Position numbers and translations under genes: made by a program
DNA from: Methanofollis formosanus
GTDB lineage: Archaea > Halobacteriota > Methanomicrobia > Methanomicrobiales > Methanofollaceae
DNA length: 64,000 nucleotides
Direction: 5' to 3'
NCBI RefSeq assembly: GCF_019633745.1
Contig: NZ_CP037968.1
Span: 372,001 to 436,000, forward strand
Shown here: positions 1-64,000 of the stretch, one piece after another
How positions within the stretch are numbered: the first letter of the stretch is position 1
Layout: each line of letters opens with the position of its first letter
The notes under the pieces: model-generated
Database searches by the model: none
The model's input: the letters and a program-made list of their open reading frames with translations, nothing else
What the model was told of the DNA's origin: nothing

Positions 1-1041
1 ACGGTCTGCGGCGTCCTCGGCTATTCGTGGCAGACGGCCCTTGGTGCGGTCTTCATCTCGGGCGTGCTCCTGACCATTCTCACGCTCACGAAGTCCAGGA
101 ACATCATGGCCGCGGCCGTGCCCCACAACCTCAAGATCAGTTTTGCCGTGGGCATCGGGATGTTCATCACCTTCATTGGGCTGGTGAACTCGAAGATCGT
201 CGTCCTCGGGGTCGAAGGGGCGCCGCTCCACATCGGGCCGGTCACCTCGCCCGAGGTGCTGATCGCCGTCGTCGGCTTCCTGGTCATGGCGGCCCTGATG
301 ATCCGGAAAGTGAAAGGCGCGGTCCTCATCGGGATCCTCTCGGCGGCGCTGCTCGCCTTTGCCACCGGGGTCGCCAGGGCCCCTGCACAGATCGTCAGCA
401 TGCCCCCCGACGTCTCGGCGGTCTTCCTCCAGCTCGACGTGATGGGTGCGCTCTCCTGGGGGTTCTTTGCGGTCATCCTCACGATGTTCACGATGGACTT
501 CCTGGACACGATGGGGACGCTCATCGGGGCTTCGGCAAAGGCAGGGTTCCTGGACGAGAATGGAAACCTGCCTGAGATCGAGAAGCCCTTCCTCGCCGAC
601 TCGCTCGCAACGGTCTTTGGCGCCGTCGCCGGGACGACGACGAGCGGCACCTTCGTCGAGTCGGCGGCCGGGATCGAGGAGGGAGGACGGACCGGGCTCT
701 GTGCGCTGGTCGTCGCCGCCTTCTTCGCGCTCGGGCTCTTCTTCTCCCCGCTCTTTGCCGCCATTCCGGCCGCGGCCACCGGCCCGGCGCTGATCATCGT
801 CGGGATCCTGATGATGTCGGCGGTGAAGGACCTGGACTTCGAGGACTATGCCGAGGCGATCCCGGCGTTTGCCGTCATCGTGCTGATGAGCTTCACCTAC
901 AACATGGGTGTCGGGCTCTGCGCCGGTTTCGTCCTCTTCCCGCTCCTCAAGATCGTGCAGGGGAAGGTGCGTGACGTCAGGCCGGCGGCATGGGTGCTCT
1001 TCCTGCTCTGTCTGGCTTTCTTCATCTTCTATCCTTACTAA
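1..1041 (+). CDS. NCS2/AzgA-type purine permease, C-terminal part
   Basis: The reading frame is open from the first base, so the gene begins outside the window; the first ATG inside it (64) is internal. The product is a very hydrophobic membrane protein of the nucleobase:cation symporter-2 superfamily, AzgA/PbuG-like branch, which imports adenine, guanine or hypoxanthine with protons. Family hallmarks are the PHNLK segment near the visible start, the aromatic-rich helices, and a TTTSGTFVESAAG stretch that corresponds to the substrate-binding region between helices. It ends with a short aromatic tail. The next gene is on the other strand, so the two converge. Substrate specificity cannot be fixed from the fragment. 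Confidence 0.9.
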   Translation, partial: TVCGVLGYSWQTALGAVFISGVLLTILTLTKSRNIMAAAVPHNLKISFAVGIGMFITFIGLVNSKIVVLGVEGAPLHIGPVTSPEVLIAVVGFLVMAALMIRKVKGAVLIGILSAALLAFATGVARAPAQIVSMPPDVSAVFLQLDVMGALSWGFFAVILTMFTMDFLDTMGTLIGASAKAGFLDENGNLPEIEKPFLADSLATVFGAVAGTTTSGTFVESAAGIEEGGRTGLCALVVAAFFALGLFFSPLFAAIPAAATGPALIIVGILMMSAVKDLDFEDYAEAIPAFAVIVLMSFTYNMGVGLCAGFVLFPLLKIVQGKVRDVRPAAWVLFLLCLAFFIFYPY

Positions 1042-1064
1042 ATCACTCTTTTTTGGACTCTGTT

Positions 1065-1103
1065 GAAACGGGCGTGAGCCCCGGGCTCAAGCAGACGTGA
1101 TGA
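1065..1103 (+). repeat. dispersed short repeat, copy 1 (degenerate)
   Basis: A roughly 40-bp stretch with the pattern GGGCGTGAGCC, then CTCAAGCA, then GTGATGAA resembles segments at about 3992, 19009 and 58243. This is the least conserved copy. It lies between the convergent permease and AlbA_2 genes. Function unknown. Confidence 0.4.
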
Positions 1104-1198
1104 ACATTCTTGTGGCTCCCCGGCGCGAGATGGCGGTGAAGATTCTGCGATGAGGGCAGTACGCCCGATTATCCATCAAGAACTGATCAGGCAACCGT

Positions 1199-2635
1199 TC
1201 ATGATCGGTCCCCCCCGATCAGAGCACGTCCTTTCTCAGTGAGGCGATATTTCTGCTTACTGCTCTTAGGTTTATCCAGGATCGTCATTTCAATCAGATT
1301 ATCGTGGATTGCCGGCAGCAGATAGGTTTTCCTGAAGTGTTCATTGTCCTTCAGACCAAGAATATCCTGGAGGTTCTTCCGAGACATCTCTCCTTCAAAG
1401 GCATCAAGCATCCGTATGACTTCCGGGGTGACTTCCGGGGTGACTTCCGGGGTGACTTCCGGGGTGACTTCCGGGGCATAGAAAGTTAGAGTGACCCCGT
1501 GGTCGTCCTCCGACCACCGCGGCAGCGGTATACCGTGTTCATCACAGGCCTTCCTGATCATCACGCTCCCACGACCCATCTTCTCCATCAAGCCACGCAG
1601 ATAAAGTACATGGGCAATATCCGGGTTACGCAGCACCGAGATGTGACCGGTCGAGAGGTCATCAGGGGTTACCCCCTCAGGGAATGTACCGGAGTTCCAG
1701 ATCTCCAGGCGGTCGGGATAGATGGAAACAGCAATCCCTCCGGAAAAATCACTATAGTCCCGGTGGACAAAGGCATTCACCAACCCCTCCCTGATCGCCG
1801 CCACTGGATAGAGGGAGTCGTCCCGGCGTTCCAGATTGCCTTTCCCAAAACGCGATATTGTGGGAGTGTTTCGTTGAATAAAACGGAATACATTCTCTAA
1901 AACCGGGACCAGAGGCCCCTCAAAGGACTTCATATCTCTGTAGGTGTCGTCGGTCCTGTCTGCCGTAAAACAGGCGGCACGTACCCTGACCTGGGGGTTA
2001 CGCATCGCGGGATTGGTTCCAAAGAGTACATCGCCGCCATTGGTCAGGCGACCATATCGGCACACTGCAAGGTCTTCAAGAACCATGACCGTATTGTCAC
2101 CATCTCGAAACTGAAACCGAGAAGTCTTATTCACAGCATGGATAGCGGAACGAATTTCATCTCTGTCCAGATCGATTTTCATGTCGGCGGAAGAAAAACG
2201 CCTTTCCCATCTCTCTGGTTCAACCTGTTTGCGGAGCACCATGTCGCGGATCGTTTCGACGTTTGCTCTTCGGGTGGTCTGACCTTCGCGAAGAAAAATC
2301 ACATTCTCAAATGCGTATGGCAGATCCTTACCGGCCGGCACCTCGACAACCAGCAAGGTCTCCTCTTCAATTCTATATACCTGAACAGAAACCAGCGCCG
2401 TAGGAGAAAGACCATGTAACAGTCCACGTTCAAGATCCCTCGCCGCATTCTCGGCGTCATCGATGCCGATAATGTTCCCCTTATCGTCCACTCCACATAC
2501 AATAGAGCCGCCGGACGTATTGAGAAAACCACAGACTATTGCGCCGATGAGTTCAAGATCCCGGCACCGGGACAAAATCTCAATGCTCTGGTCATCTCCA
2601 AGCAGCAGAACCTCTCTGATATTCTCTATTTTCAT
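1199..2635 (-). CDS. AlbA_2 (Schlafen-like) domain / RecG-like ATP-binding regulator
   Basis: This 478-residue protein has the usual architecture of the group annotated as 'RecG-like helicase' or 'DNA-binding domain-containing protein'. The N-terminal AlbA_2 domain shows IVCGFLNTSGG and the VDDKG loop. A central GHKL-like segment contains EGLVNAFVHRDYS and LEIWNSG, followed by a GRGS motif. A TPEV repeat linker leads to a C-terminal winged helix ending in GRALIGGDRS. The family is thought to bind nucleic acid and often sits in defence or stress loci, but its molecular role is unproven. Its start codon overlaps the stop of the DUF4062 gene by 4 bp (ATGA), so the two are translationally coupled. 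A decayed copy of its C-terminus lies 1.1 kb away. Confidence 0.85.
   Translation of the reverse strand: MKIENIREVLLLGDDQSIEILSRCRDLELIGAIVCGFLNTSGGSIVCGVDDKGNIIGIDDAENAARDLERGLLHGLSPTALVSVQVYRIEEETLLVVEVPAGKDLPYAFENVIFLREGQTTRRANVETIRDMVLRKQVEPERWERRFSSADMKIDLDRDEIRSAIHAVNKTSRFQFRDGDNTVMVLEDLAVCRYGRLTNGGDVLFGTNPAMRNPQVRVRAACFTADRTDDTYRDMKSFEGPLVPVLENVFRFIQRNTPTISRFGKGNLERRDDSLYPVAAIREGLVNAFVHRDYSDFSGGIAVSIYPDRLEIWNSGTFPEGVTPDDLSTGHISVLRNPDIAHVLYLRGLMEKMGRGSVMIRKACDEHGIPLPRWSEDDHGVTLTFYAPEVTPEVTPEVTPEVTPEVIRMLDAFEGEMSRKNLQDILGLKDNEHFRKTYLLPAIHDNLIEMTILDKPKSSKQKYRLTEKGRALIGGDRS
1418..1477 (-). repeat. 12-bp tandem repeat coding (TPEV)n
   Basis: Five uninterrupted 12-bp units (GACTTCCGGGGT on the plus strand, the last with one change) encode a TPEV tetrapeptide repeat that links the ATPase-like domain to the C-terminal winged helix of the AlbA_2 protein. 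Being a multiple of three, changes in copy number keep the frame and would only alter linker length. Such PEVT linkers are seen in several relatives. Confidence 0.9.
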
Positions 2636-3270
2636 GGATGCTCTCCCTTATCATGGATGATTTGAGAAATATGTGCACTGTCACGTAAGTTTTCATGCAC
2701 GAACGCCTCGACTTCCTGGTAGCGAGAGAACTGTGCCAGGGTAAAAAGAGCAGCGTCATCATCGGAACGAAATTTTTGAACCCAGTTGCCCTGCCGGTCT
2801 TGCAGGGGTTTCTGGGAGAGAATGGCTTCTTCATACATGTCGATGACACGGAGATCATCCAGGATCTGATTTTTTCTCAGTGAAAGTTGTCTTCGACCGT
2901 CCTCTCCGTTATACCCGAGATGGTTCAGGAGCGATCTGGCATAAACCACATAATCATGGGCTAGAAGCCAACGGGGCTTGTTAAGTTCAATGGCTTTTCT
3001 CAGTTCCTGATGAGTGATGGAGAGTCCGTCCTCATCTTTCCCGCTGCCGTAATGAGGAGTGATCAGCCCGAGAAAGAGGTCGCAGTTCGTTACCCCCGCG
3101 ATGCAGTTATCAAAAGCTGAACAGTTTGAAAAGACCGGCATGGTTCCCTTGTGCGACATCCAGACTTCATAACCAAATGCCGTTAAGAGAGTGTATATCC
3201 GGTCCAGGAGTTCCTCAATGCCATAGACCGTGGATGAAACCATGACCGTGAGTTTTTTACTGCTCTCCAT
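2632..3270 (-). CDS. DUF4062 domain protein
   Basis: The 212-residue product starts with a DUF4062 domain: the VMVSSTVYGIEELLDR strand-helix, a CDLFLGLITPHYG core, and an ITHQELRKAI helix. DUF4062 resembles TIR/SEFIR-like signalling folds and often forms the N-terminal module of STAND or other defence proteins. I chose the ATG at 3270 because GGAGG sits six bases upstream; a longer frame has no ribosome site. It overlaps the AlbA_2 gene by 4 bp, so the pair is probably one two-gene operon. A sensor-plus-DNA-binding role in defence is inference. No transmembrane segment is visible. Confidence 0.75.
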   Translation of the reverse strand: MESSKKLTVMVSSTVYGIEELLDRIYTLLTAFGYEVWMSHKGTMPVFSNCSAFDNCIAGVTNCDLFLGLITPHYGSGKDEDGLSITHQELRKAIELNKPRWLLAHDYVVYARSLLNHLGYNGEDGRRQLSLRKNQILDDLRVIDMYEEAILSQKPLQDRQGNWVQKFRSDDDAALFTLAQFSRYQEVEAFVHENLRDSAHISQIIHDKGEHP

Positions 3271-3719
3271 CTTTCCTCCGCTGAATCCAGAGTTCCTCTG
3301 ATAGACTCCTTTTTGAGAAAACCTCAATCATTTCGATCGATTGAATCATTCAGACACACCGAGAATCCATCCAGAAGGATGCTTGCTTCTTTCGGGGGGG
3401 CCATCACAGATTCGGTATTGGTATGAGTGACGACGGGAGACTGATATTATTGCCCACAGATCTTTTCACCGGTTGTAGCGTGTCACCTGAATCATCCTGG
3501 GTGTCATCACACATCCAATATATTTCCTGACGGGGAGACTCCGGACCTGATCTCGCAGGCGACCTCATCGACAGTATTGATGAAATGAATCTTGTTCTGT
3601 CTTTTCTTAGACCTGTCGGTTTGACGGATGACTACAGATCACATCGAGCATATCCCAGAAGTATCCGGCGCCTGAACAATCCTCTGGATTGAAACAGATT
3701 TATCCGGGAATTCGTTCAT
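3271..3719. other. Intergenic region without recognised gene
   Basis: Both strands carry only short open frames here. The first part should contain the promoter of the DUF4062/AlbA_2 pair, but I see no clear TATA box. The rest has in-frame stops throughout and looks like decayed DNA leading into the AlbA_2 C-terminal fragment. Confidence 0.5.
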
Positions 3720-3950
3720 TCATGAACGATCTTCTCCGATCAGAGCACGTCCATTCTTCGTGGCCCGGTATCTCCGTTTGCCGCTTCCTGGTTTCTCGGG
3801 GATGGTCATCTCGACAGGCCCGGCATTGAGCAGAGGCCAGAGGATCTGGTCCCTGGACCTGGTGCGTTTTGTCCTGCCGGCAACGGTGAGGAGTTCGATC
3901 ATGGGCTTCTCTGTCATGCACGCACGCAGGATCTCGATACTCTCCCGAAA
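3720..3950 (-). pseudogene. C-terminal winged-helix fragment of an AlbA_2-type protein
   Basis: The reverse frame encodes about 75 residues that end in RYRATKNGRALIGEDRS, closely matching the last residues of the complete AlbA_2 protein at 1199 (RLTEKGRALIGGDRS). Both also share an MTI-x-x-KP segment just before. The N-terminal AlbA_2 and GHKL-like regions are absent, and the frame runs upstream without a convincing start. I read it as the tail of a deleted paralogue. A shorter remnant of the same tail occurs at 31856, also beside a toxin-antitoxin pair. Confidence 0.7.
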
Positions 3951-3991
3951 AAGATAGAAGATTATTTTATTCAGTGTTCTTTTTCAGTTGA

Positions 3992-4055
3992 ATCAGGCAT
4001 GAAGCGAACGCACGCCTCAAGCATACCGCATGAAAAGTTTTTCCATGGTAATGAT
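3992..4055 (+). repeat. dispersed short repeat, copy 2
   Basis: A roughly 60-bp segment running from CAGGCATGAAGCGAACGC to the AGTTTTTCC run is nearly matched at 58243 and partly at 19009. In the otherwise near-identical duplicated locus at 31.96 kb this segment is missing precisely between the same flanking bases, which suggests a mobile or excisable short unit. Confidence 0.6.
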
Positions 4056-4062
4056 AGAAGCG

Positions 4063-4335
4063 TCAATATTTCCGATATACCTTACTCCGATGCCCCACTT
4101 CGATCACGTGGATGACCATCACGTCGTCGACGATGGTGAGGATGGCGCGGTATTCGCCGACCCTGAGAGAGTAAAAAGGAGGGTTCTGTCCTCCCTGTAT
4201 CTTCTTCACATGCCTCTTCGGGTCCGTCTCCCCGGCGAGTGACATCAACTCTTCACCGATCGCGAGGGCGTCGTCCTTCGGGATACGTTTGATGTCACGG
4301 CGGGCCTTCGCGGAGAAGAAGACGCGATAACTCAT
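4063..4335 (-). CDS. RelE/ParE-superfamily toxin, copy A
   Basis: A 90-residue protein with the compact RelE/ParE fold signature: YRVFFSAKARRDIKRIP at the start (helix pair), a central FYSLRVGEYRAILTI strand pair, and a C-terminal HVIEVGHRSKVYRKY strand. RelE-type members cleave mRNA on the ribosome while ParE-type members poison gyrase; the sequence does not decide between them, although the basic RSKVYRKY tail fits RelE. Its ATG overlaps the antitoxin stop by 4 bp. Copy B at 31971 differs at seven of 90 positions. Confidence 0.9.
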   Translation of the reverse strand: MSYRVFFSAKARRDIKRIPKDDALAIGEELMSLAGETDPKRHVKKIQGGQNPPFYSLRVGEYRAILTIVDDVMVIHVIEVGHRSKVYRKY

Positions 4336-4571
4336 TCGTCTTTCAGCTCCGCCATGACCTGCTCAAGGGTATAGAGCCGGCCCGCTTTGATATCTTCGAG
4401 GGATTCCTCGATGGCTTTGATGGTGGCGTCGCTGAGGGGTTCGTCATCGACTGCCATCTCCACGAGCCGCTCGATCACGTCGGTGTAGGATTCCCTGGGG
4501 TGGATCTTCAGAGAGTCCAGGCGGTGCTTGAGGGGGACCCTGATCTTGATGGCGGTGGTGTCGGTGGGCAT
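4332..4571 (-). CDS. Antitoxin of the RelE/ParE pair, copy A
   Basis: A 79-residue protein upstream of the toxin, the usual order for type II systems. The start, TAIKIRVPLKHRLDSLKIHP, fits a ribbon-helix-helix-like DNA-binding strand and helix; the C-terminal half (SDATIKAIEESLEDIKAGR, then TLEQVMAELK) is the typical toxin-neutralising tail. Binding to the GTATAC palindrome just upstream would give autoregulation; that is inference. The gene stops at TGA within the toxin's ATGA junction. Copy B at 32203 is almost identical except for a frameshifted C-terminus. Confidence 0.85.
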   Translation of the reverse strand: MPTDTTAIKIRVPLKHRLDSLKIHPRESYTDVIERLVEMAVDDEPLSDATIKAIEESLEDIKAGRLYTLEQVMAELKDE

Positions 4572-4577
4572 ACCTGA

Positions 4578-4593
4578 GTATACGGGGGTATAC
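4578..4593 (-). promoter_or_regulatory. Candidate operator of toxin-antitoxin copy A
   Basis: Two GTATAC hexamers separated by four bases, starting seven bases upstream of the antitoxin ATG. Each half is itself a palindrome. The same arrangement is conserved in copy B (32491-32506), where only one spacer base differs. The position and conservation fit autorepression by the antitoxin. Confidence 0.6.
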
Positions 4594-4962
4594 GTGATGA
4601 AGGTTATGATCTTTATTGATCCCTACGTGATTCCGGGTCGGTCCTCATGCCGAAGACGTTGAGGTGAGGACGCCTTCGCTGAGTTCATCGAACCTGATGA
4701 GATCACACTCTGGTATCGTCAGGAGGCATCATTCACCTCTCATGAAACCCTCGATGTCGGCCAGTCGTACACCCGGATCGGCAGCTTGTGCTCCACGATG
4801 CCGAGGCGAGTCATGCCACTCCTCATCAAGTATCTGCCGCTCCTCCTCCTGGTCGACGAAATCCCTAGTCCTGATTAGTACTAATCTGGATTAGTAATGA
4901 TGGACGTGTCCGACCCCATGACTTCGGAGAGGCCCGGGCACTTCCCTTCCTTCAGACATCCC
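4594..4962. other. Intergenic region with degenerate coding traces
   Basis: No intact gene. On the minus strand, 4738-4884 stays open for about 48 codons (acidic, including VDQEEERQILDEEW and ending DIEGFMRGE) but has a stop immediately upstream and no start codon, so it may be the tail of a lost gene. The toxin-antitoxin promoter should also lie in the left part. Confidence 0.4.
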
Positions 4963-5550
4963 TCACAGGTGGGGAAGGAGAAACACCATTCCTGATCCGC
5001 TCCATTGATACCCAAAGAGAAATCCAGCAGCGAACGAATCTCCGGCGCCTGTTGGATCGACCATCTTCGCCGCGACTGCAGGGACATGGGCATCATGACT
5101 CTCTGTTATGACTCTGCACCCCCGTGACCCTAGAGTTGTTACGACAATGTCAGGGCCAAGATCCCTGATATCTGAGGCATCCAGACCGAAGAGTCTGGCG
5201 ATATACTCCTCCTCATGTTCATTAATGAACAGAATCATCGTATGCCGCAGGATATGTTTAAGGTCACTATATGCTATCTCATCCAGACCGTAGCCAGGGT
5301 TAAAAGAGAGGGGAGCATTGCTTTTCTGGATGATCTGCTTCACTGCTCCGGTAAAATCTCTGCAACAATGAACAATCCCCGCTTCAAGCACCTCAATGGG
5401 AGTATCGAACTCGTCCGATTTGCCGACACGAAGATTTGTGGACACTACATGGTGAAACTTGATGCAAACCCCTCGCCCGAAAGGAGAGAATGAGAAGGCA
5501 GACGCCCTAGAGCCAAACGCGACCATCACTTTTCGCATATTGCCGCCCAA
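4963..5550 (-). pseudogene. PfkB-family sugar kinase, decayed
   Basis: The reverse frame carries the C-terminal two thirds of a ribokinase-like PfkB protein: FNPGYG and INEHEEEYI in the middle, VVTTLGSRGCRVI, then the second signature DPTGAGDSFAAGF with the catalytic aspartate. Family members have about 290-310 residues with a substrate-binding N-terminal lid. Here the first third is not recognisable (the frame begins with unrelated residues and a TTG), and the end breaks into GSGMVFLLPHL soon after the signature, where about 40 residues should follow. I therefore read it as a pseudogene. A very divergent but intact short kinase is less likely. Confidence 0.65.
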
Positions 5551-5589
5551 AATTCGGGTTAGGACGCGTGGGAGTAATCCTATGTCCCT

Positions 5590-5655
5590 ACTCGACAGGT
5601 TAGATTCAGGGCCAATTCAATTTTTACAGAAATTTCGTTACGCCACCCCGGTCGA
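5590..5655 (+). other. Segment shared with the group II intron relic at 19.4 kb
   Basis: The plus strand here, including CAATTTTTACAGAA and TTTCGTTACGCC, closely matches the minus strand at about 19405-19455, which leads into the remnant of the intron's reverse transcriptase. Similarity stops after the GTTAC. It is probably a second, shorter relic of the same kind of element bordering the left side of the AT-rich island. Confidence 0.45.
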
Positions 5656-5731
5656 GCGGATGCTTTGCACACCCATAGAGCAGTTTTCATACCAGCAGTT
5701 TTTTCCATTTTTTATCTTCTCATAAAAAATG

Positions 5732-5749
5732 TTTAAAAATGTATAAATA
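5732..5749 (+). promoter_or_regulatory. TATA-type promoter of the chaperone-GTPase cluster
   Basis: An A+T-rich stretch with TTTAAAAA (5732-5739) and TATAAATA (5742-5749) precedes the first gene. Archaeal transcripts start about 25 bases past the TATA box, which puts the start at roughly 5760-5773, at or very close to the first ATG (5772). The first message would thus be nearly leaderless. Confidence 0.5.
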
Positions 5750-5771
5750 AGAGAAAGTAAAATGAACACTC

Positions 5772-5954
5772 ATGGGAGATGGCGGAGGTGAGGGATTAGG
5801 GTTATTGATACTCCTCGTTATCATTGCGATTGCTATCATAATCCTGATCTCGGTGATACTTACTATTGGTTCGATTGCCGGTGCCCTTTTTGGCGGCGGA
5901 ACCGCGATGTCAAATTATTATAAATCGTTCAGAAGCAATGTGGCAGTCAGATAA
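5772..5954 (+). CDS. Small single-span membrane protein
   Basis: Sixty residues: a glycine-rich start (MGDGGGEGLG), one long hydrophobic helix of about 30 residues rich in Ile, Leu and Val, a GALFGGG turn and a polar, basic tail (YYKSFRSNVAVR). I do not recognise a family. It is the first gene of the co-directional cluster and its TAA is followed immediately by the GTG of the GTPase gene, so the two should be co-translated. The glycine-rich, single-helix character would suit a membrane anchor for the GTPase or a small pore-forming effector; both ideas are inference. Confidence 0.6.
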   Translation: MGDGGGEGLGLLILLVIIAIAIIILISVILTIGSIAGALFGGGTAMSNYYKSFRSNVAVR

Positions 5955-7409
5955 GTGAGAACCCACATTTTTGGTGCGATTATGATGGTCCAACCTGCAC
6001 GCAAAAGTTATTATTTTGAGAAAGGATACTCTGATTTATATAATTCAATTAAAGGTGCTTGGATAAATAACAAGATATCCATAACTGGTTTCTGGTCAAA
6101 ATTATCACAGAAATTAAGTGATACGGATACTGGGGCCTTGGAAAAATTATTCTACATTGTTATGTACGTTATTGCAATACTTTCTGTTATTGTCGTAGGT
6201 ACAATTGTGACTCTATTTTTAAGTCTCGTGCACATACTTATCCTCCTCTGCGTCATGGTCATTATATATATTGCTTTTTTAATAATGTGGGGGGTAGACC
6301 GACTCTATCTTATCTGGAATAAAATCTTTTCACCATGCACGGTCTGCACGAAATGTTCTGAGTACCTGATTCCGACATATCTGTGCCCCAACTGCGGAGT
6401 GGAACACACACGGTTAACTCCCGGAGTCTATGGCATCCTCAAACGCGAATGCCAATGTGGCACAATAATTCCTACCACGTTTTTCAACGGGAGACGTGAC
6501 CTGAAAGCGATCTGTCCTGCCTGCGGCTCTCCCATTTATGGTAAGGAATCAAAACCAATTTGTGTTCCGGTTATTGGTGGTTCTGCGGTTGGAAAAACGA
6601 TGTTCATCACCGCGTTTATAAGAGATTTTGCTGTATCCGTTGTTCCTGCAAGCAATTGGGAGATTGAGCATTACAGTAAAGAAAAGCAACTACTTCTGGA
6701 AAATATTGTCGAAAACTATTCTAAAGGAAATGTACGAAAAACTACGGATAAAAGTGCAATATCAATCAATTTTTTTTTGAAGAGCAAAGATAACCTCTGG
6801 TATCCCGAAAAATTATTCTTCATTTATGACATTGCCGGTGAAGTATTCGGAGGTGAAACAGAAGACCGGTTGCAGAAGCAATACCAGTATTGTCATGGGA
6901 TTGTCTTTCTTATCGATCCATTTTCCTGCCCGGATATCCTAAATGATTACTTCTCAAAAATTTCTCCTGCTGATAGGGCTCAGATAAGCCAGACTAATCC
7001 AAATGATGCACTGGACATTTTTATTCAGAAACTTCAGGATATTGCAGGACTTTCACCAAGTGCTCTCTCAAAAGTACCTATAGCAGTGGTAATTAACAAA
7101 ACTGACATTGGCGGATTACAAAAATTATTTGATAATACGGCGTTAGCAGAGATTATCGCACGGAATTCAAAAAAGAAGCTCACAGAAAGTGACGCGCAGG
7201 ATATTGCCTGCAGAGAGTTCCTCCGCCAGAACGGGCTGGGGAATCTGGTCCAGACAATAGAGATGAAATTCAAGACCAATAAATTCTTCGATTGTAGTGC
7301 TCTCGGTCATTCGATCGGGCAAGGGCCCATGAGACCATCGCATGTAATGGTCCCTATGAGATGGCTCTTCTCATTTATTGATCGGGATATTGCAAAAGGC
7401 TGGAGGTAA
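5955..7409 (+). CDS. Membrane-anchored zinc-ribbon GTPase (double-GTPase type)
   Basis: A 484-residue protein in three parts. Residues about 55-118 are strongly hydrophobic (two membrane helices). Residues about 125-200 hold paired CxxC knuckles (CTVCTKC, CPNC, CQC, CPAC), consistent with zinc ribbons. A P-loop GTPase follows: GGSAVGKT (208-215), DIAGE as G3 (292-296), NKTD as G4 (381-384), and SALG as a G5-like loop near the end. This layout matches the 'double-GTPase' family that occurs with GAP1 proteins. The GTG start follows directly on the upstream stop; ATGs at 5982 and 5985 are alternatives. A second GTPase with the same zinc-ribbon plan is encoded at 15126. Action at the membrane is inferred. 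Confidence 0.8.
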   Translation: MRTHIFGAIMMVQPARKSYYFEKGYSDLYNSIKGAWINNKISITGFWSKLSQKLSDTDTGALEKLFYIVMYVIAILSVIVVGTIVTLFLSLVHILILLCVMVIIYIAFLIMWGVDRLYLIWNKIFSPCTVCTKCSEYLIPTYLCPNCGVEHTRLTPGVYGILKRECQCGTIIPTTFFNGRRDLKAICPACGSPIYGKESKPICVPVIGGSAVGKTMFITAFIRDFAVSVVPASNWEIEHYSKEKQLLLENIVENYSKGNVRKTTDKSAISINFFLKSKDNLWYPEKLFFIYDIAGEVFGGETEDRLQKQYQYCHGIVFLIDPFSCPDILNDYFSKISPADRAQISQTNPNDALDIFIQKLQDIAGLSPSALSKVPIAVVINKTDIGGLQKLFDNTALAEIIARNSKKKLTESDAQDIACREFLRQNGLGNLVQTIEMKFKTNKFFDCSALGHSIGQGPMRPSHVMVPMRWLFSFIDRDIAKGWR

Positions 7410-7416
7410 CCTGAAA

Positions 7417-8229
7417 ATGACTGAACAAAACCATTTACGACAGAGTCCGACGGATGTGGAGATTCTGCCCGATAAGAGCGTACTCTCTCGTGAAAACGAG
7501 GACACCTATTCTTCGATCCAAGATAACGCAGATCCGGGGAGGACACCTGGATCCCCCACACAGAATGGCGATCCTGACATAAGTTTTGCCCCGGGTACAA
7601 AATCTGATCCGGGATTGTCTGGCAGAGTCTCAGGTAATGAAGAGAAAATTTTCGAACAGATCCAAAAGTTACAGCATGAACTGGCAGAATCTGCCCGGCG
7701 TGAAGAGCAGCTGATTGAGCTAGTAAAAGAACAGAACATATTATTCAAGACCCGTTTCTCCCAGGATGAACAAAAAGAGAAGCTGATCGATAAAATGCAT
7801 GAAGAATTACAGAAGCTGAAATCAGATCTCTACAAAAACCTGGTCCGGCCTGTTCTGGTTGATATACTTCGTATCAGGGATAATATGCACAGGATGGAGA
7901 CTGATCTCAATAAAAAATATCCTGACGGTATGGTTCCAATCAAAGCTTTTTCGGATTACAGTCTTGATCTGGCAGATTTATTGGAAGAGCACGGTGTTGA
8001 GATTTTTGAAGAAAAGGCTGGAACCCATTTCATTCCGGTAAAACAGAAAGTGATCAATCGTCTGGTAACAAGTAACAAGGATCTCGCGGGGATTATTGCC
8101 CGGAGTATATGCAGTGGCTACATATATAATGGTCAGGTAATCTCTCCACAGAAAGTAGATGTGTATTATTTCGAAGAATCGAAGACACAAAGCGCTGATC
8201 CTGGTCCTGAAACAACACAATCGAATTAG
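7417..8229 (+). CDS. GrpE-like nucleotide exchange factor
   Basis: A 270-residue protein starting at 7417, behind a GGAGGTAA ribosome site with seven bases of spacing. The first 80 residues are polar and probably disordered. Residues about 85-150 form a long coiled coil (EKIFEQIQKLQHEL and onward), and the C-terminal third has the GrpE head pattern: YSLDLADLLEEHGVEIFEEK, then SGYIYNGQVISPQKVDVYY, comparable to the beta-wing of GrpE. GrpE releases ADP from Hsp70. It is placed directly before two Hsp70 genes and ends seven bases before the ribosome site region of the first. It is much longer at the N-terminus than housekeeping archaeal GrpE, so it is likely dedicated to this system. Confidence 0.75.
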   Translation: MTEQNHLRQSPTDVEILPDKSVLSRENEDTYSSIQDNADPGRTPGSPTQNGDPDISFAPGTKSDPGLSGRVSGNEEKIFEQIQKLQHELAESARREEQLIELVKEQNILFKTRFSQDEQKEKLIDKMHEELQKLKSDLYKNLVRPVLVDILRIRDNMHRMETDLNKKYPDGMVPIKAFSDYSLDLADLLEEHGVEIFEEKAGTHFIPVKQKVINRLVTSNKDLAGIIARSICSGYIYNGQVISPQKVDVYYFEESKTQSADPGPETTQSN

Positions 8230-8239
8230 GGAGGTAAAC

Positions 8240-9832
8240 ATGTCTGAATTACTAAAGCTGTTTGGCATTGATCTTGGGACTACCTATTCCTGTATTGCAT
8301 ATGTCGATGAAACTGGAAGGCCTGTAATTGTGAACAATTCCGAAGGAACGCCTACAACCCCGTCGGTTGTGTACTTTGAATCTGCACAAAATATTGTCGT
8401 GGGCGAGGTCGCAAAGGATATCGCAGAGATCGAACCACAAAAGACGGTCCAATTCGTAAAACGGCAGATTGGTAAGATTCAGGAAGTATACAACCTCGAA
8501 GGAAGACCGATATCTCCTGAAGAGATCTCCTCATATATTCTCAAAAAGGTTGCCCAGAATGCAGAAATGGAACTGGGCTCACCGGTGACGGATGTGGTAA
8601 TTACCTGTCCGGCATATTTTGGTGATGCGGAAAAGAATTCTACGATACAAGCCGGGATCCTTGCGGGTTTCAATGTCCTAGCAATCATCAATGAACCCAC
8701 CGCGGCCGCTCTGTCCTATGGCGCAACATTAGGAGGAGCAGAAAAAGTGCTCCTGGTCTTGGACCTTGGTGGCGGGACATTTGATGTGACCGTTCTGAAG
8801 GTCGGAAAATCCATTGACACCATCTGCACCGGTGGGGATTATTACCTCGGTGGCAAGAATTGGGATGACAGTATCATACAATATCTCACAGATGAGTTTT
8901 CAAACCAGACTGGATGCACTGATGATATTACCGAGAATCTCGAAACGCTGCAATCGTTACGGGGATCCGCGGAAAAGGCTAAGATCCAGTTAAGCAGAAA
9001 AGAAACAACAACAGTAACCGTCCAGCATGATGGGACACGTGCAAGAGTTGAACTGAGCCGGGAGAAATTCAATGCCCTTACGGCTAACTTACTCAACCAG
9101 GTAATTTCCCTTACAGATGATGTAATCAAACAAGCGAAGGAAAAAGGGATCAGTAAATTCGATGAAGTCATCCTGGTAGGAGGGTCTTGCCGGATGCCCC
9201 AGGTTATGGAGGCTGTGAAAGAAAAATATGGCATGGAGCCCAAACTGCAGGATCCTGATGCGGCCGTTGCCAAAGGTGCTGCGTTATATGCGGTCATGAA
9301 GAAGAAGGTTGATCCTACTCCCCCGACGACAGGTGATGAACAGATGCAAAGCCTGCCCCCCATTCGGTACGGAAACGGCGATCAGTTACCCACAATCACT
9401 GATGTGACAAGTAAGACGTTTGGTGTTGAGGCACTCGATAAACAGAAAAAACCCATTATCTCAAACCTGATTATGCGAGACTCTTCCATTCCGATAGATG
9501 CGAGTCGAACTTATGGGACCGAAGATCCGAACCAGGCTTCTGCAAGCATTAAAATTTACGAACATTCAAGTTATGAAACCGAGATCGATCTCCCCAAAGA
9601 CGCTGAAAGTCTCGTAATTGGTCAGACAGAACTTTCCCTTCCCCCGAACCTGCCCGAGGGTGCACCTATAAAAATCACCTTCAAACTCAATGAAAATGGG
9701 ATTCTGGAAATTTTTGCACTGGATCTTACCGGAAATCGTTCAGTGACTGCAACGATAGAGCGGAAGAGCAGCCTTTCCAAGGCCCAGCTGGATGAGATCA
9801 AGGAGCGCAATAAAGGTATCAAGGTTATCTGA
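8240..9832 (+). CDS. Hsp70/DnaK-family chaperone, short form
   Basis: The 530-residue product has a full actin-like ATPase domain: GIDLGTTYSC (phosphate 1), LDLGGGTFDVT (phosphate 2) and VGGSCRMPQV (adenosine loop, with Cys where DnaK has Thr). A shortened beta-sandwich substrate domain follows a proline-rich linker at about residue 380, and the protein ends in charged KERNKGIKVI without the usual helical lid. DnaK is about 600-640 residues, so the lid is missing. The ATG at 8240 follows GGGAGGTAA, and the upstream GrpE-like gene ends ten bases earlier. With its own GrpE and a J-like protein in the operon, it is probably a dedicated chaperone or switch and not the housekeeping DnaK. Confidence 0.9.
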   Translation: MSELLKLFGIDLGTTYSCIAYVDETGRPVIVNNSEGTPTTPSVVYFESAQNIVVGEVAKDIAEIEPQKTVQFVKRQIGKIQEVYNLEGRPISPEEISSYILKKVAQNAEMELGSPVTDVVITCPAYFGDAEKNSTIQAGILAGFNVLAIINEPTAAALSYGATLGGAEKVLLVLDLGGGTFDVTVLKVGKSIDTICTGGDYYLGGKNWDDSIIQYLTDEFSNQTGCTDDITENLETLQSLRGSAEKAKIQLSRKETTTVTVQHDGTRARVELSREKFNALTANLLNQVISLTDDVIKQAKEKGISKFDEVILVGGSCRMPQVMEAVKEKYGMEPKLQDPDAAVAKGAALYAVMKKKVDPTPPTTGDEQMQSLPPIRYGNGDQLPTITDVTSKTFGVEALDKQKKPIISNLIMRDSSIPIDASRTYGTEDPNQASASIKIYEHSSYETEIDLPKDAESLVIGQTELSLPPNLPEGAPIKITFKLNENGILEIFALDLTGNRSVTATIERKSSLSKAQLDEIKERNKGIKVI

Positions 9833-9878
9833 TCCCTCTTCACTTTATCGAAATTTTCACCCATAAAGAGGTATATCT

Positions 9879-12053
9879 ATGGGCTTGCGGGTTGGAATTG
9901 ATCTGGGGACAACGTTCTCCGCCGTTGCGTATGTTGACGAAAGATCAGGTCGTCCCAGGATCATCAAAAACAGATATGACAACAATATTACACCATCGGT
10001 ATTATGCTTCCATGATACCGGTGTCATCTGCGGCGAAGAAGCCAAGGATCTTCAGTCTGACGGTGATCCCGATGCAATTGCTTTTTTTAAACGACGGATG
10101 GGAGATCCGCACTTCCAGGTAACATATCATGGGAAAACCTATGATGCTGAAGCACTTTCAGCCATCCTTCTTGAACACCTCATTAAGGAAGCGGAGGACG
10201 TAATCTCCCAGAAGATCACGGATGCCGTTATAACTGTCCCGGCATATTTCAACAACAGCCAACGGAAAGCCACTATCCGCGCCGGGAAACGTGCAGGAGT
10301 AAATGTGATCTGTATTGTCAACGAACCCACGGCAGCTGTATTTGCGTATGGGCTGAACAAGCAGAACCATGATATGACAATCCTGGTCTATGATCTGGGG
10401 GGAGGAACGTTTGATGTCACCCTTGCAAAGGTATCCGCGGATGCGATCACCATCCTTGGAACAGACGGGGATCATGAACTTGGTGGTAAAAACTGGGACG
10501 ATGCAATTGCACGATATCTTGCGAACTGCTTTCTCGAAGAATATAATATCGATATTTTCGAGGAACATGTCGATTATAATGAACTGATGGTCGCCATTGA
10601 AAAAGCAAAAAAGCGATTAAGTTCGGCAGAAAACACAATAATTTCACTCTCCTGTTCCGGAAAAACCAGTACGTATGAGATTTCCCGGGCCCAGTTTGCA
10701 AACATCACTTCACATCTCATGAACCAGACCCGAAGTCTGACCGAGGGATTACTTGAAGAAGCAAATCTTTCCCATAACGGGCCTCTGACCTGGAGCGGGA
10801 TCGACGGGGTCCTCCTTATTGGCGGCTCTACACGTATGCCGATGGTTCCTGAGTATATCCGGAAGATGATGGGCAGGGAACCGTTAACCGGTGTTAATGT
10901 TGATGAAGCCGTTGCCTTGGGAGCAGCCATTCGGGCAAACATCGATCTGGACGGGAAGTCCCTTATGTCTCTTCCTTCAGGTACATCCATGAGATGTACC
11001 TCCGGTCCAACATCGTACGGCCTTCCCGGGGCAAAGGCCATACGGGATGTAATTTCCCATAGTCTTGGAATAATCGCCGCAAATGAAGATAACACAAAAT
11101 TTGTTAACCGGATTATTTTAAAGAAGAATAATCCGATTCCTGGTACTCAGACGCGACCGTTCTCCATCAGTACAAAAAAAAGTGGGACGCACGAGGTTGA
11201 GGTTTTCATGCTTCAGGGTGAGAGTGAATGCCCCATGGACTGCTCGATTTTAGGAAAATATGTTTTTTCTGGCATTGAATACACAGGAAAATCAAAGTCT
11301 GTTCTGGATATATCCTATCATTATACCCAGAATGGAACGGTGGAGGTATCTGCAGTTCAACGTGAGACCGGAAAGCCCCTTGCTCTTCGGATCGAAGAAA
11401 TTCCCGCCGACATGTCATGGGTTAATCAGTCCCCGAAGGAATTAGCGCTTGCACAGAGAAAAAGTGAGATGACTACCGTCTTCTTTGCCATTGATCTGTC
11501 CGGAAGCATGTCCGGTCAGCCTCTGGCTGAAGCCAAAAAAGCTGCCCATAATTTTGTTAAGGAGATGGATCTTTCCTGTACGGATATTGGATTAATTGTG
11601 TTTGCAGACTCTGTCCGGGTTATCCTGGAGCCAACCCATGATATCAAAGCAATAACACGTGGCATCGATTCATGGAGAATGTCCATGGTAGGGTATGGTA
11701 ATTCTGCGGAGCCATTTACACAGTGTCTCGGTACGCAGACCCGTTCAACTATGAAAAACCTGCTGCTGCTGAGATCTGCGGATGAACACCCGGTCTTCGT
11801 CATTGTCCTGACAGATGGTGTCTGGCAATGCCAGAGGCATGCTATCGTACAGGCAAATAACTGTCATAAGGCAGGAATTCAGGTAATCGCTATCGGTTTT
11901 GGAAGTGCGGATAAAGAATTTCTCAGAAAGATATCATCGACTGATGAAAGTGCATTATTCACAAATCTGAACGATCTCTCTTCGTCATTATCAAAGATAG
12001 CACAAGCGATTACAGAACATGAACCTGGTAACAATGTACAATTGCTGAATTGA
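9879..12053 (+). CDS. Hsp70-vWA fusion protein
   Basis: A 724-residue fusion. Residues 1 to about 375 are an Hsp70 ATPase (GIDLGTTFSAVAY, YDLGGGTFDVTL, LLIGGSTRMPMV). About 390-510 is a compact beta substrate-binding region. From about residue 528 a von Willebrand A domain begins, with an intact metal-ion site: DLSGSMS at 539-545, a conserved Thr/Asp loop, and TDG at 645-647, then AIGFG and an FTNL strand. vWA domains bind partners through Mg2+, so this protein could couple an Hsp70 nucleotide cycle to ligand recognition. It starts 46 bases after the first Hsp70 gene behind AGAGGT; its TGA overlaps a possible TTG start of the next gene. Confidence 0.88.
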   Translation: MGLRVGIDLGTTFSAVAYVDERSGRPRIIKNRYDNNITPSVLCFHDTGVICGEEAKDLQSDGDPDAIAFFKRRMGDPHFQVTYHGKTYDAEALSAILLEHLIKEAEDVISQKITDAVITVPAYFNNSQRKATIRAGKRAGVNVICIVNEPTAAVFAYGLNKQNHDMTILVYDLGGGTFDVTLAKVSADAITILGTDGDHELGGKNWDDAIARYLANCFLEEYNIDIFEEHVDYNELMVAIEKAKKRLSSAENTIISLSCSGKTSTYEISRAQFANITSHLMNQTRSLTEGLLEEANLSHNGPLTWSGIDGVLLIGGSTRMPMVPEYIRKMMGREPLTGVNVDEAVALGAAIRANIDLDGKSLMSLPSGTSMRCTSGPTSYGLPGAKAIRDVISHSLGIIAANEDNTKFVNRIILKKNNPIPGTQTRPFSISTKKSGTHEVEVFMLQGESECPMDCSILGKYVFSGIEYTGKSKSVLDISYHYTQNGTVEVSAVQRETGKPLALRIEEIPADMSWVNQSPKELALAQRKSEMTTVFFAIDLSGSMSGQPLAEAKKAAHNFVKEMDLSCTDIGLIVFADSVRVILEPTHDIKAITRGIDSWRMSMVGYGNSAEPFTQCLGTQTRSTMKNLLLLRSADEHPVFVIVLTDGVWQCQRHAIVQANNCHKAGIQVIAIGFGSADKEFLRKISSTDESALFTNLNDLSSSLSKIAQAITEHEPGNNVQLLN

Positions 12054-12094
12054 AGAACGGACTGAAAGTAATTGATCCTCCCTCTGGTGTGAAA

Positions 12095-15000
12095 ATGAAA
12101 GATAATTACTTCAAATTGCTGGGATTAACCTTCGATCCACCGGAAACTGATACAGCAGTGATTAATGCAGCAATCGAAAAAAAACGGGCAGAATGGAACC
12201 AGTTGACCTTAAGCAGTCCGAATCCCCAGAAATATTCTCTGCTCATCAGCAAACTCGATGAAATCAAGAAAGTAATGCTCGATCCGAATTCCCGGTTGAA
12301 TCATCTCAACGAAATTAACAAGATCGAATTCGCTGAACTGGATTCCCTTCTGGCCCAGCTTTCAGTAAAAGGATATATTGAACAAAAAGAGATTGATGGA
12401 TTATCCAAAAAATTCGGATTTAACAAAAAAACCATTGAAAAGCGAATCACTGTTAAGATTACTGAGAATCAGGCCTCAACAAGCCGAGATTCAAAACAGG
12501 AACCCAATCCGGTCATTATCCGGCAGGTAGAGGATAATCTGAAAAATTACAACCAGTTCCATTGTGCAAATCCCCCGATCAATACCTTATATGAATTCAT
12601 AGTGTTCATCACCAATAAACCCGAACTGAAGGGAGCATCAGCCGACGAATTACGGAAAAATGCGGTAGCAAAGACCCAGGAATACCAGCGGCTGGGGATA
12701 GCATCCGATGAAAATATTATTATCAAGAACTTGTGTGCCCAATGCGTGGTCCTGTTTACCAATGAAACTGAGAAGAAAAAATATGATAATTATCTGGAGG
12801 GGCAGAAACTGAAAGGGATCTATGCCCAGATAGATGACCTCGGAAAAATCAGTGATAACAATCTTACGAATGGGAACACTGTTTTTAGTATCATCAAAAA
12901 ATTAACAGAGGTAGTTAATTCCAGTGAAGAAGCAAGAAGCGTATTTGTTGACTATTGTATAAAGAAAAGATACACTTTTGCCCTTCCAACTGATGACCTC
13001 GTACAAAAAATCCATCAGTGTTTTTTTTGTGGTGTAGCATATATCCCGGATCAAACGGCGATAATATGCACAAAATGTGGTAATCCGCTCGTGATCAGCT
13101 GCCCGAAATGCGGGACAGTTAACGATCACAGTAACAATAATTGTAAAAAGTGTGCCTTTGAAATTTCAAAGATGCGGCTCGTAGGCGGGTTATGTGATGC
13201 TGCTGAGAGAGCATTAGAGCAGATGGATTTTGATAATGCCAACCTGAAATTAAAAAAGGCAGATGAATATTGGCCGGGAAATGATCGGACAAAGAAAATC
13301 ATTGAAAACCTTGCAGTCCTGCGTAAAAGATGTGAAGATAAAGTAAAGGGTTTAAAAGAAAAAATTCGTGAAAAGCAATATCATAGTGCAAAAGCAGAGC
13401 TTAAAACAATCCAACAAACGGTTCCTGGTTATTCAGATACTTCAATCGAGAATGAAATTAATGAACATATAAAAACCGCTGAAGAGTGGATTCGAAAGGC
13501 CCGTAGTACAAACGATGAGGGAGAAATTATCGATTTTTGTTCAAAAGCCTTTGAAGAGTGCAAAGATCATCCTGAAATCAACCTCGTTCTCAAACAGTAT
13601 CCTGTGGCTCCCCCGACAGCGCTAACCTCTGTATCGGATACACGTGAGTGTACTAATACACTCTCCTGGAAAGCGAGCGTTTCTGCAGGAAATGTTATTT
13701 ACCACATTGTTCGCAAACAGGACACCCTTCCTCTCTCACCCACTGACGGGGATTTAATTCAGGACGAGCGTTCATGCCATTTCCTTGATAAAAAAACTGA
13801 GCCGGGAATACGGTATTTTTATTCGGTTTTCTCATTCAGGGCGGGGATATACTCATCACCTGTATCGACAAGTACCGCAGTGGTCAATTTTGCTGATGTT
13901 TCCAATGTGAGCATATCGCCAGAAAGCAGGAAAATCACCGTAACCTGGAAGGTTCCGAATAATTCTCAGAGTATAGGTATCTGGAGAAAGCAAAACGCCC
14001 CCCCCGCTATGGCCAGAGACGGGACCCCCATAGGATGTATATCAAAGAGCAGTTTCTCTGACACTTCAGTTGAAAATGATGTAACCTACGGTTACATTGT
14101 CTGTGTGAAGTATTCGGATGGGAAAAACGAGGTCTGGTCGCCGGGATACCGATTCTCTGCAACGCCAACGCAACCTCCAGATCCGGTTGAAATAAAAAAT
14201 ATTACGAAAATCGATGGTGATACGTATGAAGCAACCTGGGCTCCTGTTTCCCCTGGACAGGTCAGTTTCTATTTATCAAAAACCGCGGAATCCCGGGCGG
14301 GATCCGTCATTTCAGATGAGGAACTTACCCTGCATTACACACACATTCCTTTCCTGTCACATACCCCCACTTCCGCCAGGTTCAGGTTGGTTGATTTCAT
14401 TAATTATATCGTCCCAGTGATCAGGACACCGAATAGTTCGGTCGTTGGAGTATCTCTGCGGGTATCGAAAGTGGGATGTGTCAGGAATCTTACCGGGAAG
14501 ATCTATAATAACAGGATATTGATTGAATTCGAATGGCCGGAAAAAATTACCAAAGTCTGTTGTTTATATCGCAATGATACGTATCCCGTTGATGTAAATG
14601 ATCCGGCAGCTGTTAAGATTCCCACCACCAAAGAGCAATATGGGCGAGAAAATGCAATAAAATTCAGATATGTAGAAGGCAAGAGATTCTTCATCAGCAT
14701 TTTCTCAGTATATGTTCAGAATAATGAAGAAGTCTATTCTGATGCGATAAAGTATACCCTGAAAGGCTCAAAAAAGTCCCTCGTCAAATATGATATCGCA
14801 CTGTCCAAAGGTTTCTTTTCAAAAAAATATTCTTGTTCGATTACAGCAGAATGCGATCAGCCAGCCTGGGAATTGCCTGTGATGGTATTAGTCGGGAGAG
14901 ATCGGGTAGCTCCCTTGCAAAAAGAGCAGGGAACCATGCTCGCTACGATTCCGGCAGGTAAATTATCGGATAAAAACAAAATCTATGATTTCACCTTTGA

Positions 15001-15106
15001 AGACGGGGCACGGGATATGAGGCTGAAGTTATTTTTTGAAAAGAATGAGGATTACAACGATTTTTCTCTGATTGCAAAAAATCCGGAGAAACACCGTACC
15101 AATTAA
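12095..15106 (+). CDS. J-like / zinc-ribbon / fibronectin III-like scaffold protein
   Basis: About 1,003 residues from the ATG at 12095; a TTG at 12050 overlapping the previous stop would add 15. The start resembles a J-domain (NYFKLLGL, a basic helix, then LISKLDEIKKVMLDP) but lacks the HPD triad that stimulates Hsp70. A predominantly helical region follows, then four zinc knuckles (CFFCG, CTKCG, CPKCG, CKKCAF) forming a double zinc ribbon near residues 310-350, a helical TPR-like stretch, and at least three fibronectin III-like beta domains with Trp and Tyr in the expected strands. I know no single name for it. It may scaffold the Hsp70s, or recognise a target through its beta domains; both are inference. 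Confidence 0.7.
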   Translation: MKDNYFKLLGLTFDPPETDTAVINAAIEKKRAEWNQLTLSSPNPQKYSLLISKLDEIKKVMLDPNSRLNHLNEINKIEFAELDSLLAQLSVKGYIEQKEIDGLSKKFGFNKKTIEKRITVKITENQASTSRDSKQEPNPVIIRQVEDNLKNYNQFHCANPPINTLYEFIVFITNKPELKGASADELRKNAVAKTQEYQRLGIASDENIIIKNLCAQCVVLFTNETEKKKYDNYLEGQKLKGIYAQIDDLGKISDNNLTNGNTVFSIIKKLTEVVNSSEEARSVFVDYCIKKRYTFALPTDDLVQKIHQCFFCGVAYIPDQTAIICTKCGNPLVISCPKCGTVNDHSNNNCKKCAFEISKMRLVGGLCDAAERALEQMDFDNANLKLKKADEYWPGNDRTKKIIENLAVLRKRCEDKVKGLKEKIREKQYHSAKAELKTIQQTVPGYSDTSIENEINEHIKTAEEWIRKARSTNDEGEIIDFCSKAFEECKDHPEINLVLKQYPVAPPTALTSVSDTRECTNTLSWKASVSAGNVIYHIVRKQDTLPLSPTDGDLIQDERSCHFLDKKTEPGIRYFYSVFSFRAGIYSSPVSTSTAVVNFADVSNVSISPESRKITVTWKVPNNSQSIGIWRKQNAPPAMARDGTPIGCISKSSFSDTSVENDVTYGYIVCVKYSDGKNEVWSPGYRFSATPTQPPDPVEIKNITKIDGDTYEATWAPVSPGQVSFYLSKTAESRAGSVISDEELTLHYTHIPFLSHTPTSARFRLVDFINYIVPVIRTPNSSVVGVSLRVSKVGCVRNLTGKIYNNRILIEFEWPEKITKVCCLYRNDTYPVDVNDPAAVKIPTTKEQYGRENAIKFRYVEGKRFFISIFSVYVQNNEEVYSDAIKYTLKGSKKSLVKYDIALSKGFFSKKYSCSITAECDQPAWELPVMVLVGRDRVAPLQKEQGTMLATIPAGKLSDKNKIYDFTFEDGARDMRLKLFFEKNEDYNDFSLIAKNPEKHRTN

Positions 15107-15125
15107 GTTCAGGAGGAGTACCTAA

Positions 15126-16313
15126 ATGGCGACGTATATATGTCCATATTGTTTCTCAAAAAACAAGATGACCGATGTCCTTTTCCGGTGTGGGAATACC
15201 AACTGTCCAGCTGAACAGGACAAAAAAATTGCATTGTATGAGACCGGTAATGAGAATTCTGCCCGATTGCTTGGCAAGGTTATTGCCCCTTCGTCAAAAG
15301 GATTTTTCAGTATGCCGACAGATGCAGTCTGTCCGGGATGTCATGAGAAATCCTATAAGAGAATCTGTCCCCAATGCCATAACGAATTACCCCGGGAGAT
15401 CGATCAGCACAAAGGAATTATCATCTCAGTTATTGGAGCAAAAAATACCGGAAAATCACATTTTATTGCAGTACTAATCGATCAGATGAGAAGATACGTT
15501 TCAAGTTCATTTAATGCATCCTTTTCCCCGATCAATACCGATCATGAGAAGCGGTATAAAAATGACTTTTACACTCCGCTGTTTGCCTCTCACCGTCTCC
15601 TGAACTCAACCGTATCTGGTAGTACTGCTCAACGACCACTGATTTATGCAATGACAATCAGCGACAAATCGCTATTTAAAAGGAATAACACAATTGTTTA
15701 TATTACATTTTTCGATACAGCAGGTGAGGACCTTAGTGATGAGGATACCATGTCCACTGTTAACAAGTATATCGGTCAATCATCAGGAATTATTTTTCTC
15801 CTCGACCCGATGCAGATCCAGGATGTGCGCGATAAAACCGATCCTGCTGTTGTGAATGCATCTTCCGGGACAGATATCAAAGACCTGGCAGATCCTGCAG
15901 ATATCCTTCGCAGGGTATGTAACCTGATCAGGGATGCCAATAACCTTGGTGATTCAGAAATGATTCCCATTCCAATCGCAGCAACCTTTACGAAAATTGA
16001 TGCCCTCAAACCCTTATTACCGCCGGGGTGCATTGTCCTTGAAGATAGTCCTCATAAATCATTGCATGCATTTGATCAGACAGACTCTGACAATATCCAC
16101 GCAGAAATCGAATCAATGCTAAGTGACTGGAGCGGGTGGGACTTCCCCCAACAACTGTCTATAAATTTTAAAAAGCACGCTTATTTCGGATTATCTGCTC
16201 TGGGTAAAACTCCAAATGGTCAGAGTATCGATGTGATACGGCCACACCGGATTGAAGACCCGATGTTATGGCTGTTATCATACCATAACGTTATCCCGAG
16301 AAATAAAAAATGA
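15126..16313 (+). CDS. Zinc-ribbon GTPase (second double-GTPase)
   Basis: A 395-residue soluble protein. The first 95 residues have zinc-binding knuckles (CPYC, CGNTNC, CPGC, CPQC). The GTPase core follows: GAKNTGKS (104-111), DTAGED as G3 (197-202), FTKID as G4 (288-292), and SALG near the end. The layout parallels the membrane GTPase at 5955, which ends with the same kind of loop and a MRPSH/IRPHR element, so the two are distant paralogues. A strong ribosome site (AGGAGG) lies nine bases before the ATG. It is followed by the GAP1-like gene after 34 bases, a pairing seen for this GTPase family. Confidence 0.82.
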   Translation: MATYICPYCFSKNKMTDVLFRCGNTNCPAEQDKKIALYETGNENSARLLGKVIAPSSKGFFSMPTDAVCPGCHEKSYKRICPQCHNELPREIDQHKGIIISVIGAKNTGKSHFIAVLIDQMRRYVSSSFNASFSPINTDHEKRYKNDFYTPLFASHRLLNSTVSGSTAQRPLIYAMTISDKSLFKRNNTIVYITFFDTAGEDLSDEDTMSTVNKYIGQSSGIIFLLDPMQIQDVRDKTDPAVVNASSGTDIKDLADPADILRRVCNLIRDANNLGDSEMIPIPIAATFTKIDALKPLLPPGCIVLEDSPHKSLHAFDQTDSDNIHAEIESMLSDWSGWDFPQQLSINFKKHAYFGLSALGKTPNGQSIDVIRPHRIEDPMLWLLSYHNVIPRNKK

Positions 16314-16347
16314 ACACAATCCTCATCACATTGCTGAAGGAAACCGT

Positions 16348-19005
16348 ATGATAAACCAAATTATTTACACCTCCTGTAAGACCGGTATACATGACAGGAA
16401 TGCCGGCTTTCAGGTCCTGTCATATTCAGCGAAGCTCGATTTGACAGACATGGGGGAACTGGAAAGTCTTTTGTCCGGCTATCGTGCACCCATCGACCGG
16501 CCCAACAACCCGACACCTCAAGAGATTAAAACCCTTTTCCCCCAAGCATTCCTGTTTACCACATTGTCTTCGGGGAAATACTGCATCGGCCTCTCCACCT
16601 ATCTTGGTCATGATTATATGGGAGAATCCGGAAGAAGCGGGAACTTCATGAGTCATTTTCTTGTTATTGATAAATCCGAATTCAACCAATATCCCTGCTC
16701 TCTCTACTCAAGCCCGACATTCCGGGAGCGGTTAGAATTTGATGAGGTAAACCAGCCTAAAAAACCCGATTTTTTACCTGAAATACCAAATCTTCAACCC
16801 GGCGAGATTCTTGATATTAATTCAATTATGGAATTTATCGGAAATGACCGTGAAGAGATCTATCTTGCGATGATCGCCGCGGTCCTTGAATACAACAATC
16901 CGGAAAATACCTCGAAGAAGAAGATCCTTATCCTCGATGAGGGGGCGAATATTGCGAAATGGATTGCTGCGATACACTTTGCATTTCCTGTCCGGAATCT
17001 TGATACGATACCGTTTTGCACTTATACATATTCCCCCGGAAGTACGAATTTCCTTATTAATGGAGTGCTTCCAACCGGGACATCCTTTATTCCGGACTCT
17101 GCTGACAATATCCGGTATTTCCATGTTTTTGACTGCCTGAATCATGTATGGCCGGAACTACCAACAGATGAAGGCTTTTTCAAATTACTGGGTTTATCAC
17201 TAACACTATCATATAAAAATCTTGAGCATTTTCAGGAATTCTTATCCGATTACCAATACACGAAAGCCGATAAAGAACTGCATGATGCATTCTATCTTTA
17301 TGAGATCGTGAATTCGCAAGAACGTGAGATGAAAAAAGAAAAGATCTCTGGCGCTGTTAATTTTGATTCAAAGTATGGCACGGGAAAGACAAGAATCGGT
17401 CTGTTTAATGGATTGTTATCAGCGAGGAATGTAATCATTCATGAGTATGATCTTGCATCAAAACAAGAATTATGTAAATTATTAATTCGCACCGCTATAG
17501 AAAGTGATGATAATACTACATACTCCTCACAGGCATATACATTCTTCATTGACATGCTGCTCTCGACACTGGATACCGCCGGGTCAGATGAAATCTATCG
17601 TACGATATGGTCTGTTTACAATGATATTCTCGCGTTTGATAAAACATTAAATGGCAGTCTCATTAATCACCTCACCTCCCTCGACAGGATTGATGATTTG
17701 ATCTCTAAACTTACAGGTTCGAAAAAAGTATTTCCAAATGCATTTTTCCTCAGCTGGGCCCTCATTGGGATTGATGAAAAACACGCCACGATGGATGATC
17801 TGAAAAAAACAGACGGGTATTCCCGATTGATAGACCGTATCTTTGAGAATGTTGGTCAGATGTCTTCAGATTCTGCATCTCATTGTATGACAATTACAAT
17901 AACTACCTTGAAAAACCGACAGATATTTCTATCGATTATCAGCCGTATTATGTCATACTTCTCCGAGAACAATGAATTGAAAATCTACACCTGGAGAATG
18001 TATACCGACGTTATGCAAAATGCAGATAATGTTGGATATGATCGGGCGTATGATTATTTCCTCTCACATAAGCAGACCGATCTGATGTATCTTCTGTATC
18101 AATACCAATATGATCGATCCTTGGTTAAAAAGGAGGTATTTTTACACCATGTATACCGATATGTCAATGGGAATACCGACTACTCCTGGCAATATTCAGG
18201 TAAAATCTTCTCAAGAAGGATAGATTCTATCAATTCAACTTCTAAGCAGCCCGAAAAAATCCATGAACTCAAAGAAACTGTTGATCTCATTTATACGATG
18301 ATAGCAGATGCCAATCTCAAGCGAGATTTGGTTTTACATGTTTGTTCAATATTACCCATAAGTAAACCGGATAGAGACTCCTTAACTTTCATCAACACAC
18401 TCTACAATGGAAATAATGATCTTAATCAGAGTGATGTTTCCCCCAAATTTTACTTAATTGATGTTGGGAGGGTAATTGAGAGGGAAAGGGAATCCGGGGA
18501 ATTGGCCCAGAGGTTTAAAGAGCGATTAGGGTTATTATCGGTGCCTCACATCGGAGATATCTCCAAAGAAGACAAAATGGATTTTCTCAACTGGATTTTG
18601 CCAAATCTGGTATGGTATATGCGAAGTAAAGAGGATTATCGGGATCTTTTCCGAATCGTTGGTGACTTTATTCAGGATAATGTTGCATTTGAAACAAAAT
18701 TTCTTGAAGAGTTGGATCATGTCGTCACTCATGGCTTCGACAATCAACCCATTTCCTCGTTTATAGAATACTGTGCCGACAGCAACAGAGATTTTCATTC
18801 CCCCTTTGGACAGTATATCATAGACACCCTGTATAGTTTATCCGACAGTAAGCGTGATATGCTATTCAAGGAGATGCACCGAGTAGAGCAAAATAATGAT
18901 CAATTAAAAAAATATTTAAAATTGATATCTGATACTATCAGGGAACGTGAAGAAAGTACTTTACTCGGACGGTTTAAGAAAATCCTGAAAAAATCGGCTC
19001 TGTAG
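16348..19005 (+). CDS. GAP1-like GTPase-associated protein
   Basis: An 885-residue protein. The N-terminal 130 residues match the GAP1-N2 pattern: IIYTSC near the start, AFLFTTLSSGKYCIGLSTYLGHDYMG (given here in two overlapping parts in the family: a serine-glycine turn and a YLG-DY motif), then GNFMSHFLVI. The rest is mostly helical with few landmarks, as in the family's middle and C-terminal regions. GAP1 proteins are known only by association with double-GTPases and are predicted to be their regulators or partners. I start at the ATG at 16348 (GAAGGA upstream); a longer frame overlaps the GTPase gene. It is the last gene in the cluster. Confidence 0.78.
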   Translation: MINQIIYTSCKTGIHDRNAGFQVLSYSAKLDLTDMGELESLLSGYRAPIDRPNNPTPQEIKTLFPQAFLFTTLSSGKYCIGLSTYLGHDYMGESGRSGNFMSHFLVIDKSEFNQYPCSLYSSPTFRERLEFDEVNQPKKPDFLPEIPNLQPGEILDINSIMEFIGNDREEIYLAMIAAVLEYNNPENTSKKKILILDEGANIAKWIAAIHFAFPVRNLDTIPFCTYTYSPGSTNFLINGVLPTGTSFIPDSADNIRYFHVFDCLNHVWPELPTDEGFFKLLGLSLTLSYKNLEHFQEFLSDYQYTKADKELHDAFYLYEIVNSQEREMKKEKISGAVNFDSKYGTGKTRIGLFNGLLSARNVIIHEYDLASKQELCKLLIRTAIESDDNTTYSSQAYTFFIDMLLSTLDTAGSDEIYRTIWSVYNDILAFDKTLNGSLINHLTSLDRIDDLISKLTGSKKVFPNAFFLSWALIGIDEKHATMDDLKKTDGYSRLIDRIFENVGQMSSDSASHCMTITITTLKNRQIFLSIISRIMSYFSENNELKIYTWRMYTDVMQNADNVGYDRAYDYFLSHKQTDLMYLLYQYQYDRSLVKKEVFLHHVYRYVNGNTDYSWQYSGKIFSRRIDSINSTSKQPEKIHELKETVDLIYTMIADANLKRDLVLHVCSILPISKPDRDSLTFINTLYNGNNDLNQSDVSPKFYLIDVGRVIERERESGELAQRFKERLGLLSVPHIGDISKEDKMDFLNWILPNLVWYMRSKEDYRDLFRIVGDFIQDNVAFETKFLEELDHVVTHGFDNQPISSFIEYCADSNRDFHSPFGQYIIDTLYSLSDSKRDMLFKEMHRVEQNNDQLKKYLKLISDTIREREESTLLGRFKKILKKSAL

Positions 19006-19008
19006 AAT

Positions 19009-19056
19009 CGGGCATGAACGTGGGGCTCAAGCATACGCGATGAAAAACCCGAAGTA
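19009..19056 (+). repeat. dispersed short repeat, copy 3
   Basis: GGGCATGAACG, then GCTCAAGCATACGCGATGAAAA, matches the copies at 1065 and 3992 closely in the second half. It lies only three bases after the stop of the GAP1-like gene and marks the right edge of the AT-rich cluster. Confidence 0.55.
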
Positions 19057-19122
19057 TGATCCGGTTTTTTTGGTGGTTTATGGGGAGAGCAAGCTGTAAG
19101 GAATTTGGGATCTGAATCGATA

Positions 19123-19452
19123 GGTCGAATAGGGAGAGCCAGTTGCCCGGCCCTCCCCTTCTAAGAACCGTACGTGAATCTTTCGATTCATACGGCTCAA
19201 GCACTTCATAACCCCAGTTTGGGGCGGCTAACCGCGAAGAAAGTGAGTTCCTTCGATAGTCGCCTTTGCAATCCGGATCTGCAGTCTATTCACAGTTGCT
19301 CTGATGATGCTCCAGTCAATGGCGTTCCATTGACGGGCAAGAACTCTGTCTGTACCGTTCTCGCACAGTGGCGTCGTTGAATCATGTACATTCATAGATA
19401 TGCTGATAGTGTAACGAATCTTCTGTAAAAATTGATCAGGCCCTGCCTCCAA
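19123..19452 (-). mobile_element. Group II intron relic (reverse transcriptase deleted)
   Basis: On the minus strand, the region reads from the start of a group II intron reverse transcriptase (RQWNAIDW, then VNRLQIRIAKATIEG, the typical N-terminal domain) straight into intron domains V and VI, so nearly the whole reverse transcriptase is missing. Domain VI can form a nine-pair hairpin (GGGAGGGCC with GGCTCTCCC) and the 3' end is near 19126. Upstream parts (domains I-III) were cut off by the IS630 insertion at 19456 or lost. It cannot be mobile by itself. Confidence 0.75.
19165..19198 (-). ncRNA. Group II intron domain V hairpin
   Basis: A 34-nt hairpin with the canonical domain V form: 5' GAGCCGTATG with the catalytic AGC triad, a GAAA tetraloop, the two-base bulge, and 3' CACGTACGGTTC. 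It is identical in plan to domain V of well-studied introns. Domain V is the catalytic heart of the ribozyme, and here it is intact although the intron is truncated. Confidence 0.88.
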
Positions 19453-19456
19453 CCTA

Positions 19457-20659
19457 GTGTCCAGTCATCCCTCAAATGTCGGATAAAGTCTCAATAACTT
19501 TATTCGAGCATCATCTTTTGTAAACCTCCACTTAACTCGCGCTATTTTGTTATTCCTGTATTCTTCCCATGCTTTTACCTCGCTTCGGACATGATTAATA
19601 TCCTCGATTCTTCGGTTTAGACATTGTCCATAGAGTACGCGCAATTCAATCTCCGCCATATTTAACCAACTTCCATGTTTCGGTGTATAAACAAATTCAA
19701 ACCGATCCCAAAGTTCTTTTGCTACTTCAGGGGAATATGTCTCATAAAATGATCCCGGTGCGTGTGTGTTCAGGTTATCCATCACCAGGGTGATTTGATC
19801 CGCATCCCTATATTCATCGGCAATCTCCTAGAGAAATCGCGCCCAATCTTGTTTTGTCCTCCGTTTGGTGATCTTTACCATCCGTTTCCCGGCAAGGGGT
19901 TCACACGCAAGGAAGATATTACACGTACCACAACGACGATATTCAAAATCATATTTGGCTGATTTCCCAGGCGAACAGGGAATGGGTTTTCTTGTTTCGC
20001 CGATGAGTTGCTTTGGGGATTCGTCCATGCAGACGATAGGATGTCGTGGATCCCAGGGACGTTTATATACATCCAGAACCTGTTCCATGTGGGCAACAAA
20101 GGTACTATTTTGTCCCGGAGGTATTATCCAACCCTCATTTCTCCAGGGTTTCAGTTCGTTTTTTTAAAACCTGACGAACAGATTCGTGTGAAATAGCATC
20201 GATGTACTCAAGTTCAACTGCTTTGTCAGCCAATAAGCGCAGAGTCCAACGAGCATGGCCTTCGGGGGGTTCATTGCAACTTAATGCAATCAACTTTGCC
20301 TCGAAATCACCGTCGATTTTTGTATCATAGGTTCGATCAGGTTTTCTCTTTGTCAGCGCGTCATCAAGATCGCCAAAGACAAAACGCTTCTTCACCCGAT
20401 CGATCTTCCGCGTGCTGATATTGAGGACACGCGAAAGTTCTTCGTTTGTAGAACGATGTGGCTGATATTCGCCTTCATCGCAACCAAGGAGAATCAGAGC
20501 GTTCAAAACTTGTTGAGATGAATGCTGCCCTTTAGAGGAAATTGATGAAAGATGCTCACGTTCATCACGGCTAAGGGTCACGATATATCTTGCCACGGTA
20601 AAAATATTCTATTGTTCATTGCATATTATAATTGCGACCTTTCGTCATTGACTTGACAC
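19457..20659 (-). mobile_element. IS630-family insertion sequence
   Basis: A 1,203-bp element bounded by inverted ends that begin GTGTCCAGTCA (left) and GTGTCAAGTCA (right, read inward). A TA dinucleotide lies at each junction (19455-19456 and 20660-20661), as expected for IS630/Tc1 elements, which duplicate TA. It inserted into the group II intron relic. The transposase inside is broken, so the copy is dead unless complemented. Confidence 0.85.
19465..20596 (-). pseudogene. IS630-family transposase, frameshifted and with an internal stop
   Basis: The N-terminal helix-turn-helix part (20135-20596) ends just after a run of seven A residues; the continuation (ELKPWRNEGW and so on) lies in another frame, as if one A were inserted. 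The DDE part then runs from about 20134 to 19465 in one frame, interrupted by an in-frame TAG at 19828-19830. The catalytic residues are visible: VCMDES, LVMDNLNTH and WLNMAEIEL. Programmed frameshifting at the A-run is possible in this family, but the amber codon still makes the copy inactive. Confidence 0.85.
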
Positions 20660-20728
20660 TAGGGTATACCCTCCCTCCTTCCAAGGATGAAGAGAGAGGA
20701 TCGATAATTCGATCCTGTGATCCTCGCC

Positions 20729-21124
20729 CTATGGGTTCGTGAAAAATTTACCTGAATTCAGACCATAGCCCGACGAAGAGTTCGAGCTGAGAGCCATCTC
20801 AATCCGGCTGGCTGCGAAGAGAAGCAAATACGCCCGCACATAGTTCTGAATGATTTCTGGGACAAATGTGCCTTGAAGCGCTAGAGGCACACAGACAGGC
20901 ACTATTGATGCTGTCAAGCCAACGGTACCCATGAGAAGGATTGCCTGGGCCGGGTTCTGCTTATAAGTTTCTAAAATTTGTTTGATCGACTCTCCCACAA
21001 CTGTCATGGGTTCAGCGGTCTTAATCCAGTTAAGCAGTTTTCTATAGAGCACTGCTGTCTGTCCCTTGGCAGAACGTAGAGCAGAAATGAGCCAATTTTT
21101 GAGATCTCTCCAATTATTCATCAT
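20729..21124 (-). CDS. Hypothetical protein with a hydrophobic middle
   Basis: A 131-residue protein of no recognised family. A charged amphipathic N-terminus (NNWRDLKNWLISALRSAKG) leads to hydrophobic stretches around residues 62-85 (ILLMGTVGLTASIVPVCVPL) and 90-108, then a Ser/Asn/Gly tail. GGAGG precedes the ATG at a good distance, and two ATG codons are in tandem. It sits alone between two insertion elements, so its own transcription context is unclear. A membrane-active small protein or antitoxin partner is possible but unsupported. Confidence 0.5.
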   Translation of the reverse strand: MMNNWRDLKNWLISALRSAKGQTAVLYRKLLNWIKTAEPMTVVGESIKQILETYKQNPAQAILLMGTVGLTASIVPVCVPLALQGTFVPEIIQNYVRAYLLLFAASRIEMALSSNSSSGYGLNSGKFFTNP

Positions 21125-21149
21125 TTTAACCTCCTTTGCGAATCTCCTT

Positions 21150-22227
21150 GAGAAGTGCCGTTACGTGACCCAAAGATCGAATATGCCAGAGGCCCTGTCC
21201 TTCCCGCGTGCCAAAGAACGAACAATGGAGCCCCCCGTATACCCATACACGTGACTGGAGTATATATAATGAGCGTCTGGTTCGCCGGGGTGAATTTTAC
21301 CTCTCACTTGACTTCATCGACCGGTGGGATGCTCTTCTTTCCCTGATGAACGCCGGTAAGTTTGGTTGTCCGTTTCGCTATCCCGAACCCTTCATCATGT
21401 GGATGGGTTTGATTCATGTCTTTCTCCAGATGCCCTATCGCCAGATGGAGGGTATTACCTGGAAACTTTCGGTCTTTATTCCCTTGTTTGTTTCAGCCGA
21501 TTATACAATCCTTTTCTGCTGGATCAAACGTCTTGATCTCTCCCTTCCGGTCGATCCGACGATCCTCTCACGCAATGTCATCATCGCTGTCGATAGCACC
21601 GGGATCAAAGTCACCAATCACGGGGAGCGGATGCGGGAGAAGTGGAGGGTCCGGCGCGGATGGATCAAGGTCCATGTCATGATCGGCGTCAAGACGAATC
21701 AGATCCTTGGCCTGGAGGTCCCCGATGAATCAGTTCAGGATGATACACCGTGTATTCCTCTCCTCGATCAGGTCCAGCAGCACTGTGGCGGTGAGCATTC
21801 CATCCACCAGATCCTTGCAGACGGGGCCTATGACCGAAACGAGATCTTCAATACTCTCGAAAAACGGCAAATCCGCTTGGGCATCGAGACGCTGGCCGAT
21901 ACAGCGACCAGATCCACGGGATCGCCCTATCGTGCCGAATGCGTACGGGAGCGAGTACGATTTGGGGGATATCAAGAATGGGCAGAAGAGAATGGCTATG
22001 GGATGAGATGGAAGGTTGAAAGCGTGCTTTCCAGTGCAAAAAGAATATTCGGGGAGTCTGTGAGGGTTAATTCAAAGGAGGGTATGATAATGGGGGTGAA
22101 GATGAAAATGAACTGCTACAATATGCTGGTTACGATGGTGGAATGAGCGAGACAGCAGAGAAAATGGGGGAGGGGGAACACAGGATGGAGTTATGCAACA
22201 CAGCACTTCCAACTCTTTGCACTTCTC
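21150..22227 (+). mobile_element. IS5-family insertion sequence (ends tentative)
   Basis: The element carries one transposase. Candidate terminal inverted repeats GAGAAGTGC occur at 21150-21158 and, inverted, at 22219-22227, giving 1,078 bp, a usual size for the family. I see no clear target duplication, so the exact ends are uncertain. Confidence 0.6.
21208..22146 (+). CDS. IS5-family DDE transposase
   Basis: A 312-residue, full-length transposase. The N-terminal region (MWMGLIHVFLQMPYRQMEG) is the DUF4096/transposase-5 type. The DDE core shows IAVDSTGIKV (first Asp), a RRGWIKVHV strand, ILADGAYDRNEIF (second Asp), and the final glutamate region WKVESVLSSAKRIFGE. No frameshift or stop is seen, so it may be active. 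It resembles archaeal IS5 elements. The first in-frame ATG is used; no strong ribosome site is present, which is common in insertion elements. Confidence 0.9.
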   Translation: MPKNEQWSPPYTHTRDWSIYNERLVRRGEFYLSLDFIDRWDALLSLMNAGKFGCPFRYPEPFIMWMGLIHVFLQMPYRQMEGITWKLSVFIPLFVSADYTILFCWIKRLDLSLPVDPTILSRNVIIAVDSTGIKVTNHGERMREKWRVRRGWIKVHVMIGVKTNQILGLEVPDESVQDDTPCIPLLDQVQQHCGGEHSIHQILADGAYDRNEIFNTLEKRQIRLGIETLADTATRSTGSPYRAECVRERVRFGGYQEWAEENGYGMRWKVESVLSSAKRIFGESVRVNSKEGMIMGVKMKMNCYNMLVTMVE

Positions 22228-22271
22228 TCTCCAATCACGAACCGCACGATCCCCTCCCACCATTGAGCACA

Positions 22272-22350
22272 GATATGTGCAGATCACAGAACCGATCACA
22301 TAAATCCAGACATATGTGAACGATATGTGCAGATCACAAAATCGATCACA
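22272..22350 (+). repeat. Two 29-bp direct repeats
   Basis: The segments 22272-22300 and 22322-22350 (GATATGTGCAGATCACA, a short variable part, then CGATCACA) differ at two positions and are 50 bp apart. Part of the motif (ATATGTG) recurs between them. They sit between the IS5 element and the first gene fragment of the replicon-like region. Iterons or a protein-binding site are possible. Confidence 0.6.
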
Positions 22351-22368
22351 AAACACCGGGGATCGCCC

Positions 22369-22761
22369 TCACCCATGGTACCGATACCGACTGCCCTTCC
22401 CCACACCCTCACGGACAACTGCCGGGTCTTCGCGCTGCAACTCTTTCATCAACCGCACCACCTGATACCGGTCCAGACGGGTAAACTGCCGGATCTCCGC
22501 GTTCGACAACCCCGCTTCACCGCGCTCGGCCCGCTGCCTGAGCACGCTCAAGCACCGCGTCTTCGCCGCCTCCCAGTCGATCCGTCGGTCGCGGTCAGGG
22601 TGGCCCGCCGCCATCAGCCGGTGGTGAAGGTCGGGACGAAGAACCCAGTACGTGCCCCGCCCGGTCCTCCAAAAAAATCTCAAAATAGTAGTATCCAAAG
22701 CCCAGATCGGCCAGACCCCGGAAGAGGGGAGACCCCCTCCTCCCTTTGTTCCCCCGTTCAC
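22369..22761 (-). pseudogene. C-terminal fragment of an AlbA_2/RecG-like protein
   Basis: The last 90 residues carry the end typical of another AlbA_2 subtype: RIDWEAAKTRCLSVL, then EAGLSNAEIRQFTRLDR (winged helix) and a GKGSRYRYHG tail. Before this, TGRGTYWVL fits the preceding strand, and the rest of the protein (AlbA_2 and ATPase parts) is absent. A GTG overlapping the upstream gene's stop could start a 130-residue version, so a short expressed protein is possible. I favour a truncated remnant. Confidence 0.5.
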
Positions 22762-23261
22762 GCGAGGGCCGCAACCCCATCAGCCCAGGTCTCGATGCCG
22801 TCCCGAATCGCATCGTCCTCGTAGGACGAGATCCGCACCGAAGTGCGGGTGAAGGCGACGAAGTAGACCTCGCCGCCGGCGTCGTGGCACCGCAGGCGGC
22901 AGGTGTACGACTCGCGGCCCGAGTCGGCGACGGCCGTGCCGCCCATGGCGGTTTCGAGGTCGGCGTTGCCGAGGAGTTCGGCCTTTGCGGCATCGAACCC
23001 GGCCTTGTTCGGCGCACGGGCGGAAGCGTTGCCGAGCACGTCGCCGAACGCGTCCTCGTAGACGATCCGGGCCGTGTAGTTCTCGGTGGCCTTCTCGACG
23101 GCGTCGTGGGAGACGCCGGCTCCCTCCCATGGGGTGCACCCCCACGGGTTGTTCGTCAGGATGTCCTCGATGATGCCGTTGAACGCGGCAGCATCGGCGA
23201 TCGGTGCGGTGAGTTTGCGCACCGACGTCTTGTTCGTGGTGGACAGGACAAAGTCTGCCAT
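22758..23261 (-). CDS. Hypothetical protein
   Basis: A 167-residue, acidic, soluble-looking protein of no family I can name. It starts MADFVLSTTNKTSVRKL and contains a WGCTPWE motif, an FDAAKAELLGN helix and a YTCRLRCHDAGGE strand with two cysteines. GGAGAG lies at a suitable distance before the ATG. The regular beta-alpha pattern and clean codon use suggest a real gene. It belongs to the accessory region with replicon-type genes and diverges from the XhlA-like gene across 110 bp. Confidence 0.6.
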   Translation of the reverse strand: MADFVLSTTNKTSVRKLTAPIADAAAFNGIIEDILTNNPWGCTPWEGAGVSHDAVEKATENYTARIVYEDAFGDVLGNASARAPNKAGFDAAKAELLGNADLETAMGGTAVADSGRESYTCRLRCHDAGGEVYFVAFTRTSVRISSYEDDAIRDGIETWADGVAALA

Positions 23262-23374
23262 ATGCTCTCTCCTGCCTGGAAACTCCCGGGAATGTTCGCA
23301 GGCTACAGAATAGTATTCCTATAAGCAATATTAATCTGGCTTTATCGCAAAAACTACTATAAAGACTTTGGGTG

Positions 23375-23626
23375 ATGTGGATGGCCGCCGAGCGTGACCT
23401 GCGGGAGAAGATCGTCGAGACGAACCGTGACGTGAAGTGGATCTGCCGGACGCTGGAGCGGATGGAAGAACGCGACGCCGAGATGGAAGGGCGCCTCCGC
23501 GTGCTTGAGAACTGGCAGAGCGAGCGGGCCGGCGAGGAGGTCAGGGAGCGGCGGGCCGCCGTCGGGGCCGGGGGAGTGGTGGGGGGGATCGTCGCGGTGG
23601 TGGTGAAGGTGATGGGGTGGGGGTGA
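23375..23626 (+). CDS. XhlA-like small coiled-coil membrane protein
   Basis: About 83 residues: a coiled coil (REKIVETNRDVKWICRTLERMEERDAEMEGRL, here summarised, residues about 8-45) followed by a charged hinge, a glycine/valine-rich hydrophobic segment (VGAGGVVGGIVAVVV) and a short end. This is the layout of phage XhlA/haemolysin-like proteins that sit at membranes. The GTG at 23372, ATG at 23375 or ATG at 23381 could start it. It is the kind of gene found in integrated viruses. Function in archaea is unknown. Confidence 0.55.
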   Translation: MWMAAERDLREKIVETNRDVKWICRTLERMEERDAEMEGRLRVLENWQSERAGEEVRERRAAVGAGGVVGGIVAVVVKVMGWG

Positions 23627-23664
23627 CCGCCCCTTTTCACTTTCACCCCGTGCCCGGCCCGCCC

Positions 23665-23672
23665 CTATATAC
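23665..23672 (+). promoter_or_regulatory. TATA box of the orc1/cdc6 pseudogene
   Basis: CTATATAC about 29 bases before the ATG at 23694, in an otherwise GC-rich stretch, would direct a leaderless transcript starting at that ATG. This supports the chosen start. Confidence 0.55.
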
Positions 23673-23693
23673 CCTGCCGCCCACCCCTCCCGC

Positions 23694-24981
23694 ATGACAC
23701 CATGGTATCTCATGGCCGACCAGGCGCTCTTCCGCGACCCCTCCCTTTTCGAGACCCGCCACCTCCCCGAGGTCTTCAACTACCGCGACGCCCAACTCGA
23801 AGAACTCGCCTTCGCCTTCAGACCGACCCTCCACGGCGCCCGCCCGCTCAACGCCCTCCTCCAGGGGCCGCCGGGCACCGGCAAGACCACCACCGTCCGC
23901 CGGATCTTCGCCGAAGTGGAGGAGACGACGAACCAGGTCGTGCCGGTCCTCGTCTCCTGCCAGACCGAGAAGACGCTCTTCGCCGTACTCAGACACATCT
24001 TCCACGTCCTCTTCGGCTACTCCCCGCCGACCTCCGGGGTCTCGAACGAACGGTTGCTCTCCGGGATCGCCCAGGCCCTCATCGAGCGGGAAGCCGTGCT
24101 CGTCGTCTGCCTGGACGACGCCAACTGGCTCCTGCCAAACGGCATGCTCGACATCGTCCTCGGCCCCCTGCTCAGGATGCACGAGGTCTGGCCGGCGGTC
24201 CGCACCGGGGTGTTTCTCACCCTCTCCTCGCCTGAGACCGACCTCTCCCGCGCCCTCGACCCGGCCACCCGGTCGGTGCTCCAGGCGTCGGAGGTCTTCT
24301 TCCCGCCCTACACCGCCGACGAGGTGCGGGGCATCCTCGCCGACCGCGTGCGGGCCGGGCTGTACCCCGGCGTGATGCCGCCCGCCGTCCTCGACCTCGT
24401 CGTCGAGCGGGTGATGCGTCGGCCTGGACCTCATCGAGCGGTCGACGTTGAACGCCGAGAAGGCGGGCCGGACGAGCGTGACGGCCGAGGACGTGCGCAC
24501 GGCCTTTGCCGTCTCCAGGCACCTCCATATCTCCACGGCGGTGCAGTCGCTCTCAGCACCGGAGCGGACGGTGCTCGAGGCGATCGTGGCCGAGGCCCGG
24601 GCGGGCGGGCCGGTGGTCTCGGGGCGGGTGTACGACCGCGTCTGCCGGGAGAAGGAGATGTGTTACACGGCGTTTCATGATCGGTTGAAGCGGTTGGAGG
24701 CGCTGCGGTTGGTGGGGCTGTATGTGCGGCAGCGGAAGGGGCGGACGCGGGAGATCCTGGTGCGGGAGGGGGTTCCAATGTGGTTTCGGCAGATTCATCG
24801 GGGGAGTCGTCGCACGCTCTGTATTGTCATCGCGGCGTTGCTGAGAGATGAAGAACGTCGATATGAGACTGGAGGGGGAGACATTGGTGATCACCGTCGA
24901 CCTCGCGAAGGAGTTTGGAGCGTCGAAGTCGGGCAAATCGATCACGATCGCCTCGACCGAGGGGAACGTCTCGGTGCCTGA
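23694..24981 (+). pseudogene. Orc1/Cdc6-type replication initiator, frameshifted
   Basis: The first frame encodes the AAA+ part of an archaeal Orc1/Cdc6 protein: [13 protein letters not shown] (Walker A), VVCLDDAN (Walker B), a sensor-like LTLSS, and the arginine-rich lid, up to VVERVMR near 24418. The continuation, VGLDLIERSTLNAEKAG and the C-terminal winged helix (LSAPERTVLEAI onward), is in another frame. About 5 residues (the usual G-D-L-R region of sensor 2) are lost at the junction, so this is a small deletion. Homology ends near 24780; the open frame continues to 24981 without meaning and overlaps a small gene. An initiator fits an integrated plasmid or virus replicon. Confidence 0.8.
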
Positions 24982-25027
24982 GCATGAGGAGATCAAGATC
25001 GGGTTGAATGTGTATCGGAAAAAGTGA
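24848..25027 (+). CDS. Small conserved-looking protein (59 aa)
   Basis: The frame starts MKNVDMRLEGETLVITVDL, continues through KEFGASKSGKSITIAST, and ends in GLNVYRKK. The alternating beta pattern, the absence of odd composition and the clean end suggest a genuine small protein of two or three strands. It overlaps the meaningless end of the Orc1/Cdc6 frame. I recall short methanogen proteins of this type without function. The start has only a weak GAGAG upstream. Confidence 0.6.
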   Translation: MKNVDMRLEGETLVITVDLAKEFGASKSGKSITIASTEGNVSVPEHEEIKIGLNVYRKK

Positions 25028-25067
25028 GGGGGCAGGCAGGGGTTTAAACTCAGGACGTCTCTCTCCT

Positions 25068-25753
25068 TCAATAATACCGCCTGATATATTCATACGCCCG
25101 GTCGAAGAGATCCTGGTCGTTCTGCAACTGGTATTTTCTGAGCGCCCCCCGGAGAGCCCTCTTCACATCTCGCTCGCCCGGGTTGCTCTGCTGCCAACTC
25201 TCGAACCTGACCGCCCGCACCACCGCGTCGATATCATTGACAATTCTCTCGATGATCACCGGCGTCGTGTTGGTCCGTGCCTCCTCAAAGAGTTCGGTCA
25301 GAGCAGCCTTCGCCTGCTGTTGTTCCTCAACGGCTTCAACTTCTCGCTCAGCCTTCACCACATCGCGTGCGAGTTGAATAACACTGCACATCCCCGAAGA
25401 TCTGGCTGAGCGACTTCTCGTTTGCGTGCTCGAGACACTGCATTGCGTCCTGGATCGCCTTCCCGATATCCTCGCTCTGTCCCCTGATAGTGTTCCAGTG
25501 GCAGCCTGTGGGGATTACGAACCTGAAGTTCTCCCGGTATTCTGCCTCATCGATATTTCCACCGGCTTCTGCAAGAGCGATCGCGTAATCTTCGTTGTAA
25601 AAAACATCGCAGATCCGCTTCAGGAAGAGGAGGGGGAAGATGTAGGTCTTGAAATCGGCCGCATCGATCGGGCCGCGGAGAATATTTTGCGGCCTCAAAG
25701 AGCCATGATTCCAGTTCTAAAAGTGAAATCGTGTTCTGTTCGTCTGGATACAT
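25068..25753 (-). pseudogene. Type I restriction remnant: HsdM N-terminus fused to HsdR C-terminus
   Basis: From 25753 the minus strand reads the start of an HsdM methyltransferase (LELESWLFEAAK). An extra A in the run at about 25688 shifts the frame; the next frame continues as ILRGPIDAADFKTYIFPLLF, RFVIPTGCHWN and QIFGDVQ. It then jumps directly into the last 100 residues of an HsdR nuclease subunit (LARDVVKAEREVE, ending FDRAYEYIRRYY). The catalytic methyltransferase, HsdS and the helicase/nuclease are all missing, an internal deletion of several kilobases. No restriction activity can remain. Confidence 0.85.
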
Positions 25754-25896
25754 CGATTGTATTCACCTGTATCTGTCAAGATGTCGATCAGGACCGGGAA
25801 AACAATACGATATGAATCGGTGAAAATTGCGAGAATTATGAATAACAGAGATGGTAAAGTGATGAAAATCGTGTTCTGCAGTTGTTCGGGTACCTA

Positions 25897-26409
25897 CTAC
25901 CTCCTCTCTTTCCACTCCCGAATTCTGCGCTCACACTCCTCTCCAGGCAATCGGCTTCCTTTTTCCTGCATCATCTCGATCGCCTCTGCCGCTCTGCGCG
26001 GTAACAGGATCCTCCTTGCGACAAGGTTATCCAGAATCCAGAGGGTGCCGTGGAACGTGACTCCTTCCTGCCGGGCGGCTTTTCGTAAAGGGCCGTCCCC
26101 AGACAGGAGGAATGCGCCGGTGTGCTGCGCAAGGACCATCACTGAAATATCTTCCATAGAAAGTGCGGGATATCTCTCCCTGAGTTCAACCATTTCGAGG
26201 ATCTGTTCACCGGAAAGATCCTGGATCTTGAGTCCAAGATTGTGCAGATCCATGAATGGGATTGTTTTGACCTCATGAACTGCAATGTCGGTGGTCAAAA
26301 TTATACACTCAAGACGGAAGAGATCGGGCAGGTACTCTCCGGCGACCGCGTCAAAGAGCACATTCGTGTCGATGACACAGGCCGGCGGAAGATCCTGCGT
26401 GTGTTGCAC
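25897..26409 (-). CDS. PIN-domain toxin (DUF3368-like)
   Basis: A 170-residue PIN-domain nuclease. Acidic active-site residues are visible: VIDTNVLFD at the start, VHEVK in the second position, SMEDISVMVLA in the third and LSGDGPLRKAA near the C-terminus. PIN toxins cut RNA. The GTG start comes directly after the stop of the Xre/ImmA gene, with no space, so translation is coupled. An Xre-ImmA antitoxin-like protein with a neighbouring PIN protein is a recognised toxin-antitoxin arrangement. The ring of charged residues at the C-terminus (RRIREWKERR) is not part of the fold. Confidence 0.82.
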   Translation of the reverse strand: MQHTQDLPPACVIDTNVLFDAVAGEYLPDLFRLECIILTTDIAVHEVKTIPFMDLHNLGLKIQDLSGEQILEMVELRERYPALSMEDISVMVLAQHTGAFLLSGDGPLRKAARQEGVTFHGTLWILDNLVARRILLPRRAAEAIEMMQEKGSRLPGEECERRIREWKERR

Positions 26410-27444
26410 CTACTCGACCTCCGTTGCGATCTCAGGCAGGTTCCCGCCGAAGAGTTCACGGGCCCGGGACAGGGTAATCTTTTTCTCGTTCATGGCTCGC
26501 AAGATGAGAAGGTGCATGTACGTGGGCATTTCATGTTTTACTTGCTTTGCAGGTTCTTCTTTACCTACCATAACCCGGTTCAACCGGATATACAATCCTT
26601 TCTCAGATCCTTTAGTGATGATCCCGAGATCCCGGGCACGGTGGATCCAGGCTTTCATGCTCATCCCGTACTTGTGTTTGAGCAGGTAGAGTTCCCGCAG
26701 ATCGATTACACGACGTTTTTTTCCCAGTTCCTTCCATACCATCTCACGGGGCACAAGAAATGCGCCGGCGAAACGGTGCGCCGCATCCTCCTCATCGAGG
26801 GAGGGCTCAACCTGAAGGATCAGATGTCCCAGTTCATGGGCACAGTTGTAGCGCTGGCGATCCCCGGTCATGGACTTGTTGATCGCAATCACCGGCGTCT
26901 TTTCATCGTGATAAAACGTCAGGGCATCAAACGAATCGGGCGCTTCAAAGATTCCAACTTTGATGCCATGCTGCTCCAGCACGTCCATCACATTCTCAAT
27001 GGGGTCCAGGCCAAGGTCCCATTCATCGCGGACCTTCTGGGCAATCGCTTCCACATCTTCGAGGGTGGATACCCGACACTCTTCGCGTGACGGCAGAACA
27101 AGACTGGCCGTGATGCCGGAGATCATCTCGACCTCAAGGTAGCGTTCGAGCCAGTCGGTTACCTTCCCGTGAATAATATTTTCCTCTTTTTTCTTGAGCG
27201 ATTTCCGGCACCGGTAATGGGGTTCGGACAAATTTGCCGCAACTTTCCGGAAGAAGAAATCAATATTCACGTTCAGAGCTTCGCTCAGCAGGATGAGCAC
27301 TCTTGAATTTGGAATCACCTCCCCTTTTTCATACTTTGAAATCGCCGGCGCAGTTACACCTATCGCAGCGCCGAGATCCCGCTGGCTCATTCCAGCACCT
27401 TTTCGGGCCACCTTAATTCGCTCGGCAATGCTCATACGACTCAC
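26410..27444 (-). CDS. Xre-family regulator with ImmA/IrrE metallopeptidase domain
   Basis: A 344-residue protein. Residues about 5-60 form an Xre helix-turn-helix (RIKVARKGAGMSQRDLGAAIGVTAPAIS, shortened here). The middle is a COG2856 metallopeptidase with CAHELGHLIL, the HExxH zinc site. The C-terminal part has AHRFAGAFLVPREMVW, another family hallmark, and a small helical tail. Such proteins act as antitoxin or as a stress-responsive protease that removes a repressor. The start is a GTG at 27444 or an ATG at 27435. A perfect inverted repeat about 30 bases upstream is the probable autoregulatory operator. It is followed without a gap by the PIN toxin. Confidence 0.88.
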   Translation of the reverse strand: MSRMSIAERIKVARKGAGMSQRDLGAAIGVTAPAISKYEKGEVIPNSRVLILLSEALNVNIDFFFRKVAANLSEPHYRCRKSLKKKEENIIHGKVTDWLERYLEVEMISGITASLVLPSREECRVSTLEDVEAIAQKVRDEWDLGLDPIENVMDVLEQHGIKVGIFEAPDSFDALTFYHDEKTPVIAINKSMTGDRQRYNCAHELGHLILQVEPSLDEEDAAHRFAGAFLVPREMVWKELGKKRRVIDLRELYLLKHKYGMSMKAWIHRARDLGIITKGSEKGLYIRLNRVMVGKEEPAKQVKHEMPTYMHLLILRAMNEKKITLSRARELFGGNLPEIATEVE

Positions 27445-27474
27445 ACATCCATTCCATCGGTGGTTTCAGTAAAA

Positions 27475-27510
27475 GTTTACAAAACGTACATGAAACAACA
27501 TTTTGTAAAC
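27475..27510 (-). promoter_or_regulatory. Palindromic operator of the Xre/ImmA-PIN operon
   Basis: A perfect 10-bp inverted repeat, GTTTACAAAA and TTTTGTAAAC, with a 16-bp spacer, lies about 30-65 bases upstream of the Xre/ImmA start in the promoter zone. The A/T-rich halves may also contain the TATA box. It is the best candidate for binding by the Xre domain. Confidence 0.7.
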
Positions 27511-27642
27511 TATGGTATAGAGGAAACAATAATATTTGAACATTGCGATATTTCCTTTTTGCCTTATTTCAATCGGCATCGGGATTTTCTGGTGATTTAG
27601 AGGGCTGGGATACATTTTTACGACGTTCTCCCTTGTTTTGCC
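27511..27642. other. Short AT-rich gap
   Basis: A 130-bp gap separating the divergent promoter of the Xre/ImmA operon from the end of the replication operon. I see no gene in it. Confidence 0.4.
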
Positions 27643-27849
27643 TTATCGTCTCCTTCCCTCCCCCGCATTCACCATCCCCACCCCCGCCGTCACCGCATAA
27701 AACGCAAACATCACCGTCACGTACACATTCCCACACACCCACACGCCAAACCCCGCCGTCCGCGCCCTCGCACTCCGACACGCGACCAACACCGCGCCCG
27801 CCATCCCGAGCACCACCGCCAGCGCGAGGGGAGGATCAAAAGGGATCAT
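27643..27849 (-). CDS. Small two-span membrane protein
   Basis: Starting at the ATG at 27849, which overlaps the primase-helicase stop as ATGA, the 68-residue protein has two hydrophobic segments: LALAVVLGMAGAVLVAC and VWVCGNVYVTVMFAFYAVTAGVG, separated by RSARART. It is the last gene of the overlapping five-gene operon. I do not recognise the family. Upstream residues of the longer frame would lie inside the primase gene and are rejected. Confidence 0.6.
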   Translation of the reverse strand: MIPFDPPLALAVVLGMAGAVLVACRSARARTAGFGVWVCGNVYVTVMFAFYAVTAGVGMVNAGEGRRR

Positions 27850-30674
27850 GAGATCCCCTTCCCCATGTTCCACTCCCGCACCAGCCGGGCATAACACCCC
27901 TCGCAGAGCACCACCCGCCCATCACCAGACCGGTGCACCGCCTTCCCCTCGGCACACACATCGCACCGGCCCAGGTCGGTGCTCACCCGCGTGAACTCCC
28001 GGTGGTCCAGGACGCCGGGGAGGGGGATCGCTCCCGACCGTTCTTTCAGCACAGACCCTTTCTTTTCGGCAGTTTTCAGCAGCTTTCGGAAGGTGCCGAC
28101 ATTCAACGGGCTGCATAACTCCGGGAGATCGCGTTTTGCTCCCTCCCCCGGCAAGATCATAAGATCACTTTCAACATTCCGGGGATCGCACCCACCCCCA
28201 CACCCGGACACAGAAGATCCAGGGGGAGTGGGTGGGTGTGGGTTTTGCTGTAATTTAGTACTGAGAGAGAGACGCGTCTCTCTATCTGTACTAATACTGT
28301 CAGATCGAACGTCGTCCTGCATCGATTGATCCTCGCGGCACCTGCTGAAATTCTGCTGAAAACCTGCTGGAATGCTGAAAGTGTCCTGGGGTCCGGGACC
28401 GGGATCATCGTCCCGGTCATGGCCCTCATCGTCGCCGCCGCCGGCGATCCAGACCGCTGCTCCACGGGCCCACCGCCGATAGCCCCCGCGGTCGAAGAGG
28501 AAGAGGTGTTCCCGCCGCCGCACCACACATCCGTCCTGGTCTTCGGTGACGGTGGTATCCAGGTAACTGATCGCCGGACACTTCTCCAGGAGTCCGGAGT
28601 AGGTCGAACCGCGGCTCGCGTAACCGTGGAGGATCCGATACGTCTGCTGGTACGACAACCCCAGCGCCTCCTGCAACATCCGGACCGTAAACTGGTCCCA
28701 GCCCATCGTGGCGACGGTCTCCAGGGCGGCCGCCTCGTTCTTTGTCACCTTCGTCTCCTGTCCGCCGGCCTCGCCGTTGATCGCCACGTAGATCCTCGCC
28801 GCCGTCTCGAAGTCCTCGCGGTTGGCCCGGATGCCGCCCTCGTAGCGCTCGCGCTGGAACCGGTGCAGCAGGGCGGAGGCCTTGATGAGGTCGAAGAGCA
28901 TGCCCGGGTTGCGGCGGTTGGCCGTGGCCGAGAACTGCACCTGTTCGGCGTACGGGATGGAGACGTGAAGGCGCTCCTCCTTGAGCACCTCCCACATCGC
29001 CCGGCAGACCGGGAGCCCCGGGTCCTCGGCGTCGCCCTCCGCCGCCTCGCGGGCCTCGGCATGTTTCATATGCTCGAGCACCCGCTCGTCCTGCTCGAGC
29101 GAGTCGTCGATCCAGACGGTGAGCATCCGGTTCATCACCTGGTCGTCGCCCGGGTCTTCCACCCGCGCCAGCCACCAGACGCAGCGCTCGGGGAGGCGGC
29201 AGACCTGGATCTTGCGGTCCGGGGAGACGGTGTGGTGCTCGATGTGGTCCCTGAAGTTCGCCGTCGCGGCCTTGAGGACCTCCTGGAGATCGTCGGATAA
29301 CGAGACGTCGTCGAAGAGGAAGACCGTGCCCGGCCGCAGGTCGTCGTGGTAGTAGAGCGCTTTGTTGCTCACCGTGCCCGCGAGACGGTACGCCGCCGGG
29401 ACCTGCTTGAGCATCGTGGTGCAGGCATGGCTCTTGCCCTTGCCTGAGTTGCCCGAGACCGAGACGTGCAGCCCGCTCGTGTTCTCCACCGACTGTGACG
29501 CAAGGGACATCACCAGGCACTCGGCGACGATGCGGTCGCCGACGTGCTCGCGGGCGAAGGTGTCGAGGAGGAAGGCGAGCGGATCGCCGTGCTCTAAAAT
29601 CTCCATCGCCTCTTCGCGGTAGGCCGGGTCGGGTGCCGGCGGGACGGGTGGGGGTGGGGGCACCTCCTCCCGTTTTTTCCGGCTGCGTTTCTCCCTGGGT
29701 TCGTAGCGGTCCCGCAACTCAGGCCACCGCTGCGTCCCGCCGCCGCAACTCGCATGGTGGCACCCGGCATAGATGGCGCCGGAGGGGAACTGGACGGCGA
29801 AGGCGCCGTCGTGGTGCGCCCCGCTGAACGGGCAGTCCTCCAGGACGTAGAGCGTGCCGCCCTGCCAGGGCCGGGTGTTTCGCACGGCAAGACCGTGCTC
29901 GCGGAGCCACGCACCAAGGTCGATACCCGCCTTCCCCTTCCGGGGAGGTACCGGGGCCTCGATGGGGAGGCGGCCGGCGATCTCTCTGAGCAGTCCGGCG
30001 CCGACGACCTCGGGGTGGTCGGGGGCCAGGAGGATCTTCGCACGCCGGTGTGGGCGGTCGGGGGTGTGGTCGCCTTTGCGCGAGCATGTCCCGTAGAGTT
30101 TCCAGATGCGGGCGGCGTTGAAGTTCGCCGTGTCGACCGTCACCAGATCGTCCGAAAACAACGCGTCGAGGGTGACGAGCACCCGCTTCACCAGGGCGGT
30201 CGCCGCCTCGTCGTTGGGGAGATCGATCGCATAGAGCAGGTGGGCGCCGTTGCCTGAGTCGGCCATGATCGGATCAGAAAAGCCCTGCTCCGCGAGCCAG
30301 CGGGCGATCGTCTCGGCCCGCTGCAGCGCCGCCGCGTGCTCCGCCTCCGTCGACGACACCCCGCTCGGCCGCACCGGGTCGAGGTCGATGGGCAGCCACC
30401 GGCGCCTGAGGATGTCGGCGTCGCTCGTCGTCGGGTCAGAACGCGTCAACCGCATCTTCACGCGGTTTGCCCGCCTCGCCAGGAGCGCCGGGTCGACGAC
30501 GTTGAGCGTGACGTACGTCCCCTTCACCTCCAGGTCGGCGTCGAGCGCTTCGGCGGCGTTTGCCAACTTCGCAAAATCGTCGAAGTACCCGGAGTGTGCG
30601 AAACGGTCGGCGAGCGCCCTGACTTCCACCACGCCGCCTTCGGGAAAAAGGGTGACGAGGGCCGCGGGGATCAT
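27846..30674 (-). CDS. Primase-helicase-type replication protein
   Basis: About 942 residues from the ATG at 30674 (GGAGG seven bases upstream). Residues about 85-260 are primase-like: IDLDPVRPSG (acidic pair), DSGNGAHLLYAIDLP and NAARIWKLYGTCSRKG, the prim-pol signature. A CHHASCGGG knuckle follows near residue 305. The helicase-type P-loop SGNSGKGKSH is at about residue 430, and FLFDDVS is Walker B. A winged-helix segment and a C-terminal zinc knuckle (CDVCAEG and CEGCYARL) end the protein. It resembles replication proteins of archaeal viruses and plasmids. ATGA overlaps on both sides couple it to its neighbours. Confidence 0.85.
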   Translation of the reverse strand: MIPAALVTLFPEGGVVEVRALADRFAHSGYFDDFAKLANAAEALDADLEVKGTYVTLNVVDPALLARRANRVKMRLTRSDPTTSDADILRRRWLPIDLDPVRPSGVSSTEAEHAAALQRAETIARWLAEQGFSDPIMADSGNGAHLLYAIDLPNDEAATALVKRVLVTLDALFSDDLVTVDTANFNAARIWKLYGTCSRKGDHTPDRPHRRAKILLAPDHPEVVGAGLLREIAGRLPIEAPVPPRKGKAGIDLGAWLREHGLAVRNTRPWQGGTLYVLEDCPFSGAHHDGAFAVQFPSGAIYAGCHHASCGGGTQRWPELRDRYEPREKRSRKKREEVPPPPPVPPAPDPAYREEAMEILEHGDPLAFLLDTFAREHVGDRIVAECLVMSLASQSVENTSGLHVSVSGNSGKGKSHACTTMLKQVPAAYRLAGTVSNKALYYHDDLRPGTVFLFDDVSLSDDLQEVLKAATANFRDHIEHHTVSPDRKIQVCRLPERCVWWLARVEDPGDDQVMNRMLTVWIDDSLEQDERVLEHMKHAEAREAAEGDAEDPGLPVCRAMWEVLKEERLHVSIPYAEQVQFSATANRRNPGMLFDLIKASALLHRFQRERYEGGIRANREDFETAARIYVAINGEAGGQETKVTKNEAAALETVATMGWDQFTVRMLQEALGLSYQQTYRILHGYASRGSTYSGLLEKCPAISYLDTTVTEDQDGCVVRRREHLFLFDRGGYRRWARGAAVWIAGGGDDEGHDRDDDPGPGPQDTFSIPAGFQQNFSRCREDQSMQDDVRSDSISTDRETRLSLSTKLQQNPHPPTPPGSSVSGCGGGCDPRNVESDLMILPGEGAKRDLPELCSPLNVGTFRKLLKTAEKKGSVLKERSGAIPLPGVLDHREFTRVSTDLGRCDVCAEGKAVHRSGDGRVVLCEGCYARLVREWNMGKGIS

Positions 30675-31006
30675 GGGCATCCCTCCGGGATCATCGGGAA
30701 GAGCGGGGCCGATGCCGCTTCGCCTCTCACCACCCGCTGCACGCTCACCAGCGGCACGATGAAGTGCCCGGAGACCGTGAAGACCTTCACCGACCTTTCG
30801 AAGACGTTCATCGCCGCATGGCCCACGATCGCCGTCCGCCCGGTGACCGTCCCGTCGGCGGCCGTCTCCCTCTCCTCCATCGTCACCGGTACCACGCGGC
30901 CGCCGGCAAGCAACGTCCTGAGATCGTCGGCGGCGATCCGGAAATGCCCGCGGCCCACGAAGATGTGCGCCGTCCCGTCAGGGCCGGAACAGAGCGTGCC
31001 GTTCAT
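30671..31006 (-). CDS. Hypothetical protein of the replication operon
   Basis: A 111-residue protein starting at the ATG at 31006 behind GGAGGAGA. It is beta-rich: THAHIFVGRGHFRIAADDL-like strands, a middle VVPVTMEERETAADGTV, and a GHFIVPLVSV strand near the end. No catalytic motif or family is recognised. The start overlaps the preceding gene and the end overlaps the primase-helicase gene, each by 4 bp. Given its place it probably assists replication of the element, as a structural or regulatory factor. Confidence 0.6.
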   Translation of the reverse strand: MNGTLCSGPDGTAHIFVGRGHFRIAADDLRTLLAGGRVVPVTMEERETAADGTVTGRTAIVGHAAMNVFERSVKVFTVSGHFIVPLVSVQRVVRGEAASAPLFPMIPEGCP

Positions 31007-31257
31007 GACTTCTCCTCCCGGATCACCAGCGTCACCTCGTAGAAGTGCCTCCTGCTCCGCCAGGCGTGCAGTTCGGAGAGCGCCCCGCCGATACGGTTCA
31101 CCGCCGCCGTCACCACCGGCGGCACCAGGTAGAGCGGCACCGGACCGACAGATTTTATCTCTTCCCGCGACGACGGGAATGTGGCAGACCTCCGTGAACT
31201 CGTGTTGGAGCATGGTTCGATATGGGGGCTGCCATTTATCGGGCCGTCGCCTGACAT
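31003..31257 (-). CDS. Hypothetical protein of the replication operon
   Basis: An 84-residue protein from the ATG at 31257 (GAGGTG upstream). The first 30 residues are polar with two cysteines absent from any motif; the rest has a hydrophobic SVGPVPLYLVPPVVTAAV stretch and a basic C-terminus (HAWRSRRHFYEVTLVI). It overlaps the flanking genes by 22 and 4 bp. I cannot assign a function. The dense overlaps make it a real part of the operon. Confidence 0.5.
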   Translation of the reverse strand: MSGDGPINGSPHIEPCSNTSSRRSATFPSSREEIKSVGPVPLYLVPPVVTAAVNRIGGALSELHAWRSRRHFYEVTLVIREEKS

Positions 31258-31379
31258 TTCTGCACCTCGTCGTGGGGGGTTTTTAATCTGGCTTTTCCGT
31301 CTTCGATCCACTTATCCCGGACCAGCTTCGCGAGCGGGCCGGGGATGTGGTCGAGGGTTTCCTGAGAGATTTCTCTCAT
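31236..31379 (-). CDS. Small basic helical protein (47 aa)
   Basis: The first gene of the operon. From the ATG at 31379, behind AGGAGGT, it encodes MREISQETLDHIPGPLAKL, then VRDKWIEDGKARLKTPHDEV and a short tail. It looks like a single helix-turn-helix-sized peptide, possibly a DNA-binding or copy-control factor. A TTTTTATA box lies about 95 bases upstream. Confidence 0.55.
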   Translation of the reverse strand: MREISQETLDHIPGPLAKLVRDKWIEDGKARLKTPHDEVQKCQATAR

Positions 31380-31470
31380 TGTCTGTATACCTCCTGTGCG
31401 GGCCGCATTGTGTAATGAACAGGTCGGGGGGACCGGCGGCACCGCACTGAGGAGAGGGTGGACGGGCGAG

Positions 31471-31478
31471 TATAAAAA
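31471..31478 (-). promoter_or_regulatory. TATA box of the replication operon
   Basis: On the minus strand, TTTTTATA within TCTTTTTATACTC is a good archaeal TATA box. The transcript should start near 31446, giving a leader of about 65 bases before the 47-residue gene. Confidence 0.5.
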
Positions 31479-31588
31479 GAAGAGGTGATTGCTCCGAAAG
31501 TCGGAAAGTCGGATGTATAGGACACGGTTAAGTATCACCTGGCGCGAGTGGTACACTCCGTGGTGACCTTATAAATAGTGGGGGAGGA

Positions 31589-31852
31589 TCACCCCGCCCG
31601 GTCCGGGTCGGCCCGCAGTTGTTTGAGGAGGAGGTCGTACTCCGGGGGACCTTTTGCGATGGTGATGCACTCGTCCATGCGACCCCATTTTACCAGGGCC
31701 ACATAGGCACCTTTTCTCGGGGCGACGATATCTTCTGAGAAGGAGAGGACGCTCGTTTCTCCTGTACGAACTCGGTGAAGATACGCCGTCTTTCCGATGC
31801 GTCGCCGACCAGACTGAATTATCTCATCTCGGTTCAGACACCGATCGGGCGG
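31589..31852 (-). pseudogene. Fragment of an unknown protein
   Basis: The minus strand stays open for 87 codons between two stops: RCLNRDEIIQSGRRRIGKT, then SVLSFSEDIVAPRKGAYVALVKWG, ending RADPDRAG. There is no start codon before an internal Met, so it is probably the tail of a lost gene. Oddly, 27 bp of it are identical to part of the MATE gene. It could also be expressed from a non-standard start, but no ribosome site is visible. Confidence 0.4.
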
Positions 31853-31855
31853 CGT

Positions 31856-31909
31856 TCATGATCGATCTTCTCCGATCAGAGCACGTCCTTTCTCCGTGGC
31901 CCGGTGCCG
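31856..31909 (-). pseudogene. Terminal fragment of an AlbA_2-type winged helix
   Basis: Only the last 17 codons remain, RHRATEKGRALIGEDRS and the stop, matching the ends of the proteins at 1199 and 3720. The DNA then jumps to the sequence that follows the other fragment near 3950, so about 150 bp were deleted in this copy. It shows that the neighbouring toxin-antitoxin pair was duplicated together with its flank. Confidence 0.75.
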
Positions 31910-31970
31910 ACTAAGAAAAGATAGAAGATTATTTTATTCAGGGTTCTTTTTCAGTTGAATGAAGGAGGTG

Positions 31971-32243
31971 TCAATATTTCCGATACACCTTACTCCGATG
32001 CCCCACTTCGATCGCGTGGATGACCATCACTTCATCCACGATGGTGAGAATGGCGCGGTATTCGCCGGCCCTGAGAGAGTAAAAAGGAGGGTTCTGTCCT
32101 CCCTGTATCTTCTTCACATGCCTTTTCGGGTCTGTCTCCCCGGCGAGCGACATCAACTCTTCATCGATCGCGAGGGCGTCGTCCTTCGGGATACGCTTGA
32201 TGTTACGGCGGGCCGTCGCGGAGAAGAAGACGCGATAGTTCAT
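31971..32243 (-). CDS. RelE/ParE-superfamily toxin, copy B
   Basis: A 90-residue toxin that differs from copy A (4063) at seven positions (for example Lys10 to Thr, Gly27 to Asp, Asp70 to Glu). The key elements, SLRAGEYRAILTI and VGHRSKVYRKY, are unchanged, so it is probably functional. Unlike copy A, its start lies 41 bases inside the antitoxin frame. The two copies are 27.9 kb apart and could recombine. Confidence 0.9.
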   Translation of the reverse strand: MNYRVFFSATARRNIKRIPKDDALAIDEELMSLAGETDPKRHVKKIQGGQNPPFYSLRAGEYRAILTIVDEVMVIHAIEVGHRSKVYRKY

Positions 32244-32484
32244 CGTCTTTCAGCTCCGCCATGACCTGCTCAAGGGTATAGAGCCGGCCCGCTTTGATAT
32301 CTTCGAGAGATTCTTCGATGGCTTTGATGGTGGCGTCGCTGAGGGGTTCGTCATCGACTGCCATCTCCACGAGCCGCTCGATCACGTCGGTGTAGGATTC
32401 CCCGGGGTGGATCTTCAGAGAGTCCAGGCGGTGCTTGAGGGGGACCCTGATCTTGATGGTGGTGGTGTCGGCGGCAGTGGGCAT
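32203..32484 (-). CDS. Antitoxin, copy B, with frameshifted C-terminus
   Basis: A 93-residue antitoxin identical to copy A except for a two-residue insertion (MPTAAD), two substitutions, and its end. One base present in copy A between GACGA and the toxin ATG is missing here, so the frame misses its stop and adds about 15 residues (ELSRLLLRDGPP), running into the toxin gene in another frame. Either the longer tail is tolerated or copy B has an altered affinity for its toxin. The core, SDATIKAIEESLEDIKAGR, is intact. Confidence 0.85.
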   Translation of the reverse strand: MPTAADTTTIKIRVPLKHRLDSLKIHPGESYTDVIERLVEMAVDDEPLSDATIKAIEESLEDIKAGRLYTLEQVMAELKDDELSRLLLRDGPP

Positions 32485-32490
32485 ACCTGA

Positions 32491-32506
32491 GTATACGGAG
32501 GTATAC
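32491..32506 (-). promoter_or_regulatory. Candidate operator of toxin-antitoxin copy B
   Basis: GTATAC, GGAG, GTATAC, placed seven bases before the antitoxin start, exactly as in copy A (4578-4593) with one spacer base changed. Confidence 0.6.
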
Positions 32507-32712
32507 GTGATGGAGGTTAGGATCGTTTTTCGTGATCCTTCTCTTTTTTCACGCTACGGAGAGGCATGACGCCTCTCGATCACCGTCCTGAAGAACTGTT
32601 CTCTCTGTCCGCCTCTCCCCGGAGGTTGCGGTCTTTGTTGAAGATGAAATACTCATTGTACACAGATTAGTAGTTCGTTAGTAATTCGGGGCGGGGAAGG
32701 AATGGGTGGAGG

Positions 32713-34101
32713 TCAGGAAGATACATCCGTCTGTGTCGAACCGCCCTCGTTCGCTGGAAATACTCGCGTGATCACCCTCCGTACACCGATATAGGCCAGC
32801 ACCGGATCGGCGAGGAAGGAGATCATGTAGAACATCATCACGCTCGTAAAGGTGGCCGGAATAAGACCCCATTTTACCAGGGCCACATAGGGCAGGATCA
32901 TGCCGATGTTCACGAAGCAGGCGATATAGAAGATGTAGCGTGTCTGGCCCGTCCCGTAAAACACGCTTCTCAGGACCGTGCCGATTCCAAAGCCGATATA
33001 GGGGATGATCAGCCACCAGAATGTTTCGGTGGAGTATTTCACCATCTCGGGGTTCGGATTGAAGAAGGCGGAGATGTTCTCCCAGTACAGGACCCCGATC
33101 AATGCGATCGCGGTCATGATCGCGATCACGAGGACCATCGACGTGATCACGACGTTCTTGGCCTCACGGTACTTTTTCTCGCCGAAGTAGTTCCCGACGA
33201 CGACGCTCGTCCCCTCCCCGAGTGCGAGGACCGGGATGAGGAGCGTCCACATCACCCACATGGCGAGGCCGTAGCCGCCGAACTCGTTGGTGCCGATGAC
33301 GTTCAGCACGAGGAGCAGGCCCATGTACCCCACGTTGCGCACGAGGGAGTCGAGACCGGTCCACCCTCCGATTTTGAACAGCGGGACGACATTTTCCTTC
33401 CACGTCGTCGAGGCGAGGGTCGCCCAGTCCAGATGCAACAGGTGAAGGGTATAGAGGAGCGATATCACCATCAGGGCGATCTTCGAGATCACGTACCCGA
33501 TTGCCACGCCCTGTATGCCGAGGTGGAGCGAGAGGGAGGTGTTCGAGATGAGGAAGAGGTCGAGGATCATGTTGAGGATGACCGAGACGAGGACGAGGTA
33601 GAGTGCCTCCCTGCCCTTCTGCATGGACTTGATGGCGATGAGGAGGAGGTAGGCCACGGCCTCGAATGGGAGGGCGACCGACTTCAGCACAAGATATTGT
33701 GTGGTCATCCGGACGATCTCGACGGGTGTCCCGATCGTCGACACGAACTCCGATGTGAAGAGGAGGACGATCGAGGTGACGATCAGGGCAAAGGTCACAT
33801 GCAGGATCAGCCCTGCTTTTAAGATGGAGATGACTCTTTCACGGTCGTGATAGTTCTGTGCGATCAAAGCCAGTATCCCGAATGGTATCGCTTCGTTGAC
33901 AATTTCGATCGTCACGGCGATGAACTCGTATTGCTCCGTGATTGCCAGGGCGTCAAAACTGATCTGGCCGATCCAGTAGACGTTGGTGAGTTCGTAGAGT
34001 TTGGGGATGAACATTGCGAGGACCAAAAAGCCGATGAAGTGCCACGGATAGGCCTGCGTGATGATCTCCCACTGGTTTTTCATTGATTGATAAATCGACA
34101 C
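32713..34101 (-). CDS. MATE-family multidrug efflux transporter
   Basis: A 462-residue membrane protein with about 12 hydrophobic helices in two similar halves, the MATE fold: YWIGQISFDALA in the first half and LALGEGTSVVVGNYFGEKK in the second, a typical family motif. Such proteins export cationic drugs or metabolites using Na+ or H+. The frame begins with GTG at 34101, with an ATG at 34083 as alternative; neither has a good ribosome site. The C-terminus is polar (PANEGGSTQTDVSS). It is a lone gene with no obvious regulator nearby. Confidence 0.88.
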   Translation of the reverse strand: MSIYQSMKNQWEIITQAYPWHFIGFLVLAMFIPKLYELTNVYWIGQISFDALAITEQYEFIAVTIEIVNEAIPFGILALIAQNYHDRERVISILKAGLILHVTFALIVTSIVLLFTSEFVSTIGTPVEIVRMTTQYLVLKSVALPFEAVAYLLLIAIKSMQKGREALYLVLVSVILNMILDLFLISNTSLSLHLGIQGVAIGYVISKIALMVISLLYTLHLLHLDWATLASTTWKENVVPLFKIGGWTGLDSLVRNVGYMGLLLVLNVIGTNEFGGYGLAMWVMWTLLIPVLALGEGTSVVVGNYFGEKKYREAKNVVITSMVLVIAIMTAIALIGVLYWENISAFFNPNPEMVKYSTETFWWLIIPYIGFGIGTVLRSVFYGTGQTRYIFYIACFVNIGMILPYVALVKWGLIPATFTSVMMFYMISFLADPVLAYIGVRRVITRVFPANEGGSTQTDVSS

Positions 34102-34331
34102 GATAAATCACCAGAATGCATAATGGGCATACATTGGGGAATTATTTGACGAAAAATGCTTCCATTTTATTCTGATCATGGATCGGATCCCCACTCGGGG
34201 AGAGAAGCGTCTCTTATATGAGATATCTCGAGGAAAAAGGGATCTTCAAGGATTTCCCCCGGAGAGGAAGGCGGTCGGATGCCCCCGAGAGATGATCGGG
34301 TGATCTTAAAATGCTTCTTGGGGTCATTCAA
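34102..34331. other. Promoter region upstream of the MATE gene
   Basis: About 230 bp without a gene. It holds the leftward MATE promoter (an AT-rich part around 34105-34160) and the 3' flank of the pseudogene that follows. No further element is recognised. Confidence 0.4.
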
Positions 34332-34770
34332 CTATGATCTCTGAATTGGATGTTTTGTTAACCTTTTTTTATACACCTCTCCAGTGATGTCTGGTTCGGT
34401 TGTTTCGGTCATTACGATCCAATCGGGGGGATGGTACCCCTTCTCCATCTCTTCCCGAATCATCGGTAGTGCCCCAGAATAGAACTGAAAATCTATTTCT
34501 GAAAATCTGGCCGAATTCTGTTGAGCAGTGACCTGTATTCATAACAGAAACTGGTGCAGAGAGAGTTTTTTTTGTTATCAGTTATTGCCGGGGGCACTAC
34601 CGAATCATCTACCTGATCAGTTCAGGGATGATCTCTTGGCGTGCCAAGTTGACCTCCTGTGCCGCCTCCTTGTTGCGGGGTCCGTGATGCCATAATGGGC
34701 AAGCATTGCGGCGTTCACGTTGCGGTTGGCAGTGGTGGCAACAAGGATCAGTTCATTGGTAAAAGATTGA
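34332..34770 (-). pseudogene. Unknown gene interrupted by a MITE, with frameshift and stop
   Basis: Taking out the 137-bp MITE and one target copy restores a minus-strand coding sequence: LILVATTANRNVNAAMLAHYG, a frameshift, NKEAAQEVNLARQEIIPELIR, an in-frame TAG, then MIREEMEKGYHPPDWIV and an end at 34332. I do not recognise the family. Three lesions (frameshift, amber codon, insertion) make it clearly dead. No start codon is visible at the upstream end near 34770. Confidence 0.65.
34465..34601. mobile_element. 137-bp MITE with 8-bp target duplication
   Basis: Ends are perfect 11-bp inverted repeats (GGTAGTGCCCC), with a further AACTGA match a few bases in. It is flanked on both sides by GAATCATC (34457-34464 and 34602-34609), an 8-bp target duplication. 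It has no coding capacity. The 8-bp duplication would fit mobilisation by an IS1595-like or other 8-bp-duplicating transposase; that is inference. Confidence 0.88.
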
Positions 34771-34908
34771 CAAATATACTCGCAATTTTCAAAATTTGGG
34801 AAAATATATTGGTTTAAACTGGTGTTGGGTCATTTTGATGTTGTTGTAAGAAAAATAAATCAAAAATATTATCTTATTCCTATGGATCTATATACTGTTA
34901 GGAGAAAA

Positions 34909-36183
34909 ATGACTTCAGAAATAGTGGTAATGAATAAATTATCTGTTGCCATTGCTGCAGATAGTGCTGCAACAGTGACGGGTGAGAAAATATTCAATGC
35001 CAACAAAATATTTACTCTCTCAAAATATCATCCGGTTGGTATTATGTTTTATGGGAACACTCAGTTTATGGGGGTTCCTTGGGAAACCATTATAAAGAAT
35101 TTTAGAAATGACTTAGGCAACACCGGTTATGATTCTCTAAATGAATACATCTCAAAATTTTTTGACTACATAAGTAATAATGGATCTCTTTTCTCTGAAG
35201 ACAATATTTTTCATATATTTAATGGAACTCTTTGGGGAGTATTGAATGATATTAAAGAAAATATTCGTAGAAAAGTGGATGATACCATAAGACAGAAAGG
35301 AAATATTTCTGAGAGGGAGATCACTGAGATCACAGATCAGGTGATGTCATATTACATTGACTCATGGAAATCTGTCCTCTATTCTGAACCTATAAATTCG
35401 TTGGATGGCGAATATTTAACAAAAAAATACGATGATGAGATTAATACTGCAATCAAAGGTACATTTGAAAATCTCGATATTTCTAGATATACAAATGATC
35501 TAAAGAGCATGGTTGTAAAAATTTATCTCATGGGAGCATTATATAAGGATCTATATTCAGGCTTAGTGTTTGTTGGATTTGGAAAAAATGAGATATTCCC
35601 ATCCTATCAGGAATTTTATATTTATGGATATATAAATAATACATTAAAGTATAAGGGAGCAAAATATGATTCTATTTCTTTTGAAAATTCTGCCACCATG
35701 TCTTCATTTGCCCAAGGCGATGTTATTGAAACTTTTATGGAAGGAATCTCTCCCAATCTAAATAGATTGTTTATTCATTTAATTCCTTCTTTGTTCACTG
35801 AATATACAGACAAAGTAGTTGGATTAGTAAATCTCGATGGAAATGAGTTAGATATACTGAAAAGAAAATTGACTGAGATTTCAAAAATCATTATTGAAAA
35901 ATATTTCTATGAAATACAGGATTTCAAAAAACACACACATGTAGATCCAGTAATGGATATTGTTTCACATCTTCCCAAAGAGGAACTTGCAGAATTGGCT
36001 GAATCTCTTGTGCATTTAACTTCATTAAAGAGAAGAGTCTCAAATGACGCAGAATCTGTTGGTGGACCCATTGATGTTGCTGTGATCTCAAAAGGAGATG
36101 GATTCATCTGGATGAAACGAAAACAATATTTTGACATACAACTGAACTCGCACTTTGAAACTAATTACTATAACAAGAGGTGA
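34909..36183 (+). CDS. Proteasome-like (Ntn-hydrolase fold) protein
   Basis: A 424-residue protein whose first 60 residues resemble a proteasome/HslV beta subunit: TSEIVVMNKLSVAIAADSA, then KIFNANKIFTLSKYHPVGIMFYGN. The rest is unlike proteasomes: long helices, and a C-terminal PKEELAELAESLVHLTSLKR, then GGPIDVAVISKGDGFIWMKR. In the beta-subunit fold the N-terminal Thr would be nucleophile; here Thr2 follows the initiator Met, so Met removal would expose it. I chose the ATG at 34909 because AGGAG is four bases upstream. The gene is distinctly AT-rich, suggesting transfer. A 56-codon gene follows. Confidence 0.7.
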   Translation: MTSEIVVMNKLSVAIAADSAATVTGEKIFNANKIFTLSKYHPVGIMFYGNTQFMGVPWETIIKNFRNDLGNTGYDSLNEYISKFFDYISNNGSLFSEDNIFHIFNGTLWGVLNDIKENIRRKVDDTIRQKGNISEREITEITDQVMSYYIDSWKSVLYSEPINSLDGEYLTKKYDDEINTAIKGTFENLDISRYTNDLKSMVVKIYLMGALYKDLYSGLVFVGFGKNEIFPSYQEFYIYGYINNTLKYKGAKYDSISFENSATMSSFAQGDVIETFMEGISPNLNRLFIHLIPSLFTEYTDKVVGLVNLDGNELDILKRKLTEISKIIIEKYFYEIQDFKKHTHVDPVMDIVSHLPKEELAELAESLVHLTSLKRRVSNDAESVGGPIDVAVISKGDGFIWMKRKQYFDIQLNSHFETNYYNKR

Positions 36184-36186
36184 TAT

Positions 36187-36357
36187 ATGAGGGAGCAGCT
36201 TGGGGATGATAATAATGTCTACGATTCGGTGGATGCATTTGAAAAAAAGTATTTCCCTCACTCTCGGTTACAAAGAAATGTAGATTATATGTCATTAAAT
36301 TCTGAAAAATGCGCAGAAAAATTGGCTAAAGCATTGTTTGATTCATTAGAGTTGTAA
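36187..36357 (+). CDS. Small partner protein (56 aa)
   Basis: The frame begins three bases after the stop of the proteasome-like gene, with AGAGGTG as ribosome site. It encodes MREQLGDDNNVYDSVDAFEK, then a SLNSEKCAEKLAKALFDSLEL helix. It is polar and acidic, without membrane segment or known motif. The tight spacing and same base composition suggest that it is a partner or inhibitor of the upstream protein; that is inference. Confidence 0.55.
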   Translation: MREQLGDDNNVYDSVDAFEKKYFPHSRLQRNVDYMSLNSEKCAEKLAKALFDSLEL

Positions 36358-36650
36358 TTTTTTAGCATTTGGATAAATTTGCAGTAAAATCTGTACTCAA
36401 TTTTTAGATCTCTGCCTCGTAGATGACCATTGGTCCTTCGATAACGCACTTTCTCTAATGGTTTCATTTAGTTTGTCTTTTAGTGTTTCAACACCTGCAA
36501 ACACAGCCCTCGTCTTTATATCAGACACACCTCGCTGAAGGCATCGACATACTCTCTGCTGGTGAAACTCAGATCTATGTCGCCCGATCAGATCGCAAAA
36601 AAGCCCTCTCGCTCAATCAACAACAATCACACAAAAAAACATCCCAAAAG
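36358..36650. other. Intergenic region
   Basis: About 290 bp between the AT-rich pair and the tRNA. Open frames are short and out of character. It marks the transition from accessory to core composition. I see no element. Confidence 0.4.
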
Positions 36651-36760
36651 TGCTGCGAGGGGGATCCGAACCCCCGACCTCCAGATATCTCAGATCTGGG
36701 CGCTCCGTGACACTCTAAACCCTATGAGTCTGGCGCCCTAACCAACTAGGCCACCGCAGC
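36651..36760 (-). tRNA. Elongator tRNA-Met (CAT) with intron
   Basis: Reading the minus strand from 36760: acceptor GCTGCGG pairs with TCGCAGC, discriminator A; D-arm GCC...GGC; anticodon stem CCAGA/TCTGG around loop CTCATA-A; T-arm GGGGG TTCGGAT CCCCC. CCA is not encoded. The anticodon is CAT. The G1-C72 pair and an anticodon stem without three G-C pairs exclude the initiator. Removing a 36-base intron (36687-36722) leaves a 74-base tRNA. A tRNA-Ile with modified CAT is the only alternative and less likely. Confidence 0.92.
36687..36722 (-). other. tRNA-Met intron after position 37
   Basis: A 36-nt intron from GGGTTT to TGAGAT sits between anticodon-loop bases 37 and 38. The exon CTCA pairs with intron TGAG, giving the 4-bp central helix, and the two three-base bulges (TAG and ATA) place both cuts after the second base, exactly the bulge-helix-bulge motif cut by the archaeal splicing endonuclease. 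Confidence 0.85.
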
Positions 36761-36830
36761 ATGAGTGTTTGCACCTAAGTGCAGTATAACAATGACGGAT
36801 GAGTTAATAAAGGTTATTGTGGGGCGGGAC

Positions 36831-38309
36831 TTATCCCCGCCGCCGCTGGTTGATGTAGACATTGACCGCGGCCGAAATCGCCGCCATCTCCTTCCCCTGG
36901 CGCAACGAAGCCGCCAGCGTCTGCATGCGTGTCTCCTCCTCACGCAGCGAACGGCTGAGCGCCTGGGCGATATGCTCCTCCTTGAGGAAGTGCGTGTGGG
37001 TGTTGCCCAGCACGAACTCGCGGTTGTGCATCAGGGCGTGGTGGAGGGGCAGGGTCGTCTTCACGCCCAGGATGACGTACTCGTAGATCGCCCGACGCAT
37101 CCGTTCGATCGCCTCCATCCTGGTCTGCCCCCAGGCGCAGAGTTTGGAGATCATCGAGTCGTAGGTCGGCGGGATCGAGTAGCCCATGTGGATGCCTGAG
37201 TCCACCCTGATCCCCGGGCCGCCCGGCGAGCGGTACCGCACGATCTTGCCGGGGTCGGCCATGAAGTTGTTGAGCGGATCCTCAGCATTGATCCGGCACT
37301 CGATCGCGTGCCCGCGGATACTGACATCCTCCTGGCCGAAGGGGAGGTCGAGCCCGGCCGCGACCGCCAGCTGCTGCTTGACGAGGTCGATGCCGGTGAT
37401 CATCTCGGTGATCGTGTGCTCGACCTGGAGACGGGTGTTCATCTCCATGAAATAATACTCGCCGTCGGCGTACAGGAACTCCACCGTCCCCGCGTTCTTG
37501 TAGCCCGAGGTCTTGGCGACCGTCACCGCCGAGGCGGCCATCCGCTCGCGGAGCTCCTCGGTCATGATCGGACTTGGCGCCTCCTCCACCAACTTCTGGT
37601 GGCGGCGCTGGATCGAACACTCACGGTCGTACAGGTGGAGCGTGTTGCCGTACCGGTCGGCAAGCACCTGGAACTCGATGTGGCGCGGCTTGACCAGGTA
37701 CTTCTCGATGAAGACCGTCGGGTCGCCGAAGGCCGACTCCGCGATCTTCATGCTCCCCTTGATCGCCTCCTCGAGTTCGGCCGGCGAGTTGACGATGTGC
37801 ATCCCGATCCCGCCGCCGCCCGCGCTCGCCTTGACGATGACCGGGTAGCCGATCTCCTCGGCGACCTTCGCCGCCTCGTCCAGACTCCGCACCCCGCCCT
37901 CGGTCCCCGGAAGAACCGGGACGCCGGCCGCCTTCATCGCCTGCTTGCTCTCGATCTTGGAGCCCATCATCTCGATGGTCTTCGAGGACGGCCCGATGAA
38001 CGTGAGCCCCTCCTCCTCGACACGTCTTGCGAACGTGGCGTTCTCGGCCAGGAACCCATAGCCCGGATGGACCGCCTCGGCCCCGGACATCTTTGCGATC
38101 TCGAGGATCCGCTCCATATTCAGGTAACTCTTCTGGGGCGGCGCCTCGCCGACGAAGAACGCCTCGTCCGCGTACTTCACATGGAGGGCGTTTTTGTCCG
38201 GAGTCGAGTAGACCGCCACCGTCTCGATCCCGAGTTCGCGGCATCCGCGCATCACCCGGATCGCGATCTCGCCCCTGTTCGCGATGAGTACCTTCTCAAA
38301 ATACCTCAT
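36831..38309 (-). CDS. pycA: Pyruvate carboxylase subunit A (biotin carboxylase)
   Basis: A 492-residue biotin carboxylase. The N-terminal domain starts [29 protein letters not shown], the glycine-rich ATP loop [12 protein letters not shown], and catalytic [14 protein letters not shown] are all present, as is the C-terminal RINAEDP motif. It carboxylates the biotin on subunit B using ATP and bicarbonate. The gene follows pycB by 26 bases in the same operon. In methanogens without a complete cycle, pyruvate carboxylase makes oxaloacetate for amino acid and tetrapyrrole synthesis. Length and motifs are as expected; nothing is missing. Confidence 0.95.
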
Positions 38310-38335
38310 ACAACCTCACGAGATGATGGGGCGGT

Positions 38336-40078
38336 CTACTCGACCACCATGAGCACGTCGCCGTTCTGGACGACGTCGCCGACGTCCACGAAGATCTCGG
38401 CGACCTTCCCGTCTGCAGCGGCGTAGATGGGGTTCTCCATCTTCATCGCCTCCAGGACCAGGAGGACGTCGCCCTTCTTCACCGCGGCGCCGACACTCGC
38501 CCGCACCTCAAGGACCATGCCCTGCATGTTGGACTTGACCCCGCCGGCGATCTCGCCTCGCGGGATCTCCTTGCCCGCTCCCGGGGCGGCCGACTCGACC
38601 GCACTCCCCTCCACCGAGAGGATCCGCACCGAGAAGACCTCGCCGTCGACCTCGACCTCCATGAAGCCCGGCACCTCGGCCGCCGCCGGCACCGCCGCGA
38701 CCGCTTCGGGGATGGGCTCGGGTTTACGCTCGCCCCTGAGGAAGGAGGGCGCGATCGCCGGGTACAGGATGTAGGTGAGGACGTCCTCGTCCTTCCTGAC
38801 CAGCCCGTCCTTCACGGCCTGCTCGCGCATCTTCTCGTACGCGGGCTCCAGCAGGTCGGCCGGCCGCACGGTGATCACCGCCTCGTCGCCGATGATCAGG
38901 CGCCTGATCTCGTCTGAGATCCCGGCGGGCGGACGGCCGTACAGCCCCCTGACATAGTCCTTGACCTCCTTGGTCACGTTGGAGTAGCGCTCCTTGCCCA
39001 TCAGGACGTTCAGGACCGCCTGCGTCCCCACGATCTGGCTCGTCGGGGTGACCAGGGGGGGGTAGCCGAGGTCCTCGCGCACCCGCGGGATCTCGGCGAG
39101 CACCTCGTCGAGGCGGTTGAGGGCGTCCTGCTCCTTGAGCTGGGAGACCAGGTTCGATATCATCCCGCCAGGCAACTGGTAGATGAGCACGTCGCTGTCC
39201 ACCCGCTCCGAGATCGGATCGAGGAGCCCGCCGTACTTCTCCCTGAGCCCGACACAGAGGTCCCGCACCGCCCTGAGCGCATGCAGGTCGATCCCCGTGT
39301 CCCGGGTCGTGCCCTTGAGGGAGGCGACCACGCTCTCCGTCGGGGGCTGGGAGGTGCCGAGGGCGAAGGGCGACATCGCGGTGTCCAGGATATCGACCCC
39401 CGCCTCGATGGCCGCCTGATAACTCATCGAGGCGATCCCGCTCGTCGAATGCGAGTGGAGACAGATCGGGATGTCGACCCGCTCCTTGATCCCGGCGATG
39501 AGGCTGCGGGTCGCCTCGGGCATGATGAGGCCCGCCATGTCCTTGATACAGATCGAGTCGCAGTCGTGGGCCGCCAGGTCCTCGGCCATCTCGATGAACT
39601 TCGCGGTGGTATGCACCGGACTCGTCGTGTACGAGATCGTGCCCTGGAGATGGGCACCCTGCGCCTTCACCGAAGCGAAGGCCTTCTCCATATTTCTGAT
39701 ATCATTGAGGGCGTCGAAGACCCTGAAGATATCAACGCCGTTTTTGTACGCCGCGTCGACGAATTTTTCGACGACGTCGTCGGGATAGTGCCGGTACCCC
39801 ACCAGGTTCTGCCCCCGCAGCAGCATCTGGATGGGGGTCTTTGCAAGCTCGGCTTTCAGGTCCCTGAGCCGTTCCCAGGGATCGTCGTTGAGGAACCTGA
39901 TACCGCTGTCAAAGGTCGCACCACCCCATGCTTCAAGGGAAAAAAATCCCACATCGTCCATCTTGCGGGCCAGAGGAAGCATGTCCTCGGTCCTCATTCT
40001 GGTGGCGATGAGCGATTGATGGGCATCCCTGAGCGTTGTATCGGTAATATATACTCGTTTAGGGTTGGCTGCACTCAT
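38336..40078 (-). CDS. pycB: Pyruvate carboxylase subunit B (transcarboxylase and biotin carrier)
   Basis: A 580-residue protein. The N-terminal DRE-TIM barrel begins ITDTTLRDAHQSLIATRM and contains the metal ligands in LHSHSTSG, and the conserved VFDALNDIRNM. A PYC/OADA domain follows with LPGGMISNL. A proline/alanine linker leads to the biotinyl domain ending with EAMKMENPIY, whose lysine carries biotin. It transfers CO2 from biotin to pyruvate. GAGGT precedes the ATG by six bases, and a separate TATA box lies within the end of the upstream ECF T gene, so pycBA can be transcribed apart from the biotin uptake genes. Confidence 0.95.
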   Translation of the reverse strand: MSAANPKRVYITDTTLRDAHQSLIATRMRTEDMLPLARKMDDVGFFSLEAWGGATFDSGIRFLNDDPWERLRDLKAELAKTPIQMLLRGQNLVGYRHYPDDVVEKFVDAAYKNGVDIFRVFDALNDIRNMEKAFASVKAQGAHLQGTISYTTSPVHTTAKFIEMAEDLAAHDCDSICIKDMAGLIMPEATRSLIAGIKERVDIPICLHSHSTSGIASMSYQAAIEAGVDILDTAMSPFALGTSQPPTESVVASLKGTTRDTGIDLHALRAVRDLCVGLREKYGGLLDPISERVDSDVLIYQLPGGMISNLVSQLKEQDALNRLDEVLAEIPRVREDLGYPPLVTPTSQIVGTQAVLNVLMGKERYSNVTKEVKDYVRGLYGRPPAGISDEIRRLIIGDEAVITVRPADLLEPAYEKMREQAVKDGLVRKDEDVLTYILYPAIAPSFLRGERKPEPIPEAVAAVPAAAEVPGFMEVEVDGEVFSVRILSVEGSAVESAAPGAGKEIPRGEIAGGVKSNMQGMVLEVRASVGAAVKKGDVLLVLEAMKMENPIYAAADGKVAEIFVDVGDVVQNGDVLMVVE

Positions 40079-40132
40079 CTGAATACCTCGGGGCTCTCAA
40101 ACATCCATAAGCCTCTCAATTTTTCATCATGA

Positions 40133-40777
40133 TCATATAAATACATCACCAAGGGGAACAAAAGAGAGAATAAAGACCATACAGGCGAGAGCTGCGGCGC
40201 CGTACCCGGCCGCATCTGGCCTGAACTCGGGACAGATCGAGCCCCCGCCCCGGTAGCCCCGGATGGCGAGCAGAGCGGCACGTTCGGTCGAGCGCCGCAT
40301 CTGTGCGTGGAGCACGGTGAGGGCAAACGGGACCAGGGCCCGGAAACCCCAGGTCTTTCCCTTCAACTGCAGGGCCATTTTTGTCCTGACGACATCGGTC
40401 TCCAGGGAGGCGAGGGCCTCCATCCCCATCTCACCGGCGAGTCCGAGATCGAAACCAGGGCCGCGGCCAAAGAGGGCAGTCCCGACCGCGAGGAGTTCGC
40501 CGGGCACCCGCTCGCAGTATGCCCAGAAAGCGACGAGAAAAACGGCCAGGAGCCTGAAGAAGTACGAGAGCCCGTCGCCCCCGGTGAACTCCGTCACCAG
40601 AGCGGTGAGCCCGAGGGTGAAGAGGAGCACGCCGGCGGTCCTGGGAGAGGGGAGGGAGGCCGACCGTCTGCTGAAGATCAGCCACCAGAGGTAGACGAGG
40701 GCCGCACCGGCGACCGAGTGGAAGGCTGCCACCGAGAGGACGAGGGTGCAGAGGAGTCTCAGTCGCGCGTCCTGCAT
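40133..40777 (-). CDS. ECF transporter T component (BioN/CbiQ-like)
   Basis: A 214-residue membrane protein with about five hydrophobic helices and, in the soluble coupling part, two Ala-Arg-Gly-like signatures: AALLAIRGYRGG is the clear one and MALQLKGKTWG precedes it. This is the transmembrane partner that couples ATPases with a substrate-binding S protein. It overlaps the ATPase gene by 19 bp. With BioY encoded two genes upstream, biotin is the obvious substrate. Confidence 0.82.
   Translation of the reverse strand: MQDARLRLLCTLVLSVAAFHSVAGAALVYLWWLIFSRRSASLPSPRTAGVLLFTLGLTALVTEFTGGDGLSYFFRLLAVFLVAFWAYCERVPGELLAVGTALFGRGPGFDLGLAGEMGMEALASLETDVVRTKMALQLKGKTWGFRALVPFALTVLHAQMRRSTERAALLAIRGYRGGGSICPEFRPDAAGYGAAALACMVFILSFVPLGDVFI
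40134..40143 (-). promoter_or_regulatory. TATA box of pycBA
   Basis: TATTTATATG on the minus strand, about 55 bases upstream of the pycB ATG; the transcript should begin near 40108, leaving a leader of about 30 bases with the GAGGT ribosome site. It overlaps the end of the preceding gene. Confidence 0.6.
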
Positions 40778-41457
40778 CGTGCCTCCATGACGTCCCTGAA
40801 GGTGACGTTCTCGGGTGCGTCCCCGCGCGCCAGCGCGTCTCTAAGGTACTGCGGGGCATGCCGCCAGCGCGGGATCGCCTCCGGCACCGCCCCGAGGTCG
40901 AGCACCTTTCCTTCCTCGACCTCCCAGAGGCGGTCGACCGCGGGGAGAACCTGGCGTTCGTGGGTGAAGACGACGGTGATCCCGCCGCGCCGTTCCTCGA
41001 GGGCCCGGCAGAGCCGGCGTTTCTGGACGCAGTCCAGGGAACTGAAGGGTTCGTCGAGGACCAGGAGGTCGTATTCCCCGGCGAGAAGAGAGGCGAGGTG
41101 GAGGCGTTTCAGTTCGCCCCGCGAGAGGGAGAAGGGGTCGTCGTCCAGGCGGTCGGCAAGCCCGGTCTCTGCGGAGACCTCGGCGACGTCGGCACCGTAC
41201 GACCCGATCTCGGCCCTGACCGTCGCCCCGGTCACATGGTACTCGGGGTTCTGGAAGGAGAGGGTGAGCCGCGCCACCCCGTCCCGGCGGACCTTTCCAG
41301 AAAGAGGGTCGAGGAGGCCGGCAAGCAGGAGGGCGAGGGTGGTCTTCCCGCTTCCCACGCGGCCGGTGACGAGGTGGAAGCCGGGGCCGAAGGTGCCGGT
41401 GCAGGTGAGGACGAACGCCCCTCTTGCAAAACGCACGTCCTCACAGACGACCTGCAT
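40759..41457 (-). CDS. ECF transporter ATPase 1
   Basis: A 232-residue ATP-binding subunit. GRVGSGKTT is Walker A, SFQNPEYHV is the Q-loop, LSRGELKRLHLA is the signature (Ser-Arg-Gly variant), and LLVLDEPFSSLD is Walker B. It is somewhat shorter than usual. A FTHE switch histidine follows. It is one of two ATPases in the operon that would heterodimerise. The start overlaps the end of ATPase 2 by 17 bp. Confidence 0.88.
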   Translation of the reverse strand: MQVVCEDVRFARGAFVLTCTGTFGPGFHLVTGRVGSGKTTLALLLAGLLDPLSGKVRRDGVARLTLSFQNPEYHVTGATVRAEIGSYGADVAEVSAETGLADRLDDDPFSLSRGELKRLHLASLLAGEYDLLVLDEPFSSLDCVQKRRLCRALEERRGGITVVFTHERQVLPAVDRLWEVEEGKVLDLGAVPEAIPRWRHAPQYLRDALARGDAPENVTFRDVMEARCRTRD

Positions 41458-42124
41458 CGCGCACCCTCCGTGAATAGGGATAGAAACAGGTCTCCTTCAG
41501 CGCCGAAAAGACCTGGTCGGGGGGTCCGGCGTGCCGCACCCTTCCGCCCTGGAGATAGAGAACCGTATCGGCGGCCGCCGCCGTCTCCATGTCCTGGGTG
41601 CACCGAACACAGTACCGGGCGCCCGACGCGGCGAGCGCCTCGCCGACCCTCCCGGCGGTCTCGGCGTCGAGGTGCGAGTCGAACTCGTCGAGGACCAGGA
41701 GTTCTGGCCGCGAGGAGAGGGCGGTTGCAAGGGCGACGAGGGCACGCTCTCCCCCGGAGAGGTCCCGGAAGGTGCGGGGAAGAAGGGACTCGATCCCGAC
41801 GAGGGCCGCCACCGCCTCGACCCGCCGCTCCACCTCCGCACAGGAAAGATGAGCAAACCGCGACGGCCCGGCCACCTCATCGTAGACCCTGGTAAAAAGA
41901 AGACTCTGGTCGGGAAACTCAGCAACCCACCCGACCTCCACCCCTCGCGGCAGGCGGTCGTCGATCAGGATCTCTCCCGCCGCGGGAAGCGCGAGGCCGG
42001 CGAGCAGCGAGAGGAAGGTCGACTTGCCGCTGCCGTTCGGACCGATGACCGCCGTATACCCCTCGTCAAGGGTGAGGGTGGGGATGGCGAGGACCTGGTG
42101 CCTGAGGGCGGCGATCCGGATCAT
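41441..42124 (-). CDS. ECF transporter ATPase 2
   Basis: A 227-residue ATP-binding subunit starting at the ATG at 42124, which overlaps the BioY stop as ATGA. GPNGSGKST is Walker A, EFPDQSLLF the Q-loop, LSGGERALVALATAL the signature, and LLVLDEFDSHLD Walker B; the usual Glu after the Walker B Asp is present. It pairs with ATPase 1. An upstream extension into the BioY region is a shadow. Confidence 0.9.
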   Translation of the reverse strand: MIRIAALRHQVLAIPTLTLDEGYTAVIGPNGSGKSTFLSLLAGLALPAAGEILIDDRLPRGVEVGWVAEFPDQSLLFTRVYDEVAGPSRFAHLSCAEVERRVEAVAALVGIESLLPRTFRDLSGGERALVALATALSSRPELLVLDEFDSHLDAETAGRVGEALAASGARYCVRCTQDMETAAAADTVLYLQGGRVRHAGPPDQVFSALKETCFYPYSRRVRDAGRL

Positions 42125-42630
42125 GCCAACCGTCTGGCCACCAGGTAGGCTGCCGCCGCCTTCACCGCGTCGCCGGGGAGGAAGAGGAGCATGCCGCCGA
42201 CGACCGCCGCCCAGGCACTCATGCCGGTCGAGAGGGCGAGCCACGGGACGCCGAAGAGATAGATGACCCCGGTGGCCAGGGCGAGACCGGCGATCCGCAC
42301 CTTCTCTGAGGCATGCTCGTAGGCAAGGCCGGCGACCAGCGCCGCCCCGATGAAGCCGAGGATATATCCGCCGGTCGGGCCGAGGAGGACGCCCAGGCCC
42401 GCGGTCCCGTTGTGGAAGATCGGGAGGCCGAGCACCCCGAGGACGAGGTACAGCGTTGCCGGCACCACCGCCCAGCGCTTCATCACCGCGCCCGAAAGGA
42501 GAACGAAAAAGGTCTGGAGCGTGATGGGAACGGGAATAAAGGGGAAAGAGATCCATGACCCCGCCGCGATCAGGGCGATGAACCCGGCGGACTCTGCGAT
42601 AATCCTGGAACGACGTTCGTCTCCGTACAT
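42121..42630 (-). CDS. bioY: Biotin uptake S component BioY
   Basis: A 169-residue integral membrane protein with six helices and the BioY signature: PVPITLQTFFVLLSGA near residue 32 and GPTGGYILGFIGAALVAG in the middle. BioY binds biotin with high affinity and works with the ECF ATPases and T component of the same operon. It lies ten bases after birA. The organism lacks biotin synthesis genes here, which fits dependence on uptake. Confidence 0.92.
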   Translation of the reverse strand: MYGDERRSRIIAESAGFIALIAAGSWISFPFIPVPITLQTFFVLLSGAVMKRWAVVPATLYLVLGVLGLPIFHNGTAGLGVLLGPTGGYILGFIGAALVAGLAYEHASEKVRIAGLALATGVIYLFGVPWLALSTGMSAWAAVVGGMLLFLPGDAVKAAAAYLVARRLA

Positions 42631-42639
42631 CAGCCGCCC

Positions 42640-43626
42640 CTACAGATGTGCGATGTCGCCGGCCACGACCTTCTCGACCCGTCCGTTGTCGCGCCTGATG
42701 ATCAGGGCGCCGTGCTGATCGATATCGATGGCAACCCCCTCGAAGGTCTTTCGCATCGTACGGATCGAGACCCGCGTATCGAGGGTCAGCGAGAGACTCT
42801 TCCACTCCCTGATGATCGGGTCGAACTCGCCACTCTCGAGGATCCGGTATCTGCTCTCGAACTCGCGCATGATCATCGCGAGGAGCGAGGCACGGTCGAC
42901 CTCGTGACCTAGTTCGGCCGAGATCGAGGTGACCATCCGCCGCAGTTCGGGCGAGAGTTCGTCGAGGTCCACGTTGGCGTCGATGCCCATGCCCAGGAGA
43001 CAGTAGTGCACCGCCTCGCCCTCGCTGGAGAGTTCGAGGATGAGACCGGCGACCTTTTTGTCCCCGATATATACGTCGTTGGGCCATTTGATCAGGGCGC
43101 CGAGATCGTATTTTCTCCGGATCGCCCGGGCGACCGCGACCGAGGCGGCCATCATGATCATCGGCAGGGAGTCGATGGGGAGAGACGGCGTGAGGATCAC
43201 GCTCGCCCAGATCCCGCCTTTCGGCGAGGCCCACGCACGGCCGAGCCGCCCGAACCCGCCGGTCTGTTCCCCGGCGATGACCATCGTCCCGTGGAGCGAG
43301 GCCGCGTCCTGCTCGGCGCAGAGTTTCTTCGCCGCCCAGTTCGTGGAGGTGGTGCTCTCATAATAGACGATCTCTTTGCCGATGGTCGTGGTCTTGAGCA
43401 CCTTGCGGATCGCCTCGGGGGTGAGGGCATCGCTGACCCTGACCAGATGATATCCTGTCTCGATGGATGACTCTATATCGTACCCCGCCTCTCTCAGGTC
43501 TTTGATATGTCTGGTGACCGAGGAGATGGGGATCCCGAGTTCCTTGCCGAGCGCCTCGGGCGTGACCGGCCCCTCGGCGGCCTCAAGTGTCGTAAGAACT
43601 TTTTTGGTTAGTTCATTCATGGCCAT
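42640..43626 (-). CDS. birA: Biotin-protein ligase / repressor BirA
   Basis: A 328-residue bifunctional ligase. Residues about 1-65 form a helix-turn-helix (EALGKELGIPISSVTRHIKDLREAG). The ligase core carries YYESTTSTNW, GEQTGGFGRLGRAW (GRGRxG-like biotin loop with Phe-Gly), and IKWPNDVYIGDKKVAGL with the catalytic lysine, then the C-terminal SH3-like domain. It biotinylates PycB and, with the HTH, may repress bioY and its own operon in response to biotin. Its ATG shares one base with the DUF2111 stop. Confidence 0.93.
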   Translation of the reverse strand: MAMNELTKKVLTTLEAAEGPVTPEALGKELGIPISSVTRHIKDLREAGYDIESSIETGYHLVRVSDALTPEAIRKVLKTTTIGKEIVYYESTTSTNWAAKKLCAEQDAASLHGTMVIAGEQTGGFGRLGRAWASPKGGIWASVILTPSLPIDSLPMIMMAASVAVARAIRRKYDLGALIKWPNDVYIGDKKVAGLILELSSEGEAVHYCLLGMGIDANVDLDELSPELRRMVTSISAELGHEVDRASLLAMIMREFESRYRILESGEFDPIIREWKSLSLTLDTRVSIRTMRKTFEGVAIDIDQHGALIIRRDNGRVEKVVAGDIAHL

Positions 43627-44048
43627 TACCTTTTCGCAGCGACAGATTCTGTCGGGAGTGGACAGGGATCTTTTCCACAGACCTGCTGCAGGATCGCAGA
43701 CTGGTGCTCCATGAGCGTGGCGAGGTCGAAGATGCCGGTGATGTCGACGACGCCGATGGCGCCGATCGCCGTGCCGGCACCGTCCCGCAGCGGGGCGACG
43801 ACGACCGGCACCCCCCGGTACGGTCCTGAAAGGGGAACGGTCTTTTTCAGTTCGTTCCCCTGGATCACGGCCTCGAGCACCGGCCCGGTATACCGGTCGT
43901 CGAGCACCTGTTTATTTTCGATCCGCAGACCCGGAGCCTCTCTGGAACGTGCCGTGACCGGGAGCCCGCCGAGGAGATGGTGGAGCGCCATCACCACCGG
44001 CAGAAGGTCGTCGGACGTGGACGAGGCAGAGATGATATACTGGTCCAT
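43626..44048 (-). CDS. DUF2111 family protein
   Basis: A 140-residue protein of a family found in methanogens. It starts MDQYIISASSTSDDLLPVV and has GLRIENKQVLDDRYTGPVLE, PLRDGAGTAIGAIGVVDIT and ILQQVCGKDP. The GAIGVVDI strand and glycine turns resemble a small sensor (PAS/GAF-like) fold, perhaps binding a corrinoid or metabolite, but function is unknown. GGTGGGACC precedes the ATG at 44048; an ATG at 44069 would add seven residues. It is directly upstream of birA and overlaps it. Confidence 0.8.
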   Translation of the reverse strand: MDQYIISASSTSDDLLPVVMALHHLLGGLPVTARSREAPGLRIENKQVLDDRYTGPVLEAVIQGNELKKTVPLSGPYRGVPVVVAPLRDGAGTAIGAIGVVDITGIFDLATLMEHQSAILQQVCGKDPCPLPTESVAAKR

Positions 44049-44078
44049 GGTCCCACCAGTACACTCCATTACGTTCTT

Positions 44079-44663
44079 CTAGAATAAGGTTTCTCTTTCC
44101 GCGGTGCAGAAAGTGCCCATAAATTTTGCAGATGGATATTCGTGGGTGCTGGTGACCAGGATCTCACCGTCGCCCACGGCTTTCCTGAGGATCACCGCCT
44201 GACCCCCGGGGGTTCCGGCGACGACCTCGGCATCGTGAGTGGGGAAGAAGCCGTCGGTTTCGACGGCGGCGAGGTCGTAGCCGTCGAGGATCGGAGCATA
44301 CCGCTCCTCGCCGTCGGCGAAGCCCAGGCTCCTCTGCCCGAACTCGAACCTGTACTCCACCTCGAAGGGGAGCCAGTCGTAGGCGCCCGGCCGTTCGTCG
44401 GCGGCACCGAAGACGAGGAGCCTTCCACCGTTCTCGACGAACCGCTCGATCCGGTTCGAGGCCGCCCGCAGGCCGGGCAGAAGACGGGAGTAGGCCTGGT
44501 TCGCAAACCCGGTCGGGATGACCATGGCGACGTACCGCCCGCGGAAGAAGGGGGCGGCGATGAGGTGCTGGGTGAGGTGCTCGCAGCAGACCCCGCAACA
44601 CTCGTCGACGTACCGGTTGAAGGTGCCGGGCTGGTCCCAGAGGACCGCCGCCTTCGTCGTCAT
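44079..44663 (-). CDS. Hypothetical protein, glutamine amidotransferase-like fold
   Basis: A 194-residue protein with a flavodoxin-like beta-alpha pattern: KAAVLWDQPGTFNRYVDECC, MVIPTGFANQAYSR, ENGGRLLVFGA and ILVTSTHEYPSAKF. The Gly-Arg-Leu strand and late THEYPS resemble class I glutamine amidotransferase-like folds, but the nucleophile Cys is not in the usual position (the cysteines are at the start). Its ATG overlaps the RtcB stop by 4 bp, a strong link to the RNA ligase operon. Confidence 0.6.
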   Translation of the reverse strand: MTTKAAVLWDQPGTFNRYVDECCGVCCEHLTQHLIAAPFFRGRYVAMVIPTGFANQAYSRLLPGLRAASNRIERFVENGGRLLVFGAADERPGAYDWLPFEVEYRFEFGQRSLGFADGEERYAPILDGYDLAAVETDGFFPTHDAEVVAGTPGGQAVILRKAVGDGEILVTSTHEYPSAKFMGTFCTAERETLF

Positions 44664-46102
44664 CCCTTGATCACCCCGAGGGGGCGGAGACGGACGACCG
44701 GCAGGGAGAGGCGGGCGCGGGTGACGGTGTCGACGACCTTGTCGCTCTCCTTGTACGCCGCCGGGGCCTCTTCGGCGATCGAAGCGTCGCTGGTTGCCCT
44801 GACATAGATCCCCCGCTCCATGAGCGCCTCTCGCACCTCTTTGCCTGGCATCGATTTCTTTGCCTTGGTGCGGCTCATCACCCGGCCGGCACCATGACAG
44901 GTGCTCCCGAAGGTCCGCTCCATCGCGGTGTCGGTGCCGTGGAGGACATAGGATGAACTGCCCATGCTCCCCGGGATGATCACCGGCTGGCCGACCGCCC
45001 GGTAGTCCGCCGGCACCTCGAGGCGTCCCGGCCCGAAGGCCCTGGTCGCCCCTTTCCGGTGGACGTAGAGAGTCTCCCGTCTCCCGTCGATATCGTGCTC
45101 CTCGCGCTTGGCGACATTGTGGGCGACGTCGTAGACGAGGGGCATCTCCTCGTACTCGATCCCGAAGAGCCTGGAGAAGACCTTCCTCACCTCATGGGTG
45201 ATCACCTGCCGGTTCACCCAGGCATAGTTGGCCGCGGCGGCCATCGCCCCGAAGTACGCCTCGCCCTCAGGCGAATGGATCGGGGCGCAGGCGAGTTGGC
45301 GGTCGGGGATGGCGATCTCGTACTTCCTGGTCGCCGACTCGAGCACCCGGAGGTGGTCGGTGCAGACCTGGTGGCCCAGGCCCCTGGAGCCGCAGTGGAT
45401 CATGCAGCAGACCTGCCCCTCTTCGAGGCCGTAGACTGCGGCGACTTTGGGATCGAAGACTTTGTCGATGACCTGGACTTCGAGAAAGTGGTTGCCCGAA
45501 CCAAGGGTGCCGGCCTGGGGCATACCGCGTTTTCTGGCCCGCTTGCTCACCGGCACGGCGTCGGCGTCCTGCATCTGGCCGTTCTCCTCGCAGTGGACGG
45601 CGTCGGCCTCGATGCCGTAACCCTCGCGCACCGCCCAGGGCACGCCCTCGACCAGCATCTCCTCGAGCCCCTGGGCCGAGAGGCGCATCCTGCTCTCGGC
45701 GCCGACGCCGGTCGGCACCGTCCTGAAGAGTTCTTCGACCAGCGCGCGCATCTGCGTGAGGTCTTCGACCCGCAACGGCGTCGCAAGAAGACGGACGCCG
45801 CAGTTGATGTCGTAGCCGACGCCGCCCGGCGATATGATCCCGGTCTCTTCCCGGAACGCCGCGACGCCCCCGATCGGGAAGCCGTACCCCGAGTGGATGT
45901 CGGGCATGGCGAGTGCGTGCCTGACGATCCCGGGCAACGTGGCGACATTGGCCAGCTGGTGGACGGCCCCTTCCTCCAGCGACTCTTCAAGGTCTTCGGA
46001 GAGGAAGAACCTGGCCGACACCCGCATCCCGGGCACGTATCCGACCGGCACCTCGCACTCCACCTCATTGATTCTCTCAATCCCCTCAAGCATCGGACCC
46101 AT
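44660..46102 (-). CDS. rtcB: RNA-splicing ligase RtcB
   Basis: About 480 residues. Metal-binding and guanylylation motifs are present: GGVGYDINCGVRL, SGNHFLEVQ, HCGSRGLGHQ, YDVAHNVAK, and GSMGSSSYVLHG with the histidine-bearing STCHGAGR. RtcB joins tRNA halves after intron removal, using GTP and Mn2+. The archease gene immediately precedes it. Start choices: ATG at 46111 or 46102 (used here) or 46093; all overlap the archease stop region. This window's own tRNA-Met intron is a likely target. Confidence 0.93.
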   Translation of the reverse strand: MGPMLEGIERINEVECEVPVGYVPGMRVSARFFLSEDLEESLEEGAVHQLANVATLPGIVRHALAMPDIHSGYGFPIGGVAAFREETGIISPGGVGYDINCGVRLLATPLRVEDLTQMRALVEELFRTVPTGVGAESRMRLSAQGLEEMLVEGVPWAVREGYGIEADAVHCEENGQMQDADAVPVSKRARKRGMPQAGTLGSGNHFLEVQVIDKVFDPKVAAVYGLEEGQVCCMIHCGSRGLGHQVCTDHLRVLESATRKYEIAIPDRQLACAPIHSPEGEAYFGAMAAAANYAWVNRQVITHEVRKVFSRLFGIEYEEMPLVYDVAHNVAKREEHDIDGRRETLYVHRKGATRAFGPGRLEVPADYRAVGQPVIIPGSMGSSSYVLHGTDTAMERTFGSTCHGAGRVMSRTKAKKSMPGKEVREALMERGIYVRATSDASIAEEAPAAYKESDKVVDTVTRARLSLPVVRLRPLGVIKG

Positions 46103-46103
46103 C

Positions 46104-46511
46104 TCACACATCAAAGAGTATCTCACTAGAAAACTGTTCTCCATCCCTGACGATCCCGAGCCCTGAGTACGAGACCCCCTTGATCTCCATGCCCCCGAGG
46201 TGCCGCGCGGGGTCGAAGGGTTCGCCTGAGGCCCTGACCCTGAGTTCGGTCCCGTCGATGGTGACCTCGAAAGAGGAAAAGACCACCCGGTCGACCTCGG
46301 AGATAAAGAGGAGTTCTGAGAGGAAATCGACCATCAGGGAGGTGAGGTCGTCGGAGGAGACCGTGAAACTGCGTTCGACCCCGCGGTCCTCGGCGGCGAC
46401 GTACATCACCAGAAACATCGCCCGCGCCGCCTCGGCGAAGAGGGCGTTGCAGTCGTCCGCCCAGACGCGCACTTTGACGTCTGCCTGATGGGGCACTTCG
46501 ATGAACGGCAT
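46104..46511 (-). CDS. Archease (RtcB activator)
   Basis: A 135-residue archease. PHQADVKVRVWADDCNALF is the conserved start, EVDRVVFSSFEVT lies in the middle, and GVSYSGLGIVRDGEQF before the end fits the family, with the acidic residues that coordinate a metal. Archease speeds up RtcB and prevents product inhibition. The ATG at 46511 follows GGGAGTGAGC; a GTG at 46517 overlapping the previous stop is possible. It is in one operon with rtcB. Confidence 0.88.
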   Translation of the reverse strand: MPFIEVPHQADVKVRVWADDCNALFAEAARAMFLVMYVAAEDRGVERSFTVSSDDLTSLMVDFLSELLFISEVDRVVFSSFEVTIDGTELRVRASGEPFDPARHLGGMEIKGVSYSGLGIVRDGEQFSSEILFDV

Positions 46512-46513
46512 GC

Positions 46514-46777
46514 TCACTCCCGGTAGTACGAGGGCACCATCTCCATCCCGATGGTGTCGAGGTACGGCGCCTGGTACATGGAGATATAGATCGTACGCCG
46601 CCCGGCCCGCACCTGGACGTCGGTATATTTCGGGGATTTGACTGCGATCGGAAGAAGAATGGGCCCCCCGCAGGAGGTACAGACCCTGAAGTCACAGTCG
46701 CGCCCCTCGACATAGGAGACCACGTCTTCCGAAACCGTGATCCTCTCAGGAGAGAGGTCCCTTCCGCCCTGCATCAT
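46514..46777 (-). CDS. Small zinc-knuckle protein
   Basis: An 87-residue protein. CDFRVCTSCGGPILLPIAVK contains a zinc-binding CxxxxCxxC-like knuckle; a hydrophobic beta hairpin follows (YTDVQVRAGRRTIYISMY), and the tail reads TIGMEMVPSYYRE. Small methanogen proteins with this pattern are known, but the function is not. It heads the archease-RtcB operon and its stop overlaps the archease GTG. Confidence 0.7.
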   Translation of the reverse strand: MMQGGRDLSPERITVSEDVVSYVEGRDCDFRVCTSCGGPILLPIAVKSPKYTDVQVRAGRRTIYISMYQAPYLDTIGMEMVPSYYRE

Positions 46778-46825
46778 CCCATATACTTCGATGCCGGAGA
46801 AGGTAAAACCATTGTGTTCGCGAAA

Positions 46826-47140
46826 TCAGGCACACCTCAGGAGGCTGGTGACCATCCCGAGATACGCCTCTTTGATCTCATAGACTGCGTTCGGCCCCTC
46901 GGGATCCCGTTTCACATGGAGGATCCCGATCCTGGAGGCGATGATGCCCACCATCGAGGCCACTGAGTGATAACTGATATCAAAACTCCCGGAGATAGTC
47001 TCGTAGAGTTCGGGGATTGTCGTCGTCTTAATTTTAACGAAGAAAGAAAGCACTTCGTGCCTGATACCCGTGTTGTCCCTGGAGAGGTACTTCTTCAGGC
47101 GGGCCTCAATCTCCGTCCTGATATCGGCCGGCGACCGCAT
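46826..47140 (-). CDS. DUF2551 helix-turn-helix protein
   Basis: A 104-residue protein of the DUF2551 family found in methanogens. TEIEARLKKYLSRDNTGIRH, then SISYHSVASMVGIIASRIGILHVKRDPEG (divided in the family into recognition helix and wing) form a winged-helix DNA-binding fold. It probably regulates transcription, though no target is visible. It lies between the archease-RtcB operon and secF and points away from secF, so it may share a divergent promoter region. Confidence 0.85.
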   Translation of the reverse strand: MRSPADIRTEIEARLKKYLSRDNTGIRHEVLSFFVKIKTTTIPELYETISGSFDISYHSVASMVGIIASRIGILHVKRDPEGPNAVYEIKEAYLGMVTSLLRCA

Positions 47141-47313
47141 AATCGGGTGTTGAATGGAACATCATATAAATGTTCCGATTTATTCCTGAATCGGTTGCCA
47201 TCCCATAGAAAAAAAGATGATATGGTCGACCGGGACTGATGGGATCACACCTGGAATAAGAGCCAGAAGATATTATCCAAATATTAATCCCCTCTTCTGC
47301 AGATTATGTAGTT

Positions 47314-48174
47314 ATGGGTTTTGATATCTACGATGTCAATAAATATGCCCCAAAGCAGATGGTGGCGGTGCCGCTCATCTTGCTTTTCCTGGCACTCGGC
47401 CTGCTGGGATTCAACTGGCTGAGCACCGGGATGCCGGTCACGCCTGGCATAGACTTTGCCGGCGGGACGGCGGTCACTGTCATGACCGATGACAGTGTCG
47501 AGGATATTGAGGCGTACTTTGCCGGGTTCCCCCTGACCTCGGTGGGTGAAGGGTTGAACGGCGGAAAATACATCAGGTTCGGTCCGATGAGCGACGATGA
47601 GTATCAGAACCTTGTCGAGAAGGTCAATGACCGATACTCTGACCCGAAGATCGATCAGATCGGCGAGGCCTTCGGTGAAGCCCTGCAGCAACAGGCACTC
47701 CTCGCCCTGATCTTCTCCTTCATCGGGATGGCCATCGTCGTCTTCCTGGCCTTCAGGGACGTCGTCCCATCCATCGCCGTGGTGCTCTCGGCCCTCTCCG
47801 ATATCGCCATCACCGCGGCGATCATGGACATTGTCGGGATCCAGCTCACGCTCGCGACGACGGCGGCGCTCCTGATGCTCATCGGTTATTCGGTGGACAG
47901 CGATATTCTCCTCACCACCCGCCTCCTCAAACGGCAGGGTAAACTTGATGAGAAACTCGCCGGGGCCTACCGGACCGGGATCATCATGACGACCACGACG
48001 ATCGCGGCGATCGCGGCGATGTTTGCGGTCACGGCCTTCGGGCAGGTCGAGGTCATCGCCCAGATCGCGGCAGTGCTTCTCATCGGGCTCTTTGTCGACC
48101 TGATGAACACCTGGGTGCTGAATGCCGGCATTCTCAAGGGATATCTGTTGCAAAAGAACGGGAGGCGCGCATGA
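47314..48174 (+). CDS. secF: Protein-export membrane protein SecF
   Basis: A 286-residue membrane protein with six helices. The periplasmic region begins GIDFAGGTAVTVM, and the second half has the RND-type LALIFSFIGMAIVVFLAFRD, a VDSDILLTTRL motif and a final LMNTWVLNAGIL. SecF acts with SecD and SecYE to complete export and insertion, driven by the ion gradient. The order secF then secD is the archaeal order, and the last 4 bp overlap secD. No SecA exists in archaea. Confidence 0.95.
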   Translation: MGFDIYDVNKYAPKQMVAVPLILLFLALGLLGFNWLSTGMPVTPGIDFAGGTAVTVMTDDSVEDIEAYFAGFPLTSVGEGLNGGKYIRFGPMSDDEYQNLVEKVNDRYSDPKIDQIGEAFGEALQQQALLALIFSFIGMAIVVFLAFRDVVPSIAVVLSALSDIAITAAIMDIVGIQLTLATTAALLMLIGYSVDSDILLTTRLLKRQGKLDEKLAGAYRTGIIMTTTTIAAIAAMFAVTAFGQVEVIAQIAAVLLIGLFVDLMNTWVLNAGILKGYLLQKNGRRA

Positions 48175-49625
48175 AAGAGGACAGTCTTCTCAGGAAACTC
48201 TACACCGACTGGCGGGTCGTCCTCCTCGCCGTGCTGGTGGTCTTCTCGGTCATCGCCATCGGGCCGCACTTTGAGGACGGGAAGTTCACGACCAATCTCC
48301 AGTACGGGCTCGACCTCCAGGAAGGCTCCTGGCTCCAGATGGAGTTCCAGGCCGAGGTGGTCACGGTCCAGACCGACCGGGCGATCCAGGACGTCGCCAA
48401 CGACCTCACCAAACAACTGGACGCCGAAGTGATCGTGGTCTCTCAAGACCAGCTTGAAGTCAGGACACCGATGACCGAGGCCGAACTGCGGCCGCTCTTC
48501 GAGCAGGCCGGGGCCGAGATCGTCTCCGTCAACCCCGGCGTCTCCAAGGAGACGGCCGAGGACGTGAAACGGATCCTCGACGAGAAGGTGAACAGCCTGG
48601 GCACCAAGGACGCCCGGGTGAACATCCTCACCGGACTCAACGGGATCACCAGGTATGTCAGGGTCGAACTCGCCGGCGTCGACATGCAGACGGCCAACGA
48701 GATCGTCGGCAAGCAGGGCAAGTTCGAGATCAGGGTCCAGACGACCGGGGACAAGACCGAGCACGTCATCTTCGGCGACTCGATCACCAGCGTCGGTCTG
48801 CCCGAGAAGAACCCCAGGACCGGTCAGTGGGGCGTGGGGTTCACCCTCGACGCGGCGGGTGCGGAAGCCTTCCAGAAGGCGGCAATCTCGTCCAACGCCG
48901 TCAACGACCCGCAGAGCCACCCGCTGATCATGTATCTGGACAACGAGACGGTCTACGAGGCCCCGCTCAACCCAGAACTGGCCAACAACCTGAAGGCCAA
49001 CCCGGTGCGTGAACTCAGCGCTTCGACCGGTGTCGGCGAGGACGGGATGGAGAAGGCGATGGCCCTCGAGATCCACCTGCGGGCCGGTTCGCTCCCGGTG
49101 GACGTGAAGGTCGCGGGTTCGGGCTCGGTCTCGGCGGCGCTCGGGGACTACTTCAAGATCCTCAGCTTTGTGGCGGCGCTGCTCGCCCTTGTCGTCGTCG
49201 GTGTTGTGGTCTACTACCGGTACCGCGAGCCAAGCATCGTGCTGCCGATGATCGCAACCAACCTCGCCGAGATCCTGATCCTGCTCGGCATCGCGAGGTT
49301 CATCCAGCAACTCGATCTCGCCTCGATTGCGGGTATCATCGCGGTGATGGGTACCGGCATCGATCAGTTGGTGGTGATCACCGACGAGGTGCTCCATGAG
49401 GGACGGGTGCCCTCGCCGAGCGTGTACATGAAGCGGCTCGGCCGGGCGCTCGGGATCATCATGGTCGCGGCGTCGACGACGATCATCGCCATGCTCCCGC
49501 TCGCCCTGATGGACCTCTCCACGCTGCGTGGGTTCGCCATCATCACGATCCTGGGCGTCTTCGTCGGTGTGCTCATCACCAGGCCGGCGTACGGGAAGAT
49601 CATCATGGCGATCCTTTCGAAGTAA
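48171..49625 (+). CDS. secD: Protein-export membrane protein SecD
   Basis: A 484-residue membrane protein. One N-terminal helix is followed by a large extracytoplasmic region (GLDLQEGSWLQMEFQAE; the usual DLxGG is GLDLQEG here), and then five helices with AALGDYFKILSFVAAL, a GTGIDQLVVITDEVLHEG motif and GFAIITILGVFVGVLITRPAYG. It partners SecF. The start is an ATG in the secF end (ATGA). Sequence is complete. Confidence 0.95.
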   Translation: MKEDSLLRKLYTDWRVVLLAVLVVFSVIAIGPHFEDGKFTTNLQYGLDLQEGSWLQMEFQAEVVTVQTDRAIQDVANDLTKQLDAEVIVVSQDQLEVRTPMTEAELRPLFEQAGAEIVSVNPGVSKETAEDVKRILDEKVNSLGTKDARVNILTGLNGITRYVRVELAGVDMQTANEIVGKQGKFEIRVQTTGDKTEHVIFGDSITSVGLPEKNPRTGQWGVGFTLDAAGAEAFQKAAISSNAVNDPQSHPLIMYLDNETVYEAPLNPELANNLKANPVRELSASTGVGEDGMEKAMALEIHLRAGSLPVDVKVAGSGSVSAALGDYFKILSFVAALLALVVVGVVVYYRYREPSIVLPMIATNLAEILILLGIARFIQQLDLASIAGIIAVMGTGIDQLVVITDEVLHEGRVPSPSVYMKRLGRALGIIMVAASTTIIAMLPLALMDLSTLRGFAIITILGVFVGVLITRPAYGKIIMAILSK

Positions 49626-49896
49626 GAGCATTGTGGAACACTCCTCTCTGGCGGGGGCCCGGAATTCGGGCTGTCGCCGGAGAGGGGAAGAGATCTTTTT
49701 TTTGTTCTGGAATTTTTTTGTCTGGGGTGAATAGCGGCGGGCGATCAGGCGTGCGGCCTTCACTGAAGGACCAGGAATGCATGCGATCGATCGGCGTGAG
49801 GATCGGACGAGCGCGGGATCAGACAGGCTATGAGGTTGGAGACGCGGGGTTGATCCAAAGGCCGCCCCCACCGCAGGATCTTTCCTGTAATCTTGC
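49626..49896. other. Region after secD
   Basis: The first part carries a T-rich stretch (49696-49712) that could end the secFD transcript. No gene is seen before the repeat cluster begins. Confidence 0.45.
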
Positions 49897-50467
49897 ACCG
49901 ATCACTGAATCTTCTCTGTCATTTTGCGAGAGGATAGAGCGGGGGACGGCAACAAAGATCGACCTTCTCCCGTGCGGTTCAATCTTCGGGGTCATGTTAA
50001 CGGGGAGGCGTCGTGATCGGATCACGCCGTCCCCTCATCATCGATCTGTTCTGCCGTCTCGCGAGAGGATAGGACGGGGGACGGCGATGAAGTAGTGTGC
50101 TCTCTCCCGTTCGGAGTCTATCTTCGGGGTCATGTTAACGGGAAGGCGTCATGATCAAACCATGCCGTCCCCTCATCTTCGGATCTGTTCTGCTATTTCG
50201 CGAAAAGATAGTGCGGGGGACGGCACGCAGCGCGTGATCGTTCAGAAAAAAGATCCCGGTTCTATCCTCGGGGTCATGCCGACAGGAAAAGTACGATGAT
50301 CAGAACGCGCCGTCCCCCTCATCTTCGGATCTGTTCTGCCATTTCGCGAAAAGATAGGACAGGTGACGGCACGCAGCGCGTGGTTCCTGTTGAAGAATGA
50401 TCGGCCCTTCCCCGCCCGGTTCAATCTTCAGGGTCATGAGATCAGGACAGCGTCATGATCAATCCAT
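49897..50467. repeat. Repeat cluster 1: four units of about 145 bp
   Basis: Each unit holds TTCTGCC, TCTCGCGA or TTTCGCGA, GATAGGACGGGGGACGGC, then GATCGGCCC, then TCTATCTTCGGGGTCATG, then GGCGTCATGATCAA, and begins with GCCGTCCCC. The GCCGTCCCC at one side and GGGGGACGGC at the other can pair over about 60 bases as a hairpin. The units differ by 10-25%. They lie between secD and the thioredoxin genes. Confidence 0.85.
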
Positions 50468-50468
50468 G

Positions 50469-50527
50469 CCGTCCCCTCGGGGGTTGCACCCCCGGACCCC
50501 CCACGGACTGAGGATAGGTGGGGGCGG
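50469..50527. repeat. Nested hairpin, variant of the repeat
   Basis: GCCGTCCCCTC, an inner CGGGGGTTGCACCCCCGG hairpin and a closing GGGGGCGGC form nested inverted repeats. A related one occurs at 58392-58482. Confidence 0.6.
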
Positions 50528-50613
50528 CGATCGTAGATGTTTCCAATCATTGCTCACTCATTAAAAAGGGAACGAAGAATTCACCAGATATTTTCATCAG
50601 GATCTCCGGTGTA

Positions 50614-50683
50614 GCCTTCCCAACCCAATCGCCATCACGGGGGTTCCGGGGGCAGAGCCCCCGGCATGAGAGTAAGGGAAGGC
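50614..50683. repeat. Nested hairpin, type 2
   Basis: Outer arms GCCTTCCC and GGGAAGGC enclose an inner CCGGGGG and CCCCCGG hairpin. The same nested structure occurs at 58325-58376. Confidence 0.6.
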
Positions 50684-50919
50684 ATGAGATTAAAGAGTGC
50701 GAAGATGTGGACAGTGCGGGATCAAATAGCCACCCCTGCCGACGGGTGTGGAATGCTGACCTGCTATCCTTTACCAGCGAGCGTTGCCCCCCGGAATCCC
50801 CACAAACAAGAGGTTAGCCAGGGGCGGCGAGGAGTAGTGTGCTCATCCGGTGCTCCGGTGTGGCATTCTCGCCACAACCACCAGAACCTATATCATCTCT
50901 CTTCTGCCTACCACCCACC
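50684..50919. other. Upstream region of the thioredoxin operon
   Basis: About 235 bp without a gene before the ATG at 50920. It includes a second GC-rich inverted segment and probably the promoter; the TATATCATC near 50890 is a candidate TATA element, about 30 bases before the start. Confidence 0.4.
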
Positions 50920-51237
50920 ATGCCACGGCTTGTGCTCATCGACTTCTACTCGGCGTGGTGCGAACCCTGCAGGGAGCAGACGGCAGCGGTGGATGAGGTG
51001 GCCGGACGCCTGGGCGAGGCGGTCGAGGTGCGCAAGGTCGATGTCGCCGAACGCCGGGACCTGGTCTCGGCCTACCGCCTCACGACCGTGCCGACCATCG
51101 TCATCGAGATGGACGGAAAAGTCGTCAAAAGGCTTGAACGACCCGCCGACGCGGAGACGCTCGAAAGTCTTTTAAATTCCCTGACCGATGATCATGAAAC
51201 GCGAGGGAGAGATTATGAGCAGACCAGTGCTGACTGA
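50920..51237 (+). CDS. Thioredoxin-like protein 1
   Basis: A 105-residue thioredoxin with the active site WCEPC (residues about 14-18) and the cis-proline VPTIVIEMDGK. The upstream frame before 50920 reads into unrelated sequence, so the ATG at 50920 is used, preceded by a weak site. The Glu in the CEPC motif differs from the CGPC of common thioredoxin and may change its redox potential. Its end overlaps the next thioredoxin gene by 23 bp. Confidence 0.85.
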   Translation: MPRLVLIDFYSAWCEPCREQTAAVDEVAGRLGEAVEVRKVDVAERRDLVSAYRLTTVPTIVIEMDGKVVKRLERPADAETLESLLNSLTDDHETRGRDYEQTSAD

Positions 51238-51493
51238 CTTTTTTGCGACATGGTGTGGCCCCTGCAAGATGCAGACGCCCATTCTTGAAGAACTCAAGGA
51301 AAAGCTCGGCGAACAGGTCGAGATCAGGAAGGTCGACGTCGACCAGAACATGGAAGCCGCAATGAAGTACGGGATCCGGGTTGTCCCGACGCTGATCATC
51401 GAGAAAGACGGCGAAGTCAAAGAGAAACTGGAAGGTGTGACCAGGGCCGACGCCCTGGAGCAGCTCCTCAAGCCTCTGATCGAGGAAGAATAA
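51215..51493 (+). CDS. Thioredoxin-like protein 2
   Basis: A 92-residue thioredoxin starting at 51215, behind GAGGGAGAG. The active site is WCGPCK (residues 12-17), with VVPTLIIEKDGE carrying the cis-proline. It follows the first thioredoxin in the same operon, overlapping its end. Both are small, without signal peptides, so they act in the cytoplasm. The arrangement suggests an electron-transfer or reduction role, but the partner reductase is not in the window. Confidence 0.9.
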   Translation: MSRPVLTDFFATWCGPCKMQTPILEELKEKLGEQVEIRKVDVDQNMEAAMKYGIRVVPTLIIEKDGEVKEKLEGVTRADALEQLLKPLIEEE

Positions 51494-51540
51494 GGCCGGA
51501 CGGGCCCCTGCAGGTGCAGGCAATTATTTTTTTCTTTTCC

Positions 51541-52170
51541 ATGGACATAGACGCGAGAATTCAGGCTCTTTTGCATGAGCTCAAAGAGCGGTACGGTGCG
51601 ATCTCCTGGTGGGAGGCGCCGCCCGAGGAGGTGCTCATCGGCGCCGTCCTCACCCAGCAGACGCGCTGGGAGCAGGTGGAGCGGGCCATCGCCAACCTGA
51701 AGGAGGCCGGGTGCTGCTCGGTCACGGGGATCGTCAGGGCGGAGCGCGAGACCGTCGAGACGGCGGTGCGGCCGACCGGGTTTTACCGGGTGAAGACCGA
51801 ACGCCTCAAGGCGCTCTGCAGACGGGTGGAGGGACTCGGCGGGATCGAGGCCCTCGCCGCCATGCCGACGGCAAGGGTGCGCGAGGAACTCCTGGCGGTC
51901 CGCGGCGTCGGCGAGGAGACCGCGGACAGCATTCTCTGCTATGCCTTCGGCCGACCGGCCTTTGTGATCGACGCCTACACCAGACGGGTCTGCCGGTGTC
52001 TGGGTGTTACGGTGAGCGACCCCGAACTGCGACGGATCTTTGAGCGGGCGCTACCCGCAGACGGAGAGGCGTACGCACGGGCGCACGCCTGGATCGTCGA
52101 GTATGCAAAGGAGTTCTGCAGGACAGAGAACAGGTGTGAACGATGCCGGATCAGGAATTTGTCAGAATAG
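51541..52170 (+). CDS. Endonuclease III-like DNA glycosylase
   Basis: A 209-residue HhH-GPD protein. TQQTRWEQVERAI, LLAVRGVGEETADSILCYAFGRPAFVIDAYTRRVC (given in the two family parts) and a C-terminal cluster of four cysteines (CRTENRCERCRI and an upstream Cys) for a 4Fe-4S cluster are present. The usual catalytic Lys in GxGxKTA is replaced by Glu, while the catalytic Asp remains, so it is likely a monofunctional glycosylase. It starts at the ATG at 51541, in line with the family. Its end overlaps the aldolase gene by 28 bp. Confidence 0.85.
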   Translation: MDIDARIQALLHELKERYGAISWWEAPPEEVLIGAVLTQQTRWEQVERAIANLKEAGCCSVTGIVRAERETVETAVRPTGFYRVKTERLKALCRRVEGLGGIEALAAMPTARVREELLAVRGVGEETADSILCYAFGRPAFVIDAYTRRVCRCLGVTVSDPELRRIFERALPADGEAYARAHAWIVEYAKEFCRTENRCERCRIRNLSE

Positions 52171-52688
52171 GAAAGAGGCTCTTCTCTGAGGGGCTTGTCG
52201 GAGGAAATTTCGGGAACATCAGCCTGCGGACCGCGGAAGGGTTCTATATCACGCGGACCGGGGCGTACCTCGACGTGCCGGGCGCGCCCGTCCTGGTCCC
52301 GTTCGACGGTCCGGCACCCGCCGGGGCGTCCAGCGAGTACCGGGTCCACCAGGCGATCTACCGGCGGATCGAGCACCGGGCGATCGTCCATGCCCACCCG
52401 GCCCACGCGGTCGCGGCCTCGGTCGTCCTCTCTACAATTGTACCGGTGGACAGCGAGGGCGAGATGCTCTGCCCTGAGATCCCGGTCGTCGGCGGAGCGC
52501 CGGGGACGGAAGAACTCGCGGAGAACGTGGCGGAGGCCCTGGAGAAAAGACCGCTTGTCATCGCCAGGGGCCACGGCACCTTTGCGGCCGCCGCCGACCT
52601 CGACCGGGCCTACCTCCTCACCTCGCTTGCCGAGCACTCGTGCCGGGTGCTCGCCTACTCGGGTTTCTTCGGCGGCTGCAACCGCTGA
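52143..52688 (+). CDS. Class II aldolase (FucA-like)
   Basis: A 181-residue class II aldolase. GGNFGNISLR, ITRTGAYL, the catalytic-type Glu in SSEYRVHQAIYRR, metal ligands in VHAHPAHA and the late GHGTFAAA are the family features. The archaeal fuculose-phosphate aldolase relative supplies lactaldehyde for coenzyme F420 in some methanogens, so that is a likely but unproven role. The start overlaps the glycosylase by 28 bp, and its end overlaps the converging AglJ gene by 34 bp. Confidence 0.85.
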   Translation: MPDQEFVRIGKRLFSEGLVGGNFGNISLRTAEGFYITRTGAYLDVPGAPVLVPFDGPAPAGASSEYRVHQAIYRRIEHRAIVHAHPAHAVAASVVLSTIVPVDSEGEMLCPEIPVVGGAPGTEELAENVAEALEKRPLVIARGHGTFAAAADLDRAYLLTSLAEHSCRVLAYSGFFGGCNR

Positions 52689-53578
52689 ATCTCCCTCATC
52701 ACCTCGCGGTGGAAGGAGAGGAGCATGTCGCTGATCACCCCGAACATGAAGATCTCGAAGCCGACCACGATGAGGAGGACGGTGAGCACGGTCAGCGGGA
52801 GGTGCTCGATACCGTTGAGCCACTCGAAGAGGACGTACAGGGCGAGCACCCCGCCGACCGTCGAGATCCCGATGCCGATCAGCCCGAAGTAGAAGAGCGG
52901 GTTGTTCACTTTTGCAAGCCGGTAGATGGCCGAGGTGATCCTGAACCCGTCCTGCAGGGGGTTGAGTTTGGTGGGCGTGCCCGGCCGCGGAAGATATCTG
53001 ACCGGGACAACCGCGACCCGGTGGTCGCACTTGACCGACTGGACGGCCATCTCGGTCTCGATCTCAAAGCCCGCCTCCTGGAGGTTCATCTCCCGCAGCG
53101 ATGGAAGCGTGAAGGCCCGGTAGCCGGAGAGGATGTCGTGGAGGTCGTGGCCGTGGGCGATTTTGAAGAAGAAGTTGATGACCTTGTTGCCAAAGAGGTT
53201 CAGACCGGTGAAGGCACCTGAATCAGGGTAGGCCAGGCGGTCCCCGATCACATGGTCGTAGCCCGTGAAGAGGGGTTCAAGCATTTTTTCCGCGTCTTCG
53301 GGCCGATAGGTCCCGTCGCCGTCGAGCATCAGGGCATAGGGGAGATCGATGAGGTCGGCGGCCTCGATGACCGCATTGCCCTTGCCTTTCCCGGTCTGGA
53401 CATGGACGGCGGCGCCGGCCTCTCTGGCCAGGTCCTGCGTGCCGTCGGTGCTGTTGCCGTCCATGACCATGACGTGGGGGTAGCCCAGGGAATGAAAGGC
53501 GTGGATCAGTCCTGCAATAGTGGGGGCTTCGTTCAGTGTCGGAATCAGGATGCACACCTGGTCTCTCTCGATCTCCAT
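52655..53578 (-). CDS. AglJ-like family 2 glycosyltransferase
   Basis: A 307-residue enzyme with an N-terminal GT-A domain (ILIPTLNEAPTIAGLIHAF, MDGNSTDGT, MLDGDGTYRPED with the DxD metal site, FNSYRAF-like GYRAFT) and two C-terminal membrane helices (FYFGLIGIGISTVGGVL, LTVLTVLLIVVGFEI). AglJ adds the first sugar to dolichyl phosphate for N-glycosylation of surface proteins. The 3' end overlaps the aldolase gene in a convergent arrangement. The start, ATG at 53578, has weak ribosome signals and a near-leaderless transcript is possible. Confidence 0.85.
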   Translation of the reverse strand: MEIERDQVCILIPTLNEAPTIAGLIHAFHSLGYPHVMVMDGNSTDGTQDLAREAGAAVHVQTGKGKGNAVIEAADLIDLPYALMLDGDGTYRPEDAEKMLEPLFTGYDHVIGDRLAYPDSGAFTGLNLFGNKVINFFFKIAHGHDLHDILSGYRAFTLPSLREMNLQEAGFEIETEMAVQSVKCDHRVAVVPVRYLPRPGTPTKLNPLQDGFRITSAIYRLAKVNNPLFYFGLIGIGISTVGGVLALYVLFEWLNGIEHLPLTVLTVLLIVVGFEIFMFGVISDMLLSFHREVMREIQRLQPPKKPE

Positions 53579-53616
53579 TGAAATACTATTAAAAAGCCAT
53601 AATCATAAGTGCTTCC

Positions 53617-54207
53617 ATGCATGTGGCGAAGAAGGGGTTGCGGGCCCTGGGGATCGCCGAGAGTTTCAGGGGGCGGGAGCGCTCCACGCTGGCCGGCGTG
53701 GTGATGCGCAGAGACGGGATCATCGACGGATTCGGGTTCGGCGAGGTGGCGGTCGGCGGCATGGACGCCACCGATGCGGTCATCGCGCTCTTCAAGGGCT
53801 TCGAGAGGGAAGACGTCAACCTCATCATGCTGAGCGGGTGCGTCATCGCCTGGTACAATATCATCGATCCCGACAAGGTCTGGCAGGAGACCGGCGTGCC
53901 GGTCGTCGTCGTCACCTACGAGGATTCAGAAGGGCTCGAAGAGGAGATCCGCGCGCATTTTCCCGGTGACGAGAGACGCCTGAAGGCGTACCACCGTCTG
54001 GGAGCGCGCACCGCACGCCTCCTCCGCACCGGCCACACCGTCTACCTGCGGGCGGCGGGGATCGACGTGCATGAAGCCGGGACGCTGGTCGACGCCTTCA
54101 CGCTGGAGGGAAAGATCCCCGAACCCCTCAGGACCGCCAGACTCGCCGCACGCGCGGCTATGCGATACGGATGTCGGGAAAATTTTGTTCTGGAGAAATC
54201 CTCGTGA
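53617..54207 (+). CDS. DUF99 family protein
   Basis: A 196-residue protein of the archaeal DUF99 family. KKGLRALGIAESFRGRERSTLAGVVMRRD is the conserved start, NLIMLSGCVIAWYN the core with a conserved Cys, and VVTYEDSEGLEE and LRAAGI follow. It resembles an endonuclease V-like fold, though activity is not known. It is divergent from the AglJ gene (38 bp between), so they may share a promoter region. The final residues, NFVLEKSS, are polar. Confidence 0.85.
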   Translation: MHVAKKGLRALGIAESFRGRERSTLAGVVMRRDGIIDGFGFGEVAVGGMDATDAVIALFKGFEREDVNLIMLSGCVIAWYNIIDPDKVWQETGVPVVVVTYEDSEGLEEEIRAHFPGDERRLKAYHRLGARTARLLRTGHTVYLRAAGIDVHEAGTLVDAFTLEGKIPEPLRTARLAARAAMRYGCRENFVLEKSS

Positions 54208-54209
54208 TG

Positions 54210-55474
54210 GTTCTTCGACGGGGAACGGCGTGATCCCGCTGAGAAGGGATCGTCCCTCTCCTGTCCCAGATCTATCTCCGGGGTCATGAAGACAGGACGG
54301 CGTGGTGATCAAAACGTTCCGTCCCTGATCATCGAATTTTCCCTGTCCTTTCGCGCGAGGAGAGAGGGGACGGCGATGAAGTGAGGTTCTTCCGCTAAAA
54401 AATGATCAGCCCTCTTCTGTCCGGGTTTTATCCTCGGGGTCACGGGTACGGGAAAGGTATGGTGATCAGACCGTGCCGTCCCCCGTCACCGAACTTGTTC
54501 TGCCGTCTCGCGAAAAGATAAGACGGGGGGCGGCACCACGCGTGATCCTGTTGAATGATGATCGCCTCTTACCGTCCCACCCCAATCTTCGGGGTCATGA
54601 AAACAGAAAGGCGTCATGATCCAAACATGCCGTCCCCTCGTCATCGATCTGTTCTGCCGTTTCGCGAAAGGATAGGACAGGGGACGGCACCACGCGTGAT
54701 CCCGCTGAAAAACGATCGGCACTCTCATGTCTGTGTTCTATCTTCGGGGTCATGACAACGGGACGGGTGTGGTGATCCGAATGTGCCGCCCTCTATCGCA
54801 CGATCTGTTCTGCCGTCTCGCGAGAAGATAGGGCGGGGGCGGCGAGGATTGGTGTGCTCCCGCTGAGAAACGATCGCCCTCTCCCATCAAGGTTCTATCC
54901 TCGAGGTCATGAAAACGAGACGGCGTGATGATCGACTGAGCCGTCCCTGATCACTGAATTTTTCTGTTCTTTCGCGAGAAGATAATCGGGGGTCGGCATG
55001 GTGTGTGATCCCGCTGGAAAGAGATCATCACCTCCCGTCCGAGATCTATCTCCGGTGTCACGACGATGGGGGCGGTGTGATGATCCAAACATGCCGTTCC
55101 CCCATCACCGAATCTTTCCCGCCGTCTCGCGTGAGGATAGTCGGGGGACGGCGATGAAGTGAGGTATTTCCGCTAAAAAATGATCGGCCCTCCCCCGTCC
55201 GGGTTCTATCCTCGGGGTCGCGACGAAGGGGGGGCGGTGTGGTGATCATGTGCCGCCCCCCGTGAACGCGTCTGTTCTGCCGTCTCGCGAGAGGATAGGA
55301 CGGGGGCGGCACGGGGTAGGGTGATCCCGCTGAGGAGCGATCGGCCCTCTCCCGTCCCGGTTCTATCTTTGGGATCATGAAAACGGGACGGTGTGATAAT
55401 TCAACGTTCCGCCTCCCCATCACCGTGTCTGTTCCGCCTTCTCGCGCCAAGAAAGGTGGGCCGGCAATGAGGCG
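54210..55474. repeat. Repeat cluster 2: eight units of about 155 bp
   Basis: The same unit as cluster 1 recurs with the landmark TCTATC-TTCGGGGTCATG at about 54269, 54424, 54582, 54738, 54893, 55045, 55200 and 55360. Spacing is 152-160 bp. Each holds the CCGTCTCGCGA core and the GGGGGACGGC arm, and GATCCCGCTGA precedes GATCGGCCC. It fills the whole gap between DUF99 and the pilin-like gene, which converge. Confidence 0.9.
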
Positions 55475-55530
55475 GCGGTGAGACGTTCGCTTCCGGCCAT
55501 CTTCTCTCGAATAAGAACATTCAAGAATTT

Positions 55531-56127
55531 TTACACCGCCGCGATATCATAACTGTCGGCAGAGATGAGGCGTTCCTCTGACTTCGAGTAGATCTCCACC
55601 CGCACCGTGTCGCCGGGCCTGAAGGTGCCGTCGGTGAAGTCGACGGTGATCCGGCCGTTCGGGTCCCACATTTCCCGGCCGTTAATCGTCTGGATGCCGT
55701 AATGGTGCGAGGGAATGAAAGTATAACCGTACAGGGTCGATAGTCTGGTGGCGACCGGTTCGCCGTTCCGATAAAATTGTGCCCAGAGGTCGTCTGTTCG
55801 GTATGGTTTTTTCCGGTCAGGTTCCTTCTGTTCCTGCCCACATATTTTTCTCAGGTGATACATCCCGTCGATCACCGGTTGAGGCGGGGTGGTGTTGTAC
55901 CAGAGGGTGACCCTGCTGGCAAACTTGTATTCCCCCTCTTTATTGACATGAGTGACCTTCTCGATCTCGAAGATGCAGGGCTCCTCCTCAGGGAAAATAT
56001 CCAGAGAGAACAGAATAAACATCAAGAAGGCTGCGATGGCAGCGGCAAGGATTATTACCAGTGCTACGAGAAGAATGGAGCCGATCAGATCGGATCCCCC
56101 TTGCTCATCTTTGCATAGACGAGCCAT
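55531..56127 (-). CDS. Type IV pilin-like protein
   Basis: A 198-residue protein. The N-terminus, KDEQGGSDLIGSILLVALVIILAAAIAAF, is a class III signal followed by one hydrophobic helix, as in archaeal type IV pilins (GSDLIGSILL being the cleavage region). The rest is polar, with CGQEQ and several acidic patches, and repeats of beta strands at the end (RITVDFTDGTFRPGDTV). It would be processed by a prepilin peptidase and assembled or anchored at the surface. A single gene here, without secretion genes. Confidence 0.8.
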   Translation of the reverse strand: MARLCKDEQGGSDLIGSILLVALVIILAAAIAAFLMFILFSLDIFPEEEPCIFEIEKVTHVNKEGEYKFASRVTLWYNTTPPQPVIDGMYHLRKICGQEQKEPDRKKPYRTDDLWAQFYRNGEPVATRLSTLYGYTFIPSHHYGIQTINGREMWDPNGRITVDFTDGTFRPGDTVRVEIYSKSEERLISADSYDIAAV

Positions 56128-56310
56128 CAGGCAGGAATCACACAGACTCTATATATATGTTCTCTCGCCAGCCACAGGTGGACACTCAACAGAATCAGAT
56201 GACAGGATCTCTGCCTGCCCGGGCGTGAGCGCAAAAAATATATATTAACTCTGATATGACCCCCTGACATTCAGACCATCGATGGTGCTGAGTCTTCCGG
56301 GGGGACGAAA

Positions 56311-57450
56311 TTGACAGGAAGGGTTCTGATTGTACTGCTCCTGCTCTCGCTAGGCGGGGGTGCGGGTGCTCAGGAGTTGCGGGGCGAGATGGCATGGGAG
56401 GAGACGTTCGGGAGCAAAGTCCTGACCGCGTCCATATCTCCGGACGGTTCATACGCGGCCTTCGGGACCGAAGATAAGGGGGCGATCTACCTCTTCAAGA
56501 AGGACGGCACCCTCCTCTGGGAACATATGACCGGGTGTCCGGTCTTTGGTTCGGCGATCTCGGAGAACGCGGACTATGTCGTCCAGGGTGCCGAGAAGGT
56601 GCGGGTCTTCACGAGAGAGGGAGACCTCGACTGGGAGTGGGACTCGGGATTTTTTGCCTATTCGGTCGCGATCAGCCCTGACGGCACTTACATCGTCGTC
56701 GGGAGCGACAACAAAAAGGTCTACCTGCTGGAGAGAGGGAAAGGAGAGAAATGGAAGAAAGAGACCGTTGACGATGTGCTTTCGGTCTCGATATCCGGAG
56801 ACGGTGAGTATATTGCCGCATGCGCAGGGAACAACGTCTATCTCTTCGCCAGAAACGGCACCCTCCTCTGGGAGCAACCGACCGGCAAAGGAGTCACGGC
56901 GGTGGCGATCTCGCCCGACGGCAGATTGGTGGCCGCCGGGTCGCAGGACTACCGGGTCCATCTGTACGACCGGGCCAGCGGCGAAATCAGGTGGCGGCAT
57001 ACGACCGAGAACCGGATCCACGGCGTCTCGGTCGCAGACGACGGGACGGTCGCGGCCGGGTCGCAGGACCGGCGGGTCTACCTCTTCTCCGAGGACGGCG
57101 ATGTGCTCTGGGATGAGGCGATGCCCGCGACGGTCAGCGGAGTCGCTCTTTCAGGAGACGGATCGGTGCTCGCCGCCTCGACCGGCAGCGGCGACCATAG
57201 CGGGTTCCTGTATACTCTTGGGATCCCGGCCGCTGCAGAGCCCGCACCGACCGCAGTCATCAGGACGATCACCACGACCGAACCTCCTCTGCCAGCGGCG
57301 GCCGAAGAACCGGAAAGCAAACTGGTGCCGGCTGCAGAGCTTGAAGAAATAAAAGAAGGCCTTCCTTTCCCGGCCCTCGTGGCCGGGGGGGGAGTCCTGG
57401 TTGCGGTCGGCGCGGTGCTGCTTCTGCTTGGCAGGAGAAAGAGGGAGTAA
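56311..57450 (+). CDS. Secreted beta-propeller protein with C-terminal anchor
   Basis: A 379-residue protein. It begins with TTG behind GGGGGGAC; an ATG at 56282 is out of frame. A signal peptide (VLIVLLLLSLGGGAGAQE) is followed by about six WD40/PQQ-like blades (for example SISPDGSYAAFGTEDKGAI, SVAISPDGTYIVVGSDNKK, AVAISPDGRLVAAGSQDYR), a threonine/proline linker, and one membrane helix (LVAGGGVLVAVGAVLLLLG) with a basic end. It probably sits on the outside of the cell and binds a partner. The ligand is unknown. Confidence 0.8.
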   Translation: MTGRVLIVLLLLSLGGGAGAQELRGEMAWEETFGSKVLTASISPDGSYAAFGTEDKGAIYLFKKDGTLLWEHMTGCPVFGSAISENADYVVQGAEKVRVFTREGDLDWEWDSGFFAYSVAISPDGTYIVVGSDNKKVYLLERGKGEKWKKETVDDVLSVSISGDGEYIAACAGNNVYLFARNGTLLWEQPTGKGVTAVAISPDGRLVAAGSQDYRVHLYDRASGEIRWRHTTENRIHGVSVADDGTVAAGSQDRRVYLFSEDGDVLWDEAMPATVSGVALSGDGSVLAASTGSGDHSGFLYTLGIPAAAEPAPTAVIRTITTTEPPLPAAAEEPESKLVPAAELEEIKEGLPFPALVAGGGVLVAVGAVLLLLGRRKRE

Positions 57451-57461
57451 ATCCTCCCTCT

Positions 57462-57806
57462 TCACTCACTGCTCATTTCAGCGATTGCGAGTTCGTACAT
57501 CCAGTCCATAAGAAGCGGACATTGTTCGACATTGCAGTCGAGCTCGCAGGCGATGCAGGGGATCAGTTCGTCCCCCGCAAGGAGCAGCGAGGGATTGGCC
57601 GCCTGCTGCTTGGCCTTGAGACGATAGGTCTTGATCCCTTCTTCCCTGAACTCGAGCCGGTCGATGAGGCCGGCATCGGCAAGCCTGCGCACGACCCTCG
57701 AGCACTTGCGGCTGTCGATGTTGAGGAGTTTCCAGAGTTCGCTCTGAAGCACTCCGTCAGGCCTGGACTGGATGACCTTCAGCGCTTCTTCTTCGATAGA
57801 CGGCAT
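57462..57806 (-). CDS. Winged-helix regulator with cysteine cluster
   Basis: A 114-residue regulator. The first 65 residues form a winged helix (VLQSELWKLLNIDSRKCSRVVRRL, DAGLIDRLEFREEGIKTY). The C-terminal part has CIACELDCNVEQCPLL, four cysteines that could bind a metal or an iron-sulfur cluster, suggesting a redox sensor. It follows the LSm gene by six bases and is likely co-transcribed with it. Confidence 0.78.
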   Translation of the reverse strand: MPSIEEEALKVIQSRPDGVLQSELWKLLNIDSRKCSRVVRRLADAGLIDRLEFREEGIKTYRLKAKQQAANPSLLLAGDELIPCIACELDCNVEQCPLLMDWMYELAIAEMSSE

Positions 57807-57812
57807 GGCCCA

Positions 57813-58049
57813 TCAGACGAGAGGTGAGATCGTCAGGATGTTGTTCCCTCTGATGACGACCGTGCCGAGGGTGCGCCCCCGCTGGTCGCCGGTGTACTCG
57901 ATCGTCTCATCCATGTGCAGGTTCATGTGTTCGTCGACCGCGACGAGCCTGCCCTGAAGTTTCTTCCCTTCGTCCTTGATTTCAACGACGATTTTAGAAT
58001 CGACAAGCGAAAAAACCTTCTTGACCGGCAGAACGATACTGTTGACCAT
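57813..58049 (-). CDS. LSm-like RNA-binding protein
   Basis: A 78-residue Sm-like protein. Sm1 motif: VVEIKDEGKKLQGRLVAVDEHMNLHMDET; Sm2: LGTVVIRGNNILTIS, with the conserved RG. Archaeal LSm proteins form heptameric rings that bind uridine-rich RNA. It starts at the ATG at 58049 with an AT-rich segment about 30 bases upstream as the promoter, implying a very short or no leader. It precedes the winged-helix regulator. Confidence 0.9.
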   Translation of the reverse strand: MVNSIVLPVKKVFSLVDSKIVVEIKDEGKKLQGRLVAVDEHMNLHMDETIEYTGDQRGRTLGTVVIRGNNILTISPLV

Positions 58050-58069
58050 CTGAGGTTATGTGGAGGTGG

Positions 58070-58085
58070 AAAGTATTTAATTTAT
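58070..58085 (-). promoter_or_regulatory. TATA region of the LSm operon
   Basis: CATAAATTAAATAC on the minus strand, about 25-35 bases before the LSm start, would give a leaderless or nearly leaderless message. Confidence 0.5.
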
Positions 58086-58242
58086 GGGTGGGAGAGGGCG
58101 GAGCGGGAAGTCGCCGGCCGACAGGCGCGGCGATGACGCGGCACAATCGACGGTTGTGCCCGGGAGGCGCATCTCCATGGGGCCGTGAAGCGGCGGCGCC
58201 CTTTGGAATTCTTTTTCGCCGCGGGTACAATGGTTCTGCTGG

Positions 58243-58298
58243 ATCGGGCATGACGCGAACGCATGTCTCAGACATAACGTACCAAAACTTTTTTCCAG
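58243..58298 (+). repeat. dispersed short repeat, copy 4
   Basis: GGGCATGACGCGAACGCATGTCTCAGACATAACG, followed by AAAACTTTTTTCC, is the best match to copy 2 (3992). It lies inside the intergenic stretch 58086-58549, which also contains hairpin repeats and no gene. Confidence 0.6.
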
Positions 58299-58324
58299 TT
58301 TCTTCCTCTGAACGATCACCCACT

Positions 58325-58482
58325 GCCTTCCCGGGGGTCCGGAGACAGGGCCCCCGGCGTGAGGGTGTGGGAAGGCGTGATGATCGGATGTGCCGCCCCC
58401 AATCGCAGAGTCTTACCCGTCTTCTGACGCCGGGGGGGTTGCATCCCCCGGAACCCCCCACGACGACGATAGGCGGGGGCGG
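58325..58482. repeat. Nested hairpins, pair at 58.3 kb
   Basis: 58325-58376 has outer arms GCCTTCCC/GGGAAGGC with an inner CCGGGGG/CCCCCGG hairpin; 58392-58482 has GCCGCCCCC/GGGGGCGGC around an inner CCGGGGG/CCCCCGG hairpin. These are the two structures seen at 50614 and 50469, in the opposite order. No gene lies from 58086 to 58549. Confidence 0.6.
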
Positions 58483-58549
58483 CGAGGGAACACGATCCCC
58501 ACCGATTCTCCAGAGCGGAAAAAATGTGTTCTGATCCGGGGCAGAACCC

Positions 58550-59371
58550 TCACGACCAGAGCGGCGGCCGGGAGTGTGCCCGCACCCGCTCGTAGGCCGG
58601 GTCGTCGTAGAGGTCGGCCGGGCCGATGAGCATCAGGTCGCGGACCGAGAACCCAAGGCAGGCGGTCTTGGGGCGGGTCGGAGCGAGGTCGCAGAGGCTG
58701 ACCGGCATCAGCCCTGAACGAGGTGCCGCGGCGACGCCGAGGGCCGTCACGACGTCGGGAAGGCCCGGGCCCGCCCTGAGGAGGAGGGCCGGGTCGGTAC
58801 CGGCCCCAGCGGTAGCGGCCGTCTCCCTGTCCTTTCGCCTGACCTCACGCACCCTCCCGCCATCTTCCAGATGGGCGAGGAGGGTGTAGGTCTCTTCAGG
58901 GGAGCGGAAGGCCGCGCCGCCTTCGCAGACAAACTCGAACCCGATACGCATCAGGGAGTCGCCGACCAGGCCGGGAGAGGTGAAGGGGTCGGCATAGAGT
59001 CCGGCAAGGACATGGTCCCATGCCCCGGCCCCTGCGCCGGCGGTGAGGAAGACCAGCACCTCGGCCCCGGCCTCCTCCTCGAGGGGCAGAGTGACCGTCT
59101 CGGTATCGCCGGGCCCGATGAGCCCGGTCTCTTCGGCGGTCTCCCGGCATGCGGAGAGCACGCCGCCAAAGAGGGCGCCGACCTCCGCGCCGTCAGAGTG
59201 GGTGACCACACAGGCGATCTTCCCGCCGGCCCGCGTCACGAACGAGTCGGCGATCACCCCGCCGTGCTCGGCCCTGAGCGCTTTCGCCGCCCGTTCGACG
59301 ACCAGGGGGTGGGCCCGCATCCCGGCCGGGTATCCGCCGAGGTCGGCGGTGAGGACCGTAACCTTGTTCAT
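58550..59371 (-). CDS. Divergent FBP aldolase/phosphatase-like protein
   Basis: A 273-residue protein that begins VTVLTADLGGYPAGMRAHP, a form of the archaeal FBP aldolase/phosphatase (class V FBPase) start, and keeps AVVTHSDGAEVGALF-like and VGDSLMRIGFEFVCEG segments. The full enzyme has about 365 residues with several metal-binding Asp residues (DDLxLIMTH and others); several of these are altered or lost here, so catalysis is doubtful. Its ATG overlaps the stop of the classical FBPase by 4 bp, so they are co-translated. It might be a regulator or an inactive paralogue. Confidence 0.6.
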   Translation of the reverse strand: MNKVTVLTADLGGYPAGMRAHPLVVERAAKALRAEHGGVIADSFVTRAGGKIACVVTHSDGAEVGALFGGVLSACRETAEETGLIGPGDTETVTLPLEEEAGAEVLVFLTAGAGAGAWDHVLAGLYADPFTSPGLVGDSLMRIGFEFVCEGGAAFRSPEETYTLLAHLEDGGRVREVRRKDRETAATAGAGTDPALLLRAGPGLPDVVTALGVAAAPRSGLMPVSLCDLAPTRPKTACLGFSVRDLMLIGPADLYDDPAYERVRAHSRPPLWS

Positions 59372-60273
59372 TTTCCGGTCCCTTCGAAGGCCGCTTCCAC
59401 CTTCCGGATCATCCCGGGGCTCCCGACATAGATGGGAGTGCGCTGGTGCGGTTCTTCGGGAACGATGTCGAGAAGACTCTGGTGACCGTCCGAGGTTCTC
59501 CCTCCCGCCTGCTCGGCGATGAACCCGACAGGGATCGCCTCGTAGAGGAGACGGAGTTTGCCCTTCGGTTTCTCGTTGAGGGCCGGATAACAGTAGATCC
59601 CGCCGTAGGTGAGGATCTGGTGGAAGTCGGCCACGAAGGATCCGGTGTACCGGATCTTCGCCCCTTCCTCCTCGATCGCTTCGATGAAGGCGCGGTGGGG
59701 TGCGACCCAGGTCGGACGCGTCCCGCCGGTACCGTAGTTCTTCCCCTCCGGGATCTTCATGTCCTGGTGAAGGAGGCGGTACTCGCCGTCTTTGTCCATC
59801 GCAAAGACCTGCACGCCCTGCCCGACCGAGAGGGTGAGCGTCGTCATCGGGCCGTAGAGCATATAGAGGGCGGCCTTCAAGTTTCGTCCCGACTGCATCA
59901 CGGTGCCGCCGCCGAAGATCCCGATGATCGTCCCGACCGAGAGGTTGGTCTGGATCAGCGACGACCCGTCCATCGGGTCCATCACGACCGCATACTCATG
60001 GGTCGAGTCGGGGAAGACCGACACCTCTTCCTGCTCTTCGGAGGCGAGTTCCCGGATCAGCCCGGACTCGCCGAGGACGCGGGTGATCCAGGCGTCGGCC
60101 CAGGTGTCCATCGCGGCCTGCTGCTCCCCGAAGACATTCTCGGTATCGACATAGGCCTGATGGGTGATGAAGGCCTCCCTGATCGGGGCCGCCTGTCTGC
60201 CGATGAGCATGATGAGATCCTGCAGGGCGGCCTCGCAGCCTGCGGACTCCAGATATTCGCGCAGTGTCGTCAT
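59368..60273 (-). CDS. fbp: Fructose-1,6-bisphosphatase, class I
   Basis: A 301-residue class I FBPase, starting at the ATG at 60273 (GGAG about ten bases upstream). The active site is present: SEEQEE (Glu), VMDPMDGSS (metal and substrate), GGIYCYPALNEKPKGKLRLLYE with the substrate Lys/Arg, and IAEQAGG. It converts fructose-1,6-bisphosphate to fructose-6-phosphate in gluconeogenesis. The class I aldolase gene lies immediately upstream. Finding class I FBPase together with a class V-like paralogue is notable for an archaeon. Confidence 0.92.
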   Translation of the reverse strand: MTTLREYLESAGCEAALQDLIMLIGRQAAPIREAFITHQAYVDTENVFGEQQAAMDTWADAWITRVLGESGLIRELASEEQEEVSVFPDSTHEYAVVMDPMDGSSLIQTNLSVGTIIGIFGGGTVMQSGRNLKAALYMLYGPMTTLTLSVGQGVQVFAMDKDGEYRLLHQDMKIPEGKNYGTGGTRPTWVAPHRAFIEAIEEEGAKIRYTGSFVADFHQILTYGGIYCYPALNEKPKGKLRLLYEAIPVGFIAEQAGGRTSDGHQSLLDIVPEEPHQRTPIYVGSPGMIRKVEAAFEGTGK

Positions 60274-60356
60274 AATCCACAACTCCGAGATTCTCTATAT
60301 CAGATCCCCTATAAGTAGACCGCCCCCTTCACGAGGGCCGAAAAGAAGAGAGGGTT

Positions 60357-61274
60357 TTAGTTGCCCTTCAGGAGCGCGAGGGCGTCCTCGACAGAGGCGT
60401 CGTCGAGGGTGATGGCCGAGATGGCATTGCACATCCTGACCGCCTCGTCGAGGGACTTCTGGTGGATGTTTCTGCCGGTGGCGTTCCCCCGGGCACCGCC
60501 GGTGTGGATCTGGTCGTAGAGTTGTTTGAGGAAGGTCTCCTCGTCGACGCTCGACCCCCCGGCGCAGACGACCGAGGTCCGGCCTGCGGCGAGGGTCGCC
60601 TCCTTGAGAAGGTCGGCCGCGGAGGCGCCCTCTTTCTTGGGGGCGTTCACCTTGACGAAGTCCGAGCCCAGGCACGCTGCCACACCGGTCGCCCCGGCGA
60701 TGAGGTGGGAGTCCTTCTCGTCCTTGACCGCCGCGCCTCTGGGGTAGATCCAGAGCACGGTGATCAGGCCGTGCTGGTGGGCCTCGTTGACGACCTCGGC
60801 CGCCTCTTTGAGCATCCGGTCCTCGAACTCAGAGCCGAGGTAGATGGTGTAGCCGACGCCCGCGATCTTCAGGCCGCTCTGGTCGCGGAAGCGGACGACC
60901 TGCTCGACGGTGGTGAGGAGCGGGCTGACCGGGTCTTTCTGGGCGGTCTTGACCAGATGGGTCTTGGAATTGAGTTTGACGAGATAGGGAACCTCGGAGT
61001 AGTCGGGTCCGTACCTCGCGACGAGCCCGATCTGGGTTGCAAAGACGCCGATACGTCCCTGCTTCGCGACCCTGAAGAGGTGTTCGGGGTCGGCGTCGTC
61101 GGTCGGGATCCCCTCGCCATAAAAGTCGTCGTTAAGGTGTTCGACCTTCTGATCCCCGGCAAAGAGCATCAGGCGCCCGGTGCCGTGGGTGATGGCGGTA
61201 ATGTTCTGGATATAGGTCTCCCGCGCCGTCTCAGGGACGTCGGCGGGGACGGAAATGGAAACCTGTGAAGACAT
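60357..61274 (-). CDS. Class I aldolase (DhnA/fructose-bisphosphate aldolase family)
   Basis: A 305-residue TIM-barrel enzyme of the archaeal class I aldolase family: LMLFAGDQKVEHLNDDFYG at the start, GVGYTIYLGSEFE, TVLWIYPRGAAVKD, and VKVNAPKK carrying the Schiff-base lysine, followed by CAGGSSVDEETF. The family includes fructose-bisphosphate aldolase and the aldolase used in methanopterin and aromatic precursor synthesis. Adjacency to fbp favours the first. It is separated from fbp by about 80 bp and transcribed the same way. Confidence 0.85.
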   Translation of the reverse strand: MSSQVSISVPADVPETARETYIQNITAITHGTGRLMLFAGDQKVEHLNDDFYGEGIPTDDADPEHLFRVAKQGRIGVFATQIGLVARYGPDYSEVPYLVKLNSKTHLVKTAQKDPVSPLLTTVEQVVRFRDQSGLKIAGVGYTIYLGSEFEDRMLKEAAEVVNEAHQHGLITVLWIYPRGAAVKDEKDSHLIAGATGVAACLGSDFVKVNAPKKEGASAADLLKEATLAAGRTSVVCAGGSSVDEETFLKQLYDQIHTGGARGNATGRNIHQKSLDEAVRMCNAISAITLDDASVEDALALLKGN

Positions 61275-61378
61275 ACAGACTCAATCATTTCACCCCGTAC
61301 TTATGTCTTACTGGCCCGGACGGGGGCGGGCACCTCTCCGGATAAAAAGAGCGTGGAGCAGGATACCGGAATGCCGTC

Positions 61379-62167
61379 CTATTTACCGAGGTTCTCCAGG
61401 ATCTCCTCGCAGGTCTTCATGGTAATCTCTGAGCGCGCCACGAGTCTGGCGGCAAGGAGAGGGGCGGTCTTGGGGTCGAGGGCGATGGCATGGTTGTAGC
61501 ACTCCATCGCCTCCATATAGGGATCGACGTTGAGCGGAGCGACGGCGGTCCTGGCCCCCGGGGTGCCGAGGGTGCGGTAGGTCTCTTTGAGTTCTTCCTC
61601 CTGCCTGATGGAGATGTACAGGAAGGCGTCCCCGCGTCTGATCCAGGCCGCTGCGTTCTCGGGTCGCGCCTCGGTGATGGTGTCATAGTAGTCGGCGGCC
61701 TCGAGATATCTGCCCAGGCGCAGGTTGAGATACCCTGCCTTGTCCAGGGCGGCCATCGCCTCGGGTTCGCTGGCGAGCGCCTGCTCGCAGGCCTCAAGGG
61801 CTTCCTCCAGCTCGCCGGCCATCGAGAGGGCCTCGGCCTTCCCGACCAGCATCCTGGGATCGTCGGGGTCATTGAGGAGGACGGTGTCGTAGCAGACGAC
61901 CGCCTCCTCATACCGGCCCGCGGCAGAGAGGGCGTCGCCCTTCACCCAGAGGAGGTCGGGGTTGTCGGGGTCGGCGGCGGCGAAAAATTCGATGCAGTCG
62001 AGGGCAGGTTCTGCGTGGCCGGACGAGAGGAAGACGCCGGCGACGGTGGCCCCGGTACCGGCGACGTGTTTGTTGAGGTACTCGGGATCCTCTGCAATCC
62101 TGTCGGAGAGGAAAAAGGCGGTTCCGACGAGGAGGAGAGCGAGGATGACGACCCACTTCACCTTCAT
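61379..62167 (-). CDS. TPR-repeat membrane protein
   Basis: A 262-residue protein. An N-terminal hydrophobic helix (VVILALLLVGTAFFL) is followed by about five tetratricopeptide repeats with typical GRYEEAVVCYDTVLLNDPDDP and ALAALDKAGYLNLRLGRYLEAADYY patterns. It probably sits in the membrane with the repeats facing either side and scaffolds partners. A TATA box 22-30 bases upstream shows the transcript starts at the ATG (leaderless). No functional neighbour is obvious. Confidence 0.82.
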   Translation of the reverse strand: MKVKWVVILALLLVGTAFFLSDRIAEDPEYLNKHVAGTGATVAGVFLSSGHAEPALDCIEFFAAADPDNPDLLWVKGDALSAAGRYEEAVVCYDTVLLNDPDDPRMLVGKAEALSMAGELEEALEACEQALASEPEAMAALDKAGYLNLRLGRYLEAADYYDTITEARPENAAAWIRRGDAFLYISIRQEEELKETYRTLGTPGARTAVAPLNVDPYMEAMECYNHAIALDPKTAPLLAARLVARSEITMKTCEEILENLGK

Positions 62168-62188
62168 ACCCAGTAATCACAAACAATA

Positions 62189-62198
62189 CTATTTATAG
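62189..62198 (-). promoter_or_regulatory. TATA box of the TPR gene
   Basis: CTATAAATAG on the minus strand, 22-31 bases upstream of the ATG at 62167. The distance implies a leaderless transcript. Confidence 0.6.
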
Positions 62199-62389
62199 AT
62201 TTAGTGTTTTTAAATCAATTTTTAAGCGGCATTATATGATATTTTCAATTCAGTGCTCGGGGTTGTGCCATATGGCCGAATTGATGCGGCGCAGTACTTC
62301 GTGGTGCGAGTTTCGCCTCGGGACCATCGCCTGGAGAGGTATATCCCGATCAAAAACACCTGAAAAAAGGAGGATCTGGCGGGTGCCCT

Positions 62390-64000
62390 TCAGGCTCCGC
62401 TCAGCGGGGTCGGGATGCCTGTAATGATCGGTTTCTTCCTGACCGCTTCGAGTTTTGTCTCCAGGTCTTCGGTGAGTTGCCGGATCCTGGCGAAGTCCTT
62501 CTTCCTGGCAAAGGTCGCGGTCTCCAGTGCCTGAACCAGGTCCTTGATCTCCTCATCCTTCCCGGCCTCCTTCACCAGGCCGGCACGCTTGACGAGGGAG
62601 GAGGCCTTCTCGAGTGCGGCCCGCTGCTCGCCGGGGTACAGGATCTCCCAGGAGAGCCGCTCGAACTCTTCGAGCCGCTCCTTCGGGAGGGAGGGTTTCA
62701 CCTTCGCAAAGGCCGCGTCGAAGTGTCTCGTCGTGACCCGCACGTTCGCCACGGCGTCGTTGCGTTCCTGCGGCGACTTCTCCCGCATCGCGTCGATGAA
62801 CTCGCGCATCGCCGCCAGCTTCGCCTCTCTCACCAGCGCCTCGATATCGGCACCGGCAAAGCCCTCGGTCCGGTCCACCATGGCGTCGACGTCAACGTCG
62901 GCGGCAAGGAGTCCCTCGGTGCCGCGGAGGTAGACGTCGAAGATCTTCTTCCTGCTCTCTCTGTCGGGCGGCGGGACATAGACGATGCGATCGAGCCTGC
63001 CCGGGCGCATCAGGGCCTCGTCGAGCATATCGGGCCGGTTCGTCGCACCGAGGACCACGACGTCCTTGAGCTCCTCCAGGCCGTCGAGTTCGGTGAGGAG
63101 CTGGGAGACGACGCTCTCGGTGACATGCGTCGAGTCCGCGTACGAGCCGCGCCGCGGCACCAGGGAATCGATCTCGTCGAAGAAGACGATCGACGGCGCC
63201 GCCTGCCTCGCCTTCCTGAAGATCTCCCGCACGCCCTTCTCAGACTCGCCGACCCACTTGGAGAGGAGTTCGGGCCCCTTCACCGAGATGAAGTTGCACT
63301 CGCTCTCGTTTGCGGTCGCCTTGGCAAGCAAAGTCTTGCCGGTGCCGGGCGGGCCGAAGAGGAGGATGCCCTTGGGTGGTTTGGTCTGCATCCTGGCAAA
63401 GACCTCCGGGTATCTCAGCGGCCACTCCACCGCCTCGGTGAGGTCGGCCTTCACCTCCTCGAGCCCGCCGACGTCGGTCCACTTCACGTCGGGCACCTCG
63501 ACGAGCACCTCGCGCATCGCCGAGGGTTCGACGTGCTTGAGGGCCTCGTCGAAGTCCTCGCCAGTCACCTTCAGTTCCTCGATCAGTTCGGCCGGGATCT
63601 CCTCCTCGGCCTTGATCTTGGGGATCACCTTGCGGAGGGCGTGCATCGCCGCCTCCTTCACCAGGAGGGCGACGTCGGCGCCGACGAAACCGTGGGTGAT
63701 CTCGGCCAGGTGTTCGAGGTCCACGTTCTCGGCGAGGGGCACGCCCCTGGTGTGTACCTGGAGGATCTCGTGCCGCCCCTTCTTGTCGGGGATCCCGATC
63801 TCGATCTCGCGGTCGAACCGTCCGCCCCGGCGCAGCGCCGGGTCGAGGACGTCGGGGATGTTGGTGGCGGCGATGACCACGACCTGCCCCCTGGTTTCGA
63901 GCCCGTCCATCAGGGCGAGGAGCTGGGCGACGACGCGGCGTTCCACCTCGCCCTTCGTCTCCTCCCGTTTGGGGGCGATGGAGTCGAGTTCGTCGATGAA
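62390..64000 (-). CDS. CDC48/VAT AAA+ ATPase, C-terminal part
   Basis: The frame is open to the window edge, so the N-terminal domain and the first Walker A lie outside. The end of the first ATPase ring ([12 protein letters not shown] at 64000, then the arginine-finger region) is followed by the complete second ring: [17 protein letters not shown] (Walker A), [13 protein letters not shown] (Walker B), [19 protein letters not shown] charged helical tail follows with PLSGA at the end. The protein unfolds substrates for the proteasome. The gene extends past 64000; a Met at 63946 is internal. Confidence 0.94.

Follow-up and report, generated by a model that had tools for sequence, protein, structure and literature searches.

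Two questions are raised by this locus: which transposase moved a 137-bp repeat-bounded element to its present site, and what that site was before the insertion. The earlier note on the window (the whole 64-kb stretch of DNA that was analysed) had placed at 34332-34770 a miniature inverted-repeat transposable element (MITE) of 137 bp, with perfect 11-bp ends and an exact 8-bp target duplication, inside a dead gene, and it left the transposase family unnamed. Direct reading and a repeat search have borne out the element, its ends and its duplication. The coordinates hold for the wider region of the presumed dead gene, whereas the element itself occupies 34465-34601. Its parts are the following:

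34465..34601, plus strand: non-autonomous element (MITE) of 137 bp, recognised by its structure and by further copies with target duplications
34457..34464, plus strand: left 8-bp target duplication GAATCATC, read directly and found in the repeat search
34602..34609, plus strand: right 8-bp target duplication GAATCATC, read directly and found in the repeat search
34465..34475, plus strand: left terminal inverted repeat GGTAGTGCCCC, exact over 11 bp
34591..34601, minus strand: right terminal inverted repeat GGTAGTGCCCC, exact over 11 bp
34483..34488, plus strand: left subterminal box AACTGA, at positions 19-24 from the end, seen in the end comparison
34578..34583, minus strand: right subterminal box AACTGA, at positions 19-24 from the end, seen in the end comparison

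The 137-bp insertion is real and beyond chance. An exhaustive scan of the 64-kb window for perfect 11-bp inverted ends, spanning 60-2000 bp and with an exact 8-bp direct repeat on either side, returned this single case, and the same arrangement did not occur in any of 200 first-order Markov simulations of the window. The end sequence GGTAGTGCCCC is found nowhere else in the window, even when one mismatch is allowed. The element is gene-less, as stops interrupt every minus-strand frame and none of the listed reading frames of at least 60 aa lies inside it.

The flanks of the element are plausibly a former gene, a reading that has modest support and is unproven:

34332..34757, minus strand: possible relic of an interrupted gene, in three reading pieces, proposed from its codon score; unproven

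On the minus strand the flank can be read from LILVATTANR...DPATR, through a change of frame (around 34656-34680), into NKEAAQEVNLARQEIIPELIR; an in-frame TAG follows (34611-34609), which spans the edge of the right target duplication (34609-34611), and the reading then continues with MIREEMEKGYHPPDWIV... to the stop at 34334-34332. When codon usage was scored in all six frames, the claimed minus-strand frame came out highest in every one of the three pieces, which gives modest support to the dead gene of the earlier note. No convincing homologue was found: no Pfam or NCBIfam family was matched, and no match was found in phages or plasmids, or outside its own genome among 149 genomes of the order. 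The other 11 genomes of the genus lack its right flank. Only two weak matches appeared in 391 genomes of the phylum (G096, 27% identity over 75 aa; G468, 34%); both were taken as chance, lying inside proteins that are LarC-like and AMP-binding-like (named from their translations). Two neighbours in the window can be mentioned here. A 453-aa frame adjoining the element (34822-36183, plus strand) matches neither Pfam nor NCBIfam, and at 31971-32484, on the minus strand, a ParE-type toxin frame with an antitoxin-like frame upstream (DUF7557/VapB-like) is an ordinary toxin-antitoxin pair.

The host genome (G000), which belongs like Methanospirillum to the Methanomicrobiales, is a single contig of 2.97 Mb, and a DNA search of it, as the earlier note had proposed, has revealed five copies of the MITE, the window copy included, so that four are new, and two of these four have an exact 8-bp duplication of their own. 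The three duplications in the five copies are GAATCATC, GAAAAATT and CGATCTTC. The second copy is 93% identical and is flanked by GAAAAATT; the third, at 82% identity, has no duplication; the fourth ends early, at position 98; and the fifth (G000:C1:255988-256459; L005/L006) is split by some 330 bp of other DNA and has CGATCTTC on both sides. The 330-bp insert is itself bordered by a 6-bp repeat, TTCATA, and looks like a second insertion. Matches to the MITE were found in seven of 61 genomes, six of which, counting the host, belong to the same genus. G003 contains a copy with 96.4% identity to that of the window, but its target is another one, TATTAATT, and it therefore represents an independent insertion. 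Of ten two-ended elements in the genus, five are flanked by an exact 8-bp duplication and a sixth by one that agrees in 7 of 8 bp. A different repeat, starting with GGCTCTGTAGAA or GGCCCTGTAGAAT, was noticed next to or within several of the MITE copies (L004 1380-1640, the region of G000:C1:648423; L099; L100), and seems to be a further mobile or repeat family of the genus.

Relatives of unit length extend beyond the genus. Elements of 135-138 bp with 67-76% identity are present in G151, G153, G111, G044 and G131, which belong to another family of the order, and their interior is recognisably common with that of the MITE. A 136-bp element in a Methanospirillum genome (G211) reaches only 61% identity and may be of separate origin. 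Outside the genus, an exact 8-bp duplication is seen in four of 16 end pairs and a duplication of 7 of 8 bp in one; a 1,813-bp pair in G147 is counted among the 16 and is not taken as one element. Over all 26 two-ended elements (the ten of the genus and these 16 pairs, window copy included), the exact duplication is present in nine and absent in 17.

A conserved interior could also suggest a structured RNA or a regulatory repeat in place of a transposon derivative. In that sense, the single strand of the element folds better than shuffled sequences (z of -5.6 and -4.1), and its interior is conserved from one family to the other. Both strands fold well, however, because of the paired ends, and the consensus fold over 14 copies consists essentially of the two terminal blocks, the interior contributing only two short four-pair hairpins with few compensatory changes; over the whole fold, two-sided changes occur in four of 24 pairs. 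No Rfam family was matched, even with E values up to 1, and the exact target duplications at unrelated sites are the mark of inserted DNA. An RNA or regulatory function as the nature of the element is, on this evidence, highly improbable, and the reading as an inserted, gene-less transposon derivative is the one followed below.

The end comparison has revealed that the MITE ends consist of two parts, GGTAGTGCYC at positions 1-10 and AACTGA at positions 19-24, separated by 8 variable bases, and the AACTGA subterminal box is proposed to be a putative transposase-binding box. When GGTAGTGCYC-N8-AACTGA was searched for with up to one mismatch, and its reversed pattern was used as control, 24 sites were found in four of the 12 genomes of the genus against one control match, and 42 of 232 genomes of the order contained the pattern. 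Control matches in the order were scattered, with at most two per genome, compared with 47 pattern sites in G119 and 29 in G151. Copies found through the pattern carry it by selection, so their conservation of it is not independent evidence; that evidence is the presence of the two-part end in copies recovered by plain DNA search and on insertion sequence (IS) elements. The same two-part ends also delimit longer non-autonomous elements (301-607 bp) elsewhere in the order, which have exact 8-bp duplications in G131_C61, G071_C1 and G091_C250, and which differ from the MITE in their middle sequence, about 60 bp of one half being shared. Two further observations were made during these searches. 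G119, from another family, has unusually many ends, and the two pairs looked at there (L203, L204) lie about 460 bp apart. In the host, a lone end with a spacer of 7 bases, GGTAGTGCCCC-N7-AACTGA, stands at G000:C1:1511462 (L050, position 663) with no partner end nearby, and it is probably the remnant of a related element; the wide pair G000:C1:1511462-1512654, whose tips resemble the pattern, was rejected as one element, having unrelated frames inside and a right tip without the box.

Elements that encode a transposase bear this type of end as well. Three IS1-type elements, in the host, in G148 and in G204, have the two-part end with its 8-base spacing as their right border, and IS1-type remnants adjoin two-part ends in three more genomes (G044, G071 and G083). 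IS1 is known for -1 frameshifting at an A-run, for tips of the GGnnnTG type and for duplications of 8 to 9 bp, and IS1-type elements that combine GGnnnTG-type tips with 8-bp duplications were found here. G204, a genome of the Methanospirillum hungatei JF1 type, harbors nine full copies of 1,097 bp that are letter-identical, and all nine of the copies fetched have exact 8-bp duplications; a tenth match, a short and weak fragment, is left out of this number. Nine identical copies with duplications of their own point to very recent transposition. Their right end, GGTACTGGCC-N8-AACTGA, is two bases off the MITE end pattern and was for this reason missed in the order-wide pattern search, and their left end is GGTAGTGCCC-N8-AGCTGG. 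The element of G148 (Methanospirillum stamsii, NZ_QGMZ01000030) has the same layout as these copies. This archaeal group of the M. hungatei type is presumably the one called ISMhu11. Among the literature matches listed, neither the name ISMhu11 nor the phrase 'miniature inverted-repeat transposable' appears, which is no proof of an unpublished family. More broadly, of 53 archaeal IS1-type loci fetched, 33 were scanned for ends, and six of the 33 have exact 8-bp duplications behind tips of the GGTAnTG type (L123, L124, L126, L129, L131 and L132). Two frames appear to be placed for -1 frameshifting at an A-run in L087, L088, L095 and the G204 copy, and the transposase of L085 is a single frame. 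A scan of viral contigs found no relative of the transposase.

The host element is 1,094 bp long (G000:C1:2392023-2393116), its right end is one of the pattern sites, and it contains the only IS1-type transposase found in the 12 genomes of the genus. Its second frame reaches 32.9 bits with Pfam DDE_Tnp_IS1 (cut-off 24.1), and its first frame reaches 33.2 bits with the IS1/IS1595 zinc domain NF050000 (cut-off 28). Zn_ribbon_InsA remained below its cut-off (19.5 against 26.1), and so did the NCBIfam IS1 model NF033558, which gave 61.6 and 27.0 bits with the two frames scanned apart, the cut-off being 100. The G204 copy scores 24.7 bits with DDE_Tnp_IS1, against the same cut-off of 24.1. It could be argued from the zinc domain, whose model is common to IS1 and IS1595, that the MITE belongs to some other family with 8-bp duplications and GG tips, such as IS1595, and that its likeness to IS1 is coincidental; the direct parent was indeed not found. 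This coincidence would have to extend to the spaced two-part end at the right borders of the host, G148 and G204 elements and beside the remnants in three more genomes, and the DDE part exceeds the Pfam IS1 cut-off in both the host and G204, while no IS1595 DDE family appeared. A mover from another family is therefore improbable, and IS1 is most likely the transposase family of the MITE.

By the comparison of ends, then, the MITE uses IS1-type ends, and the current model proposes that the 137-bp MITE, a miniature derivative without genes, travels as the passenger of an IS1-family insertion sequence from archaea, to which we assign a probability of roughly 0.88. The outcome that the earlier note had set against a MITE, namely no further copies and no matching transposon ends, is the opposite of what was found: its reading is upheld by further copies, by independent target duplications and by full-length elements with matching two-part ends. 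The search for a parent combined pattern and profile searches of 232 genomes of the order, with the ends of a subset of the order-wide transposase matches inspected, and a scan of the ends of 33 of the 53 archaeal IS1-type loci; in neither set did a full-length IS1 have ends matching the MITE past the two-part end of about 24 bp.

The host has both the MITE and an IS1-like element, and the former could have originated as a short internal-deletion product of the latter (2392023-2393116), made in this same genome. The two have the same tip and the same right-end box, but their ends agree only in the two-part motif, the spacer and everything beyond it being different. In addition, copies of about 136 bp that are 67-76% identical exist in another family, and the miniature form therefore predates this genome. 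Such a local deletion is accordingly very unlikely. The host IS1-like copy is itself probably defective, to judge from its sequence: its second frame is out of register for a -1 shift at the A-run, no exact target duplication is found at its tips, and its left end has TGCCGA where the AACTGA box is expected; a miscounted A-run in the assembly could possibly give the appearance of a frameshift. As this copy looks frameshifted, the MITE is probably an orphan in its host. No IS1 transposase could be detected in three other MITE-bearing genomes of the genus (G001, G003 and G005). This speaks against the IS1 model, as do the missing duplication and left box of the host copy, the 17 two-ended elements without an exact duplication and the NF033558 scores below cut-off. 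A search of the genus with Pfam PF03400 gave no match in 12 genomes, though it missed the host's own IS1-like element too, and this negative result is therefore uninformative.

According to the proposed mechanism, an IS1-type transposase would be made by frameshifting at the A-run, which joins two overlapping reading frames. This protein would recognise the subterminal box and cut at the GG tips, and the ends would then be joined to the target with an 8-base stagger, so that filling of the gaps would give rise to the 8-bp duplication. For the MITE, the transposase would have been supplied in trans by a helper IS1 element; both the movement in trans and the choice of helper are what we infer from shared ends. 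With the only IS1-like copy of the host now probably defective, the MITE would be either stranded or reliant on incoming helpers.

The main interest of this locus lies in the naming of the mover and in a conserved unit common to two methanogen families, as the probable moving machinery of an orphan methanogen repeat family can now be named. The signature GGTAGTGCYC-N8-AACTGA is usable to annotate such elements across the order, and the nine identical copies of the M. hungatei type are a possible helper for transposition assays in archaea. A more speculative proposal, which we consider rather unlikely, is that one IS1-dependent MITE of about 136 bp has been maintained in at least two Methanomicrobiales families, with a conserved interior that may have a function instead of being filler. 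MITE-bearing genomes include some without a detectable IS1 transposase. If the proposal were true, the interior might serve as a binding site for the transposase or for a host factor, or might make cross-mobilisation by passing IS1 elements easier.

Compared with known systems, the 137-bp element is a genuine and fairly ordinary IS1-type miniature transposon, of a kind already known. It has in common with the archaeal IS1 family of the M. hungatei type, and with its putative helpers, the GG-tipped ends and the 8-bp target duplications. The putative helper elements have in addition the two overlapping frames at an A-run and the IS1-type DDE and zinc domains of that family, whereas the MITE lacks a transposase gene and measures only 137 bp. 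Prokaryotic MITEs are likewise short and gene-less; they occur in several copies, are bounded by terminal inverted repeats and target duplications, and have a larger counterpart whose ends match theirs. The present element differs from MITEs in general by its end, which combines an 11-bp tip with a separate subterminal box, and by a unit of about 136 bp that is kept, together with its interior, across two methanogen families.
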